From Chrysoporthe austroafricana (Eukaryota; Ascomycota; Sordariomycetes; Diaporthales; Cryphonectriaceae), in NCBI GenBank assembly GCA_001051155.2, contig JYIP02000015.1, forward strand, positions 124,001-188,000: a stretch of DNA of 64,000 bases. Direction: 5' to 3'. Below the pieces are notes generated by a model. The model worked only from the letters and a program-made list of their open reading frames with translations. It was not told the origin of the DNA and ran no database searches. This document shows positions 1-64,000 of the stretch, piece by piece. The position numbers and the translations under genes are program-made. Each line of letters begins with the position of its first letter. The first letter of the stretch is position 1.

Positions 1-2190
1 CTCGCGCTCGATCTTACGCGCCTCGCGGCCTTGGGGCCCGCCCGCGTGCTTGTCGGCGTCAACGCGCTGCTCCTCGACGCAGGTGAGCGTGCGCCAGCCC
101 AGCCTGTGGCCCAGGACGTCCTGGACGGACTCGGAGACCAGCATCCAGACCGGCGTGAGCTTCAGCTCCTTCTCGACGAACTTGACGAAGTCCTTGACGA
201 CCGTGTCGACCTGGGTCGGGTCGCAAAGCGGGTCGCCCGTGATCATCGCGAAGCGGTTCTCCTTGGTGACGTAGCCCACGGCCGCACCGGTCGACTTGTG
301 CCGCCAGATCTGGAAGCGCTCGTCGAGCCACGAGGTGTTGGTCGCGTCGCCGTAGTTGGCGATGAGCTTCTCGAGGGGCCACTCGTCGATGCCCATCGGA
401 CGCGGGTGCCTCGTGTCGCATTCCGGGTGCGGCAGGCGGGCGGACCGCTCGGGCAGCGACTTGGGGTCGCGGTGGAACAGCGTCGCGTAGCGCACGTCGA
501 CGAGCTGCAGCGTCCAGGCGAGGATGCGCTCGAGGCCCAGACCGGCACCGCCGTGCGGCGGGGCGCCGAGATCGAAGGCCTCGAGGTAAGCCTCCATGCC
601 GTCCTCAACCATGCCGGCCTGGCGCATGTTCTCGCGCAGCTCGGTGGCGTTATGGATGCGCTGCCCGCCGGAGCAGACCTCCTGGCCGCGGATGAAGATG
701 TCAAAGGAGTTGGTCCACTTGGGGTCATTGGGATCCTTGTGCGTGTAGAACGGCCGGGCGTTGGCAGGGAACTTGTCGAGGATGTAGTAATCCGTGTTGA
801 ACTTTTCCTTGACAAGCTCGCCGAGGCGGATCTCGTTGGCAGTCGAGAGGTCCTCCTCCTCGACATCGCGACCGTCGTCGCGCAGCATCTGCAGACCTTC
901 CGGGAAGGGGAGGATGAGGGTCTCGTCCAGCCAGACGAGGTCCTCGGAGGGCCACCGCTCGCGCACGACCTGAAGCTCGGGCATAGAATGGAGGGTGCGG
1001 AAGACCTGTTTCAGGAAGGTGTCGACTTCCATCATCACCTCGTGATAGTCCTTCTGGATTGCCATCTCGATGTCAAGCCCGGTGTACTCGGCAAGATGGC
1101 GCTTGGTGTTAGAGTTCTCCGCGCGGAAGACGGGGCCCACCTGAGAGAAACACTGTTAGCTGCCAACGTCCTGCCACAGAACGCGAGAGGGCCGGCCAAT
1201 GCTTACCTCGAACACCCTGCCGAAGTCGGCAGACACGGCCATCTGTTTGGCCAGCTGCGGGCTCTGGGCCAGGAAGGCCCGCCGACCAAAGTAGTTGACC
1301 TTGAACACCTCCGCCCCGCTCTCGGTGGCGGCAGGCTGCAGCTTGGGCGTCTGGATCTCGATGAAGTTGTCCTTCTCCAGCACCTCGCGGAACACCCTCG
1401 TGACCATGCTCCGGATGCGGAACAGGGCCTGGTTCGACGGGTGCCTGAGGTCGAGGATGCGGTTGTTCAGCCGCTGCTGGGTCGTCTCGGGCGGGTCATA
1501 GTTGTCAAAGGTGAGGTCGCGAGCCGGGTTGACGAGGTGGATCGAGTACACCTTGACCTCTAGGTCCTTGTACGTAGCGCTGCGGATCTCCTGCGGGGAC
1601 TTCTGCAGGACGCCGGTGACCTGGACCAGCGACTCGGGCTCGAGGCGCTGCACCCACTTGACGAAGTGCGGCGTGTCGTGCTGCAGCACGCCCTGGAGGG
1701 ACTGGGTCTGGTCGCGGAAGAGGAGGAAGTCCAGGTGCTTGGAGATGTTGCGCTGGTGGTGGATGCGCGCGCGGAAGGTCACCTCGTCGCCCTCCTTCTT
1801 CTCCGTCACCTCCGGGATGGTGAGCAGCTCCTTCGCGTCGGTGGCCCAGCCGTAGCGCGCCTGGGTCTCCTCGTCCTCCTCCATCATGGCGAGCTGGTCC
1901 TCGAGCTTCCGGCGCTCCTCGATCTCCTCGCGCTCCTTCTCCTGCCTGGCCGCCTTCTCCTCCTTGCGCGCCCGCCTCTCCTCGGTGCGGCGAGTGGCCT
2001 TGCCCGAGGCGCCAGCGCTGGTGTTGCTGGAGGCCGAGATGGAGCGGTCGCGGTCATCGCCCCAGCCGAGGCGGCTGAACCTGCTCCGCGAGGCCGAGGG
2101 CGACCGCTGTCCCTCGCGCTTCTCGTCCGTCCCATGGTCGATGCTCGACCTGGGGGAGATGGCGCTGACGAAGTTGTGCAGGGCCGTCAT
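1..2190 (-). CDS. erdS: Ergosteryl-3beta-O-L-aspartate synthase: AspRS-DUF2156 fusion (C-terminus beyond window)
   Basis: Two exons (2190-1207 and 1140-1) joined by a 66-bp intron with clean GTAAGC/CAG borders, giving 708 visible residues. Residues 1-120 are charged and coiled. About 135-240 is the OB-fold anticodon-binding domain. The class II catalytic core follows, with motif 2 (GPVFRAE, then RHLAEYTGLD) just after the splice junction and motif 3 (GLGLER, Arg533) near position 528. A normal cytosolic AspRS would stop soon after the LFHRDPKSLPE segment. Here the frame continues through a linker into a region with GAAVGYV and MITGDPLCDPTQ, typical of the start of DUF2156, the GNAT-like aminoacyl-tRNA transferase domain. 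This architecture is known in fungi as ErdS, which charges tRNA-Asp and transfers Asp to the 3beta-hydroxyl of ergosterol. Only about the first 100 residues of DUF2156 are in the window. Start chosen at the first ATG, 2190. A divergent hydrolase gene upstream supports the call. Confidence 0.86.
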
Positions 2191-4419
2191 GATTGCGGCT
2201 CTCTTCCCTGTCCGATCCGGTCTGTCTATACGGTTCTGGTTCTGCCCACCTGAGGTCGACTTGGATTTCTAATTGTTGGCGACTAAGCAGGACGAGACAG
2301 TTCCCATCTAGCGATGGACGAGGTGTGTAAGTAAGTAGGCGGGGCACGTGGAAGTATACGCAGGAGTGGGTATCAAAGGTAAAGCCAGAGAATCAAGCGG
2401 GTGACATGAGGTAGGGCGGGAAGACGTTACGCAGTGGGGACGGGTGAGGTGGTTTTAAAGACAAAAGCAAGAGGCGCGAGGGTCATGTATGGAGGTCTAT
2501 GGAATATGGTAGGTAGCGAAGGCCCTCTGGGTCCACCGGATGCTTCTCGGGTTGGTCGGGTTGATCTGGTTACGCTGCTGCTGACCTTGACCTTGTTTTC
2601 CCCGTATTCCATAGGACGCCCTCGGATCCTTGTCGCCAGGCGTCAGTGCAATATCAGATCGACCGCGGCAATAGTGCGTGTCCAGCCAGACAAACAGGCT
2701 GTGAGCGACGGCTGGGCTCCTTGCTGGCGACGAGCTACGTAGGCAGGCGGACAGGGCAGGGCAGGGCAGGGCTGGGAGCTCTGGCGATGAGGAATGTTGT
2801 GGCCGCGACCTGCGGCAACAAGTGGATCACTATGACGTTGACGTGGTGTAGTGCTCTGTCTGGGTCGCTCAGGTACGACGCGGCTACAGGTGCTTGTTTC
2901 GGCCCCAGGCCCTGGCCGAGGCGGCTAGTTCCGGTCCGGCGGGGCGCGAGAGAGGTCGAGAATCGTCGATGAGCAAACGATGCGGCGCATAGACGGAGCC
3001 TTTGTTCCTGACGACCCATAGTAAAAGTAGCGTGACGCTGGAGAGGCAGCCCACTCCGACATAGCCCGTACCCCACCTCCCGGCACGAGAGACGTGATTG
3101 AACAGGGACGTCTGTCGGCGCGCGAGCATCTGGACATCTGCACCTCTGGACATGGCGAGAGAGCCAGGCCTGCCAGCGCTTCACGATGCGCGAATAGTGG
3201 CCCCTCCCCGTACCAGCCGTGGTACCCAGAGCAGACGACCCGAGCGTGCCGTGCCACAAGCTCGGCCCTGAATTCTGATTCCCGCCGCGAGCGACTGTCA
3301 CCACCACGGGGCGGTTGGGGGGAGCCGGAGGAAACAAGGAAGCAGGCAAAGCAGAACGTCCGAAACGATGCCAAGGCGCGTGTTCGGCACATGCACGGCA
3401 TCGTCGCAAGTGTGTGGCTAGTGCCGGCAGCCATCGTGACAGCAGGAACGGAGGCAGCGGGAGGGTGCTGTGGCGACGGGCACTCTGGTCCAGCGCTAGC
3501 ATCGGCGCAGGCCAAGGCGAGGCGAGGCGGCGAGCTGCGAGCTGAATGTGAATGGTGAATGTGGGAGAGGTGGCGAGCGAGACTCTGCGGTACCGCCAGA
3601 GTACATGCAGCACGTGGGAGGACCGGCTGGGCTGCTGGCGAGCTGCCGCCGTCTCTCGCGTCTGCTGAGTCATCCGACGATGTCATCCCCAGGTTCCCTT
3701 CGCTTCGTCCCGAGAACCCCACCACGCTTAGTCCCACCCGGCCCCGCGAGGTCCCACGTAGACGTCAACCTGGCCCGTGCCCCCAACGGCGCCCGGAGGA
3801 CTGGGAACCTGTGACGTCACTGCATCCTCCTGCCAACTTGGCCTGCACCTCGCCGAGCAGTAGTGTGTGCTATACTGACTGGGTAGCGGCACTACTACGG
3901 TTAGGTGGTGTGTCAGTGGCTGCTGACGAGCCCTCCACGCGTGTACCTGCGCTGCTGTGGGATCTTGTCTCTTAGATCTTGTCCAACACGCTCAGCAGGG
4001 GATGATCAGGGGACGATCAGGGGAGAGATGGTCAGGTCCAGCTGCCTCTTGCGCTGCCCTGGCCGTGCTCCTTGGGCGCTCAACCTGATGGGCCTCTCTA
4101 ACGATCTCTCTCCCACACAGCCAGTACCCTCGATCCAGATTCCTTATCTCCTCTTCCCCTGGAGACCACTACCATGTGGCTGTTTCTCCGTGAACCTGAC
4201 TATCGTGACCTTACATGACGTACCCCCCCCCCCCAGCAGCAGCACCCACCCAGATTCCCCCCTCATAAACACCGATCTCGACCCTATGTCCTCCAAGGCT
4301 GCCGATCTATAATCACAACCACGACCGCCGCCGCCGCCATAGCCGACCTACAGCCTTAGTCCCTCCTGAGCTCGTCAGCGGCCCACAGAAAACCGACACA
4401 TTTCCGCACCTCGGGCACC
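2191..4419. promoter_or_regulatory. Long divergent intergenic region between erdS and the hydrolase gene
   Basis: These 2.2 kb separate the start codons of two head-to-head genes and must hold both promoters and 5' leaders. I found no protein family in any frame; the longer open frames here look like GC-rich chance reading. Visible landmarks are an AGGGC tandem run near 2752-2772, a perfect 10-bp palindrome at 3811-3820 containing the ATF/CREB core, a C13 homopolymer near 4226, and pyrimidine-rich sequence from about 4120 to 4419, which looks like a fungal core promoter and leader for the plus-strand gene. Confidence 0.6.
3811..3820. promoter_or_regulatory. CRE-like bZIP palindrome
   Basis: The sequence GTGACGTCAC is a perfect palindrome around TGACGTCA, the classic ATF/CREB binding site used by fungal stress bZIP factors such as Atf1/AtfA. 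It lies about 600 bp upstream of the hydrolase ATG and 1.6 kb from the erdS ATG. A second ACGTC half-site lies near 3760. Function is inferred from the motif alone. Confidence 0.45.
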
Positions 4420-6114
4420 ATGTCAGAGACCGCCGTCGAGCCCCTGGGCCAGCAACCCGACCCGCTCGAGGAGGCCCGCGACGCCATCAACGAGCCCTCC
4501 ACCGACGTCTACCACAACCCGCGAGAGTCCTCCTCCCGCATGGGCCTCGAGGCCCGCGCGTACGCCTACAGGGCGGGGGCCTCCCTGGCCTTCGGCATGG
4601 GCAATATGGTGGCCCCCGCCGTCCCCTCGCCGCAGAAGACCATCTACCTCGACTCAACCTTCTCGAAAAAATACAGCGGGAGGGACAAGATACGCGCATA
4701 CGTCTGGACGCCCGACAGGCCGCGGGTGGGCTCGCGAAAGAGCAGCAGGGAGAGCGTGCGGAGCCTGAAGAAGGAGGAGAGGAGGGAGAGGAAGGAGGAG
4801 AAGAAGCGGATGAAGAGGGAGAAGAAGGAGGAGGGAAAGGGGGAGAAGACCGGTGAGGATACCGACGGCCTGACGACGCCCTCGCTGTCCCGTGTTTCCT
4901 CCAAGGCATCCATCCCAGACGACGAGACCCCCGTCGGTGACGCCGTCGCCGGGAAGAAGAGGCCGTCCACGCTGTCCCGCCTGTCCTCGCGGCTCTCGAA
5001 CAAGTCCTCAAGGTCCCTCAAGTCGACGCTGTCCAGGTCCAAGTCCTCCCTCTCCCTGGGCTCTACGCCCTCCGCATCTCAGACCGACATCAACCCCATG
5101 GACAAGATCCCCTCTCTCCTTACGCCGCAGGCCGACCCGCGGTCGCGCCGGCCCGCCGTGATCAACTTCCACGGCGGCGGCTTCGTGCTCGGCCAGGGCA
5201 CGGACGACGGGCGGTGGGCAATGGCCGTCATGCAGGCGCTGGGCGCCGTCGTCTTCTCCGTCGAGTACAGGCTCGCGCCGAGCTACCCGTTCCCGACCCC
5301 CGTGGAGGACTGCGCGGACGCCGTGCTGCAGATCTGGAGGCGCGCCGACGAGTTCTGGATCGACCGGGACAAGATCATCCTCTCCGGATTCTCGGCGGGC
5401 GGCACGCTGGCGCTGGCGAGCTGGGTGCTGCTCGCGGACTACAAGCGGTGGGGCTACGACCTCAAGCCGGACCCGAACTTCGCCGGGGACACAGCCAGGC
5501 CCTCCGCGGGCGGGCAGGACGGGCAGGACGGGGCGCGGGACCCCGACGTCCCCCACGCCGCCGGGCTGATGCTCTTCTACCCGCTCCTCGACTGGACGCA
5601 GTCCCGCCCGCGCAAGCGCCTCACCTGCTCCCGGCCCGAGCTCACCCTCGGCCGCTCCCTGACGGACCTCTTCGACGCGTCCTACCTCTACCCCTACGAC
5701 GAGGTCAAGTCCCAGCTCGACAACCCCCTCCTCTCCCCGGGCCTCATGCCCGACGACCTGCTGGACAGGCTGCCGCCCGTGCAGCTGTGCCTGTGCGAGT
5801 ACGACATGCTGCTCGCCGAGGGGCGGCGGTTCCACGAGCGTCTGCAGGCAAGGAAGAAGCAGGCGGGCGCGCGGGAGGTCGAGGGCGCCAAGCACGCGTG
5901 GGACAAGCCCAGCGGGCTGCTGTACAGCCCGCCCGAGAGCATGGGCACGGAGTACGGTGAGGCGGTGCGCGTGATGGCGGGGTGGATCGGGCGCGAGGAG
6001 GGCAACGGGAGCGGGGAGGACCTCGCGCAGAGGGTGAGGCAGAGGGAGGAGAACGGAAAGAACCGGCACCCGGACGCTCTAGTTGTCCCTGTAGATGGAG
6101 GGGTGCATCCGTGA
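4420..6114 (+). CDS. erdH: Alpha/beta hydrolase (HSL family), probable ergosteryl-aspartate hydrolase
   Basis: A single-exon gene of 564 residues starting at CACCATG. The catalytic set of the hormone-sensitive lipase family is complete: oxyanion motif HGGGF (251-255), nucleophile elbow GFSAGG with Ser325, Asp462 in CEYDMLL, and His492 in EGAKHAW. Between the N-terminal cap (up to about 105) and the core lies an insert: a Lys/Glu/Arg-rich run at about 116-146 and a Ser-rich stretch at about 155-225, probably disordered and open to phosphorylation. No signal peptide is seen, so it is probably intracellular. The gene is head-to-head with the AspRS-DUF2156 fusion. In fungi with ErdS, a hydrolase named ErdH removes Asp from the ergosteryl ester, and adjacency suggests this is that enzyme. 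The hydrolase class is secure; the exact substrate is inference. The alternative is a general esterase. Confidence 0.75.
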   Translation: MSETAVEPLGQQPDPLEEARDAINEPSTDVYHNPRESSSRMGLEARAYAYRAGASLAFGMGNMVAPAVPSPQKTIYLDSTFSKKYSGRDKIRAYVWTPDRPRVGSRKSSRESVRSLKKEERRERKEEKKRMKREKKEEGKGEKTGEDTDGLTTPSLSRVSSKASIPDDETPVGDAVAGKKRPSTLSRLSSRLSNKSSRSLKSTLSRSKSSLSLGSTPSASQTDINPMDKIPSLLTPQADPRSRRPAVINFHGGGFVLGQGTDDGRWAMAVMQALGAVVFSVEYRLAPSYPFPTPVEDCADAVLQIWRRADEFWIDRDKIILSGFSAGGTLALASWVLLADYKRWGYDLKPDPNFAGDTARPSAGGQDGQDGARDPDVPHAAGLMLFYPLLDWTQSRPRKRLTCSRPELTLGRSLTDLFDASYLYPYDEVKSQLDNPLLSPGLMPDDLLDRLPPVQLCLCEYDMLLAEGRRFHERLQARKKQAGAREVEGAKHAWDKPSGLLYSPPESMGTEYGEAVRVMAGWIGREEGNGSGEDLAQRVRQREENGKNRHPDALVVPVDGGVHP

Positions 6115-6950
6115 TAGACGATAGACGACCCACGCGCTTTTGAGAGGTCTGCGTCGTGTGTTTTCGATGGCTTCGGCGCATGGAATGATGTTCGCGAGAG
6201 GACAGCGCATAGAAGTAGACTTAGAATCAGCATCCGTCTTGCCCTTGATCTTCTGATGGCCGCCCTTCTGGCTCACGATGGTATGCAATTAACGACATGC
6301 TAGCCAACATCTGGACCGATGATCAATCCGAAAATGAAACAAAATTGGAAAGAAACATATGCAAGCGCCGCAACGGGGACGGGTTCATTACTGTGAAACG
6401 CATAGTCTCGCCTCCTCGGTGCCAAGCATATTAGCCAGCGCGCGCTCACGATGACTCCTTCAATCTTGTTCAGCGCCCCCTTTTCCACATTTGCAGTGAT
6501 CGATAGTCCCGCGGTTCCTCTCTTAACATCCATATTATTCGCACTTGTGGATGACTTCCCTGGCCTGACTGTGCATCTAGCTCATTTCCTTGGGTCCTCA
6601 TCAGCACGAGCAGATACAATAGATACTGTGGACATTTCTGCGGTGGCCTACCGGATGCGCTGAGATCTCGGAAGTTATCTAGCCCACCTGAACCTATTCA
6701 CCCCATGGACCGTGACATTACATAGATTGCACATAATATGGTTAAATACCGAGAGCTTTCCTGACCGGATTCGTATCCCGGTACGCCAAGTAGCGGCCCC
6801 GGAGGCTGAGATTCCGCCAGAGATCTCAACTCCGGATCGCAGAAATATAAATTTATAATGACCTCGCATGTCCCCTGGCCCAGTGACTCCTGACCTCTCA
6901 TGCGTATCCTACACCTACACTAGTGGGCCCGGCAAGTCCACGCAGCGACC
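6115..6950. other. Intergenic region with promoter of the cip1-like gene
   Basis: No supported gene. The stretch is AT-richer than its neighbours and carries the 3' end of the hydrolase transcript and the upstream region of the secreted Cip1-like gene. The only clear element is a TATA box near 6846. Confidence 0.5.
6846..6852 (+). promoter_or_regulatory. TATA box upstream of cip1-like gene
   Basis: TATAAAT stands in an AT-rich patch about 100 bp before the ATG at 6951, the usual distance for a strongly inducible fungal gene encoding a secreted plant-biomass protein. Assignment rests on motif and position. Confidence 0.45.
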
Positions 6951-7783
6951 ATGCTCCGCCGAACCGCCCTCCTCGCCCTCGCGGCGGCGGGCGTGATCCC
7001 CCCGTCCCTCGCCCAGATCTCAGACGACTTCGAGGGCGGCTGGAACCAGACCGAGTGGCCCATCTACGCGCCCGACTGCAACCAGGGCGGCAGCGTGACG
7101 CTCGACAGCACCACGGCGCACAGCGGCACGAACTCGATCAGGGTGGACGGCGCGGGCGGGTATTGCGGCCACATCTTCTTCGGGACGACGCAGGTGCCCA
7201 CCGGCGATGTTTACGTGCGGACCTGGCTGTGAGTCTACCTCCCTTCTGCCTCCCTCCTCGCCCTACTCGCGCTCGCCCCGTGGCTACGGTGGGGAAACGC
7301 GACACATAGCTGAACCCCCCTTCCAGAAAGGCGACCACCGCCCTCGGGCCCGACCACGTCTCCTTCATCACGCACCCGGACGCCGCCCAGGGGACTGGCA
7401 AGCACCTGCGCATCGGCGGGCAGTCTTCGATACTGATGTACAACCGCGAGTCCGACGACGCGACGCTGCCGGACCTGAGCCCGCAGGGCATCGCGACGTC
7501 CGAGGCCCTGCCCGCGGGGAGCTGGGAGTGCTTTGAGTACCACCTGGGCACGGACGGGACCATCGAGACGTGGCTGAACGGGGCCGCGATTGCGGGCCTC
7601 ACCGTGGGGCCGGGCATCACGAACGCGAACGCCCAGGGGTGGTCGAGGGAGACGTACGTCCCGGAGATCACGGGGGTGTATTTCGGGTGGGAGAGCTACG
7701 GGGGCGCCACGAACACGTTCTGGTATGACGATGTCGCTGTCGCGTCGACGAGGGTGGGCTGCAACGCTACTGCTGCGAGGTGA
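6951..7783 (+). CDS. cip1: Secreted Cip1-like protein without a cellulose-binding module
   Basis: Two exons (6951-7228, 7327-7783) with a 98-bp intron, 244 residues. Residues 1-22 form a signal peptide ending in SLA. The mature protein starts with ISDDFEGGW and contains APDCNQGG, YCGHIFFGTTQVP, HLRIGGQS, YNRESDDATLPDLSP and CFEYHLGTDGTIETWLNG. These segments match the catalytic-like core of Cip1, a protein co-secreted with cellulases by Trichoderma and related by fold to polysaccharide lyases. Cip1 of Trichoderma ends in a Ser/Thr-rich linker and a family 1 cellulose-binding module; this protein stops at VGCNATAAR, just after the core. It should act outside the cell on plant cell walls, but the true substrate of the family is not settled. 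Splicing keeps the frame at LKATTALG. Confidence 0.88.
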
Positions 7784-8145
7784 CCATCGAGGGCGTAAAC
7801 AGAGCGGGGACGTGTCGATGGGTTTCTGGTAGATACTTAGCATATTAAATGAGAATGTGTACATGTGTGTGCCGGGTGACGTCGACTTCATCTGCCGTAA
7901 AGATCCTCCGAGGCTAATATGTTACCAGGAGTGCAACTGTGCCCAAGAGAAGACTAAAAAAATGCGTTCGAAATACTGTAGACCGCCGTGGCAATGCGCA
8001 GTCAAAATCAATCTCTTTCTTCTTTTCCTGTGCAAGGTTCCTTCTCATACACCAAAGCGCCGCTCATATGCTTCAAGTCTAGAAACTTCAACTCTTGAGG
8101 TCTCGTCTCGTCTTGTTTCTTTTAACAACAACTTCTCATCCCATC
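7784..8145. other. Short convergent intergenic region
   Basis: The 3' ends of the cip1-like gene and the amino acid transporter gene face each other here. AT-rich sequence with no coding signal; probably two 3' UTRs. Confidence 0.5.
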
Positions 8146-10056
8146 TCACAAGAAGCTGCTCACGATCGTAATAGCAGTCGTATAAATCATTCCCACCATA
8201 CCCAACACCATCATTCCCACATCCAAGGCCTTCTCCCTCCTCGTGGTCGCCACAGCACGATAGTGCAGGAAAGGCGGATACACATACACCAGCGGGACGC
8301 AAGCCACGCTCCCAATGAGCGCAACAAATCGATCCAGATTCGCACTCCCGCCGATACTGATCCCACAGCAGAGCACAACCAGGGAAGTCCTGAAGAAGTT
8401 TTTCTTCCACTTGGTCCACAGATCCTTCTTCCCGCTCCGGTGCCCGAAGATCTTGCCCTCAAGGATCCGCATCGCCGGGAACAGCTGCACGGGATTGCCT
8501 ATCAGCACGGCGAGCGCGTAGATAAACTGCACCGCATTGACGAGTTTTGAGGACTGTGGAAAGTTGTTGATGACCTCGATCTGCGTGCGCGAGCCAAATG
8601 TGGCGTAACACATCGCACCGACGGAGGTGAAGATACACGTGATGATGAGCATGACGACCCCGAGGAGCGGCTCGAAGTGCTCTGGGCGGCGCATCGACGC
8701 ATGGATGGGGATGATGAGGCCGATGCCCTCGAAGGTGAAGATTGAGGCGCCGATGGTGAGGGTGTACGCAGCCGGGTTGAAGAGCTTGACTGAGGGGTCT
8801 ATACCGCGTGTGGATAGGGCAGCGATATCGTAGTTCCAGATGTAGATCAGACCGATGAGGATGAACACGTCAGCGAGGGTGGCAGCGAAGCCTAGCTTGC
8901 TGATGTCCCGGATGAAGCTCAGAGGGATGAGCAAGACAGCCTGCAAGGCGATCAAGGCCTTGGTGCTAAGCGGATTCGAACCATGTGTGATGGCCGTCAG
9001 GAACGAGCCCCAGTTGTCTGCAACGAACACCAGCCCCGTGCATACGAAACCAAGCTGCGACAGCGTGATGCTCGCGAGGATCACAGACCGCATCTTGTCC
9101 CCCGCAATCGTCTGCCCGATGTCGCCATAGGAGCCGCCCACCGCGGTGCGGCACCTGAGCAGCAGGTGGAAGGCCCACATCGAGATGGCCGCCACAGACA
9201 CCAGGCAGAGCGACGAGAAGAGGATCCCGCCGTTGTTGAAGGCTTTGGGAAGGAACATGATGCCCGTCCCGATGAAGGCCTTGAGCAGGGTGAAGAAGGT
9301 CTTTGCCGTGCCCGCATCGCCCTGCCTCATGGCGCGCGAGGACTTGCGGCGCATGAGAGGGCGGCGGCGCCGCACGAGAGGGCTCGTCTCATCTGGTTCC
9401 CGGCCGTCCTGGTCAGGTTCCCCAGGCGTGGCCTCGTCGTCCGTCGTGAGCTCGGAGGACTCGTCCACGTCGGAGTCGGCGAGGTCCTCGCCTGCGAAAG
9501 AGCCGTACAGGTCGAGGAACTCGACGAAGTTCCGTGTCACCGGGATGCTCGCGCCGCCGGAGAAGCCGGAGCGGGCCCGCTTCTGCCGCTCCAGGACGTG
9601 GTGCCGGCGGAAGCCTTGCGGCCCGTTGATCTCCGCGGCGGTCATCTCGTCGTCTGAACGCAGCAGATCCGGGGTAGAGGTTCGTTGCGGGTGGGAGAAG
9701 GTCATGGCGCGGTGCAGGCTGGCCTTGACGGGGATCTTAAAGAGATCACGATGAATATCGCCGCCCTGCAGGCGGAGGGAGGACCCTCCCTGCAGGTCGT
9801 TCTGGGCATCCTCGTTGTTGTTGTTGTTGTTGTTGTTGCTGCTGCGTCCGCCTGGGCCTGCCTCGGTGTCGGCTCCTGCAGCAGGGCCGACACCGTCGAA
9901 GCCCTCGAAGGCCGCCGTGTAGCCCGAGGGAAGATGGTCTACGATGACGGAGGCCATGCGCTGCTGCTCATCCTCCCTGGGGTTGGGAGTGCCGCTGTGG
10001 AGCTGCTCTAGCAGGTCCTGCTGGAACGCAGACGGCGTGTCCTGGTGCGAAGCCAT
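8146..10056 (-). CDS. Vacuolar amino acid transporter, AVT3/AVT4-like (AAAP family)
   Basis: A 636-residue protein without introns. Residues 1 to about 245 are a hydrophilic N-terminal tail with an eight-Asn run (a GTT microsatellite near 9813-9838 on the plus strand), acidic patches such as DSDVDESSELTTDDE, and basic stretches. The membrane part starts with AKTFFTLLKAFIGTGIMFLPKAFNNGG, the hallmark first helix of the AVT3/AVT4 branch, shown here only as family signature. About ten more hydrophobic helices follow, ending at VSSFL. This family exports neutral amino acids from the vacuole to the cytosol by proton antiport or symport. The long acidic N-terminal tail is usual in fungal Avt3/Avt4. 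The exact substrate cannot be read from sequence. Confidence 0.87.
   Translation of the reverse strand: MASHQDTPSAFQQDLLEQLHSGTPNPREDEQQRMASVIVDHLPSGYTAAFEGFDGVGPAAGADTEAGPGGRSSNNNNNNNNEDAQNDLQGGSSLRLQGGDIHRDLFKIPVKASLHRAMTFSHPQRTSTPDLLRSDDEMTAAEINGPQGFRRHHVLERQKRARSGFSGGASIPVTRNFVEFLDLYGSFAGEDLADSDVDESSELTTDDEATPGEPDQDGREPDETSPLVRRRRPLMRRKSSRAMRQGDAGTAKTFFTLLKAFIGTGIMFLPKAFNNGGILFSSLCLVSVAAISMWAFHLLLRCRTAVGGSYGDIGQTIAGDKMRSVILASITLSQLGFVCTGLVFVADNWGSFLTAITHGSNPLSTKALIALQAVLLIPLSFIRDISKLGFAATLADVFILIGLIYIWNYDIAALSTRGIDPSVKLFNPAAYTLTIGASIFTFEGIGLIIPIHASMRRPEHFEPLLGVVMLIITCIFTSVGAMCYATFGSRTQIEVINNFPQSSKLVNAVQFIYALAVLIGNPVQLFPAMRILEGKIFGHRSGKKDLWTKWKKNFFRTSLVVLCCGISIGGSANLDRFVALIGSVACVPLVYVYPPFLHYRAVATTRREKALDVGMMVLGMVGMIYTTAITIVSSFL
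9813..9841. repeat. GTT/AAC trinucleotide repeat inside the transporter gene
   Basis: About nine perfect GTT units on the plus strand encode the poly-Asn run in the cytosolic tail of the AVT-like protein. The repeat keeps the frame, so length changes would only alter the number of Asn residues. Confidence 0.8.
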
Positions 10057-11404
10057 GGTGATGAGGGTGAGGATAAAGACAGTCGTTTCCCTAGTGCTGA
10101 AGGATTATGGGACCAAAAAAAGCTGTGCTCCCTTCAACCTAAACCATGTCATGAGATCTGTGGCCTTCACATTGTTGAAGTCTGCTGGATCTGAGCATGA
10201 AGGACAGAGGGTGTCCGTCTGGCTACGGTGTTGTCTCACGGCAAAGAAAGACAGGAAGAGGTGAAGCAAGCTGGGCTCGGCTCAGGCCACGTGGGACGAG
10301 GCTTTTCTACTTGGCCCAACCTTGACGGCAGCCATGCATGAATGAGGTTGTCACTTAGCAGGAGCTTAGTGGGGCTCCAGGCCTCGTTTAGGCGGGAAGT
10401 TGGAGCCCCATGGGCCCTCCAGCGGTGCGAGCTCAGGCGCTGGAGAGGGCCCCCCGGGGCGCTGATCTGATGACGTAATGTACTATCAGACGCTGTGTTT
10501 TCTTCAACGGCGGTGAATATTCGAAGCATTTCCATCGATGTTCAGACTGCCATCGTGAGAAACCTTATTCAGCCTCAATGCGCAAGCCTAGAAGGCCCGC
10601 CCGGGATCTGAGGTGTGCCATCCCTCAGAGCGGCTCTCACGTGCTCGTTGATTTACAGGTGAGGTGAGGCGGTCCCGCGCAGGTTGTTGCAACGCAGAAG
10701 CTTCTAGATGACCCCGGCGGTTCCTGTTCCGGGTCTGGACGAGGACTGGAATGCTCACCACCGGAACGCAGACGACGATGGGTCTGGCATGAGCTGGCCT
10801 GTGCTGGCCTGGACGTAATGGGGAGGAGGAAGCACAGCTATCATGCTGGTCCCCGGCCAGCACCCAACAGTTAGGTCAAAGACTATTCGAAACTAGCGTT
10901 ACGACAGGTAAATCTGTTTCCTACATGTGAGTCTCGTCGCTGGTGGCCTCTCACTATGAGCACCGCATAGTCCTGAGACGGCTGGACTTTTGAGCATCGA
11001 GGTGTGTATAAATCTTCAGGCCCTCTCAGCATCTGGGCCTGCGGGGACTACATCCTATGAAGATATGAACAAGACTTACACAGACGGCGTGACAGACCAC
11101 AGCAGTTTCCACAATAGCAATCACCGTTGAGGGAATGCTGCTACGACACTATTCGAAGCGAGACCGGCCCCGCCCCCGAGTTCTCATCTCCGGATTTACG
11201 ATCTTACTGGACCCCCAGATCTCGGAATCGGTGCCGGCGTCGACCAGGTGCGGGGTTGGACGGCTGAGGATGCAACGACCTGGCCTCCGACCCCAGACTG
11301 TTGATCTCGCGATCCCTATATACTTCACTTCACCGTCCGACTCTCGATTTGGTCCTTCCTGTCTGTATTCTAATCTAACGGACTCAAGAGTACGCCCGCC
11401 AAGC
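10057..11404. other. Divergent intergenic region
   Basis: It separates the start codons of the transporter and the aldolase-like gene. No conserved coding was seen. An open frame in phase with the aldolase-like gene begins at 11135, but its first 90 codons show no family resemblance and are read as 5' leader. Confidence 0.5.
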
Positions 11405-12418
11405 ATGAATCGTCTGGTAGCCCAGGTCTCATCCCGGCCCGCCGGCCTTATCAGAACAGCAGCAATAGCCTCCTCGGGCGCCAGGTCCTTCTCGCGTCCC
11501 CTCAACACCTCCAGCCGCCTCTCTCACGCCGCAGTCTTACCGCCAGCTGAGGACACCAGCACGTCGCACCGAGCGTCGCACCGAGCGTCGCACCGCGCCC
11601 CGCCCACGCCCGTCCAGTCCCTGGGCAAGACCCGGACCGGCCGCTCGCTCCAGGTCCGCACGTACCCCCAGTTCCTCACCCTCGAGCAGGAACGCCAGTA
11701 CCGCAAGGAGCACCTCGCGGCGGCCTTCCGGGTCTTCGCCGACCGGGGCTACGACGAGGGCGTCGCCGGCCACATCTCGGTGCGCGACCCCATCCTGACG
11801 GACCACTTCTGGCTGAACCCGCTGTCGACGCACTTCAGCCAGATCCGCGTGTCCGGCCTGATCCTGGTGGACGAGGAGGGGTTCGTGGTCGAGGGCAACG
11901 AGCCGATCAACACGGCCGCGTTCACCATCCACTCTGCCATCCACAGGGCGCGGCCCGACGTCCACGCCGCGTGCCACGCGCACAGCGTCCACGGCAAGGC
12001 CTTCTCGGTGTTTGGGCGCGAGCTGGAGATGATCACGCAGGACTCGCTGCGGTTCTACAAGAGCCACGGCGTGTACCGGCACTTCGGCGGCGTGGTCGTC
12101 GACGCCGAGGAGGGCGCGCGGATCGGGGAGGCGCTCGGGTCCGGCAAGGCCGTCATCCTGCAGAACCACGGCCTTCTGACCGTCGGGCAGAGCGTGGACG
12201 AGGCGGCTTTCTGGTTCATGAGCATGGACCGGACCTGTCACGCGCAGCTGCTGGCGGATGCGGCCGCTGCGGGCGGCGGGTACGAGAAGAAGCTGATCGA
12301 CGAGAGTGAGTGCGAGCACTCGGCCAAGAGCGTCGGTGCGCCGGAGAAGGGCTGGCTGGCGTTCCAGCCATATTACGACGAGATGCTGGCGAGGACAGGC
12401 GGGGACTTCCTGGGATAA
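11405..12418 (+). CDS. Class II aldolase/adducin-family protein, possibly mitochondrial
   Basis: Starting at the ATG at 11405, a 337-residue single-exon product. The N-terminal 60 residues are rich in Arg, Ser and Ala and lack acids (MNRLVAQVSSRPAGLIRT...), as in mitochondrial presequences. The class II aldolase/adducin head domain covers about 95-310. It keeps the zinc ligands His191 and His193 (CHAHSVHG) and His255 (LQNHGLL), so the metal site looks intact. Fungal relatives include the Mug14-type proteins of fission yeast, whose substrates are not known. A 12-bp triplication at about 11565-11600 adds SHRA repeats before the domain. An upstream in-frame start at 11135 would add 90 residues but would hide the presequence, so I prefer 11405. 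Confidence 0.8.
   Translation: MNRLVAQVSSRPAGLIRTAAIASSGARSFSRPLNTSSRLSHAAVLPPAEDTSTSHRASHRASHRAPPTPVQSLGKTRTGRSLQVRTYPQFLTLEQERQYRKEHLAAAFRVFADRGYDEGVAGHISVRDPILTDHFWLNPLSTHFSQIRVSGLILVDEEGFVVEGNEPINTAAFTIHSAIHRARPDVHAACHAHSVHGKAFSVFGRELEMITQDSLRFYKSHGVYRHFGGVVVDAEEGARIGEALGSGKAVILQNHGLLTVGQSVDEAAFWFMSMDRTCHAQLLADAAAAGGGYEKKLIDESECEHSAKSVGAPEKGWLAFQPYYDEMLARTGGDFLG
11565..11600. repeat. Three 12-bp tandem units in the aldolase-like gene
   Basis: The unit GTCGCACCGAGC occurs twice exactly and once with a change, giving three SHRA peptides between the presumed presequence and the enzyme domain. A recent slippage event is likely. Confidence 0.7.
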
Positions 12419-12533
12419 TCTCGTGTTTCTGATATCGATGCATATGAGCTAGAACCAGATATCCAGACGAGCGCTACAATTTCTGCATATATCATCCCCC
12501 GCTACAAAACATGCATGCCTCCGAGGACCTCCT

Positions 12534-13319
12534 TCAGTTCCCCTGAGCCTGCTGATTCTGCGCCTGCTGCGACAACGCCATCGTCATCCAGAACTGCCGG
12601 TCGTCGTGGGCACCGTTCCCCGGCCTCTTCTGCACGCCCCCCGTGCTCCTGATCACCACCCGCAGGTAGTCCATCACCGCGAACGCGAGCACCACGATCT
12701 CGTCCAGCTGCTGCTGGCTCCGCACCACCCCGGCGAAGATGCGCAGCGTGCCCAGGTCCCAGTTCTCCATCTCGAAGCTCGCCACCGTCGGGTACCCGCG
12801 CTCGGCGGTGTCGAAGCACCGCACCGCGAACCGGCCCGTCGTCTGCGCCTCTATGGGCTTGATCAGGTGCCACGACATGCCGTTGGCGCCGTTGAGCATC
12901 CCAACGTCGCTCTTCCAGAGCTCGGTGGCCGGGGAGAGCGGGTTGTAGTCCCACTTCCCCCAGGGGTACTCGAGGTGGACGCGCCCGGCGCTGCTGGTGG
13001 TGTTCTTGCGGCTGACCGCGGATCCGGCGAGGACGGCGGACCGGGGGTCAAGCGACGGGAGCGGCGAGCGCAGGCACTTGAAGCCGTCCGAGGTGTACTC
13101 GATCCTGTATGCTGGGTTCGCGGGCCCGTGGTTCGGGCTCACCAGGGCGTCGTGGCCCTTGCCGAGGTCTGCAATCGTGAACACGATATGGTTTGGGTCC
13201 TGCGGTGGGCAGAAGACGCTGAAGGGGTATGGGCCTGGCTGTGCTGGCTGGTAGGCCTGCGCTTGTGAGTAGGCCGGGGGGTTCTCGGCTGGCTTGTCGT
13301 GGTGTTGGAAGAAACCCAT
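12534..13319 (-). CDS. Hypothetical protein, possible Tubby C-terminal-like fold
   Basis: A 261-residue protein from one exon. It starts with a Pro/Gln/Tyr-rich tail (about 1-35), followed by a globular part of about 190 residues rich in beta-strand patterns, including HIVFTIADLG, RIEYTSDGFKCLRSP, HLEYPWGKWDY and SWHLIKP, then a helix EIVVLAFAVMDYLRVVIRS and a short Gln/Asn-rich tail. This pattern of strands ending in one hydrophobic helix resembles Tubby/LURP-one-like barrels found in many fungal hypotheticals, but no diagnostic motif proves it. There is no signal peptide or membrane segment. The gene is convergent with the aldolase-like gene, only 115 bp away. Confidence 0.65.
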   Translation of the reverse strand: MGFFQHHDKPAENPPAYSQAQAYQPAQPGPYPFSVFCPPQDPNHIVFTIADLGKGHDALVSPNHGPANPAYRIEYTSDGFKCLRSPLPSLDPRSAVLAGSAVSRKNTTSSAGRVHLEYPWGKWDYNPLSPATELWKSDVGMLNGANGMSWHLIKPIEAQTTGRFAVRCFDTAERGYPTVASFEMENWDLGTLRIFAGVVRSQQQLDEIVVLAFAVMDYLRVVIRSTGGVQKRPGNGAHDDRQFWMTMALSQQAQNQQAQGN

Positions 13320-15345
13320 TTTGATTGTTTAAGTGATCTCGATAGCCTTTTTTTCCTGAAAATAACAAGACAACTTGAGGGTGGCGGTACTGTTGAGAGT
13401 TTCAATTTCCATTCCAGTTCGACCGCGCTGTCGTTTTTGTGTCGAAGTGGCTGAAGGATCCTATGCAGCAGGCTTGGGGGCCAGGTGGCACAGCTGACGG
13501 GCTTGCAGGAAGCTGAACGGGCCTCTTCTACGGCCCTCTTACGTTGACTGCAGTTGGCTCCAAATGGCTGTATTTGTCTTATATGAAACATTGAAGCTGA
13601 CGGAGGAGCTGACCAGGCCCATAGTGCGGCCCAACGACTAGCATTCTTTGGATAACGACCCTGGATGGTGATAGTTCGAGACGTGATTGATCAGAATGCA
13701 GCAAATAAATTCGATTCCATCAGAAAAAAAGTCTCCTTAATGTTGCATCTCAGTTTCTCCACTTGCAAACCTCGGGGCCGGACTGAAGCACATACACATC
13801 TTATTATCTATGTGACTAATTTCCCGATGGCAGTGCGTGTGTTGCACAAAGTTGTGAGCAGAACGTTCGATGATGTATTGTAGAAATGCACGAAGTATGC
13901 TTTTCTGACGAGTAAATATTACGAGTCACTGGCTCGTTCTAGATGATGGAAGTTTACCCAGTCTTCAACGCATGCGAGGTATGATCGCACATCAAAGCCC
14001 TGAGATATGGCTCTGCAACGTCCAAACGGGAACCTTAGTGGTTCATTTTATATGAAATAATGAAATCTATCATCAGCCAGTGACCTATAGGGTTTTGAGT
14101 GGCAGCATTCGCGAGAACCCTCTGGGCTGATAGGGGTACATGAGAGGGAAGGAACTGGAAAGCAATATGCTGGACATACCCACAGAGCTTCTTCCAGTGG
14201 CGTTAATATGTGATTATCACTTCCTGGTTGCAGATGATCTGAAAGTTTGCCATGATAAGCTTGGAGCTGCCAATGCTGGGCTACTTCTCATCTCTCTTGT
14301 AGCTACCTAGGTATTCATGTGCAGAAGTTAGCAGAATGAGATCTCAGACTAGCAATTACCTATAGCGGTGCGTAGGAGACGGTATATATTATATCGAAGC
14401 ATCGACGCAAAGGGTGGTAAGCAATCTCGCACGAGGTCTTAGTATTTGACCTATCAACCGCTAAGGGCAGTGTTAGCGAGAAAGAGAGCAGTGGCCATCA
14501 GAGTCCTATGTTTCAACTATATCTTGGATAGAGATTAATGTACAGAATAAATGTTGAGAAGTATTGTGATATATTAAGAGAGATTTTGTTCTGGGAGAGT
14601 GTCGTGAAGGAAAATTGGGTGGGTTGTTGTTGGTGCAGCAGTAAGCAAGTATTCAAATGGATCTTAGAAAGACGGCCAAATACTCAAAATTCTGAAAGCG
14701 CTCGCAGCCATGACGTGGGAACGAGCAAGAGCTTAATTGTTCTAGTGAAGGAGGCTTTGAGGGAGGACGCGAGGTATCCAGGAAAGCTGTCTCTGCAAGA
14801 CCCAGGCTGTGCAAGGGCGATCTGCATGTAACCTCTATCCAAGCAATACCCTTCTACAGGGTATTCGAACCAGGGATAGGTGGCCGGCCGATACTGCTGG
14901 TTGATCATGTCGACTAAAATTCAGATGCACTCATACACACACGGAGGAACTAGCACAGTGTCTTCACAAAGTAGAATGGCGGAAGCGGCGGGCGCAGTTT
15001 ATCGGGAAGGTCATTGTACCCCCACCCCCGGAGTCTGATCTCTGATAAATTTCCATAAAGAGTAGCATACCAGGCTCTCGACATAACGTGTCACCTCGTG
15101 CCTGTGTTGGATTCGAGAGTGGGCGAAGGTGCGTGGTATGACGATGAACTAAGGAACGGGAGTACGCGGACGGGGCTATGGACCATGACGGCCATGAAGG
15201 GATGCGGGGGTTTGCGTGGTGACATTGGACTTGCTTTCCCTCTTTCAACCTTCCACTGCCGTTATCGCCCAGGAACTTCCATCTCGCTGAACTTAAATAA
15301 ATCATCTCGACTCCCGTGTCTTTCAGCCGAACTGTGCGAGTGAAC
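13320..15345. other. AT-richer intergenic region, no gene seen
   Basis: Two kilobases with frequent stops in all frames. A frame at 14538-14831 is open for 97 codons but has no recognisable domain or plausible gene structure. A T-arm-like string near 14861-14870 lacks a stem and is not a tRNA. Confidence 0.45.
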
Positions 15346-15747
15346 ATGGGTATCATCCACGTTGTTATGTTCGCCTTCCAGCCGTTGGCCCCGCCTGAGG
15401 ATATCCAGGGAGTAAGACCCCAAGCCTACCACACCTTTCCCGTACAGGGCCTCCAAGAGCTAGGCTGATAGGACCATAAGTTCTGCGATAGGATGCTCGC
15501 GCTGAAGGATAACTGTGTCCATCCCCAGTCCAAGAAGCCCTACATGGAGATGAGCATGGGCGGCAAGGACAACAGCCCGGAGGGCCTCCAGCGCGGCATC
15601 ACGCACGTCTTCGTCATGGAGTTTGAGAGCGAGCAGGACCGCGAGTACTACCTGAACGAGGACCCGGCCCATATGGCATTTAGATCAAGCATCTCTGGGG
15701 TCGTGTCCAAGGCGCAGGTGGTTGATTTCACTCCTGGCGTCTTTTGA
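15346..15747 (+). CDS. Stress-responsive A/B-barrel (Dabb) domain protein
   Basis: Two exons (15346-15411, 15472-15747) and a 60-bp intron encode 113 residues. The protein starts MGIIHVVMFAFQP, the first strand of the dimeric alpha/beta barrel. After the splice it continues with HKFCDRMLALKDNC, GGKDNSPEGLQRGITHVFVMEF, and DREYYLNEDPAHMAF, which are the conserved segments of the family. The acceptor at 15471 is fixed by a stop codon lying just before it in the same frame. Dabb proteins are small homodimers linked to stress responses or polyketide cyclisation, but the fungal stand-alone members have no assigned reaction. No biosynthetic genes lie nearby. Confidence 0.85.
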
Positions 15748-16428
15748 ACGCAGTGTCGAGCCGAGTCAGGGTCATCAATAGAGAACAGGCTGTCGAATGT
15801 GGGGTGAGAAGTGATACGTGCTAATACTTCGTGTCATGCACTGTAGATGGCCAGCCATATGCGCCCTCCCCTTCCCATCCTCTCCAGCACCCTAGATTTC
15901 CACCAGTCCAACAGCGAGACAAGGGAGAGGGCACAGGACAAGATAGAGGGAGCATTGTACCACTGGCCTCATCCCTTAGGCTGTAGCCTCTCTGTCGACC
16001 CCGCATTCCAAGACCTGGCCCGTGCGAGCTGTCAAGGACGAGGCAAGGTGCAACCATAGTACAGCTTATTGCGGCAGGGGTCCAGGGGTTTACGTCATTC
16101 CCACCAAGCTGCAGTTCAGGCGCAGGCGGCACAGGTCTCCTGAGCCCCCAGTCTCGAGCCCTGGGCTGTGCTACAACCGTACCTGCTGTGAGATCTGAGG
16201 AGGGATCTCGTCTGGAAGTTTCCCGCCTCAAAAAGACATCAACGTCCAGCAGCCCGATCCTCCTTTCCCCCTCTACACTATCACCCAGCCAAGCACACCC
16301 GGGACTAGCCACGACATCCTCCGACGACCTCTGTCGATAGCTACCTTGTCTTAACACACCTGACCAACACAACAAACATCTCTGTCCTTGTCGCGATCAC
16401 CGTGACGGCCTCCAGGAGCTATACCAAC
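15748..16428. other. Intergenic region, promoter of the next gene
   Basis: No coding signal. From about 16200 the sequence becomes pyrimidine-rich, as in a fungal 5' leader, and leads to the ATG at 16429. Confidence 0.45.
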
Positions 16429-17746
16429 ATGGCACAACCTCATCCTACCCTCATCAACCTCCCTCAGCCCTCCTCTACTCCCGACACCCCGTCAGAGATC
16501 CCGTGAGCTGCTCCAGACAACCCACCCCCCCTTCTCCTGTTCAAAAGGTCTCCTGATGTGATCTAACCTGTCCGTGTCCTGACCACAGGGGCACCCCCAC
16601 GTCGACGACGACCTCGCTCTCTGCCCTGTCCACCACTGCCATCAAAGACGGCCAGCGCGGCCACGCCCTCCCCACTACGAGCCACCGGGGCGGCCATCAC
16701 CAACATGCCTCCCAGAACAGCCTCGAGGCAGAGCGCGCCGACCGCATCTCGCGTCTCGCCGGTCTGTCTTCCGTCTCGCAGCTGCGCTCCCCTCCCAACG
16801 CCGGGTCGCAGGCCACTGGCAATGCCGGCAACAACCTCCAGACCACCCCGACCTCTGCTGGCTTCCCACAGAATACTGCCCAGGCCGTCGCGCCGCATAT
16901 CCTGGGCATCCCTGCGTACTTTGACTCCAATGGGCAGCCTGTCGCAGTCACCAAGGTGTCCACCGTCGGCACTGCCTCAGCGACCGAGAGTGTGAGTGCG
17001 AATCCTCCGAAGAGCTCAGTGGCATTGCGAGGGAGCAACGTGCTGACAGGCGACTGTTCTACCAGGACTTCGACATGATGAGCACAGCCACCGACTTCGG
17101 CCGCGAGACCGAAGTAGACTCCACGAGCGGCTACGTCGGTACTGTTCACACCGAGCAGACGGATATGGACGTGGATGAGGACAATATGACGAACCGCAGC
17201 GTGGGCCAGTTCGAGCAGGACGACAACATGAGCGATGACGGCTCCGCCAGCCTTGTCGGCTTCGGCGAGGGCGCAAACTCCACGATCTCCGGCCCTATCT
17301 ACGTACGCCGCCCGCTGCCGGGGGCCGTGGAGAGGACGAGCTCCGGTCTCAGCGATAGCGCTACGATGGGCGCCCGACGCGAGCGTATAGATCGCGAAGA
17401 CGCGGCCGCGGCGGTCGAGCGGCGAGATGCCCGTATAATCGACGGTGTGTCCTCGGACGGTGCGCACAGCGGTTCCGTCGCTGTGGGTGATGAGGCTTTT
17501 GTCGACACGACCAACAGCGGACCGGTGCCCGTGTCTGGCTCTTTCCAGCCCGGCCTTAATAGTTCGCTGCGCGAGACACAGCACGGCGCGCACACGAGGC
17601 ACCATTGGAACCATCAGCAGCCACCCACGGCCCGGGAGGCTGCGGAGCGGGCCATGAGGGAGCGAGGCCTGGAGTATGGCCAACGCTCTGGTAGCTCTCC
17701 TCTGGCGAGCCCCAGCAAGAAGCTGGCCTTTGAGGATCAGAAGTGA
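16429..17746 (+). CDS. Uncharacterised, mostly disordered ascomycete protein
   Basis: Three exons: 16429-16502, 16589-16991 and 17066-17746, with introns of 86 and 74 bp, giving 385 residues. The protein starts MAQPHPTLINLPQPSS and is dominated by Ser, Thr, Pro, Gly, Asp and Gln. Segments that look conserved are SLSALSTTAIKDG, a helix around EAERADRISRLAGL, the acidic DMDVDEDNM, and the C-terminal AREAAERAMRERGLEYG. There is no signal peptide, membrane helix or known domain. The splice sites are supported by all three junctions keeping the frame. I cannot assign a function. Confidence 0.72.
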
Positions 17747-19613
17747 TTGATGTTGTGCCGAAGCGCGTATGCTACCGCTCAGTTCTCACACGGCGGCAGT
17801 GACTTCGGCAGTGCGCATACCGGCATTCAACATGAGGATAGTATTCTTAAGATCTGCGTGTACAAATTGGGACGGGAGGCGCACAACCCCCGTGTACCAA
17901 GTTTCCGATCGCTAAGTGGCCCTTTGAGTATGGTACTTGTTTCCAATATCTTTCTCTCATTTTCCTTGTCTTCATTTTCTCCCCCCATGCTAGGATCGAT
18001 AGGCGTTTGACGGCGATTGGAGTCTGCACGTCGTATGAGATTTCTGCTAGGTTCACCAACAGCGACGGGAATGGGAGTGTGAGCAGAGTGCTGGCTGGAT
18101 GGGGCTCGGTGTATGAACGGAATGACAATGGGTTGAGGGCAGGCGATGGGTGGACTCTGTATGCCACACCTCTATTCATCAGGTGCTTACCCGATAAAAG
18201 TCTTGCATGTTCTGGCTGTCACTGAAGCGCGACTCGTGAGGGTGGTCTCCATTCTTGTGGTGCTGCCCACGATGGACTATCGACAGCTTTCTCGCTGCCG
18301 AAGAGAACCGTGCGGCCTGCAAGGGCTGTCCTGTCTTCGGGTCACCTCGGCAGCTACGGAGTAATGTCGACACGCTTAGATTCCCTTTAGCAGCTTTGCA
18401 GGTCTTCGGGACAGTCGACTATGGGTAAAGTCCGGGAGTGCCATGGTCCCACGAAAGCCTTATCAGGAACACCCCCGGAGAGAAGCGGGAAGAGGGAAGT
18501 CAAGAGGTTGACCCTCGACAACTTGAGTCTATCACCGAGAAAGAGCACGCGGCTAGCCCGATGCTAACTCTGTCTTACATTTCAGGTATTTGATACGCAA
18601 TGTCGCCAGCTAAGGCATTTTCTATTTCAGGACATAAGCCCATCGCGATACGTAATACCAACGAGAATGATCATATCGTCTTAGCTTGTGTTATGAGAAG
18701 ATTAGGACGGCATGGTCGGCGGCCGCCATGGAGAATAAGAGAGGTCTGAGAGCCAAGCCGAGGCTACTGGAGGGGGGTGGGAGGAAAGAGAAAGAAAAAA
18801 AGGCAGCCAAACCCCAGAATGGAAGAGCACGGATTGCTGTCTTCCCAGATTGGGATGACCACCCCCATCCAGACCCGGAACAAAACCTGCTCGGCGAATT
18901 ATGATCAGCCTCACGACGCTATCCGGACGAACACCCTCCCGCGTACCAATTCCGATTCGGGACTCGCGACAGGGATGTGGTCGTATATAGCGGGCAGACA
19001 GTTGACAAAATGTGGGGGGACATGGGACGGAATAAGGTTCGAAAAACCCATCTCGATCTACAGATGTTCCGCGGCCTGTGTGTCGGCAATGACGATCGAG
19101 AGATGGGACGCGGAATCAGGGACACGGACTTCCACTGTGGCGTGGCTCGACTCGTACCTCGCAGTAGCCCGAGGACCATCTCCTTGCCTAGCACGTGCCT
19201 AGTACATAGTAGTAATACTTAGTGTCCCAGAGTGCCATCCGCCTTGTGCCGCGCCAGGTCGCTGAGGGGAATGACTAGAGCCAACACGTTGGAGGAGAGA
19301 AGATGATGCGTTCGTTAAGATTGAGATCGTTGACAGCGGGTTCCCTGGGTGTCACGGACGCAGACGACCTCGCATCCCGGACGTCATCCGAATCTCGTGG
19401 TCTAGCACTCGGTCGTGACGCAACCTTATTTCGAAAGCTGTGCGACGCCGATAAGGTCCTCTACGCTAGAGATGTCGTTATAGACACACCAGTCTGCCCC
19501 TCCTGTGCGGGCCGCTCGAGGAGTATCTCTCTTGAACCTCACTGCTGGGACCGTCCGGGCTGGGAAGTTTTATGAAACGTTGCGGTTAGTGGTGCCTGCG
19601 CCGTCGGATCATC
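17747..19613. other. Intergenic region, no gene seen
   Basis: About 1.9 kb with short unrelated open frames only. It would contain the 3' UTR of the disordered-protein gene and the promoter and leader of the photoreceptor gene. A light-responsive element could be expected here but none was identified with confidence. Confidence 0.45.
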
Positions 19614-22191
19614 ATGAAGTTCGGCCAGATCTTCAAGAACGACAGAAGTGAGAAGAGCAGCTCGGGCCGTGCTCAGCGCAAGAATGACCCCAACATCAAG
19701 GTGACGGAGAAGTTCATTGACAAGAGGTAAGTTACTACAGAGATAACGTGGCCGTCGCCAGCGCAGCATCCTCTCTCCCTCAAAACACCTTCCTCGCTCA
19801 CACGCAACCATCCACACAGCGACTTTGCACCGGCACCAGAAGTCCCGCTGGACCCAGGGCGCAAACTAGATCTTCGCACCCCAAGGGCAGATGGCCGGCG
19901 CCTGAAGGACCCGGGCTGGCCATCCCGCTTCCTAGGCAGGGCCCAGGGCACCCAGGACGTAGGTGCAAACCCGGAGCACGACCTCTCCGTCCTCCCGCCG
20001 CTGCAGGTCTCCAACGAGAACGAGGTCCACGTCCGCGGCCTCGCGCCGCTGCCCGAGGGCGATGTCGACCTCGACGGCTTCGACCTCGCGCCGCCGCCGC
20101 GCCCGGGCTGGGAGCGGCCTGAGCTGTTCTCGCTCGAGCGGCGGTCGCTGCTGATGTTCTCTAGGACGCACCTGCGGATCGTCTTCGATGACCTGAAGCT
20201 CCTCCGGCGGTTCTCGGCGTTCCTGGTCGACAGCAAGCCCGAGCTCGTCCCGCTGCTGCTGTACCACCTCGACGTCCGCAAGGCGCTCGCGGCGATCAAG
20301 TACACCAACGCGGTGACGGACTCGCTGCGGCCGCTCGAGGGAATGGAGTTCAGCGCGCAGGCGCCGCCGAGGACGGGCAACGAGGAGCTGCGGAGGAAGG
20401 CGGAGGCGTCCTTCGAGGCCCTGGCGAACGAGGCCCTGCCCGCGTGGGTCACGTCGGTGTGGATGCGCGCCGTAGAGGTCAGCATTCGGCGGAGGATCGA
20501 CGGCGGGTTGCCTTCTCAGCTGTTGGAGTATGTCTTGTATCTCGATCCTTTGCTTCTGGAAATCGCTCTCCTTGCACGGCTATGCTAATGACAGCCCTCG
20601 AGAAATAGTATGTCGGAAGGTCTGGCGGAAACCTTTTGTCTGTGTGATCCCTCCCGTCATGACAATCCGATTCTCTTTGCGTCAGAAGGTCAGTCACATC
20701 CCTGTACCGCTCCCCCTTCCCTCCAATTTTTTCACCCTCCAGGAGGAGTGAGAACTAGCGTTGGCTTGGTGACTGACACGCACTTTGCAATTCACAGAAT
20801 TCAACAAGACGACCCAGTATTCGGTTAGTTATCCTCATCTCACTATTTCCTTATTGCTAGCCTCAGGTGAATAGACGACTGATCAACAACAACTCTAGAA
20901 TAAGTACGCAATCGGACGAAATTGCCGTTTCCTCCAAGGACCGCATACGAACCCGCACAGCGTCCGGCGCATCCGGGAGAATCTTGACAATGGACAGCAG
21001 CACTTCGAGCCCCTCCTCAATTACCGCAGAGATGGGTCGCCCTTCATGAACCTGCTCATGATCACTCCCCTGCTCGACGCGAATGGCAAGGTCCGATACT
21101 TCCTTGGTGCGCAGGTCGACACGTCCGGGCTCCTGAACGACTTCTACGGGTTTGAGTACCTGCACAAGTACCTAGACAGATTCCAGGACAGCGAGAAAGA
21201 GGATCAATCTTTCGAGACGCCCGGGCAAGACACGAAAGACGAGCTGCAGGAGCTGAGCGAGCTATTCAACCACCACGAGCTGGACGTGATCTGCAAGCAT
21301 GGCGGGCGCCAGCGCCACCCCGATCTGCTGGAGCAGCAGACGTCCAAGTGGAAGAGAAAAGAGCGGCTCGTGATCTCCCCCGACGGCAACACCGGCATAG
21401 ACAAGGAGGCGGCCGTGGAGCCAAGTGCCCAGGGCGACACTGCGACGCCCTGGGAGGCCGGATCGGAAGTGCCAGGGATTCGCGCGAGCTGGCTGGCGGG
21501 CAAGGGCGCCGACGCGCAGCCAGGGATACAGACGGACGACTTCGATCACATGTTGGACCCTGGGACCGATTCATCCTTAGCGAGCGGCCAGTCGCAGTCG
21601 GCCGCGCCGTTCAACGCGCAGCAGGGAGGGCAGCTCGGCGGCGTATACGACCGCTACCTCCTCGTCCGACCCGCGCCGTACCTCCGCATCCTCTTCGCGT
21701 CGCCCTCGCTGCGGATCCCAGGCATGGTCCAGTCGAACCTGATGGACCGCATCGGCGGCTCGCCCCAGATGCGCCAGCAGATCGAGCAGGCCATGTCTCG
21801 GGGCCAGAGCGTCACGGCCAAGGTGAAGTGGATCTCGACGCCGAAGCGGCACCAACAGGCCGCAGCGGGGCGTACCAGGTGGATCCACGCGACGCCGCTG
21901 CTGGGAAGGGACGGCGAGGTCGGCGTGTGGATGGTGGTTCTGGCGGACGAGGAGCCGGAACTGAATCCGGGCGGCGGACCATCGGGCGCTGTGAGTGTTA
22001 GGAGCAGTATGCTGCACGAGGCAATGTCGCCTGTGAGGTCGAATGACGGGAGTGTGCACAATGGCACGGATGCAGCCTCGGTGGTGTCGACTGTGGACTT
22101 GGAGGGTTTCAGGGAGAAAGACTCTGCGGTGGGAGGGCTGAGGTCTCCGCCGGTGGCGAGGGTGCAGAGGCTCGTGTCTACTCTTGATTAA
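19614..22191 (+). CDS. RGS-LOV blue-light photoreceptor
   Basis: Five exons (19614-19726, 19820-20527, 20609-20688, 20798-20823, 20905-22191) encode 737 residues; every junction keeps the frame. Residues about 149-273 form an RGS-like helical domain (from MFSRTHLRIVFDDLKLLRRF to LPSQLL). It runs directly into a LOV domain, about 275-385: ETFCLCDPSRHDNPILFASEEF, then GRNCRFLQG with the photoactive Cys316, NYRRDGSPFMNLL, and YFLGAQVD with the signalling Gln379. The flavin-binding set looks complete, so a cysteinyl-flavin photocycle is expected. A second PAS-like region lies at about 558-653. Fungal RGS-LOV proteins such as BcLOV4 bind anionic membrane lipids on illumination. A basic patch after the LOV domain (SKWKRKERL) could serve this, by inference. 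The tiny 26-bp exon 4 is easily missed by automatic prediction. Confidence 0.88.
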
Positions 22192-23605
22192 GTTTATTCC
22201 CTCTGACTTTTAAATTCCTTTTCTCGTTTCTTTTTGGGGGGGAGGAAGGCTGGTGGTGGTAATTATGCGGGCTTTGCTCCTTGACTTGTTCGTTTCAACG
22301 GAGGGTAGACTGTACTGTTGTTATAGTCATTTGTATCAGATATCCCTCGAATGTCGTTTATCGAATGGAATACAATCGTGCTGAAAATGGTCTTGAGAAC
22401 GAAATTCGATGATAGAAGAGCTAAAAACGAGGACGGAAGGGACGTTATTAAGTACTTAACAAGATGCTAAAAGGCTGCTGGTTCGTTTACGAATGAAAGT
22501 ATCACTTGTGTGCGCAAGACTGTCCTTTGGTGATCCTCAGAATGGATTCTACAATTATAGGACGATGTTCGAAGGGAGGATAACCATAAGAAGATTGGTT
22601 GCCTACCAAAGTCTAGAGGCATCCAAAGGAAGTCCGCAAGGGCGGTCGAATGTAAAATTGTATTAATTATATCAGGAAACTAATTCTGCCTCATGAATCT
22701 CTGTTCCTGCGCGTACAATCATCACTTCTCGCAGCTTTATACAAGAACATCTGAGACGAAATGTACTCGCACAAAGGACTACCAATACTGTGCCTTTAAC
22801 TAATGAGATAATCCTACCTGCACAAATTATCATGAGGTGCGGGCCACATATTCATACTGTAGTGGGTGCATTCTGTGGTCGAATGCTACTGTACATCTGG
22901 AGGCAAAGCGATCCTGAAGGGAGCAATTGCAAATTCACAATTTCAGGGACGGGTGCAGTAACTTTCAAATTAGCTGTTCTACCCATACATTGCATCCCAA
23001 GTCTCTTCTCTAGAAACATACCTCATTTTGGTAAGCATTCCTTGCGTAAGGCTCTGTGCTCTTTTCCTTCCGCCTGAGCTGGATGAAGCTTAGAATAAGC
23101 ATAGGTCAATGCTCAGGGCCAGCAAATTACCAGCTTCACGGCAATGTTAATGAACATCGCTGTGCTGCAAGCTGCAGATATATGATTCACATTCCATTTC
23201 TGATATATGTTTACCTGTGGCATTGCAAAGGCGAACCACAGTGCTTGCCTTCTTTTAGGAGCGTGTCTTCCGGATGATGATCAAGTCGATATGGCCACAG
23301 CCACCGTGAACTATGATGTGCGTCACTGGGACAAGCCGATAAACATCTACGCGGGAAAACTCGAATCAGGCAGGTGATCCTCCAGGATTTCGCGCCGTGC
23401 AGCTATAGCCTACGCCCCCAAGGCCCCCAAGGCCCCCAAGGAACCGTTCAGTCCGAGGACATAATACCACCCACGTGACGTTGTGTCGCATCAGCCGGAT
23501 CTTCAGGTCAAGTTCCTCACCGCCACATCACGGAGAAGAGATGTGACCCCATGTATGCGAAGAGTCCCCACCAGCCATAGACTGTGAAAGCTGGGGCCAG
23601 TCACG
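22192..23605. other. Intergenic region with a short 9-bp repeat
   Basis: AT-rich stretch with stops in all frames and no domain. A 9-bp unit GCCCCCAAG is repeated three times at 23414-23440. Otherwise nothing was seen. Confidence 0.45.
23414..23440. repeat. Three exact 9-bp tandem units
   Basis: GCCCCCAAG occurs three times in a row about 165-190 bp upstream of the DUF7053 start codon. It could be a simple slippage product or a promoter element. Confidence 0.7.
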
Positions 23606-24593
23606 ATGTCTGGCTTTCTGCGAAAGAAGGAGGCTTTCACCATTATTACCCCAATCCCGGCCTTCGTAAGCACACCCCGACACTGCGCATAGCACTTGCT
23701 TACATTCCCGTTACATACTTCAAGCTGTGTCATATGAATCTGCAGATACATGCTAAACCTTCATCTCATAGATACCACGTCAACTGGCCGTCGAAATTCT
23801 CCACGACCACTCCGAGGTATTCGCGTCCAATCCTAGCGTCATCGGCTACAGGCGGATCGAGGCTCCCGAGGACGCTCCCCCGGATGAGAGTAGGTCAGTA
23901 TGGTACGCGATCGAGGAGCGCGTCCAGTACCTGCCCGGTCTTGGAAAGATAGGCTCGGGCAAGATTGTATTCGATGGATGTTTTCACAACATGTCACGGG
24001 GCTTGCAGACCCATATCTACGGGCCGACCAATATGGACTTGAGACACAGATATCGAATTGATGGAAACCAACCTGGAATCGAGCCGAGACAGCCTCTCGA
24101 TATCGGGCTCTTATCATTGGGTGCACCTTCAGATGGACTTTATCTACACCTCGACGTTGAACTCACGGGAAACTTTGCCATCTGCGCCTGGGTCAAGTCT
24201 CAAGTCAAGGCGGAGGCGAAGGAGATGGTCACAAGGATCATTAGAAAGGCCGAGCACACAAACACTCAGACTCTGCGTGCCATGATGCAAGGCGCGCAAT
24301 TGAAGACCTCAAAGCCTGAGTATAGAGAGCATTCTCCTGAAAGCGCATCGACGGCAGATCTCACAGCCATCGATTCTCAATCTTCTCTTATATCCCCGCG
24401 ATTACTCGCCCGGGGCCCTCCACGATACCAGCAACCAGTTGAGCCTCCTCAACCAGGCAAGCCTTCAAAATTAAAACCATATCTGGCGAATAGGGACTTG
24501 AGTATCGGTGCGGACAAGTCCGGTGAGACTCTCTTAAGCAATTCTCCCTTGGCACTCGATGTTTTCCTCAAGTGCTGCTCTCACAAACTATAA
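23606..24593 (+). CDS. DUF7053 family protein
   Basis: Two exons (23606-23665, 23772-24593) with a 106-bp intron, 293 residues. The start MSGFLRKKEAFTIITPIP and the segments PRQLAVEILHDHSEVFASNPSVIGYRRI (in part), QYLPGLGKIGSGKI, GCFHNMSRGLQTHIYGP and ATLTGNFA-like strand region fit the START-like fold of DUF7053 proteins of ascomycetes. A helix rich in Lys and Glu follows at about 205-235, then a Pro/Ser-rich tail. The function of the family is not known. The next gene on the same strand starts about 350 bp downstream. Confidence 0.78.
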
Positions 24594-24949
24594 AGCGGCT
24601 TATTACACATCTCTGCCGTCTACTTTATCTCGTCTTATGTCATTTTTTTGTATCTCTACGTATTGATGTTATCATATGTTATACTGCAGGAGTAGGAATT
24701 TTTGGTCCTGTTTGACTGTGTTTCTCTGGTATTGTTTCTTTGCTTTTCCTTCTCAGCTTCACATCATAGTGTGCATCTCACCTGATATTGCGTGTTTTAG
24801 CGTTCTTGCAATCGGAACATCATGAGGATCAGGTCATCGAGAAGTCGGGGCCAGCCTCTTCTAAGGGTGAAACAGCGCTTCCGCCTCCTACACACACGGC
24901 ACAAAAGCAGAAGGATGTAGAAGGAAGAGATACGGGCCGTTTATTCTTC
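24594..24949. other. Gap between DUF7053 gene and the two-TM protein gene
   Basis: T-rich leader-like sequence. The reading frame of the next gene is open from about 24788 and its residues there (HHEDQVIEK, ALPPPTHTAQKQ) look coding, so an upstream exon or an earlier start probably exists that I could not fix. Confidence 0.4.
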
Positions 24950-26894
24950 ATGAGAGTTCGAGCCGCCACCGATATTCTCCTCAACCTGTCGACCGAACAG
25001 CGATCTCTCGGTCTGCTAGTCGTGAAAGCCGCAGAAAGCCTACACGAGCAAGACATGTCCTTTCATCGATCTTTTACGTCCCAGATCCGGCATTCTGCGT
25101 CAGTTCTTCGTGCTGAGTGCTCCTCGCCTGACCAGATAGATGTCGTTGAGTTTCTATTGGTCTTCGCTCCCTTCATAGCTGTAAGAGCCGAAGAGAGAAT
25201 TGAGGATTACCTTGGGTCCAGAGACAGGCGGCGGCTTCTTGATCGCAAAACAACATCAGCACAATCTCGAAATTCCCCTCTCCCTGACATGTTCGCCAGC
25301 GCTTCTGCTATCGAGAGCTCTGATGAGTCTGAAAAGACACCAGCATCTGAGGGAATCCTCGAAGGCATCGCTAGCATCGCCGCCACCGAGAATCCGCATC
25401 TGGCCAATGTGAATTTCTCTAAACACTGGAGATTCTTGACATCAAGCAGAGCTTTTGCCGACTTCCGGAAGACACTGCACGAAGTCGCATCACCAAATTT
25501 CTTCTCCGAAGCAAAGAAATTTATCAGTGAAACTATTCAAAACACAAACGACGATGAGGCGCAAGACGAGGGTCGCCGCATACTGCAGATCTTGACTGAG
25601 ATGCAATGGTCCATGGTGTACAACCCCAACCACCCTGCCTTGTCATTCCGGCGGAGCAGAAAATCTCCCTACACGGACAGGCTGAAACTTGCCGTTGAGG
25701 CAACAACAGGTACGGAGTGGGAGTGGTGGCCTCTGCGTGAACCAGAGATAAGGAAGAGACCTCCGGGCGGAATCGAGATTTCGTGGCCATGTGTAAGTCT
25801 GAGCGGATCCGGCGGGGACCAGCATGGCTAAAATATCAGCTAGATATTCCGGTCAAGACGATCAGAGATCATAGCGCTCGTTTTCGCCGAAAAACTTCGC
25901 CAAATCGCACAGCAATTTTCAAACCCGCCCGAAGACAAGAACATTACTCCCCAGAGGTCCATGGGCTCCTTCAGCAGCGTCAGCAGCGGCTCAAAAAGTG
26001 GTGTTTCATCCGACCATGAATCTTCTTCGGAAGACTACTACGTGAGTGAATCAAATGCGGCCACGACCATTTCAACGGACAGTGAAAAGTCAGCAGTTGT
26101 CTCTGTGAGCGGCGAGACGAAAAGTTTTGTCTTCCTCTTGGTATTGAGGACATCGAGATATGTCCTCAGCTCGATGGACATCACCGACATGAATGCTCGT
26201 GACCTTTTCAAAACACTGAGAGCGAAGTACAACGAGAAGCGAGGCTTCTTGCGTCGTTACTTGTCGGTGTATACTTACAGCCACTGCGAGTTCGTCAAGG
26301 TAAGACTAGACATTGATGTCTGGCGACAGGAGGCGACAAGCTGCTGATTTATCTTGGTTGAAGGTCAAACGACATCGGCCTCATCACTTCTCCCCAATAC
26401 CGGGCTTCTCCTTTCCCGGCCTCGAGGACAAAGAATACCAAGAATACACCTACAGCCCGCAACCCATGCTTGCACCACCCATTACACGCAATATCTTCCA
26501 CGACCTCTTCTACGCCTGCTACGATGACACCCTTGGGCACAAGCTGCACTCGATACTTCCTGCAACCTGTCCCTGCGATGTGGTTAATTTCCTGCCAGAT
26601 GAGCTGATGGATAACATGCCTAAGCGAGACCGGGACGTCGTACCGGGAGCATACTTCCGCAATGTTGAAAACTTCTGGGGACTTGTGGCTAGGGAACAAC
26701 GATCAGCATTCAGGGTGGTCATATTCATGATGCTAAGTCTGACGCCTACGATGTGGTTCCTCTTCGCTTGGCTGTTTGAGTGGGGCCACGGCTATGATCT
26801 GCAGGATGCAATGGTCCCGGTGACCATTAGCATGACGATTTTGAGCATGTTGTGGGCGGTGGTGTATACCCCGAGTGATGTCCGGGAGGACTAA
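24950..26894 (+). CDS. Fungal-specific membrane protein of unknown function with C-terminal two-TM region (5' end uncertain)
   Basis: Three exons are seen: up to 25792, 25844-26299 and 26364-26894, with introns of 51 and 64 bp. The first ATG in frame is 24950 (MRVRAATDILLNLS), but coding character extends at least 50 codons further upstream, so the annotated start is a minimum. An N-terminal helical region is followed by a segment EKLRQIAQQFSNPPEDKN, a Ser-rich linker, a beta-rich segment VFLLVLRTSRYVLSS with FLRRYLSVYTYSHCEFVKV, and a C-terminal domain with RNIFHDLFYACYD. Two hydrophobic helices close the protein (FRVVIFMMLSLTPTMWFLFAWLF and MVPVTISMTILSMLWAVVY, each given in part by its character). 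The architecture matches a large family of ascomycete proteins without assigned function, often present in many copies. Confidence 0.68.
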
Positions 26895-27493
26895 GCTGTT
26901 CACTGCCATTACTGCTGGAAACTTGAGCCATCAGACGAGGACCACAAGTTTGATGCTCGCAATCTTGTCTACGAGCATGCCCATAACCTACGAGGCAGCG
27001 TACTGTAGTATTATATCATTGGTACAAAGTATGTGTCACAATACCATTCATTCTCCTTGTTTTATGCGTTATATGTAGCAGCGGCGAGATACATCTCGTA
27101 ACCTCGCAGATTCCACAGCGACACTGGCGATTGTGTCGTCTCAACTCTTCCCGTATTTAGCCTGGTGTTCACTGCAACATTATCGGGACGTTACATTCAG
27201 ATTGCCACAAAACCGTGCGGCAAGATGCGGAGGCGTTCGGGGTCGTTGATCGACACTGGGATCTTCCTAAAGTCGCTACTTATCTCCTTTATCAGGCACA
27301 GCACTTCTTACTGGCCGGTGACGATAAACAACCTGGGGAGGCGAGTGACAAGGTCCCCGGACGCGATACTAAAAGCTGAGGCGTCGTGATTGAGACCCGG
27401 GTCCGTGCTGCCGTTGTGCAATCCTCACCGTTAGCCTACCGTCTTCCCTTCTTGTAGGTATCGCGAACAAAAGGCGACGGCAGCAGCGCCACG
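26895..27493. other. Intergenic region
   Basis: No coding signal; contains the 3' end of the membrane-protein gene and the promoter of the sugar transporter. Confidence 0.45.
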
Positions 27494-29277
27494 ATGCTTC
27501 GAAAGTCGCCCACCGGGACGTGGCTGCCCGCATGGGTACCCGAATCGACGGTGACTCTCTCCGTCCTCCTTATACTCTGCTCCGTCGTCCAATCTTCGGT
27601 ACGACACACCGTGTATCCCCCACCAGCTCCCTGTATCTGATCTGACTGAAGAACTTGACGAACCCTCTAGACTGGTGGATATGACGGCTCTATGCTCAAT
27701 GGACTCAACATCCTTCCCTCCTACACGGACTATTTTAACCTGAACGCAGCCACGACGGGCCTCAACACCGCCTCCGTCTTCATCGGCGGAATCCTCGGGC
27801 CCCTCGTCTCGGGCGTGATCTCCGACCGCTTGGGGCGACGACCCACCATCTTCTGGGGCTCGCTCTTGACCATCGTGGGCGTGGTCCTGCAGACCGCGGC
27901 TCAGAACATCGCCATGTTCGTCGTCGCCCGCGTCGTCCTGGGGTTCGGCTGGGCGGTCTCCGGGATCGCCGCCGGCGTGTACCTCTCCGAGACGTTCCCG
28001 AGTCGGTGGCGCGCGTGGGGCGTCGGCCTGCTGAACGACTTCTACTACGTCGGGGCGCTCATCGCCGCCGGCATCACGCTGGGCACCGGGCAGTGGCAGT
28101 CGACCTGGGCGTGGCGGGCGCCGAGCTTGTTCCAGGGGGTCTTCTCGCTCCTGTGCATCGTCGTGCTGCCCTTCATCCCCGAGTCGCCGCGTTGGCTCGC
28201 GTACCAGGGGCACTTCGAAGAGGCCAGGAAGGTGGTCGCGCAGACGAATGCGAACGGCGACGAGTCGGACCCGGTGGTGTTTACCGTGTACAAGGAGATC
28301 ATCGACACGCTTGCCTGGGAGAAGAAGGAAGGGAGGACGATGAGTCCCAAGGAGATCTGGAAGACGCCGACTGCACGGAAGAGGCTGCTGATCGGGATGA
28401 GCCCGGGGCCGTTCTCTTGCATTGCTGGCAACATTATCGCGAGTTACTACTTGACTACGGAGCTGGATACAGCCGGAATCACGGATACACTCGAGCAGCT
28501 CAAGGCGGTGAGCGGACTTTCTAGGCAATTGCTCCCCTATCAAGAACTTGGCTAATCATGAACTCACAGAATGTCGTCCTCAACGTCTGGTGTCTAGCAT
28601 GTTGTCTTGTTGGCACTCACCTGGCAGCGAAATGGGGTAGAAAGCCCACCGCTCTCATATCGCAATTCCTCCTCATCTCCTGTCTGTTCATCATCGGAGG
28701 GCTGTCCAAGAAGTATGCCGATAACCCAGACGGCGCGTCCCAGAGCCTCATCTACGGGAACGTTGCCGTCATGTTCCTGTTCCAAGGCTTCTACTCGATC
28801 GCCTGGACCCCGTTGCTCTACCTTTACCCTCCCGAGGTCTTCAACTACTCCATCCGTGCAAATGGCGTGGCGGTCTCCCAGCTAGCACTCAATGGCCTGG
28901 CGTGAGCTGTTCCCGATTTCTCCGAAGTTCGTATCCGCCTTTTAACTAATTCCTATCTAGACTCATGTTGGTATTCCTGATGAACATCGCCTTGGTGAAC
29001 ATAGGGTGGAAAATGTATATCATTAATGGCGCATGGGATATTATCATATTTGTTCTGATCGTAAGTGAAAGCCCTGCTCTTCAGAGTAAGGTGTGAGAGA
29101 AGGGTGACTAATCGCTCGCAGGCGGTCTATTGGGTCGAAACGAAGGGCAGGACATTGGAGGAAATTGATGCAATCTTCGAGGGGGAGAAGCACTCTTCTG
29201 TGCCGGATGTAGAGGCTGTGCGGCACGGGGTGAAGACAGTGACGGTTGAAGCTGTGGATAAGGAGATGAGCCCTTGA
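27494..29277 (+). CDS. MFS sugar transporter
   Basis: Five exons (27494-27598, 27671-28507, 28570-28901, 28961-29060, 29122-29277) encode 509 residues. The sugar-porter signatures are present in order: GGYDGSMLNG in helix 1, DRLGRRPT after helix 2, VYLSETFPSRWRAW, the PESPRWL motif before the central loop, and ETKGRTLEEIDAIF after the last helix. Twelve membrane helices can be placed. The protein belongs to the fungal hexose/disaccharide proton symporters; the branch resembles lactose-permease-like or general hexose carriers, but the substrate cannot be fixed from sequence. No sugar-utilisation enzyme is adjacent, although a cutinase lies convergent 375 bp downstream. Confidence 0.88.
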
Positions 29278-29651
29278 AGCTTATCGTAACACCTGTGCGA
29301 CATTGCTAGTTATGTTCACAAGAGTACATCATCGACGTTAATTATAGCCTGGCTGGTATCCTCGATGGTCACACAACTGACTAAGCGAGGACCACAACTA
29401 TCAACTTCGGCCTTGGTTCTAGACCGTTGGTCACTTTATCAAAGCAATATTGCTCCTACTCGTCTCTTGTATCTGATACAATATCGTTCATTCATGATAT
29501 AGATATTACTAGTATCTCATTATTCATACAGGATAACTTGCTCCTGGTCGCAATTGAACCTTTCCAGTTCGTCTGCCTTCCCAGCTTTCGCTTTCCCTTG
29601 TGGTATCATTTTTTTTTTGTGCTGTTTCTTTTCTTTTCTTTTCTTCTTCAA
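29278..29651. other. Convergent 3' intergenic region
   Basis: Sits between the ends of the sugar transporter and cutinase genes. AT-rich with a TTTTCTTTTC tract near 29630; no gene. Confidence 0.5.
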
Positions 29652-30589
29652 CTAGAGCTGCTCCACCACGAAGGACGCCGCGGCCGTCACATTTTCGGCA
29701 TACGTCAAGTGCGGAAGCAGGATGAGATCACCAAAGTCGCAGATGTCGTCACCCTCGTGGCATATTATGAGGACCTTGCTGGAGTCGATATTGGCGACGG
29801 CGGTATCGCTATCTGGAGAGGAAGTCAGCGAAAGCCCGCCTCCTGCCCGTCTGTGGTCGGATCTCGTGGGGCGAATCAGAGAGAGGGGGGGAGAAAGAGA
29901 CATACCTGGGTCGCCGAACGTCACGACGGCGCTGACCTTCTCCATGGTCGCGGCGGGTAGGTCGGAGGCCGCGAGGTGGACGACCTGCGCGCCCTGCGAA
30001 TACCCGCTCATAACAACCTGCGTGTCCGGGCACTGGGTGAAGGCCTGCGTTACGAGGGTAGCCCTGGCGACAAGGCACCGTTAGCCCCGGTCACTTGCAC
30101 GACCCGCTCTTATCAAGCGGGCAAGATGGTCAAGCCGGTAGGTACTTACATGTCGGTGGCCCCGGTCGTACTCCCGCCCTCGAGGTACTCTGTGACGCTG
30201 GCGTCGTAGTTGTTGACCCCCTGGAAGATGGACGTGGTGCTCCCCAGCGCGCTCTGCAGCGCCTCGTAGAACTCCGGGCCGACCAGGGCGCCGACGTTGC
30301 CGGGCTCGTCGGTGCCGCGGGCGAAGATGAGCGTGACGTCGCCGCACGAGCCGTCGGTGAGGTCGTTGTAGGTGGTCGAGTACCCCAGGGCGTCGGCCAG
30401 GGCCTGGCCGGCGTCCTCTATCAGGACCGCCGAGGCGCTCACGGCGATGTCGACGGGGAAGAGCTCGGTGATGTAGGCGAGGATTTCGTTGATGTCCAGG
30501 CGGGGGAGCAGGGGCTTGGAGGGGGCCTGGGGGATTGTCGAGGCCGTGGCGCTCAGGGCCAGGGACAGTAGGACGCCGGAGGACCTCAT
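29652..30589 (-). CDS. Secreted cutinase (carbohydrate esterase family 5)
   Basis: Three exons (30589-30150, 30063-29906, 29812-29652) and introns of 86 and 93 bp, 252 residues. A signal peptide occupies about 1-17. The cutinase elements follow in order: SCGDVTLIFARGTDEPGNVG (strand and oxyanion region), FQGVNNYDASV, the nucleophile elbow GYSQGAQ with Ser169, then HEGDDIC with the catalytic Asp221 and LPHLTYAEN with His234. Cys158, Cys217 and Cys224 are in positions expected for the conserved disulphides. The enzyme hydrolyses ester bonds in plant cutin or related polyesters outside the cell. An N-terminal stretch of about 70 residues before the core is longer than in short cutinases. Confidence 0.9.
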
Positions 30590-33072
30590 TTTGGCTGTGG
30601 GAAGGCTGGAGTGGCTGGGTGGATGGCTGGGTGGGTGAAGGTAAGAATGGGAAGATCTCAGCAGGATGTACCTGGCTCAAGCGGTCCGAGGCCCTGTGGG
30701 AGATGGCGAGTAGGTTTGAACCCGGGAGGATGGGGATGAGGGCATCGTGAAGCCACGAGCCCGCGTGGGCACGCCCGAGTATTTATCTCACGATCTCGGC
30801 CATACTCACACCGACGCGCGGACAGGCTGCCGCGTGCCTCTCCCCCATCTTGGCTGTTGTCAGCTCTCTTCGCGTGCGCGGGGAAAAAAGCTTCGTGCCT
30901 GGAGATCTGCTGAGGATGATCTTCATCAACACCACACACTAAGCCTCCCCCCTCTCGGTCTTGGGCGGGTCCTTCCGGCCAGCATTCAGGGGTTCGGATC
31001 CTGGTCTATCGTGGGCACGAAAGTCCGCAGAGGTCTCGTGGCCTCCCTGAGTGGCCCAGACAGGCAAGCAGGCACCGAAGTGGAGGGGGACGATCTCGGC
31101 GATTGGGGACGTCAAAAACTCTGCCGACAGGGAAACCCAAACCCATCCTTGCGCAACGGTGTGGATCATTTATTTGTACTAAGCGCCCCAGGCATGAACG
31201 AGGACAAGGTGTCCCTCGCCTTGCCTCAATGCTCGCCCCATGGCCGGCGGGCAGCTGAGCCTCGTCGCTGGCTTGCTCCAAAGGGGATTGGGAGGAGTGG
31301 GCTGCTCCGGGTGCCAAGGCGAGTAGAAGTTGCGATTGGGCCTACGATATTCATGCGCTCTGGACGGCCCAAGTGACCGTACCGTCGGTGCCCGCTCGGC
31401 CTGGCTAGCTGGCAAGACCGCGTCGGTTGCTTCTTTGGTTCGATTGGCTCACCCGCTGGTCGATCATGGTCAGCTGGAGGAGATAAGGGAGGGACGGGAT
31501 GCCAGGCCATTTGCGGAGAGGGCAAATTCAGATCTATTCACGGCCGGTCAGCCTAGCACGCTCCACATATTCACGCACCTTTACCCCTTTTCACATGTTA
31601 AATTATGGGGCTTTGCTCAGGAACTCGGGAAAATGCAACATACCCCATGGGGATTGATGCTCTCCAGGGGTGACGGCGGCCACCTCAGAACCACCACGCG
31701 TCCGGATCCCACTCCCACCACACCTTTCCCACTACGGCAATCAATAGCGTACCTATAATAACCTGGATCTTTGTGGGGGGGGGGGATGCCACGCTCGGCT
31801 CCGATAACCGACCCACGTCTGATTTGCAAATGCACACTTACTCAGTACACGTCGTTTGCTTTCTCCCACCAGAGGACATCGGCCCGGATCGCGCGAGGCA
31901 TGACACCTCAATTTGACTGCTTGGTTGTGCATGCGGGGTGTTTCGAATAGCCTCGTGCCCGCCCGCACGCCAGCCCCTGTGAGTTGACAGAAACAGGGCA
32001 AAAATCGCCTGGGGACTGAATTCGGCAGATCCGGCTTGCGGAGACGGCATAGAGCGGCCTTGTCTGCCTCCTCGTCTCCGAGGCAGCATGTGGCCTTACG
32101 TAGGTCGACCTGAGAAATAAGCCAAGGACCCAACAACAAACCGCTGAAAGGATCTCTTGCCCTCCGAGGGCCTGCCTCTCCTAAGGGGGCGAATAGGATG
32201 TGCGATACGCCGATCTGAGATGAAGGCTCGCGCCGACTGGCCTCCATATCGGCACTCCATCTGGACTGCCTTGCTGGTGCCCGGATCCTTCTGGCCAAAA
32301 ATCAAGCAGGCAGAAGCCTTCCGTTACAGAAGGCCGTTCAGCGCCTATATATGGGGAAAGGGAATAACCGTGGATGTCAAGGATATCAAGGTGATCTGTG
32401 CAGGTGGGGAGATGCCGTGACATAGCTGACGGGCATCATGATCCTGCCCCCTCCCCCACTCGTCCCCGAGGATCCTCTGGTCCACGTTTGTCATATGAGA
32501 GAATGAAGAGGAATAAAGCTTTAGAATTCGAAGGGCAATCAGAAAAGATAAGTTTCTCGAAGCAGTAGACATTCAAAATCTCAACATTCCAATTCCAATG
32601 CCCCACTGTAAGCTGACTTGGTCGTGAGAGAGAGACATGGGCATGCTGTATATCCGGCACCTGAACACGAGCCGTGTTCAGATTCGTTGCGATGCCTCCT
32701 GCCTTCCATCCCTGCCGCTGAGCCTCACAAGGCCGTCGGTGGCCCTTGCCTCGCCGTAGTCCTCGGAGCGCGACCACATCGCTCCTCGCGCCTGCCCGAG
32801 TCCCGAGATGAACGGCAACCCCCACGATGTAGTGACAAGAGCTGGAAAGCTTGCTTGACGACCTTGACAGCCAGCCAGAAACCAGACATCGATGGGAAGA
32901 GACACCGAGAGCCTCAGCTCTACGACTAGCCAAGGTCACCTGTAAGCCCTACCTACCTCTCTCGCCACTTCGACCGAGCTCCTGACCATATCTGCCAGCA
33001 CGATCTAGGTGCCACACCGCCTCCAGCAAGCTCCCGAACTCACGAGCGAACCTGCTTCAGCCTTCGACAACG
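30590..33072. other. Large intergenic region, no large gene seen
   Basis: Nearly 2.5 kb. Several open frames of 100-200 codons occur on both strands, but they overlap each other, lack domains and have compositions of chance reading. A G11 homopolymer lies near 31777. The last part (about 32600-33072) could be the promoter and leader of the small ORF at 33073. Confidence 0.4.
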
Positions 33073-33162
33073 ATGTCCGTCCCCAGCATGATCGGCATGG
33101 TCGCCGGCGGCATGGCCATCATCGTAATCCTGATCATCCTTCTCTGCAACATCCGCGCGTAG
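33073..33162 (+). CDS. Candidate micropeptide with one membrane helix
   Basis: A 29-codon reading frame with a good start context (A at -3). The peptide opens MSVPSMIGMVAGGM, continues with an uninterrupted Ile/Val/Leu helix of about 11 residues, and ends CNIRA. Met and Gly are dense before the helix. The hydrophobic core, two glycine steps and a positively charged end (Arg28) would suit a single-pass membrane micropeptide. It is not one of the small membrane proteins I recognise, such as Pmp1, Ost4 or the small TOM subunits. It stands in an otherwise empty 3.5-kb interval between the cutinase and the Myb gene. Because such short frames arise by chance, the call needs expression or conservation to be secure. 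Confidence 0.4.
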   Translation: MSVPSMIGMVAGGMAIIVILIILLCNIRA

Positions 33163-34099
33163 AGCGTCGTGGATGGGCTGTACAGACGGCGCATCATATG
33201 AGATCAGCCGCACGCTGGCACAAGCAAAGAACAAGCAAAGGAAGGAAAGAATAAGAAAAAACCCCCCTCTAAACCCGATGGGGTGATATTTTTATGGGCG
33301 ACTACATCGGCATGAATCCGGGCGGCTGCAAGAGGCGGGGTGGGGCCGCGGAGAGAGTTTGCCGCTTTGCTCGGTGTAGATCGGAGGACGTGGGCGCGCC
33401 GCGGCAGTTTGGGAGGGTCGAATGCATTTATTCGATATGCAGTGGACGGCACGTATTATTGATTTGGGTAGCGAGGGGCAACGGTTGACGCCTACGTGAC
33501 ACTGCTGGGCGGTGGGCGCAGCGACAATAGTGCCCGAGGAGACGTAGCCGCTTCGGGAGGAAGTCGTTTGGAAGTTGCGAGGGCGAGCAAGCTTACGGGA
33601 TCGAGAGTCAACGTTAACAGAGAGATTTTTGACACAGGACGTCAGGGAGGCCAAGCAGCAGAGCATGGATTGGAGTAGGGAGAGGAGTTTGTTGTTGGGG
33701 GACGGGGGGCTTTCTGTGAAACGCATGTCTGATCACTCAAACTAGTATGTTGCTCTCGAACCTCGCCGTAATAATAATCATTCAACTTGAAGTTTAGGAG
33801 AACAAGTTGCATGCTCACACGGACTTCGAGATGGAAGAATAGTATTCTCTTATGCAGTGACCCTTCCCGAGATTAAAATATGCCTTGGCCGCAACAACGG
33901 GCCCAAATCAAAGGAGATGCAATAGCAACCGCCAAGCATGGTATCCTATCAAAGCTCGTGCTCTGATGTTTATGCCTCCCAAGGACCAGTCGAAGGCCAT
34001 CAAGGCTCTCTCTTTGAAAACCTCCTCCCTTCACTTGGGTTGACACAGCTGGCTGCACGACCAGAAAAGGTGCTTGGTTTGATATGACTAGGGTGCGAT
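33163..34099. other. Intergenic region
   Basis: No coding signal. Contains possible 3' sequences of the small ORF and of the Myb gene. Confidence 0.45.
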
Positions 34100-37000
34100 T
34101 CACTCGGAATCCGAATCCACGGCAACGCTCGCTGACCTAGGCCCTCTGGCCGAAGTATTGGCCTTGGTAGACGCCTTGGCTCTGGCCTTCTCAAGAGCCT
34201 TCTTGGCTGCCTCGCCTTTGAGATGCTTGGGAATCCTTATCCGCACATCGGGGCCGGACTCATCATCACTGCCCTGGATTCTGAGAATGTCGCTCGAGAC
34301 TCCGTGGTTTGACCGGCTGCTGGCGCGACTACTGACACTGCTGGACCGCCTCTGCCTTTCGCGTATCGCACGCGGATCATCGGAAGTCTTTTTCCAAATG
34401 CGATTGCCACGTGAGCCACGGACAAGGTTTTCCTCCACCTGCTCATCAACCTGGTTGTCGCCGAGATATGGGAAGACCTGATTTGCTGTGTAGCAATTGA
34501 GGAGATGCCGTGCGTTCGTCTTGAGGCTTTCATTGTCGTAGTTCGGGCACGTGTTTCGAAGACGATACCAGGCGAGCTTGAGAGTGGGCCGGTGCCATTT
34601 CGTTCGAAAGCGGTCATTAACAAGTCCAGCCCAGCGAATATGTGCATCATCACGCGCACCGCTGTCGTGAATTGCTTCAACTAGACGGAACTTGTCTTCT
34701 TCGCTCATACCGCGGAAATCCTCACGTGCGTTGGCGAGCTCCTCGCTGACGCCGTTGATGATTCTACCCTGGCTACCAGCCCTGCTACGGGGCTGCTCGG
34801 GCTGGCCACCGCCTGCATCCCCGACCCGGCCCTTCTCGCGCATATCAGTCCACTTCCATCTGCATTGTTGACGAGATCGAGTCAGGTCCATAGCTGCGCT
34901 GATCTGCTGCCAGTCGAGTAAAGCCTCGTCAGTCATGCCGTTGACACGAGGACGAGGTCGGAAGTCGTCGTTGTTCTCGCGCATGATGCGAATCTTGTTG
35001 AGGGCCTCCTCGACGACTTCTTTGAGACGCGCCTCTTCGTCTTCGCTCCAGCGAGATTTGACCTGTTTTTCGTAGACAAGGTAGTGGTTTCGCCAATAGT
35101 CGCGAACGTCTTTCTGATCGCGGTTGATCATGCCGGCAATTTCTACCCATTTCTTGGGGTGTTTTTCAAACAGCTCGTGGACCTCCTCCTTCTGTTCCTC
35201 CGTCCATGTGCCGCGAGCGACGAAGTTGTGATACAGCCGCCGTGCCCGCTCGACAATCTGCTTTCTGGTCCGCCGCGGGATGGCGAAGTCTGCCTTATTC
35301 CAAAAGTCTTGGTTGATTGGATCAGTCTTGTTCGGCACCTCATGTATCAATTTATTTATTTCGTGCTGCGTCATGCCATTAGCGTCACGGAACTCATCCA
35401 CGACCTGCCCAAGGGCATTAAGTTCGTCCTTTTGCCAAGCGCCAGTGGCCTTGTCAACTGTCGATAAAATCCGCTTTCGCTTCGCTCTTTTATTACCTTC
35501 GTCATCACTGACACCAAGGCTACCGGCTCTCTTCCGAGACTTGGAAGGACCAGCAGCCAGGAGGCTCTCTAGCTCATCATCGGACGCACCCGTAACACGA
35601 CGTCTCTTTTTTGATTTGCGAGGTTTCGGCGCTGGACTTGATTCTCGCGAAACACCGACCTGGTTCTGCTCAGCTTCATTGCTACCACCCCTCATCCTGT
35701 CTTTGGCTTTCGATTTTTGAGAGAATGAAGACAACCTAGGCTGGCCTTCCGTCGCTTCTTCGTCACCTTCAATTTGCGACAGGGATAGTGCTAGAGAAGT
35801 TTTTCCTTGGAGCTTTCTTTTCTTTCTTCCCTTTGGCTGCGGCTGGCGTGCTGATTCCCCGGGCTCGACACTGTCACTCTGTGGGGCTGTAGAGCCTTCG
35901 GGCGCGCCTTGGTCCCCGTCTGCGGTCGCTGCTCCAGCTTGCGGGAGCGAGGGCAGCTGTTGTCCAAGAGGACGCTTCGTGGCTCTCTGTTCGGGTGCAT
36001 TCGCAGCACCTACACTCTCAACGATGGCTTCTGTTGCAGGTGCGGTATCTCTTGAAACATCTGCCAGATCTGGTCCTTCATTGTCCAATGCCATAGATGG
36101 TTTTGCCTTGCGTATCGGAGTTTTATTTCGCCGGTTGGCAGATGCCGGGGGCTCGATGTCATCGTCGACAGGCAGCATGCTATCGATAGGAAGCTCATCC
36201 TCTAGGACACCATTTTGGTCTGAGTCTACAGCCGCGACCGGCTGAGAGCTCTCTGTAGGACCTGGTAACCAATCTGCCATGAGATGTACATCCCTATTGG
36301 ACGGCACATCGTTGCTTGGAGGCCAGCTTCTGTGCATTGGTGATATGATTGGATGAGCGGCCTCATTCCGATCCCCTTCATCAACAGTATCAGTCGGTTG
36401 AGTGGCACTTTTGGCTCGCTTCCTAGGTGGACTAGCACCCTTATTTAGCGGAGGCTGTTCGAACTGCGTGTCCTCACCATCCTCTTCAGCGCCACCCCTG
36501 CTAGACCTGCTTGATCTGCTGGATTTTGAACGAGATCTGGACTTCGAGGGAGATGAGCCTCGGGAAGAGGCTGTAGCGTTGAATCCGATCCGAGCAGGAA
36601 TACTGGTGTTAGAGCCAGTCGAAGAAGGACTGCTCATCGGGGTCCTGCCAGCAGCGTCCGAGAGATTTGATCCCCTTGAGGACGGCCTGGAAGGTAGTCG
36701 AGCATTGGTAATAAGTCCGAGCTGCGGTACATTGTCAGTGCATTTTTTCCAAGCTTGTTTCGATGGGGGGCTTACACTCTGATCAGCGAGAACGCCTGAC
36801 CGCGATGCTGACGCAATGGATCGTGATCTCGACCTCGATAACCTCTCAAACCTTGCCGCGCTGGGAGAGTCCGAGTCCGAGTCAGAACCAGAGTCGGTAT
36901 CCGAACCAGGATCGGTGCGGGTTTCAGACTGCCGTTCGGTCTTGACCTGACGCGGCTGGAGATCAGGCATAGCTTCATCTACCGCCCTCTCAAGGTCGGT

Positions 37001-38023
37001 CCTCTTATCCGTGATATGCGGGGTCTGGCGCTCTCGCTTGTGAAGCCATGTAAGACCTAATGCCAGGTCGTTCTCACGCTTGGCCTCGGCCGCTGGACCC
37101 GTGGCGGCATCTGCCAAGCTGGAGGCCGCTGAGCCCGCGGGTGCAAGTCGCCGGTGGCCGTCATCACCATTTTTGGTGCCTTCCATCTTGACACGTCGAA
37201 GCACGCTTAATCCGCGTCTTGAAGCGTCGTTAGGCTGGCTCGAAGGGATATTCATGCCTCCTTCTGCGTCTTCTTCTGCGTCTTCTTCTTCTCTGTTTTG
37301 TTCTGCTCTGTCTTCTTCCGGCGCTCGCTCGTATTTCAGATTGGGAATCACCTCTTGCTCGGGTTGTTGGGCAGATGGTGGCGAACCTCGGGCGATATAG
37401 GACAAGGGGACCTCCCGAGCATTAGGGCTGAGCTCGGAACCACGATTTCTGTCCCGCTTCCGCTTCTTCTCGCCTACAGAAGGCTCCGGCACGATTCCAG
37501 GCGCAGACGGCAGTATCCCACTGCGTGGCGCACCCTGGCCACGCGCGCTGTCTTCTGCATCGTGGAGGCCGCCGTTGGCGAGACCGTGCTCGTGTTTAAC
37601 GGTCTTCTTCTTCCTTCGCCTCTTCGTCTTTTCCTTGAGGAATTGAAGCTCATCGTCCTCGTGCGCAGGCAAAGCCTGCTGGCCCTTCACCTTCGTCCTC
37701 CTGCCCTTCTTTCTTGTGCCCTCCGCCTCCTCGTCAGCTGCACAAGCGTCCTGTGACGCAGGATCACCGTCGCCGCTCTTGTTCCGTCTCTTCTTCTTCT
37801 TCTTGCTGAGCGACCTTGGCGGAGATGCAGGATCTTGTCGCTTCGTCTCGCTGTCAGACGGAAGCGGCGACATGGCAGGACCAAACGCTCGGCCGTTCCC
37901 ACTGCCGCCCTCGCTCGCGTTGTCGGATGGGGTGGGAGACATTGAGGGCCCAATGGCCCGGCGGCGGTTGCGGGCTGTGTCGTCTTGGCCTTCTGCTGCA
38001 AGCTGGCTAGACTCGATGCCCAT
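34100..38023 (-). CDS. Myb/SANT DNA-binding protein, Reb1/TTF1-like (probable Pol I termination or replication-fork barrier factor)
   Basis: A long frame of 1307 codons. A likely 54-bp intron lies at 36775-36722: GTAAGC donor, CACTGAC branch-like site, CCGCAG acceptor, phase 0; splicing would give 1289 residues. The first 850 residues are disordered and highly charged, with many Lys/Arg clusters and SP sites (e.g. SMSPTPSD repeated as AMSPLPSD). The Myb block covers about 855-1065: GAWQKDELNALGQVVDEF, then RGTWTEEQKEEVHELFEKHPKKWVEIAG, and SRWSEDEEARLKEVVEE, each with the spaced tryptophans of SANT repeats (cited in part). This arrangement matches Reb1/Nsi1 and mammalian TTF1, which bind rDNA terminators to stop RNA polymerase I and replication forks. 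A second helical part, about 1105-1210 (NDRFRTKWHRPTLKLAWYRLR), also resembles a Myb-like fold. The yeast role is inferred by family. Confidence 0.8.
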   Translation of the reverse strand: MGIESSQLAAEGQDDTARNRRRAIGPSMSPTPSDNASEGGSGNGRAFGPAMSPLPSDSETKRQDPASPPRSLSKKKKKRRNKSGDGDPASQDACAADEEAEGTRKKGRRTKVKGQQALPAHEDDELQFLKEKTKRRRKKKTVKHEHGLANGGLHDAEDSARGQGAPRSGILPSAPGIVPEPSVGEKKRKRDRNRGSELSPNAREVPLSYIARGSPPSAQQPEQEVIPNLKYERAPEEDRAEQNREEEDAEEDAEGGMNIPSSQPNDASRRGLSVLRRVKMEGTKNGDDGHRRLAPAGSAASSLADAATGPAAEAKRENDLALGLTWLHKRERQTPHITDKRTDLERAVDEAMPDLQPRQVKTERQSETRTDPGSDTDSGSDSDSDSPSAARFERLSRSRSRSIASASRSGVLADQSVSPPSKQAWKKCTDNVPQLGLITNARLPSRPSSRGSNLSDAAGRTPMSSPSSTGSNTSIPARIGFNATASSRGSSPSKSRSRSKSSRSSRSSRGGAEEDGEDTQFEQPPLNKGASPPRKRAKSATQPTDTVDEGDRNEAAHPIISPMHRSWPPSNDVPSNRDVHLMADWLPGPTESSQPVAAVDSDQNGVLEDELPIDSMLPVDDDIEPPASANRRNKTPIRKAKPSMALDNEGPDLADVSRDTAPATEAIVESVGAANAPEQRATKRPLGQQLPSLPQAGAATADGDQGAPEGSTAPQSDSVEPGESARQPQPKGRKKRKLQGKTSLALSLSQIEGDEEATEGQPRLSSFSQKSKAKDRMRGGSNEAEQNQVGVSRESSPAPKPRKSKKRRRVTGASDDELESLLAAGPSKSRKRAGSLGVSDDEGNKRAKRKRILSTVDKATGAWQKDELNALGQVVDEFRDANGMTQHEINKLIHEVPNKTDPINQDFWNKADFAIPRRTRKQIVERARRLYHNFVARGTWTEEQKEEVHELFEKHPKKWVEIAGMINRDQKDVRDYWRNHYLVYEKQVKSRWSEDEEARLKEVVEEALNKIRIMRENNDDFRPRPRVNGMTDEALLDWQQISAAMDLTRSRQQCRWKWTDMREKGRVGDAGGGQPEQPRSRAGSQGRIINGVSEELANAREDFRGMSEEDKFRLVEAIHDSGARDDAHIRWAGLVNDRFRTKWHRPTLKLAWYRLRNTCPNYDNESLKTNARHLLNCYTANQVFPYLGDNQVDEQVEENLVRGSRGNRIWKKTSDDPRAIRERQRRSSSVSSRASSRSNHGVSSDILRIQGSDDESGPDVRIRIPKHLKGEAAKKALEKARAKASTKANTSARGPRSASVAVDSDSE
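36722..36775 (-). other. Probable 54-bp in-frame intron in the Myb gene
   Basis: The segment has a GTAAGC donor, an ACTGAC branch-like site 17 bp before the end, and a GTACCGCAG acceptor. Its length is a multiple of three without stops, so an automatic predictor could retain it. Removing it joins DQS to LGLITNARL without frame change. Confidence 0.6.
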
Positions 38024-39207
38024 CGTAAATGGTGGTGCCGATGCCTGCTTGCTAGTCCATCGCCTCAGGTGCGGCTCATGTGGTTGAATTGGAAGCGGAC
38101 TGGTTTGTATGGCCGATGGTGTTGGAGGGGGTGTACGTTGTTGAGGAAGGAAGGAGGTTGGTTGAGGCTGGGATGCAGCGCAGGTCGACGCGAGGGCTCG
38201 AAATTGAAAAAGTTTCGACGTCCTTCAGGGGTTTCGAGAAGGTGCTACCCTACCCCGCAGGCCCCTAGCAGCAGCGACTCAGAAGGTGACCGGCTGGGAA
38301 GTGAGGGGGCCGCTGGGGGGTGTGCTACAGCTCTGGAAGCTCAAAACAGAAGGGCTCTATCAAAGAGAGGCTTTGGTTAGGCAAAGGAGCAGATACCTCT
38401 CCATCTCTTGCAGAGCATGCAAACAACAGCTTCTACGAGCTAGGAGACGATTCCCTGTTGCTTGCAATCGGGAACCAGGGGTGGAGTCAGCTTATCAACC
38501 CCAGATCTCGGCAGCAGCCGGGGGGTGGCTTACTTAAGCTCCAGCTCCCCTGTCGACCACAGCTAGCCAATCCACAGGATTGGCTTAGCAAACATGCTGA
38601 CTGATGGTTTGTGGACGGACTCTCCATCAGCCATCTCAAGAATCAGCACTGGGGGTTCAGACCGTCCATCCCGATCTCGAGACGCCTTTTCTTGTCTGAC
38701 CATACCCAGGGTACCATATGAGCTGCTAGAGCAACAAGCAGGCTACCAATCTCGGCCAATGTCAGGCCCGCAGCAGCAGAGAGCCGGGAAGGACGGGTAA
38801 AAGGGGGGGGGTATGAATTGCGGACGGTGTTCCAGCGCCCGCGAGGTATGAGGCCGAAAGTCTTGACAGACCGGCTCTAGATGAACTAGCGACCAGCGGT
38901 AGGTTTCAAGAGACGCCCGGGCTAGCCATCCATAATAAGTCTCAGCTAGGGCCTTCCGGAATACTTCACAGGATGGTGGACTTCCGTTCTGCAGTTCTCC
39001 AGCGCACTGCAAACCTTGCAAAACCGGCCAGCCACTCGTTATACATACAGATAAAGTGAATGCTGCTTCTCTTTCTCAGTCGGCCCTCGACCGCCCACAC
39101 TCGACACGGAAAGACGAGCTGTACACTGTGTAGGGCAGCACCTTCGGAACGCTTACTGCTACGAGCTCATCCAAGTCCTCTTCGCCCCTTAGACATAACT
39201 CTTTGCG
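38024..39207. other. Intergenic region at the border to the accessory segment
   Basis: Promoter and leader of the Myb gene lie at the left. No gene is supported in the rest. Sequence becomes less GC-rich from about 38400 on. Confidence 0.45.
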
Positions 39208-40238
39208 CTATATTGATACGTCGTTTGTACAACACTTCAGTTCTCTGAGGACCACCCTTCGGGACGGGACGGAGTAATCCCGAGTTACGGTGACCACGGC
39301 CGAGGACGAGCTGTTGCTCTTGGAATCGGTCCGGCGAATATAGCTCTTGCGGCTGGAGTCGAGGCCCACGGAATGCGGCTCCGTCGTGTTCGACTTGTTT
39401 GTCGCCTTGGAATGTGTGTGGTCCTGGGACATTTTGAACAGGGTGCGGAGCATGGGTAGCGACCCGGCGATGAGGACTCGACGGTCGTCCAGAGGATGGT
39501 GTCGCCCATTCCCACTGTGTGAAAGAGCAGTTCGCACGGTCATTCTAGCTCTGCCGCCCACGTCGCATCGTACAGCGTAAGTGTTCTTGCCCATATGGTT
39601 AGACGTCGCGAAATACGCCGTTACATAGGGCAGTCGAGACAGCCGATACGCTGAATAGAATCCAGAAGATCAGCCAGTGTCGTTTGTTCACTGCGATTCG
39701 CAGAAGTGCTATGCAGATGCTACATTTGATGAGAACGAAACGACTGTAGGAAAAGCATTGCCAGAGGAAGACACTATGTTTTGGCGTAGGCGTTAGATGC
39801 TGACCGTCTAAACTTTTCTCGGAGATACTAGATGTTGAAAGTAAATACCTTCAGGTCTTCCATATATAGTTCTGCCAGGAATCGTATCGTCTAAAGAACC
39901 TGGTCCAATATGAGCACCAGATATTATAATGGCGTTGTGAACTATATTTATGACCTTGCATTCGTTTGTTATTAGCGACTAAGCCCAGACGCCAAAAAAC
40001 CCCGGGTATTCCTGGAAGATATGCGGCAGGAAGTACTTCCACATACCCATCCGACGCACATGAGGGCATCCTCTATTGCAAATATCTTCAATCTTGCTCG
40101 CGCCAACACTCTAAGAGCAAGAACAATCGTCGATAGTGTCGAGACTGCCAACGCAACTCCATAGTTATTTGCCGCTAGACCGGTTGCGCCATCTTCGCAG
40201 GCGACCTTCAGTAAAACGAGATCAGGTAGTAGGCTCAA
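39208..40238 (-). pseudogene. Remnant of a rhodopsin-domain (PTH11-type) integral membrane protein
   Basis: The N-terminal piece near 40238-40040 reads NNYGVALAVSTLSTIVLALRVLARARLKIFAIEDALMCVGW (cited for its character: first helix, then the basic loop and DDALM-like motif of fungal rhodopsin-domain proteins). Near 39520-39430 a later piece reads GMGDTILWTTVE in one frame and LIAGSLPMLRTLFK in the next, which together form the last helix and its border; a one-base shift separates them. A Ser-rich tail with SVGLDSSRKSY follows. The middle of the protein (about 39600-39960) is not readable as a continuous frame. The gene seems to have lost function by several indels. Confidence 0.55.
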
Positions 40239-41664
40239 GGCAGTGGCGGACGGACTTCCTCGCCAGAGAAAAGAAAATCATAAAACGAAGGACCAAGACA
40301 GCCAGACGCGAAGAGCCCTAAGAACCAAAAAAAAAAAAGAAAAAAAAAATTCAAGGTCATACTGGCTCCTATCTGCCGAAGCGCTGTCGAGAATACAGCC
40401 TCGGTCCAGGTTTTTTGCCTGCCAAATTACGGTCATAACCGAACAACTGGGTACGTACAACATGAGTCAGCACAAAAAGCCCTTGACACTGCCCCAAAGA
40501 GGATTCAAATCCTAGTCCAGGCCAAGACCAAATCAGACTCACTCAGCTCCATCGAGTATTCCTTAGCCGGGGGACCAGTAACGAATTCGGGGTAAAAAGC
40601 CTCAAATTAGTACACGCAAGAGCCAGGACCCTTCGAAGCGATCCGATACCGTATACCTAGTACATATCTCGGTAACGATGGATTCGTACGAGAATCATCC
40701 CATATCTTGCTGGGTCTCGTTGAGGGTACCCTCGCTCCGGTACCGGCTTTTTCAGAGACCTAAAGCATATCACCCCTAGAAGTACCTGATATTCAACCGA
40801 ATCATTCTGACTAATTCGCCTTCGTCCATCAGAAGAGCGTCGCCATAGGCTGCTATGAACAATCTTATGCCTTCCAGGATCATGCCATCGCGCGACTCTG
40901 CTTCAAGTCTATGTTGAGACGCACTCCCCGTCGCGAAGGGGATTTGCGGGTTCGAGGGTTCGAGAGGTTCGAGAACCCTACTGGGGTGTTCTGTCATTTT
41001 GTGCTTGGATCCACAGACGTTCACACAACGGGGCCAGGGATGTGTTAGACACGGCCGTCCCGGTGTTATCAGGTGATAGACTGACATTCTGCAGGCGATA
41101 CGTCGAATGACATGGGTATAGGACGTAGGATTGCTGCCTCCCGAGACTTTTCAGGGGCTCGTCAATCCCAATTTCCTCAAATCGTTTTGTTCTGGAACGA
41201 ATTTTCATACCGCATCCTTGCGGTCCCTCATTTACAAGGCTGCGCGGCGCAGTCCTGGAGGATACTGATCCTGGTTGGCACAAGGAGCGCGTACTCAACT
41301 CTGCTAAACGCGTGAAGACCCTGAGCAGTTTCCAACGTTCGGCTACGTAGCATCGTGGCGTATCCACCTGGCACTAAACTTTATTCGACGTCCCCACCTC
41401 TAATCCAAGCGAGCCGGCTCGAAATGCAGGCCCGGCGTTGGCATGCAGATCCGGTACAGGAAGATGCCACCCTCCAAGGTTGCTGAAACACAGCTCGTGA
41501 ACGATTTTCATTGCAGTAGACGACCGAGAATGCAGTAAGGCCGGTTCCTAAGGGCAGCCTCAAGGAACAAATGTGGAAAAATCAGTCCATCGAATTGCGT
41601 AAGTAGGGATCTAGGGATATACATGTAACATGAGCCCTGTCACCGGTGCAACATAGGCAGGTGC
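40239..41664. other. Intergenic region with homopolymers and a GGTTCGAG repeat
   Basis: No gene supported. An A-rich patch lies at 40328-40350 and a GGTTCGAG triplication with an inverted end at about 40947-40978. Two overlapping minus-strand frames of 100-130 codons show no known domain. Confidence 0.4.
40947..40978. repeat. Direct and inverted GGTTCGAG repeats
   Basis: The element GGTTCGAG occurs three times in about 30 bp and the last copy is followed by AACCC, so GGGTTC and GAACCC can pair as a hairpin. It looks like the tRNA B-box core but has no tRNA around it. Confidence 0.5.
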
Positions 41665-42848
41665 TCAAGCTAGGCGCATACCCTTTGTCTTCAGTTGTTC
41701 CCAGAACTTTTCCTCCTCGACTAAGATGTTCCTACCGTTAAAATCGCCCTCCATATCGATAGGCGGCAGGAGAGCTTGGTACGGGACAGTCCGGACGCGG
41801 ACGTCAGATTTCCCGCTCCCGTGTTCCGCAAACTGCATACCCTCGACGATCTGCCCATTCCCATACTGCTCCTCGGTTACGAGGCGAAGCATGATCTCTC
41901 CGCGCTCGGTAGCTGTCATGTTCATGTCCCGTTCTCTCACCTTGCCCACACAGTAATCTGCCACAACGGCGGGGGTGAATGTTGTAGCAGGGCACATACA
42001 CGCCACCCGGATACCGAGGCGAGCTTTCATCTGCGCTAGGGACAGGGTGAAAGAGGTCGATCCACCCTTGGATGTGTTGTACAACGGCGTACCGATGGTG
42101 GGGAGATAAGCGCTCATAGAGGCTACGAAGAGGAGATTGCCGGCGATCTTGTTCGACAACCAATAGTCGAGAGCGATCTGTGCAAAACGAATGGGGCCCG
42201 TCAGGTTGACCGCCAGTATGTGGTAGATCTGACTGTTAGGATCATCCCGCACCAGTGGCGAGATTCCGGGGGCGTGCCAGGAAGCGGAACTTGGAGGCTC
42301 CCTACACAGTTTAGATTCTCCGCTTGATAGCAGTCCCACCTCGGAGTGGTGGAGGATTTCGACGGCCAGCTGTCGGGAGGGCGCCCAGAGGACGGACTTC
42401 ACCTCGACGACGCATGTTGGGCAGGATAGCCCAGTATCTGGCATTGGTTGCGCGAGTAAATAGAAAGGTCATGACATACCAAATGCCGGCACCGGGACAA
42501 AGTAGATCGACCCTAGGAAAGGTCTTCAAGGCAAATTGCCAAGTCTGTGAGATAGAGCTCCAGTTGGATTGATCGCACACATGGTACAAGGCAGAAGGGC
42601 CTTCGGGAGCTGGGTGTGGAACTTGGCGAGGAGGGCCTTCGCTTCGTCTCGCAAGGCAATGTCCGCAATGATGACAGAGCATCCAGAAAGGAGAAGCTGT
42701 TCAGCAAAAGCGAGATTGATCCCTGATTCAATGAAATGAGCGCTCGGTTAGGATGAGCCTTGCAAGCGAGGGAACCAAGTGCGGCATCAGACTTACCACT
42801 GCCAGCACCAGTCACAACCGCAAACTTCCCGGCAGCGTCGAAGGACAT
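41665..42848 (-). pseudogene. Short-chain dehydrogenase/reductase, frameshifted
   Basis: Exon 1 (42848-42797) gives MSFDAAGKFAVVTGAGSG with the Rossmann glycine motif. After a 74-bp intron the frame continues with INLAFAEQLLLSGCSVIIADI up to AKFHTQ (each cited in part). At about 42610 one base is missing: the protein resumes in the next frame as APEGPSALYHVCDQSNWSS to CPGAGIW. A second intron of roughly 180 bp follows (GTATGT near 42482 to TAG near 42302). The last exon carries VNLTGPIRFAQIALDYW, the catalytic YNTSK, CPATTFTPAV, and ends at 41665. It belongs to the fungal 15-hydroxyprostaglandin-dehydrogenase-like SDRs. Apart from the single-base shift all parts are present, so the gene may be recently inactivated, or the base may be a sequencing error. 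Confidence 0.72.
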
Positions 42849-43854
42849 ATTCAGGGGTTAGAATAATAATTTCACGAGTAATACGGAATGTGAACACACA
42901 TTGTCTGGAACACAAAGTGTTGAGAATACGAAACGTCAAGAACACAATATGCCAAGAATATCAAGAACAAAGAACGACATATCGAGAACACGAAATGCCA
43001 AGAAAATGATTCGGCTGGGGGAGAAATATGATAAAATCGAGGGTTCAACACATGAAATATCACTTTCAGTTGCAAAAAGCGGTAAGAACCCCTAACCCCC
43101 ACCCACCCCCCCGCTTGTGACGTGTAGTTCGGATCTCTCCGTCACCGCTTGACTACCTGAGCTGCCATGTCAATGATGGGGAAAAATACTGCCAATCAGT
43201 GCGCACTGTTTAACACAAAATATTTACAATACAATCAAATGGTATTTTTTGTATCGGTTAGCGATAACCTAGGTTGATAAGGGGAAAGACTACATCATGT
43301 ATAGCCGAATAGAGTGAAGAGTCACGTCCTCAAATCAGGGTGTCTACTCTAAGCGAGCCCATTTTAGTGTTTTGGAAAATGGAGTGTGGCAACTAGCATG
43401 GTCCTTGGTGTTAGGAACAGGCAACGTCTTGCCTCTGGATGCTTGATTCCCTGTTACTCGCGGTAGGGATTTGCAGCCATTCGGTGCTCTCGGCAGAGAC
43501 CCTGAAAACTCCACAATCCCATGTGAGAGAGCTTAACTATACCAAGTAGGCGAGAGCCTAAGTAAGATACAGAGGATTTGCATCCTCTCGCTGACTCTAG
43601 GGGCTTCTCATTTCCGCAGTCTATCAAATGATCATCGCCAATGCCGGAAGCGAGTGCGGCGTGTACGGGACCATGGTGGAGGAACTGTTTCGTAGTTCAA
43701 AAGAGACCTCTTAACCCAGGGCCCGATTGTAGACAAAAAGCCAGCTTCCGCATGCCGTTGTGTCTTTTCTTTCCAGGCTGAGCATAACATCAGCAGCATC
43801 ATTTTGTGAAGCTTGTCCTCACTCGGTCTGAATCTTCTTCTAGCATATGACACA
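42849..43854. other. AT-rich intergenic region with an imperfect AAGAACAC-type repeat
   Basis: At 42890-43010 short variants of CGAGAACACGAAATGCCAAG recur several times, a degenerate minisatellite. A C-rich run CCTAACCCCCACCCACCCCCCC is at 43093-43115. No gene is supported. Confidence 0.45.
42890..43010. repeat. Degenerate minisatellite
   Basis: Related words such as GAACACAA, GAGAATACGAAA, AAGAACACAATATGCCAAGA and GAGAACACGAAATGCCAAGA follow each other with a spacing of roughly 20 bp. The units differ too much to define an exact consensus by eye. It lies just upstream of the SDR start. Confidence 0.5.
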
Positions 43855-44916
43855 ATGGCTCGGAAATCCAATACCCTGTTCAACGACAAAAAGGCCGGGT
43901 CCGTGAAGACTTGCGGCCATGATACACAGACGAACGTCGGGGTACGTTAGGCCGACCAAGGATTCCTTCCACTGGCTGATGCCTCTTCGGATGTGCTGAC
44001 CATTTGACAGCTGCTCCGGCGACTCTGGAACGCTTTGAGCCTAGCCCACCTCATCACCGAGAGCAACATCAAAGCCTACGTCCAGCCAGTCGTCCTCTTC
44101 GCAATGCTGAGCGTTGCTGCTGGCGGGGTGACCACCTGCAACAACTCGGACACAAGCCTTGTATACTTGGTCAGGGCATTCCCCCCTGTCACCCTATACG
44201 TATGGCTCTACGTGTTCCACTTCGACCTCAGCAACCAGAAAGCACCGGAGTCCATCGAGGAGGACCGCATGAACAAGCCGTGGCGCGCTATACCCTCTGG
44301 CCGACTGACGGTTGAGGACGCAGAGCGGTGGTACCTGTTTGCAACTGCTCTGCTTGTCGTCGCCACAGGTCTCTGGTTAGGCGGCTTCCCCGAAGCGTTG
44401 GCATTCATGGCTGAGACATGGGTATATGACTCGGCTGCCGGGGCAAGTTCCTGGTGGGCCAAGAACATCATCAACGCCCTGTTCTACTCGACGGGTCAGC
44501 TCGGCGCAACGCGTGTGGCGGCTCAGTTCGGCTTGGGATGCGAGATAACCCGGGCCGGGCTCGAGTGGTGTGGCATGCTTTGTCTGATGACCTTGACGAC
44601 GGTACAGATTCAGGATCTTAGAGACCAGGAGGGAGATGGTGCGCGCGGAAGGAAGACGATGCCGTTAGTGGTCGGCGATGGGCCCTGTCGCTGGATTACG
44701 GCTCTTTTCATCTTGTTCTGGTCGATTGCATGCCCTCTCTACTGGGCAGGGACCCGCCTTAGCGCCGCCTATGTGCTACCGATCCTAGTGGGGGGTGCCA
44801 TAGCGAGACGGGTTCTGAGGCTTCGGAATGTGGCGGATGATCGGAAGAGCTTCCACTATCACACCCTGATCTGGCTGCCAGCCCTGTACTCAATTCCACT
44901 GCTGAGCAGATTTTAG
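43855..44916 (+). CDS. UbiA-family membrane prenyltransferase or terpene cyclase
   Basis: Two exons (43855-43941, 44011-44916) with a 69-bp intron, 330 residues. The two aspartate-rich loops of the UbiA superfamily are present: FDLSNQKAPESIEEDRMNKPWR (first loop, Asn104 to Asp114, cited in part) followed by AIPSGRLT, and QDLRDQEGD (Asp231, Asp234, Asp238) followed by RKTMPLV. About eight hydrophobic helices surround them. These loops bind Mg2+ and a prenyl diphosphate, so the active site looks intact. Fungal relatives of this size either transfer prenyl groups to aromatic or other acceptors or act as membrane terpene cyclases, such as the bergamotene synthase of fumagillin biosynthesis. A frameshifted SDR lies upstream, but no polyketide synthase or P450 is in the window. 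It may be a leftover of a natural-product locus; the product is unknown. Confidence 0.8.
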
Positions 44917-47073
44917 ATTTTTTTCTTTTTCTTTTGGCATCCAGAGATGGCTCTTGATCTTTCTTCCTATGGAGCGCTAGGAAGAGCGACCACTTGATTA
45001 CCATATAGCTATACCTGAACCAATGATATAGATCGTTAAGCGTGTGTGATAGATAAACCCCAAGGTTCAACACAGTAGAGGTTGCTTATGTAAGAATTGT
45101 TCACCACGGGTCAACAGCATGGACGTGAGCCAGGATCACCAGAAGGCAGGTGAGCCAAAGTAATCAAGACCCCGTATGTTGAAGACGTGCATGGCCGGCT
45201 CGGGAAGCATGCAGAGGCACCAGAACTCCTTACGAACCTCGAGTCGCGGGCTGCTGAAACCGACCCGCTCATAGGATCCTACCTTGCAGAGGCTCTGGGT
45301 CGATATCCATCATTGAATGGACTGATCAGCTTCTAAATTAGCAGCCTTACGAGCTTACCTCACGTGCCTCTCTGTGCATCTAGCCTTATTTCCGAACTGA
45401 GTACGATGTCCCCACATGAGTTGCTGCGCCACTCCCGGCAGGAGCCGAACTGTGGCAGAGACAGTCCGACCTTTACGAAACCATTACTGAATCATTGGTC
45501 AGTAAGGCCACTATGAAGTCGTCGACAGTTGGACCCACCCACGTGCCACCCTTCAGTGGATCATGCCCGATTTCATTATGCACTCATTGGGTCCACCCTG
45601 ATAAGTGGATGCACTGGGTAACGGCTCCTCTCTACTGGCTATCCTCCTTTGCTCTCGCTTCCTTCCCTCGGAACACACCCTAGGGACCCATTAATCCTTC
45701 GGATCTTCGGACGTTTGCCAGCCTGCGAGGGACCTTATGCAGTCTCTTCTACTCTTGTCGTCTTACACGAGTTCGCTTCAGCCGTGTCAATCTTTGCACG
45801 AGAAACTCGAGTGCTGCCGCCCTTGCTTATTTTTTTTTTTTTAAATCCAAGTTGGGGCTCTAGCTAACTGCCTAGGTAGGCACATCGCTAGGAACTGATC
45901 ATGGCTTCGCGAAGTTCGGCCCGAGGCCCAATACCACAGGTCAATTATGACGGCTTTTCAGCTGAAGATGAATCTGTGCAACTTCTGCTTTAGGAGAATC
46001 TAGCCATGTTGATTCATTGTGATGACTTATTTAAGTGCATTCATAAATTCAACAATGCCCTACTATCCAGAATGGCTGCAAGTCTCCTGAATCCAACACC
46101 AGATACGCAATCCCAGTGGTGACTTGTTCATTGACACCATCCAGCGTGTTCCGGGGTACCTCCCCATCCAATATTCTCCTTACAACACACTACAGATGTC
46201 TTTGTGTCTTGATACTTCAAGTTACCTTCGTTGATGTTGTTGTCCTCAAGACCTCGGCTCACCTTGAGACTGAATCCTCAACTTGGTTGACATAAATTGA
46301 ATGACCTGACCTCTACGAGCTGGTTAGACAATGATACGTGCACTGGAACTTGAGGAATGTTAACATGTGACTGAAACCAGCATTTGGGACATTGTGGTAG
46401 GCTCAGTAAATTTGTCATAATCACTCGCCGTTCGATTTTCTTTCGTTCATATACGCCTCATATTCTCAGGAAATATCCGCAGTTCAAAGCATTCAGGTAG
46501 GCCAGAGGAGATATCTAGTGTGTTGAAAGGCAGCAAAAGAATTATCAAGGCGATATAGACCAATCGTAAACGACCGGAATCGTTATTCACTTTGAAGTCG
46601 TCCAGGTTCATGATTACCTACGTATCTCACGGGCCGCAAGGACCCGCAGTTGCGGAAAATTCCTATACCTGGTAACGGCGAAGCGCTAGCCCAGAGCTTC
46701 TTTCAGTAATTAATTAGTCTTCGTTCCGAACTACTGGGCAGCCCTGTTACGCCTATTCTGACCGCACTAATCGCCTGGACTGTGACCTTATGACATTTTA
46801 CAGCCCCTGGTATAGATTATCAACGTCCGACGAAGGGCTAAAACTGCAGGACGTCATGACCCGTTACGCGATTTCACGCGTCATGAAGCCACATTTTATA
46901 GGATCCTCGCCATTTGAGGGCCTAGTTACATTCAATTAATATTTCAACATTATTGAAAGACATGACTGTACACTTCCCGTAGTATGTCCGTGTCCTTACT
47001 CTCCATACGCGGCGCCTATCGCAATCCACAGTTGGAGTTCAATACAAATACTTCTCTACGCTCAAAACTCAAC
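44917..47073. other. AT-rich gene-free region
   Basis: Over 2 kb with stops in all frames and no domain. Nothing like a transposase or terminal repeat was recognised. Confidence 0.5.
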
Positions 47074-48023
47074 ATGCCGTCACAAGACAAGTATTCCGTC
47101 CCCAAGCTTCATGATGAAGTTAAGGAGGAGCTCAAGCAGGGTGACAAAGGTGGCGAGCCAGATCAATGGAGCGCGAGAAAGGTGAACCACCCTCGCCCTC
47201 CCATTTTTTTTCCCCCTTAGCACCAAGACATCAATCTAGTCCGCAGCCGTGCAGGAAGTGACGGTGAACTAACAAACATCGCATTTCAGGCGCAAATGAT
47301 GGCCAAAGAATACAAAAAGCGTGGCGATGATTACAATATGCCCAAGGAGTCCAAGAACGAGTTCCAGAGGAGTCTCGAGAAGTGGGGCGACGAAGAGTGG
47401 CAGACGAAAGACGGATCAGGCCACGCGAAGAAAGATGACAACCGAAAGCGCTACCTGCCCAAGAGGGCCAGGGAGCAGATGAGCGAAAAGGAGAAAAAGG
47501 AGACTGACAAGAAGAAACAGGAGGAAGGCAAAGACAAACAATTCGTCTCCAACACCCAGAAGGCTAAAGGCGCACGCACGTACGCCGGCAGGAAGGTTGA
47601 GTTCGAGCACGATGGCATGGCAACGACGAGAATGGCAAGACAGACGACGACAAAGAAAATGAAACGTCATTGTCGGATAGAAAGCGTGGTCGCAAGGCCA
47701 AGGACAACGGTGACAAGGGCCAGAAGAAGCAGAAGACCGACTTGAAGACGGATCATGACGACGGCACGATCGGGTCGAAGCATGACAAGGCGGATGCACC
47801 TGCACAGCAAGGCTCGAAGGACAGGCTGCCGAAGAATGGCCTGAAGAACGCCCACTGGAAGGCTCTGCCCGGCTGGGTTCAGGGCGAAGTAATTGACATC
47901 GTCAAGGCATCCAAATCGGTGGATGGCGAGCAGGTCCAGGCATCCAAGGATGATCCAAAGGTTGTACTGAAGTCGAAGAGCGGCAAAATTTGTAGTCACA
48001 AACCTGACAACGTCTACTTCTAA
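47074..48023 (+). CDS. DUF2945 (hypervirulence-associated Tudor domain) protein, frameshifted by a 5-bp duplication
   Basis: Exon 1 (47074-47181) and an exon from 47290 are separated by a 108-bp intron. The N-terminal part starts MPSQDKYSVPKLHDEVKEEL and has the QGDKGG, WSARK, AQMMAKEYKKRGDDY and RKRYLPKRA segments of fungal nuclear DUF5872-type proteins. The C-terminal part, in another frame up to 48023, contains GSKHDKADAPAQ and HWKALPGWVQGEVIDIV, the DUF2945 Tudor-like fold, and ends NVYF. Between them, at 47612-47621, the word ATGGC stands twice in tandem. One copy is exactly enough to put the two halves in different frames, and the local acidic stretch NDENGKTDDDKENE continues smoothly in the second frame. 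As it stands, translation runs off into a basic tail and stops at 47745, losing the Tudor part. Confidence 0.75.
47612..47621. repeat. 5-bp tandem duplication causing a frameshift
   Basis: ATGGCATGGC: two exact copies of ATGGC inside the coding sequence of the DUF2945 gene. With one copy the gene reads through; with two it is out of frame. Confidence 0.75.
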
Positions 48024-48404
48024 AAGAAGAAAGAAAGAAAGCTCTACATTTAACTCGGCCAAAGCAATATTGTAACGTGGCACTGCTTTATTAGTGGACG
48101 ATCTGAGACAACACATGCATCATAATAGAAAGTACCGAGCAGGTGTCGCTGAGCGAAGCGGGGTAAAACCATCAAAGTTTTAGCGCACCAGCATCTCCTG
48201 CCGTCTTTTGAAACACCCACGGCCCAATACATACTAAGCAATGCTGCTACTTTTCGAATAATCTTCTAAATCTGCTCGCTAGGGTCCTCATTTCCTCAGC
48301 GTGTCCAGTCTCCCAATATTGTTGATATCGAGCTCGATGGTAACCGTCGCTTTCGATTCCGACCCGATCCGATCCCAGCGCAACCACGAACCCCGCTTGA
48401 AACA
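48024..48404. other. Intergenic region
   Basis: Short spacer between the DUF2945 gene and the NLR-type gene; AT-rich, no gene. Confidence 0.5.
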
Positions 48405-49191
48405 ATGCGACTTTTGAAATACAGCAACGGCAACTTGGAGCTAACCGGTGATCTGGTTCGCGATATACCCAGATATGTTATACTGTCGCACACATGGGGC
48501 CCAGATACCGAGGAAGTCACCTATCAAGACTTGATCGGCGGCACTTGGAAGGATAAACTTGGCTATAACAAAATCAAGTTCTGTGCAGCACAGGCCGAAC
48601 GTGATAACCTACAACATTTCTGGATAGACACTTGCTGCATTGACAAATGCAACCGGGCCGAGCTGACTGGAGCGATTAACTCTATGTTTCGCTGGTACCA
48701 AAATGCGACTCGATGCTATGTATACCTGTCGGACGTTTCAGCTTCTGGCCACGAAGGGGACAATCAGCAGTCTGCGCTCGCGTGGGAGCCAGCTTTTCGG
48801 AAATGTCGGTGGTTCAAACGAGGCTGGACACTCCAAGAACTTCTAGCCCCTACATCTGTTGAATTCTTCTCAGAGGAGGGTCGGCGGCTCGGCGATAAAA
48901 AGTCTCTCGTGCAACAAATTCACGAAATAACTGGCATTTCGATTCAAGCCCTTCAGGGAGGCGTCCTGAATCAGTTCAGCCTCGAGGAGCGCTTCCAATG
49001 GGCAGAGCCACGTCAAACTTCCCGCGAAGAAGACTGGGCCTACTGTCTCCAAGGTATTTTTGGTGTTTCTATGCCAGTTGTATATGGTGAAGGGAAGGTC
49101 AATGCAATTGGTCGGCTTCACAAAGAGATCAACGGTATTTATCACATTTCCTTCTCTTGCTTTGTGATTTTCAGCTTTTCAATTATTATTA

Positions 49192-49272
<81 letters not shown>

Positions 49273-51864
49273 AAAAANAAAAAAAAAAAAAAAAAAAAAA
49301 AGACAGCAAAACTGACGAAGATATACTCTGCAGAAAACCAAGAATGCAAAAAGAGCTTGCAAAGCACTGATCCACGACTCGATAAGAAGCGTATCGAACA
49401 GACGAAAGGTGGCCTGCTACGAGACTCGTATAAGTGGATTCTGCAGCATCGAGACTTCAAGCAGTGGCGTGACGACGACCAGAGCCGGCTGCTCTGGATC
49501 AAGGGCGATCCCGGCAAGGGCAAGACAATGCTTCTCTGCGGAATCATCGATGAGATGGGTTCTATTACAACACTAGATGGTAGAGATTCTCGCGCGGTCC
49601 TGTCCTACTTCTTCTGCCAGGCGACCGACTCGCACATTAACAGTGCGACAGCTGTACTGCGGGGCTTGATTTACCTGCTTGTTGAACGTCAGCCATCACT
49701 TCTATCACACGTTCGAGAGAGGTATGACAAGGCCGGAAAAGCGCTGTTCGAGCATGCGAATGCCTGGGTCGCCTTGACTGGAATAATGAGGAGCATTATC
49801 CAAGACCCGCATTTGGATGAAGGCTACCTGATTATTGATGCGCTGGACGAATGCTCTGACCTGCTACAACTTCTCGACTTCATTTCTCAAAGTATTGGTG
49901 GACATTCGCGGGTCAAGTGGATTGTGTCAAGTCGGAACTGGACAGACATTGAAGAGAGAATTGGGACTATCGCCCAGAAAGCTCGTCTGGACCTCGAGCT
50001 CAATAAGAACTCTATCTCTGCAGCGGTTCAACATTATACGAAGTATAAAGTGGAACAGTTAGCCACGCGAAAAGGGTATGATGTCAAGCTGCAGGGGGAT
50101 ATCTACCGTTCTTTAACAGAGAATGCTGGCAGCACGTCCCTCTGGGTGGCATTGGTCTGTCAAGAGCTTGCTTCTCCTGGAGTGAAGCTGCGACATATAC
50201 GAGACAAGATTCGTGCGCTTCCTCCAGGACTCAACTCTCTCTATGAGAGAATGCTAAAAACGCATGCGCTTCAGACGATTCAGAGGCATGCAGACAAATC
50301 TTGGCTGTGGTCTCGCTATCATTCCGCCCAGTCACGTTACCAGAACTGGCGTCTCTTATCGAATTGCCAGATACTGTCCCGGAGGACGATCCCGAGACCT
50401 TGAAGGATATTATCAGGAATTGCGGCTCTTTCCTGACTCTTCGAGATGAGATAGTGTACTTTGTGCACCAATCAGCAAAGGACTTCTTACTGGAGCAAGC
50501 GTCGAAACGGATATTTCCTTCAGGTTCTGACCAAGAACACCAGACGATCCTCGCAAGGTCGATCAAAATCATGTCTCAGAAGTTCAGCCGCAATATTTAC
50601 AACCTTCAGCACCCTGGCATTCTGATTAACCAAGTTCGCCAACCGCAGCCCGATCCTCTCGCTGCAGCCCGATATTCTTGCGTCCATTGGATTGATCATC
50701 TGCTCGAAATCAACTCTGATCGTTATTTACAGGACAAAGGCATAGTAGACAGATTCTTGCGGCAGAGCTATCTTTACTGGCTGGAAGCCCTGAGTCTTCT
50801 CCGAAGCATTGCGCGAGGCGCGCATGCTTTAATAAAGCTCAAAGAGAAACTTCAAGTATGTCTTGAATTTTAAAAAGACAATGAGCATGCTTAACACTTT
50901 TTCCTAGTATCAACAGAATACATCCCTGCTGCGTCAACTTATTCGAGATATGCAGCGTTTTCTATCGTACAATCAGTGGGCTATAGAAAACAGCCCTCTT
51001 CAAGTCTACACTTCAGCACTTCTTTTTATTCCCAACAAAAGCCTGATCAAGAGGCTATTCAGAAAGGAAGAACCAGAATGGATAAAGATAATGCCAGTAA
51101 TGGAGGATGATTGGAGCCCTTGCCTCCAGACGCTCGAAGAGCATAGCGACAGTATCAAGACAGTAGCTTTCTCGAGCGACTCACAGCGGATCGTATCAGG
51201 CTCACACGATAGAACTATCCGAGTCTGGGATACAGAGACAGGCCAATGCTTCCTGACGCTCGAAGGACATAATGCCTCGGTTAATTCAGTAGCCTTTTCG
51301 AACGATTCGCAGCGGATCGTATCAGGCTCAAGCGACAGAACTATCCGGATTTGGAATACAGAGACAGGCCAATGCTTCCAGACGCTCGAAGGACATAATG
51401 ACTGGGTTTATTCAATAGCCTTTTCGAACGATTCGCAGCGGATCGTATCAGGCTCAAGCGACAGAACTATCCGGATCTGGGATACAGAGACAGGCCAATG
51501 CCTTCAGACGCTCGAGGTCGGCGGAATATTGAAAAATTTGTCGCTAGATCCTACTGGTGCATATCTTAAGACAGAGATCGGTATTTTCCACCTTGGATCG
51601 CCCTCGTCTGCACTCAACCTACAATCCGTACGAGAAAACGAGGCCCGACTGCCTCAGCGCTGTGGCTACGGGATCAGCTTGGATGGCCGTTGGATTACAA
51701 GCGGTACAGAAAATCTATTATGGCTCCCATCGGAGTATCGCCCGTACTCTTCTGCTGTGGCCGGATCGAGAGTTGCAATTGGCTGCTCGTCGGGCCGGGT
51801 CCTTTGCTTCAGCTTTGACCCTGGTTTGGTATTTTACCCGCACGCTTCGTGGACAGGTTGTTGA
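48405..51864 (+). CDS. HET-NACHT-WD40 NLR protein (HET-E-like incompatibility family), with a one-base frameshift
   Basis: Exons 48405-49134, 49334-50855 and 50908-51864, about 1070 codons if the shift is ignored. The HET domain fills the first exon: YVILSHTWG, WIDTCCIDK and GWTLQELLAP. The NACHT ATPase follows with Walker A GDPGKGKT (302-308) and Walker B LIIDALDEC (409-417), then a winged-helix-like region. Three WD40 repeats of 42 residues follow at 51121-51498, then degenerate repeats to the end. Near 50256-50260, at CTAAAAACG, the reading changes frame: one A is missing relative to a continuous protein, after which SDDSEACRQILAVVSL resumes. It may be a homopolymer sequencing error or a real loss-of-function change. 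The first intron contains an abnormal poly-A tract. Proteins of this type sense non-self in heterokaryon incompatibility or defence by oligomerising on ligand binding to the WD repeats. Confidence 0.82.
49196..49301. repeat. Poly-A tract with an undetermined base in an intron
   Basis: About 100 bp made almost only of A, with three C interruptions or N at 49278, inside the intron separating HET and NACHT coding parts. The natural length is probably not resolved by the assembly. The intron is still bordered by a GTATTT donor (49135) and a CTGCAG acceptor (49333). Confidence 0.8.
51121..51498. repeat. Three near-identical 126-bp WD40 repeat units
   Basis: Units 51121-51246, 51247-51372 and 51373-51498 each code 42 residues from Cys-Leu/Phe to Thr-Gly-Gln. 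Units 2 and 3 differ at only six residues, and three of those (positions 10, 11 and 13 of the unit) fall in one short stretch. Such homogenised repeats, varying at the ligand face, are known from the HET-D/HET-E family. Confidence 0.8.
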
Positions 51865-53564
51865 CTAATTGGTTCTGGCGACAAACAGCTCATGGAGAGG
51901 ACATCGTCACAAACGTATGGTCAAAGTCATTTATTTGATATCAAATAACTTGTCATGCATTACACTATACATTAGCCTGGAGATTTAAGACTCTTGGTTC
52001 ATTTATAACGAGGTCCAATGATCAGCCTTCGAATTGCAGTATATATATATTTCTACCTATGAGTTCCTGTCTACCTTTTTATCACCGTGGCAGCGTGGCA
52101 GGGTGCCACGTAACATGGACTTTCAAGCAATTCACGTTACCAGGCAATAGTCCGTGCAGTAAGGAAAATTACAAATAGCCAGCTATTTTGCTAGCCGGAT
52201 TACGGAAATTCAGACTACTACGCGCACTTTATTTTGACCCTACCTACACTTACACAATCATTACTTGGGGTTATAAGCATTGCAGACGTAGCCGCACTCA
52301 AGCATCGCACTCGCTGAGGCAACACGTCTTGGCACAGTCGCTGGAGCATTTAGAAGGGGACTTGTCGCATACTGCGACGCATGATCTCTAAGGGTCTTGG
52401 GGCGTCTCGAGTTTGGTAGCGTAGGCCACCTGATAGTATTTGTCTGAGGAGCCGGAATAACCATCCACCTAGGCCCCAAAGCGAGAAAAGAAGCAGTGTT
52501 GATAAAGATGGATTCGGTACGTTTCGCCGAAAATCTTTAGGGGGTCTTTTTTGAAGTTGTCATCGTGATGAATAAAGTAGCCCTGAGTTAAGTAGAGAGG
52601 GAGAATATATTGCGTACTTTTCTCGTGACAGCTGATCGGTGTGCCATACAAGGTCAACGTCCTGCTTCGGGCCAATGCCAACACCCGGATTATCACCTAT
52701 GATAGTAAAGAGCTTCCCGTAGCGGCGAATAGCGTTTGTCGGGATCTTTCCACCGGAGCCTGCTCTGCTGCCACTTAGCATCGGACGTGTCTTCGAAGAA
52801 CTTGATCTGACGAACAGTTTGATTCTACGGCGAGGTTGCTTGTAATAGAGCCTCATTGAAGGCTTGAGACTGAATACAAATATGTTAGACTAGGCTGGTA
52901 CAGTTCGAACTTAGGACTCAACAACTTAGGATACCTAGGTACCTAGATGGCACCGCGGTCGACAAAGCTCATCCGAGTCCTTTGGCCAAAAGCTCAAGGC
53001 TGGTTGTGGCAAGCACGCATCTCGGCTGGGGCCGAGATATTCAAAGCTGAAAAGTAAACGTTTGATAGAAGATCGGCACTTGCTACGATATAGTTAGGCT
53101 GAGCGGAAGACGCGGATGGACCCAGATATGATTAGACTCACGAGCCTAGCGCATGCGAGTGCGAGTGCGGCTGTTGTCAGCCTCAAGCCAAGACCATCAT
53201 CGTCCTAGCCTGCGCTAGCCCACCTACCACTCCCGCGTACGTGGGGAGGCGGAATAAAACCAATCTAAGGAAACAGGCCAACTGTCGACGGCGTAAATCA
53301 GCCCTTTGACCCGACGGAACCGGAACGATGGACGACACGTTGCAGCCATCGTTGTCGTCACCGCCTCAGTAGGCAGGTGATGGATGATGTGCTGTGTCGA
53401 ATGATTTTATATATTTAAGGGCGCGCAAGTGGAAAGCCCAAGCCCTTATGTATGCGAGGCTGCTCACTCAGGATCATCGGGAGTTCCTGAGCAACCACGG
53501 GCTTCTCGAATTCAATTGTATTCTCGTCAGCTATTCGCGGCAGCAGAGACCGACGTTCCACACC
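51865..53564. other. AT-rich gene-free region
   Basis: No domain in any frame. The last part includes the promoter of the RTA1 gene. A small inverted repeat GTGGCA/TGCCAC is at about 52087-52109. Confidence 0.45.
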
Positions 53565-54717
53565 ATGGCACACCCGGGCTTACCCCCATACGCCGTCTCA
53601 TTCGGGCCTGATGCGAACTGCACCCTCGCTACCTGTGCTATAGAGTACAGCGTATACGGCTACCGGCCAAGCCTCGCCGCTAACACCGTATTTTTGGTCC
53701 TGTTTGCATTGTCGGCCTGCATACATCTCTATCTCGGCGTACGATGGAGGACTGGATCGTTCGCGGCTCTCATGATCTTAGGAGCTGTCAGTGCCATCCT
53801 GGGATATGTCGGTAGGATCATGATGTGGTACAATCCCTTCACTTTTAAGGGCTTCATGATGCAGATCAGTAAGCAGGCACCCGGCTGGCCCTCTCCACGG
53901 CACGCCGACCGTCCACCCGTGCGAGTCCGTTAGCTCACGACGATAGTCTGCATCACCCTGGCCCCGGTCTTTTACACGGCCGCAATCTACATCACCCTCG
54001 CGAAGGTGTAAGTCCGAGGGCCCCCCTCCGTGCCAGAGCAGTCTTTGTTGATCGCAGGCCTAGGATCACATACTTCGCCCCCGGCCTGTCACGCGTCCCG
54101 CCTCGTTTCCTATACCTGTCTTTCATCCCCAGCGACATCATCTGCCTGATCCTGCAGGCTGCGGGCGGGGCGCTGTCCACGACATCGTCGGGCTCGAGCT
54201 CCGCCGGCGTGGACATCAGCCTCGCGGGGCTCGTGCTCCAGGTCTTCTCGATGTCGCTGTTCTGCGGCATCTTCACCGACTGGTTCGTCCGGTACGTCCG
54301 GTCGCCCGGGTGGCCAGGCCACAAGCGGGACCTGAGGTACGGGATGCGCGTGGAGGTCTTCCTCGGCTTCTTGGGCGCTGCGACGCTGCTCATCCTCGTT
54401 CGCTGCGCGTACCGTGTCGCGGAGCTTCGCGATGGATATAAGAAATCCAATCCGATCCTGGGCGAAGAGGGCTTGTTCATTGGGTTGGAGGGAGGGTGAG
54501 TGGTCCCTTTACTTGCTCGGCGGATGATTCCTGTGCAGAGGTAGTGCTGACCTGAGTTGACCCGAGCAGCATGATCATAACTGCCGTCTTTTGCCTCATG
54601 GTCGGGCATCCAGGCATGGTGTTGCAAGGCCGCCGGCCTAGTAGTACTCATCAGAACGCGATTCTTGCGCAAGAAATCTCTACGACCTCTGCGGGCAGCG
54701 TGCAAAAGGCAGGCTAA
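53565..54717 (+). CDS. RTA1-like seven-TM protein
   Basis: Four exons (53565-53868, 53947-54007, 54064-54495, 54570-54717) encode 314 residues. The RTA1 family pattern is clear: an N-terminal extracellular part YSVYGYRPSLAANTVFL, then GYVGRIMMWYNPFTFKGFMMQI (in part), TLAPVFYTAAIYITL, FIPSDIICLILQAAGGAL, IFTDWFVRYV, and a helix pair with RCAYRVAELRDGY and MIITAVFCLMVGHPG. Seven membrane helices can be placed. RTA1 proteins such as Rta1 and Rsb1 of yeast are linked to sterol-toxin resistance and long-chain base export. Three short introns interrupt the gene, the last one near the C-terminus. No frameshift is seen; the gene looks functional in a region of decayed genes. Confidence 0.87.
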
Positions 54718-55168
54718 TTGCAGGCTCGCGATATACTGTAGATGCCGATATGCTCGATGGCGACCTTGTAACTAGTTCTTTAACCCAGATATCTGGCTTT
54801 GACCTGCTTCTCTTCGCAAAAGTCAATCAAACATCTCTTACACTGAACCAGGTATCGTAACATACCACGATACCAATTCCGATCGAAGATGACAGTATCG
54901 ATCGCCGGAGCGCCGCAAAGTCCCATTCGTAGTCACCCGGCACCTCATCTACAGCGAAGCAAGTAGAAGCGCCACCGCCATGCATGATGCATGCACGTTG
55001 CCTGCTGATACCCCGAGTGATAGCATTTGGGCCCGTCTTGGGTACCATCCACTCGTATACGGTACTGCCGAAGATAGTAACTATCGTCCGCTACGAGGCC
55101 AATATTTGGTGGGTACTGAACCGAGGCGTGCCCGAAGCTATTTACGATCTTCCTGCCATCCGCATTGG
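54718..55168. other. Intergenic region
   Basis: Short gap before the GMC remnant; no gene. Confidence 0.5.
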
Positions 55169-55974
55169 ATGGCCACCTCGATTGTGTTCTCCGCGCTTGG
55201 AGCCCTGCGTGGGGCCGCGAGGGCACAATACGACTCCATCATGATCGGCGGCGGCACGGGCGGCCTCCTCCTCGCCGCCCGCCTCGCCGCGGACCCGCAC
55301 AACACCGGCCGCACAGATCCGCTCATCACGGCCCCCGAGAGCGAGGGCGGTATTGTTGGGATGGGGTGCGACTGGAACGTCACCCGCGTCGCGCAGGCCC
55401 ACCTGTACCGAAATGCCACCATCACGTACCCCTTGGCGAAGGACGCTGGGCGGTAGCTCCGCCTTCGCGAGCAGCCTGCCTGAGACGTCTCGGGGCAGCC
55501 CCCCCCCTTCGACAGGTGCGCCGAACGAGAGTGTCGCCATGCTGCGCGTACTCTAGACGGCTAACCAGTCCCTAATAGACTTTGGCTGGTTCCTGGGCTT
55601 CATGACGGGTTATATCCTGCACCCTCCCAGCAGCGGCACCGTCCACGCCGCGCCCTCCGCGACACGGCCAGGCATCGACTCGGAGCTTCAACGGAGCAGA
55701 GCTCAGCGTCCCTGGGAACCAGCCCTTGGAGGATTTCCAGACTGGGATCTTGGCGGGTCTCAGCAGCGGGAGAGGCCATCCCAAAGGCGGGTGTGCGATG
55801 ATGCCGCGCGCGCAGGGCGGGGCCGTGGATGAGGAGGACCTGAAGGTGTACGGCACGGTGAGTGTGCGGCTCGTCGATGCGAGCGTGGTTCCGAGCAGGC
55901 CAGGACAGCATGCGATGGGTCTGGTATATGCGGTTGCAATTAGGGCAGCAGAGATTCTGCAGACCACGCTGTGA
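55169..55974 (+). pseudogene. GMC oxidoreductase remnant with most of the middle deleted
   Basis: The start (ATG 55169) gives a signal-peptide-like MATSIVFSALGALRGAARAQ, then YDSIMIGGGTGGLLLAARLA, the FAD-binding dinucleotide fold of GMC flavoenzymes. The frame stops at 55456 after TYPLAKDAGR. About 270 bp further, at 55720-55974, the family's C-terminal domain appears: HPKGGCAMMPR, VDEEDLKVYGTVSVRLVDASVVPS (in part), GQHAMGLVYAVAIRAAEIL. Intact family members have several hundred residues between these parts; here there are about 90, in shifted frames. The substrate domain and most of the flavin pocket are missing, so no enzyme can be made. Relatives include aryl-alcohol oxidases and the dehydrogenase domain of cellobiose dehydrogenase. 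Confidence 0.78.
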
Positions 55975-57146
55975 TACAGAGGGGATGACGGGAATGCAAG
56001 TCTCTTGAGGCTCCCATGTCTCACCTCTGCGCCTTGGTTGCAGGATACGTCACCTACGCATCAGCACGCAGCATGAATCAACCGTTGCGAGATGAAGAGG
56101 TGCCCTCTCTGTCCCACGCCAGACTCGGAATGCTGCTCCTCGCTCGGTCTCTGGACACGTCAACCCCCTTTCAAGCTTCGTCGCGCAGACCTTGACCGCG
56201 TGTGGGCCTGCCCTGCACGGGCGCGCAAGCTGCACGGACGACGACACACCGCCACGCTCACTCACGACAGAGTTACAGATTGCTTCTAGGCGTGGTGGAG
56301 GATCCCCAGAGACAGGTCAGCGAGCATCACTACGGCGAGCCACAAGGCCCAAGGGTTTTGTCCAGAAGCCCTCACGGCAGCTCCGGAAGCGGGACGACCG
56401 GCGGCGGCCGTTGCACGTAGCTACCGCCAGCGCCAGAAATGCTGAAGCCCTCGCTCGCCCTCGTGCGCCGTCGGTCGACATGGTGACGCCCACGAGAAAG
56501 ACCAAAGAATTAATTAATCACCACACACGTTGTCGACACTAGGTCACACACAGCGCAGCACAGCACAGCACAGACCAACGAGACCAGGGATGCCGATCCT
56601 CCGTCCCGGCGCCTTGGCTCCCTCTTCGCAATCTGGCCAGATCCAGGATCGTGTCCCCGGCGCCGACCAGGACCAGACCAGGACCGGACAAGGCCGATCA
56701 AGATCCCATCTTCGACATAGACCTGCCAGGTTTGGGAGGGGGACGGGGACGGGGACGGGGCGGGCGTCCGAACGGCGTGCGGCCCCTGTGCTCGTGCACG
56801 CTGGCGCAATTTTCGGGGGGAGACCTCATCAAACCTTATCTCGTCTCATCTCACCTCACCTTCACCTTCATCGGCGTATCACGCCCTTTCTTCCTCGCCT
56901 CACGGTTCTGCAGCTGCAGCGGATCTCCAGACAGATTGCCTTCGTAATATTCTTCTCCTTGGCTCGGCTGTTTCGTGCTCACTTCTCCCTTGGCGCCGCT
57001 CGTTCTGCCGCTGCGTTTTCCTTCTCGTCACTCATTGGCTCTTACTCGCGCCCAGTTCCGTTTCATCGTTTCGCTCCTCCGCTGCAACCCTGATTGGCAG
57101 ACCCCGGAGATCACCTGCAGCCTCCACGATCCCAGGAGAGCCAACC
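55975..57146. other. Promoter region of the mitochondrial ATPase gene
   Basis: No coding domain. From about 56500 a GC- and pyrimidine-rich leader leads to the ATG at 57147, including CTCATCTCACCTCACCTTCACC-type sequence near 56850. Short GGGGAC repeats at 56738-56760. Confidence 0.45.
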
Positions 57147-59038
57147 ATGGCCGCCCGGCTGCGTCTCCTACGGGGCGCCGCGCTGCCGCCGCGCCCGGCG
57201 TCCCAGGTGGGGTGCCCGTGGCGCACCGGGCTGCGGGTGCGCTCGTCGCCGCCGGCGCCGGCGCCGCCCCGGCGGCAGGGCTTCTCGACCTCGGGCGCGC
57301 GGCGCCGGGACAACCGCGACGGGGGAGAGGAGGCACCCGGCCTCGCGCACAGGATGCTCGAGTCCGCCGCGACCTCCTTCGCCTCCGTGCTCGTGCTGGC
57401 CGCCGGCTTCGCCTCCGCCGCCTACGCGTACCACCGGTTCTACAAGATGCTGCAGCTCCGGAAGATGGCCAACGCCTTCGAGCCGGGCGACCCCGTCCTG
57501 GACCTCGCGGCCATGGGGAAGGGCATCTACACCACGCGGGAGAAGAAGAAGAAGAAGAAGGGGGCTGGCGGCGACGACGACGAGGACCACTGGGTCGAGC
57601 GGCCCGAGCAGGCCAAGGTCGACGGCATCGTCGCCGGGCGCGAGAAGGGCCACTACCACCTCCTCCTCGGCGAGAAGGGCACGGGCAAGTCCAGCATGCT
57701 GATCGAGGCGATGCGCAAGATCGACGGCGAGGGCGTGGCCATGTTCGAGGCGCACTCGGACCTGGAGATCTTCCGCATCCGGCTGGGCAAGGCGCTGGAC
57801 TACGAGTTCCACGAGGACTACATCGGGGGCTACTTCAGCGAGAAGGGGCCCCGGGACACCACCGCCCTGCTGGACATCGAGCGCGCCCTCAACAAGCTGG
57901 AGAAGGTCGCGCTGCAGCGCCGCGCCCGGGTCGGCCGGCCCCTGGTCATGATCGTCAACCAGATGCACCTGGTGCGCGACGACGAGGACGGCCGCGACCT
58001 CATCGAGCTGCTGCAGCAGCGCGCCGAGCAGTGGGCCGCGTCGAACCTGGTGACCATGGTCTTCAACAGCGACGACTACTGGGTCTACGAGCGCCTGAAG
58101 CTGCTCGCCACGCGCATGGAGGTCACCAGCGTGTCCGACCTGCCCAAGTTCGCCGCCACCGCGGCGCTGAAGCGCTACCGCGCGCGCTACTTCAACGAGG
58201 TCCTGCCCGAGGACGTCGCCGCCGAGGTCTACGACCGCGTCGGCGGCCGCCTCTCGTTCCTGAACCGCGTGGCCAAGAGCCGGGACATGCTGGAGACGTG
58301 CGAGGCCATCAAGGAGGTCGAGAAGACGTACTTCCTGAACCAGTGCTGGATCCTGGGCGAGGAGATGGACGACGACGTCATGGACCAGCAGAAGTGGGCG
58401 GTAAGTCAGAACCAACCCACCGCAGCGCACCCACCCACCCGGAGGGGGGCTGGTGTCCAGCCCCGGGCCTGAGACAAAAAACAAAAGAGAAGACGTTTAG
58501 GGAAACAGAACACCTGCTGACCTCCGCCTCCCCCTTCTCCCAGGCCGCCGCGATGGTCCTCGCCCTCGCCCTCGTGGACCTCGAGGCCGCAAGCCCGCCG
58601 AACCTCACGCACCCGGCCTGCCCGGCGCCGCTCGAGACCTACGACCCGGTGGCGGGCCACCGCCTGCCGTCGTTCCCGATGCACATCGCGCAGCAGATCC
58701 AGACGCGCGCCGACTTCGTGCGCGAGCTGGACCGCATGAACCTCTTCACCATCACCTCGGGCGCGCAGATGCGCGCCTCCAGCGTGCCCATGCACCGGGC
58801 CTTCCGCGAGATCTGCAGCCAGCCCGGGTTCCGGGCGCACCTCGAGGCGACCAACGACCGCATCGCGGCCATCGAGAGCCTGGGCCGGACGCGCGAGCTG
58901 GTGGCCAAGGACCTGGTGCTGGGCGGGCGGTACGAGGTCACGAGGGAGCGCGAGGGGCGGGGGGAGAAGCTCGTCGTGGGACTGCGGCCGCCCCCGGAGG
59001 AGGACGACGAGCGAGACGCGGCCGGGAATAAGGACTGA
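57147..59038 (+). CDS. Mitochondrial P-loop (AAA+/archaeal-type) ATPase of unknown role
   Basis: Two exons (57147-58400, 58544-59038) and a 143-bp intron, 582 residues. Residues 1-55 are rich in Arg, Ala and Pro without acids, a strong mitochondrial presequence candidate. One membrane helix follows at about 73-95 (SFASVLVLAAGFASAAYAY). A basic run of seven lysines at about 132-138 precedes the ATPase domain. Walker A is GEKGTGKS (175-182); a hydrophobic strand PLVMIVNQMHLV near 266-277 takes the Walker B place, but its acidic residues appear only in RDDEDG after it, so hydrolysis should be tested. The C-terminal exon encodes a helical domain. Matrix- or intermembrane-space-facing inner-membrane location is an inference. 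Very GC-rich codon use, with long open frames on the other strand, is composition only. Confidence 0.82.
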
Positions 59039-59455
59039 GCAGCGGCCCGAGCGGTGTAGTACTGCATCGGATCTGGGGGGGCTCGCCGGCCGGGGCATCC
59101 AGGACCGGCGGTCGGGGCACAGCCTCGCGTCCCAGGAGCGGAGCGGGCCCAGGCTGGCGAGCAGGTGGGCCGGAGGCAGAGAGCAGCTTCAGGGGGCCCC
59201 CAGGCAAGGCTGATTGCCTCCAGCCTCCGTTCCGCCCGCTTGGCACTCTGGCATCATGAAGACGCCCGCAGGACCTAGGTGTGGATCTGTATGACAGGCA
59301 GACGCCACAGGGACGCCCTACGCCGGTGAGAGAGAGGGCTGGACACGCCGCAACACGAGGCTCTGCTGCACGCCAGACATCTCACGTTGGGCGCTAGCGA
59401 TGGTCCGGCGGGAGGCTAAGGGGAATAGGCCTTATGGCTTGAGGGGAGGGCCTGG

Positions 59456-59473
59456 CGGTGTGTGTGTGTGTGT
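59456..59473. repeat. GT dinucleotide repeat
   Basis: About eight GT units, followed by imperfect GTGTGTGAGAG sequence. Confidence 0.75.
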
Positions 59474-60029
59474 GGAGTGTGTGAGAGGTGTGTGTGAGGA
59501 AGAGGGAGAGAGGGATGAGGGATCGATCGTGGCGGCGTCGTCGTGGGCTAGTCGATAGGCAGGCATGCAGCCGAGCCCAACGTCTGTCGGCCGTGGATCT
59601 ATCTTTCTGCATGTGTGAATGCCATACGGAGATTAAATTACATGTATGCTGTACCTACTGCTGAGGTAAGAGATCCCACCCGGGCCCTCCATGGGTCGAC
59701 ATATGAAACACCTCCTCCTCGTGACCTCGTGAGGCTGTCCGTGGATGGGTCCTTGGCCGCCCCCCCTCCCCCAGCCTAGCGAGGCGGATTGGGCTACGGT
59801 GAGGACTCGCGCAGGACAAACGAGAAAAGGGAAAAAAAAACCAAACCAAGGCTGCAGGATGAGCTACGCTGGGGGAGGGGTCCGCCCCGGCGTAAGCAGT
59901 ACTGGGTAGCACCATCCACCGCATGTAGGTAAGACGCCACGAATCCGACGCGCTGGGTTCGGTAAAAAAATTCATGCAGGCGGGCAGGGCGCGGGCGAAC
60001 CACTAGTCACGAGCTCTCTCTCTCTCTCC

Positions 60030-60250
60030 TTTTTTTTTTTTTCCTTTTTTTTTTTCCTTTTTTTTTTCTTTTTTTCTTTTTCCTCTCTTTAATTTTTCCC
60101 TTCCCGCTGTTTGCCACAGCCCCGGGCTACTCGCACCCCCGCGCCTTCNGAACAGCCCTCCGCGGTGGGGGGGGGGGCGGGGGCCACCTCGTGTCTCGGG
60201 CCCCCCCTCCCTCCCCTTTTTTTTTTTTTCCTTTTTTTTTTTCCTTTTCT
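60030..60250. repeat. Two poly-T blocks around an undetermined base
   Basis: Runs of T11-T13 broken by CC occur at about 60030-60085 and again at about 60218-60255, with similar order. A GC-rich segment with N at 60149 and G- and C-runs stands between. The similarity suggests a local duplication or an assembly join. Confidence 0.65.
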
Positions 60251-60889
60251 TTTTCTCTCTATCCTTTTGCCGGCATGAATCGTTCCGTGCCAGCGGTGAG
60301 GCACAGCGCTGGCTGACACGCACCTACGGCACTCGTGCCGAATCAAGGAAATCAAGGCGAGGACACATAGGATCGCCGTTTCGATGTAGCAGTCCCGTAT
60401 GCCCGGCAGCGTGTATGAGCTGTTCTGCCGTGCGCGTCTCGTACCCACAGCCAGCCCGTCCTCCTCCGTAACCTGATCGCCTCCTCCTCCCCTTCCCCCT
60501 CCTCACCACGTCTCGGAACCGAGGAGGAGAAGGAGGGGGAGGGGGGCGATGAGGGGTCGCAGGTTTTACGAGCCAACGCGCCAGAGGATGCGAGGCGACG
60601 CGCCAGCAACGCTTTTCTCAGACAATACTCCACCGCGAGCGGCCCTCGTCGTTGGATGTACGTCGGGGTTGGCGAGTGGGCTCCTCGGGAAGTCTCCGCC
60701 GCTGTGCGTCCTTCGAGGCAGATCATCCACCGCGCATGGGGAGGGAACCAGAAATACCACGGCAGAGGGACGAGGTTGAGGCGGCCACGCAGAAACCGCA
60801 TTTAGAAAATCGCTTCTGCGCCTCTGTCGCGAGCTTATGCGCCCCGGCGGAGCAATCTCCGACCAGACCCCCTCGTATATGCCAATGCT

Positions 60890-60936
60890 ATGCCATGCCA
60901 TGCCATGCCATGCCATGCCATGCCATGCTATGCCAT
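60890..60936. repeat. ATGCC pentanucleotide repeat
   Basis: About nine units of ATGCC with one substitution in the eighth. Confidence 0.85.
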
Positions 60937-62241
60937 GTAGAGTACTTACTTACGTACATAGGACTGTGGCAGCGTGGCTGGGACGACGCCGCCGCATCAC
61001 AGTAGCTAGCCCATCCTCCTGTGCCTACGCGGTGGGTTCAACTGCACGGAGGGACCACAGCATGAGGGCAGAGAGGGCAAGGCGAGGGATGCAGAGGGAA
61101 TCCGCCGGAAACTTTCTGTGAGACGATCTCCTCCCCCGCGAAGAGGGCGAAGGGGGGGGGGTTGTGGGCGAACCGCATTTTCTTCCGAGGGCCGTACGCT
61201 CGGTTCGGCTGCCCGAGAAGCCAACCATGGGCGCGCATCCCACCGCACCTGCGACCACGGATTTCCGGCAGATCCACCTGGTGACGACATCGAGCGCCAG
61301 CGGACGGGGTTCGTGACCCACGCCACGCCTGCGAGCACCAGGGTAGCGTCGAGTCGGTCGGCCGGTCGGTGGGGGCCTGGCACGAGCGCCCTGCAGCCCT
61401 TTTTTTTTTTTCCTCCCGCTCCCTGGCTGGCTGGCTGGGGGGCCGGCGAGTCTGACGATAAGTTGCGCGATCGTGACTGTCTGCGCTGCAGGGCGCGCAG
61501 GTTTTCCGCGGCCCTGCTGCCAGCGGCGCAGCCAGGGGGGAGGAGGAGCCGATCAGCCCCCTCGGCCGGCCGAGGCGGACGGCGGCGTGTGGCTAGGGAA
61601 GGGCGTCGCTGGCACCATCTGATGACTGGCGGTGAGCCGGGTCGCGCCTCATGAATGAGTCGCGCGCGCGCGATGAGCTAGCCCTTCGACTCGAGGTGCC
61701 GCCCATCACCGGCACTTCCAGCCCGCCCGGATCGGACGTGGCGAGTTCTTGGGACGCCTGCTCCGGCCGGTCGGGACAACTTGCAACCCCCGGGGGCGAC
61801 GAGGACGAGAGGGCGTCGATCGAGGGCGCCCCGCCATCCCCCCACGCCGCGCGAGTCACGATGTCGGAGGCCGGTCGCATGTGTCGTATGAGCGACAGAG
61901 CTGGTGGTGTCGTCCGGGGGGGATGGGTATCGGCGATGCGGTCAAGATAGGGCAATGCTCGACGTAGCATCACGGCGTCGTCGTCGTCAGCAGACACCTG
62001 GCAGACGGGCCTGAGCCAGGACAGGATGCCGATATCTGCCGTGGCTCTCCGTTGAGGCCCAAAGTCGACGCGAAGGAGAGGCTAACCTGAGGCCCGATCC
62101 AGACCAGACGGGCCAGCGAGGTCCAGTGAAGTGCGGTGAGGCTGGCGGCGGCATGCCTCGTCTCTTGTCTCTTGCCCGCCGCGAGCAACCATGTCGTTAA
62201 TCTTGGTGATAAAATCCCACGCCGTCGACGTGTGTGCGCCC

Positions 62242-62302
62242 GGCAGGGCGGCAGGGCAGCAGGGCAGCAGGGCAGCAGGGCAGCATGGGCAGCAGGGCAG
62301 CT
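62242..62302. repeat. GGGCAGCA minisatellite
   Basis: Roughly seven 7-9 bp units of the GGGCAGCA type in a row. Confidence 0.8.
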
Positions 62303-62683
62303 CGCGCGCACCAATCCCCTCGGTTTACCGCCTAGGGAAACCGGCCGCGCTCAGACTGACGATCCCGTCTGAACCTCCGGGCCTCGATGGTTGTGGAAAG
62401 GCGATCCGAGAGGCACCGTTTAGATGCATATCCAGGAAGTTGGCCGAAGGTATCCATCAGGTACCCTCCCGCCGCGAGCCAGGAAGGTAGACAGACCCTC
62501 ATGACCCATCCCATCCCACGGTACTATATCGTGTAGCGTCTCGTCTCGCGACATGGCCGCTTGATTGGCTCGCGTCGCCCAACTTGCAAGGCACTTTGGC
62601 AGCACCTCAGATGGACCCTCTCCGGTGCAGCGCAGCGCATCGTACTATGCTCACAGTAGCGGGCCCCCCATCCTCCAGGGTAT

Positions 62684-62760
62684 GGATATGGGCATGGGGC
62701 CTGGGGCATGGGCACTGGCATGGGGCATGGGCATGAGCATGGGGCATGGTTACATGAGCA
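62684..62760. repeat. GGGCATGG minisatellite
   Basis: Imperfect units of GGGCATGG and GGCATGAG over about 75 bp. Confidence 0.7.
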
Positions 62761-62832
62761 GCAGCATGGCATTGTCCTTCCACCTTCGTCGTGCAGCGCT
62801 TCCCCAAGGTCGGCAGCCCGGCCGAGGGGCCT

Positions 62833-62884
62833 TCTCTCTCCCTCTCTCTCCTTCTCTCTCGCCCTCTCCCTCTCCCTCTCCCTG
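62833..62884. repeat. CT-rich tract
   Basis: CTCTCC and CTCTCTCC units over 50 bp; a typical pyrimidine tract of fungal promoters or leaders on the plus strand. Confidence 0.7.
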
Positions 62885-63307
62885 TGCATCGCTGCAGGAT
62901 CCTCTCTTGCGCGATTGCCTTGCTCTCGATCTGGCCAGATCATCTGCAATGTAGGTCATGCGCTGGCAGGGCTTTCTATTTTCTCTCCCACCCCCCTGGC
63001 CCCCTGCTCCCCCCCCCTCCCTCCTTGATGTGCTGGTCCTCGCGTGTCCTCTGCATCTGCATCGCGAGGATTCAGCCCGTGGTGTTGAGGGGGAGACTGC
63101 GATGCGCCACAGTCGAGGGCCGAGTGGGCACGACGGGATAACGCACAGACGACCCAGGAGCCCAAGCACTGAGATCGATCGACCGTCCCGGTGGGCCCCT
63201 CTGCCGCTATCTCGTCGGCTCGCCCCGAGTCCGCGTATTTGAGGGAAACCTAACTGGGCGCTCGTGCCCTCTTCTCCGCTAATACTGGGGCCGCTTCGTG
63301 AAGAGGC

Positions 63308-63375
63308 AAGAGGAGGAGGAAGAGGAGGAGGAAGAGGAGGAGGAAGAGGAGGAGGAAGAGGAGGAGGAAGAGGAG

Positions 63376-63407
<32 letters not shown>

Positions 63408-63412
63408 CGAGG
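63308..63412. repeat. 12-bp GAGGAGGAGGAA minisatellite
   Basis: Eight or nine nearly exact 12-bp units, purine only on the plus strand. Read in the open frame it would give a Glu-rich chain, on the other strand Ser/Leu runs; no gene structure supports translation. Purine-only mirror repeats of this kind can form triplex DNA. Confidence 0.85.
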
Positions 63413-64000
63413 CCTTGGGATCCGGTAACAGCAGGTGAGAGGTGATCTGCCAGCCCGAAGGGGGAGGAGGGTGATTCCTCCTGCCCGTCCGGCTGTGCCT
63501 CGCGCGTCCCGGATCGGGAGGCAATCTTCATATCCTGCGCAGCTCTCGACTAGATGCGGCTGTGTAACGTCTCCGCTGCATCAGATTGCATGCTGTGTGT
63601 TGTCAATTCGCCGGCGGCGTCGGCTAGCCGCGCCGGATCTTACCATGGACGCTGACAGATCCGGCCAAGATGCGCCGCGCCGCATCGCATCGCATCGCGG
63701 CTGCTCCTTCGCCTACATGGTGACAAACGCAACCCCCACAAGACCTGTCAACCATGCTGCTGACTGCAGCCCAGGTGAGAATCGAGATACCCAGCAGATT
63801 TCTCTGCAGGTTCTCTCGAGAAAAATGCTCTTTTTCCCCCATCCCCCCGGGAGCCGCGTCTCACAAGGAGGGGGTCGGCCACATCTAATCCGCTCCCAAG
63901 AGGTTGATGCATCACATCCATGCGGCCCCGCGGCACAGCTTGGCTCTGGGACAAGCACCGAGCAGGCCCACATGGATCTGCTGTACAGGATCCACATGCT

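Follow-up and report, generated by a model that had tools for sequence, protein, structure and literature searches.

The closest described counterpart of the locus reported here is the Aspergillus fumigatus gene AFUA_1G02570, whose product, ErdS, was reportedly described by Yakobov et al. in 2020 as an ergosteryl-3β-O-L-aspartate synthase. We take ErdH to be the name of the hydrolase acting on the product, ergosteryl-aspartate (Erg-Asp), and we assume that the ErdS and hydrolase genes are neighbors in A. fumigatus, where ErdH is possibly AFUA_1G02580. No mention of AFUA_1G02580 was found in the literature, and the papers from 2020 on that contain the word ErdH include, judged by title, none on the enzyme. 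In the available portions of the sources, ErdS is stated to join AspRS (aspartyl-tRNA synthetase) and DUF2156 activities to yield Erg-Asp (PMC9437257), and fungi are stated to possess enzymes that conjugate ergosterol with amino acids and enzymes that deconjugate it, with Saccharomyces cerevisiae being without the gene (PMC8172173). The 2020 ErdS paper is cited in PMC12492740, again in the portion available. A more distant parallel, taken from the excerpt of PMC9437257, is the lysine/phosphatidylglycerol enzyme, in which a synthetase and a lipid aminoacyl transferase are likewise combined; it works with lysine and phosphatidylglycerol, whereas the protein described here would work with aspartate and, by homology, a sterol.

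We analyzed a 64,000-nucleotide window (C7:124001-188000; the assembly totals 48.15 Mb in 22 contigs) together with its left flank. Near its left edge lies what is most probably a fungal ErdS-ErdH pair (probability of roughly 0.82), consisting of an ergosteryl-3β-O-L-aspartate synthase gene and a divergent hydrolase gene whose product most likely cleaves the ester. The AspRS half of ErdS would charge tRNA-Asp with aspartate, the C-terminal DUF2156-type transferase half would transfer this aspartate off the tRNA onto the 3β-OH of ergosterol, and the divergent serine hydrolase, a candidate ErdH, would most likely cleave the Erg-Asp ester again. We infer ergosterol as the acceptor, Erg-Asp as the hydrolase substrate, and a filamentous ascomycete as the host, and the same applies to any joint regulation of the two genes. 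The locus is a further example of a system already known from other fungi and brings no new chemistry; it holds little novelty, as enzymes coupling amino acids to ergosterol and enzymes removing them have been published (PMC8172173, as far as the available text goes). Its value lies in correcting a likely misannotation, in which a lipid-modifying enzyme would be called AspRS, and in adding one locus where the making and probable unmaking of Erg-Asp adjoin.

The ErdS gene lies on the minus strand and starts with an ATG at window position 2190. In the predicted splice reading, it has two exons and encodes 898 aa. Exon 1 (1207..2190, minus strand), with Pfam matches to tRNA_anti-codon and tRNA-synt_2, encodes a charged, Ser-containing N-terminal extension, an OB-fold anticodon-binding domain, and the start of the AspRS core. 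It is followed by a predicted 66-bp GT-AG intron (1141..1206, minus strand), whose donor GTAAGC and acceptor CAG were read directly from the DNA; at the junction, the spliced protein (...GRVFEVGPVFRAEN...) aligns to PDB 9w9f with no gap. Exon 2 (1..1140 inside the window, minus strand) encodes the remainder of the AspRS core and then enters the transferase domain, continuing for 573 further bases to the left of the window, where the stop codon ends at C7:123428.

Pfam searches of the predicted ErdS protein returned an OB-fold anticodon-binding domain, a class II core, and LPG_synthase_C (PF09924), in that order. The last of these is, we assume, the former DUF2156. Its match is above the cut-off, spans profile positions 22-298 of 298, and directly follows the AspRS core in one open frame, so that the protein carries an in-frame C-terminal domain of this type. 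The match takes up 276 residues of the exon-2 frame (281-556) and is split by the window edge, with 105 residues inside (window 315 to 1) and 171 in the left flank. The class II core retains FRAEN (333) and GLGLER (528), which lie in AspRS motifs 2 and 3, respectively. A first-pass annotation confined to the window had read an AspRS core running into the start of a DUF2156 domain, marked by the strings GAAVGYV and MITGDP. Both strings are present in the ErdS frame, and the left flank carries that reading through: PF09924 is matched to the end of the profile, and no stop soon after position 1 cuts the domain short. Single-sequence structure prediction of the part of ErdS within the window (mean pLDDT 37.0) was too poor for use.

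The start codon of the hydrolase gene, on the plus strand, lies 2,229 bp from that of ErdS, and the two are divergent. This candidate ErdH gene (4420..6114, plus strand) is a single uninterrupted frame of 564 aa, in which Pfam Abhydrolase_3 matches residues 247-494 (E 2.4e-40). In hydrolases of the HSL type, HGGG is the oxyanion motif, and Ser, Asp, and His are catalytic. An intact set is found here in the expected order, with HGGGF at 251, GFSAG at 323 (Ser325), EYD at 460 (Asp462), and KHAWD at 491 (His492). The description of the divergent neighbor as an HSL-type hydrolase with complete catalytic equipment is thus borne out by both the motifs and the Abhydrolase_3 match. PDB comparisons (best 60 of 111 matches) returned esterases and lipases of the HSL-type fold, with the best stretch at residues 242-340, and none of the nine NCBIfam cut-offs listed was reached. 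Since the matches are limited to broad HSL-type families in Pfam, NCBIfam, and the PDB, they neither support nor exclude ErdH itself. The hydrolase shares its catalytic domain, with HGGG and GxSxG, with HSL-type esterases of solved structure (e.g., PDB 2yh2) and differs from them by a long N-terminal part. Within it, a basic, Ser-rich stretch of ~136 residues (about residues 100-235; window 4717-5124, plus strand) precedes the catalytic domain and may serve in membrane targeting or regulation. Structure prediction from the single hydrolase sequence was likewise too poor for use (mean pLDDT 39.0), and the five pattern matches to it in viral_contigs, a collection that says little on fungi, yielded no confirmed relative.

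In a rival reading, which we consider unlikely, only the minus-strand gene belongs to the system, as a genuine ErdS, while its neighbor encodes an HSL-type esterase with no relation to it, placed there by accident. The breadth of the family matches is compatible with such an esterase, as is the abundance of the domain, with at least 51 Abhydrolase_3 match rows in the genome that merge to at least 43 places when rows less than 2 kb apart are joined (both counts being lower bounds). Against it stands the location of the gene. About 0.56% of the genome falls within 2,968 bp, the distance at the present locus, of another detected Abhydrolase_3 stretch, a rough, post hoc estimate for one case built on the lower-bound counts. 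Chance adjacency of ErdS and the hydrolase is unlikely because such a small share of the genome (~0.6%) lies that near another detected stretch. The other two AspRS-type genes of this genome, on C20 and C19, have no Abhydrolase_3 stretch within 1.7 Mb on their own contigs; the nearest are 1.79 Mb from the C20 AspRS gene and 2.28 Mb from the C19 AspRS-like gene. The best paralogue of the hydrolase in the genome, among 18 other rows, is 44% identical over 103 aa, which also argues against an unrelated esterase. Finally, a deconjugating enzyme is reported for fungi in the available text of PMC8172173, and the hydrolase described here resembles it, by description, as an enzyme expected to work with ErdS. 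The plus-strand gene is a plausible candidate for ErdH, and the overall reading of the first-pass annotation survives in graded form: the ErdS identity is well supported by domain content, homology, and the sole PF09924 match in the genome, the hydrolase class holds as well, and ErdH is a putative assignment.

The ErdS-ErdH pair is separated by an intergenic spacer of 2,229 bp from start codon to start codon (2191..4419; 61% G+C), a possible shared promoter region. Five motifs were counted in this spacer and compared with 500 first-order Markov sequences. The counts, seen versus mean, were 0 vs 0.05 for an SRE-like motif, 0 vs 0.33 for a relaxed SRE, 0 vs 2.5 for CCAAT, 7 vs 20.8 for CGG-spaced-CCG, and 5 vs 5.7 for AGGCA. 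None of the five is enriched in the spacer, and both SRE forms are expected too rarely for their absence to mean much. The 500 bases ahead of each start contain six upstream ATGs for the hydrolase and four for ErdS. The proposal that synthesis and removal sit side by side across one intergenic region stands with the divergent 2,229-bp spacer, and its extension to co-control is suggested by the layout alone, the motifs not being enriched. A bolder version, in which one bidirectional promoter drives Erg-Asp synthesis and removal as a turnover switch and the basic Ser-rich stretch holds the hydrolase at a membrane, we regard as doubtful. If the adjacency is conserved and the genes are co-regulated, the pair would offer an easy way to learn when fungi draw on aminoacylated sterols. 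To the left of the ErdS gene (C7:118001-123009) are genes encoding a protein with an Argonaute N-terminal domain, a DUF218 protein, and a GH43 beta-xylosidase, and the right neighbor of the hydrolase gene is a Cip1-like protein (window 6951-7783). None of these neighbors points to sterol metabolism.

Comparison with solved structures bears on what the ErdS protein does. The top three PDB chains (9w9f, 9w9e, and 9w9g) are fusions with the same domain order and similar length, and the shared architecture extends nearly end to end. Alignment to 9w9f gives 436/875 identical residues (49.8%) spanning residues 9-898, so that the two proteins differ at about half of their residues. Identity is 55.0% (237/431) in the AspRS part (residues 126-557), 50.2% (153/305) over residues 585-898, and 30.4% (34/112) in the N-terminal extension. 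The next-best chains (4j15, 6iy6, and 1eov) are AspRS without the extra domain, and their matches are confined to ErdS residues 120-557 or less. The likeness to an AspRS-DUF2156-type fusion thus covers nearly the full length, although 9w9e, 9w9f, and 9w9g are titled merely "Aspartate--tRNA ligase, cytoplasmic", a title that gives neither ErdS activity nor organism; no mention of codes 9W9E/F/G was found in the literature from 2024 on. A. fumigatus ErdS likewise has AspRS and DUF2156 in a single protein (available part of PMC9437257), and we see no functional difference from it, the two being likened by description and not by sequence.

A reading in which the DUF2156 half acts on another acceptor, such as a glycerolipid or a different sterol, or with another amino acid appears improbable. 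The bacterial enzymes of this type target glycerolipids (PMC9437257) and fungal ErgS uses Gly-tRNA (PMC10449517), each in the portion of the source available, but the AspRS motifs of the present protein are intact and each of its halves is at least 50% identical to the solved fusion 9w9f. Aspartylation of ergosterol by ErdS remains the favored activity.

To place ErdS among the AspRS-type genes of the genome, we searched with exon 2 and obtained ten rows. The strongest beyond ErdS is C20:61451-62122 (E 1.5e-50, 45% over query residues 23-234), followed by C19:4759334-4759744 (E 3.9e-21, 39%). Together with an upstream exon, the C20 gene covers ErdS residues 106-557, where its frame stops without a DUF2156-type domain, so the ErdS fusion is not the sole AspRS in the genome. 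We infer the C20 gene to be the housekeeping AspRS, from which the ErdS gene is then distinct. It is hardly credible that the minus-strand gene is itself a plain housekeeping AspRS whose C-terminal extension is inert, a reading encouraged by generic annotation such as that of AFUA_1G02570 as a cytoplasmic aspartyl-tRNA synthetase in 2015 (PMC4551469), since the separate C20 gene has no extension, the extension of ErdS fits the Pfam profile to its end and is 50.2% identical to 9w9f, and AFUA_1G02570 has since been renamed erdS (PMC11619415; both sources in their available portions). The 2015 entry matches the first-pass expectation that generic annotation would call such a gene simply AspRS. 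The genome contains no second PF09924 match at E up to 10 among the candidates scored from a loose first pass. Because the match is single, the genome may lack a free-standing ErgS (ergosteryl-glycine synthase). Searches for relatives of the DUF2156 part gave 26 pattern matches in genome_contigs and five in viral_contigs, none confirmed, and no match in plasmids, collections of bacterial, archaeal, viral, or plasmid DNA that say little on fungi. With the DUF2156-type domain running through the profile end, the similarity to 9w9f, the separate AspRS gene, and the sole PF09924 match, the original proposal of ErdS is strongly supported, and we consider the predicted minus-strand protein a well-supported ErdS.

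The C19 hit belongs to a third, divergent AspRS-like gene (C19:4759328-4760931, minus strand) that shares 30.6% and 36.9% identity with ErdS across two tblastn pieces, reads GLGVNR in its motif 3 region, and has no PF09924 match. On one side it adjoins 9 kb or more of DNA with a G+C content of only 20-36%, and on its opposite side genes for a 2OG-Fe(II) oxygenase and a Haem_oxygenas_2 protein start less than 4 kb away. This locus could be a small natural-product cluster employing a synthetase-like enzyme.
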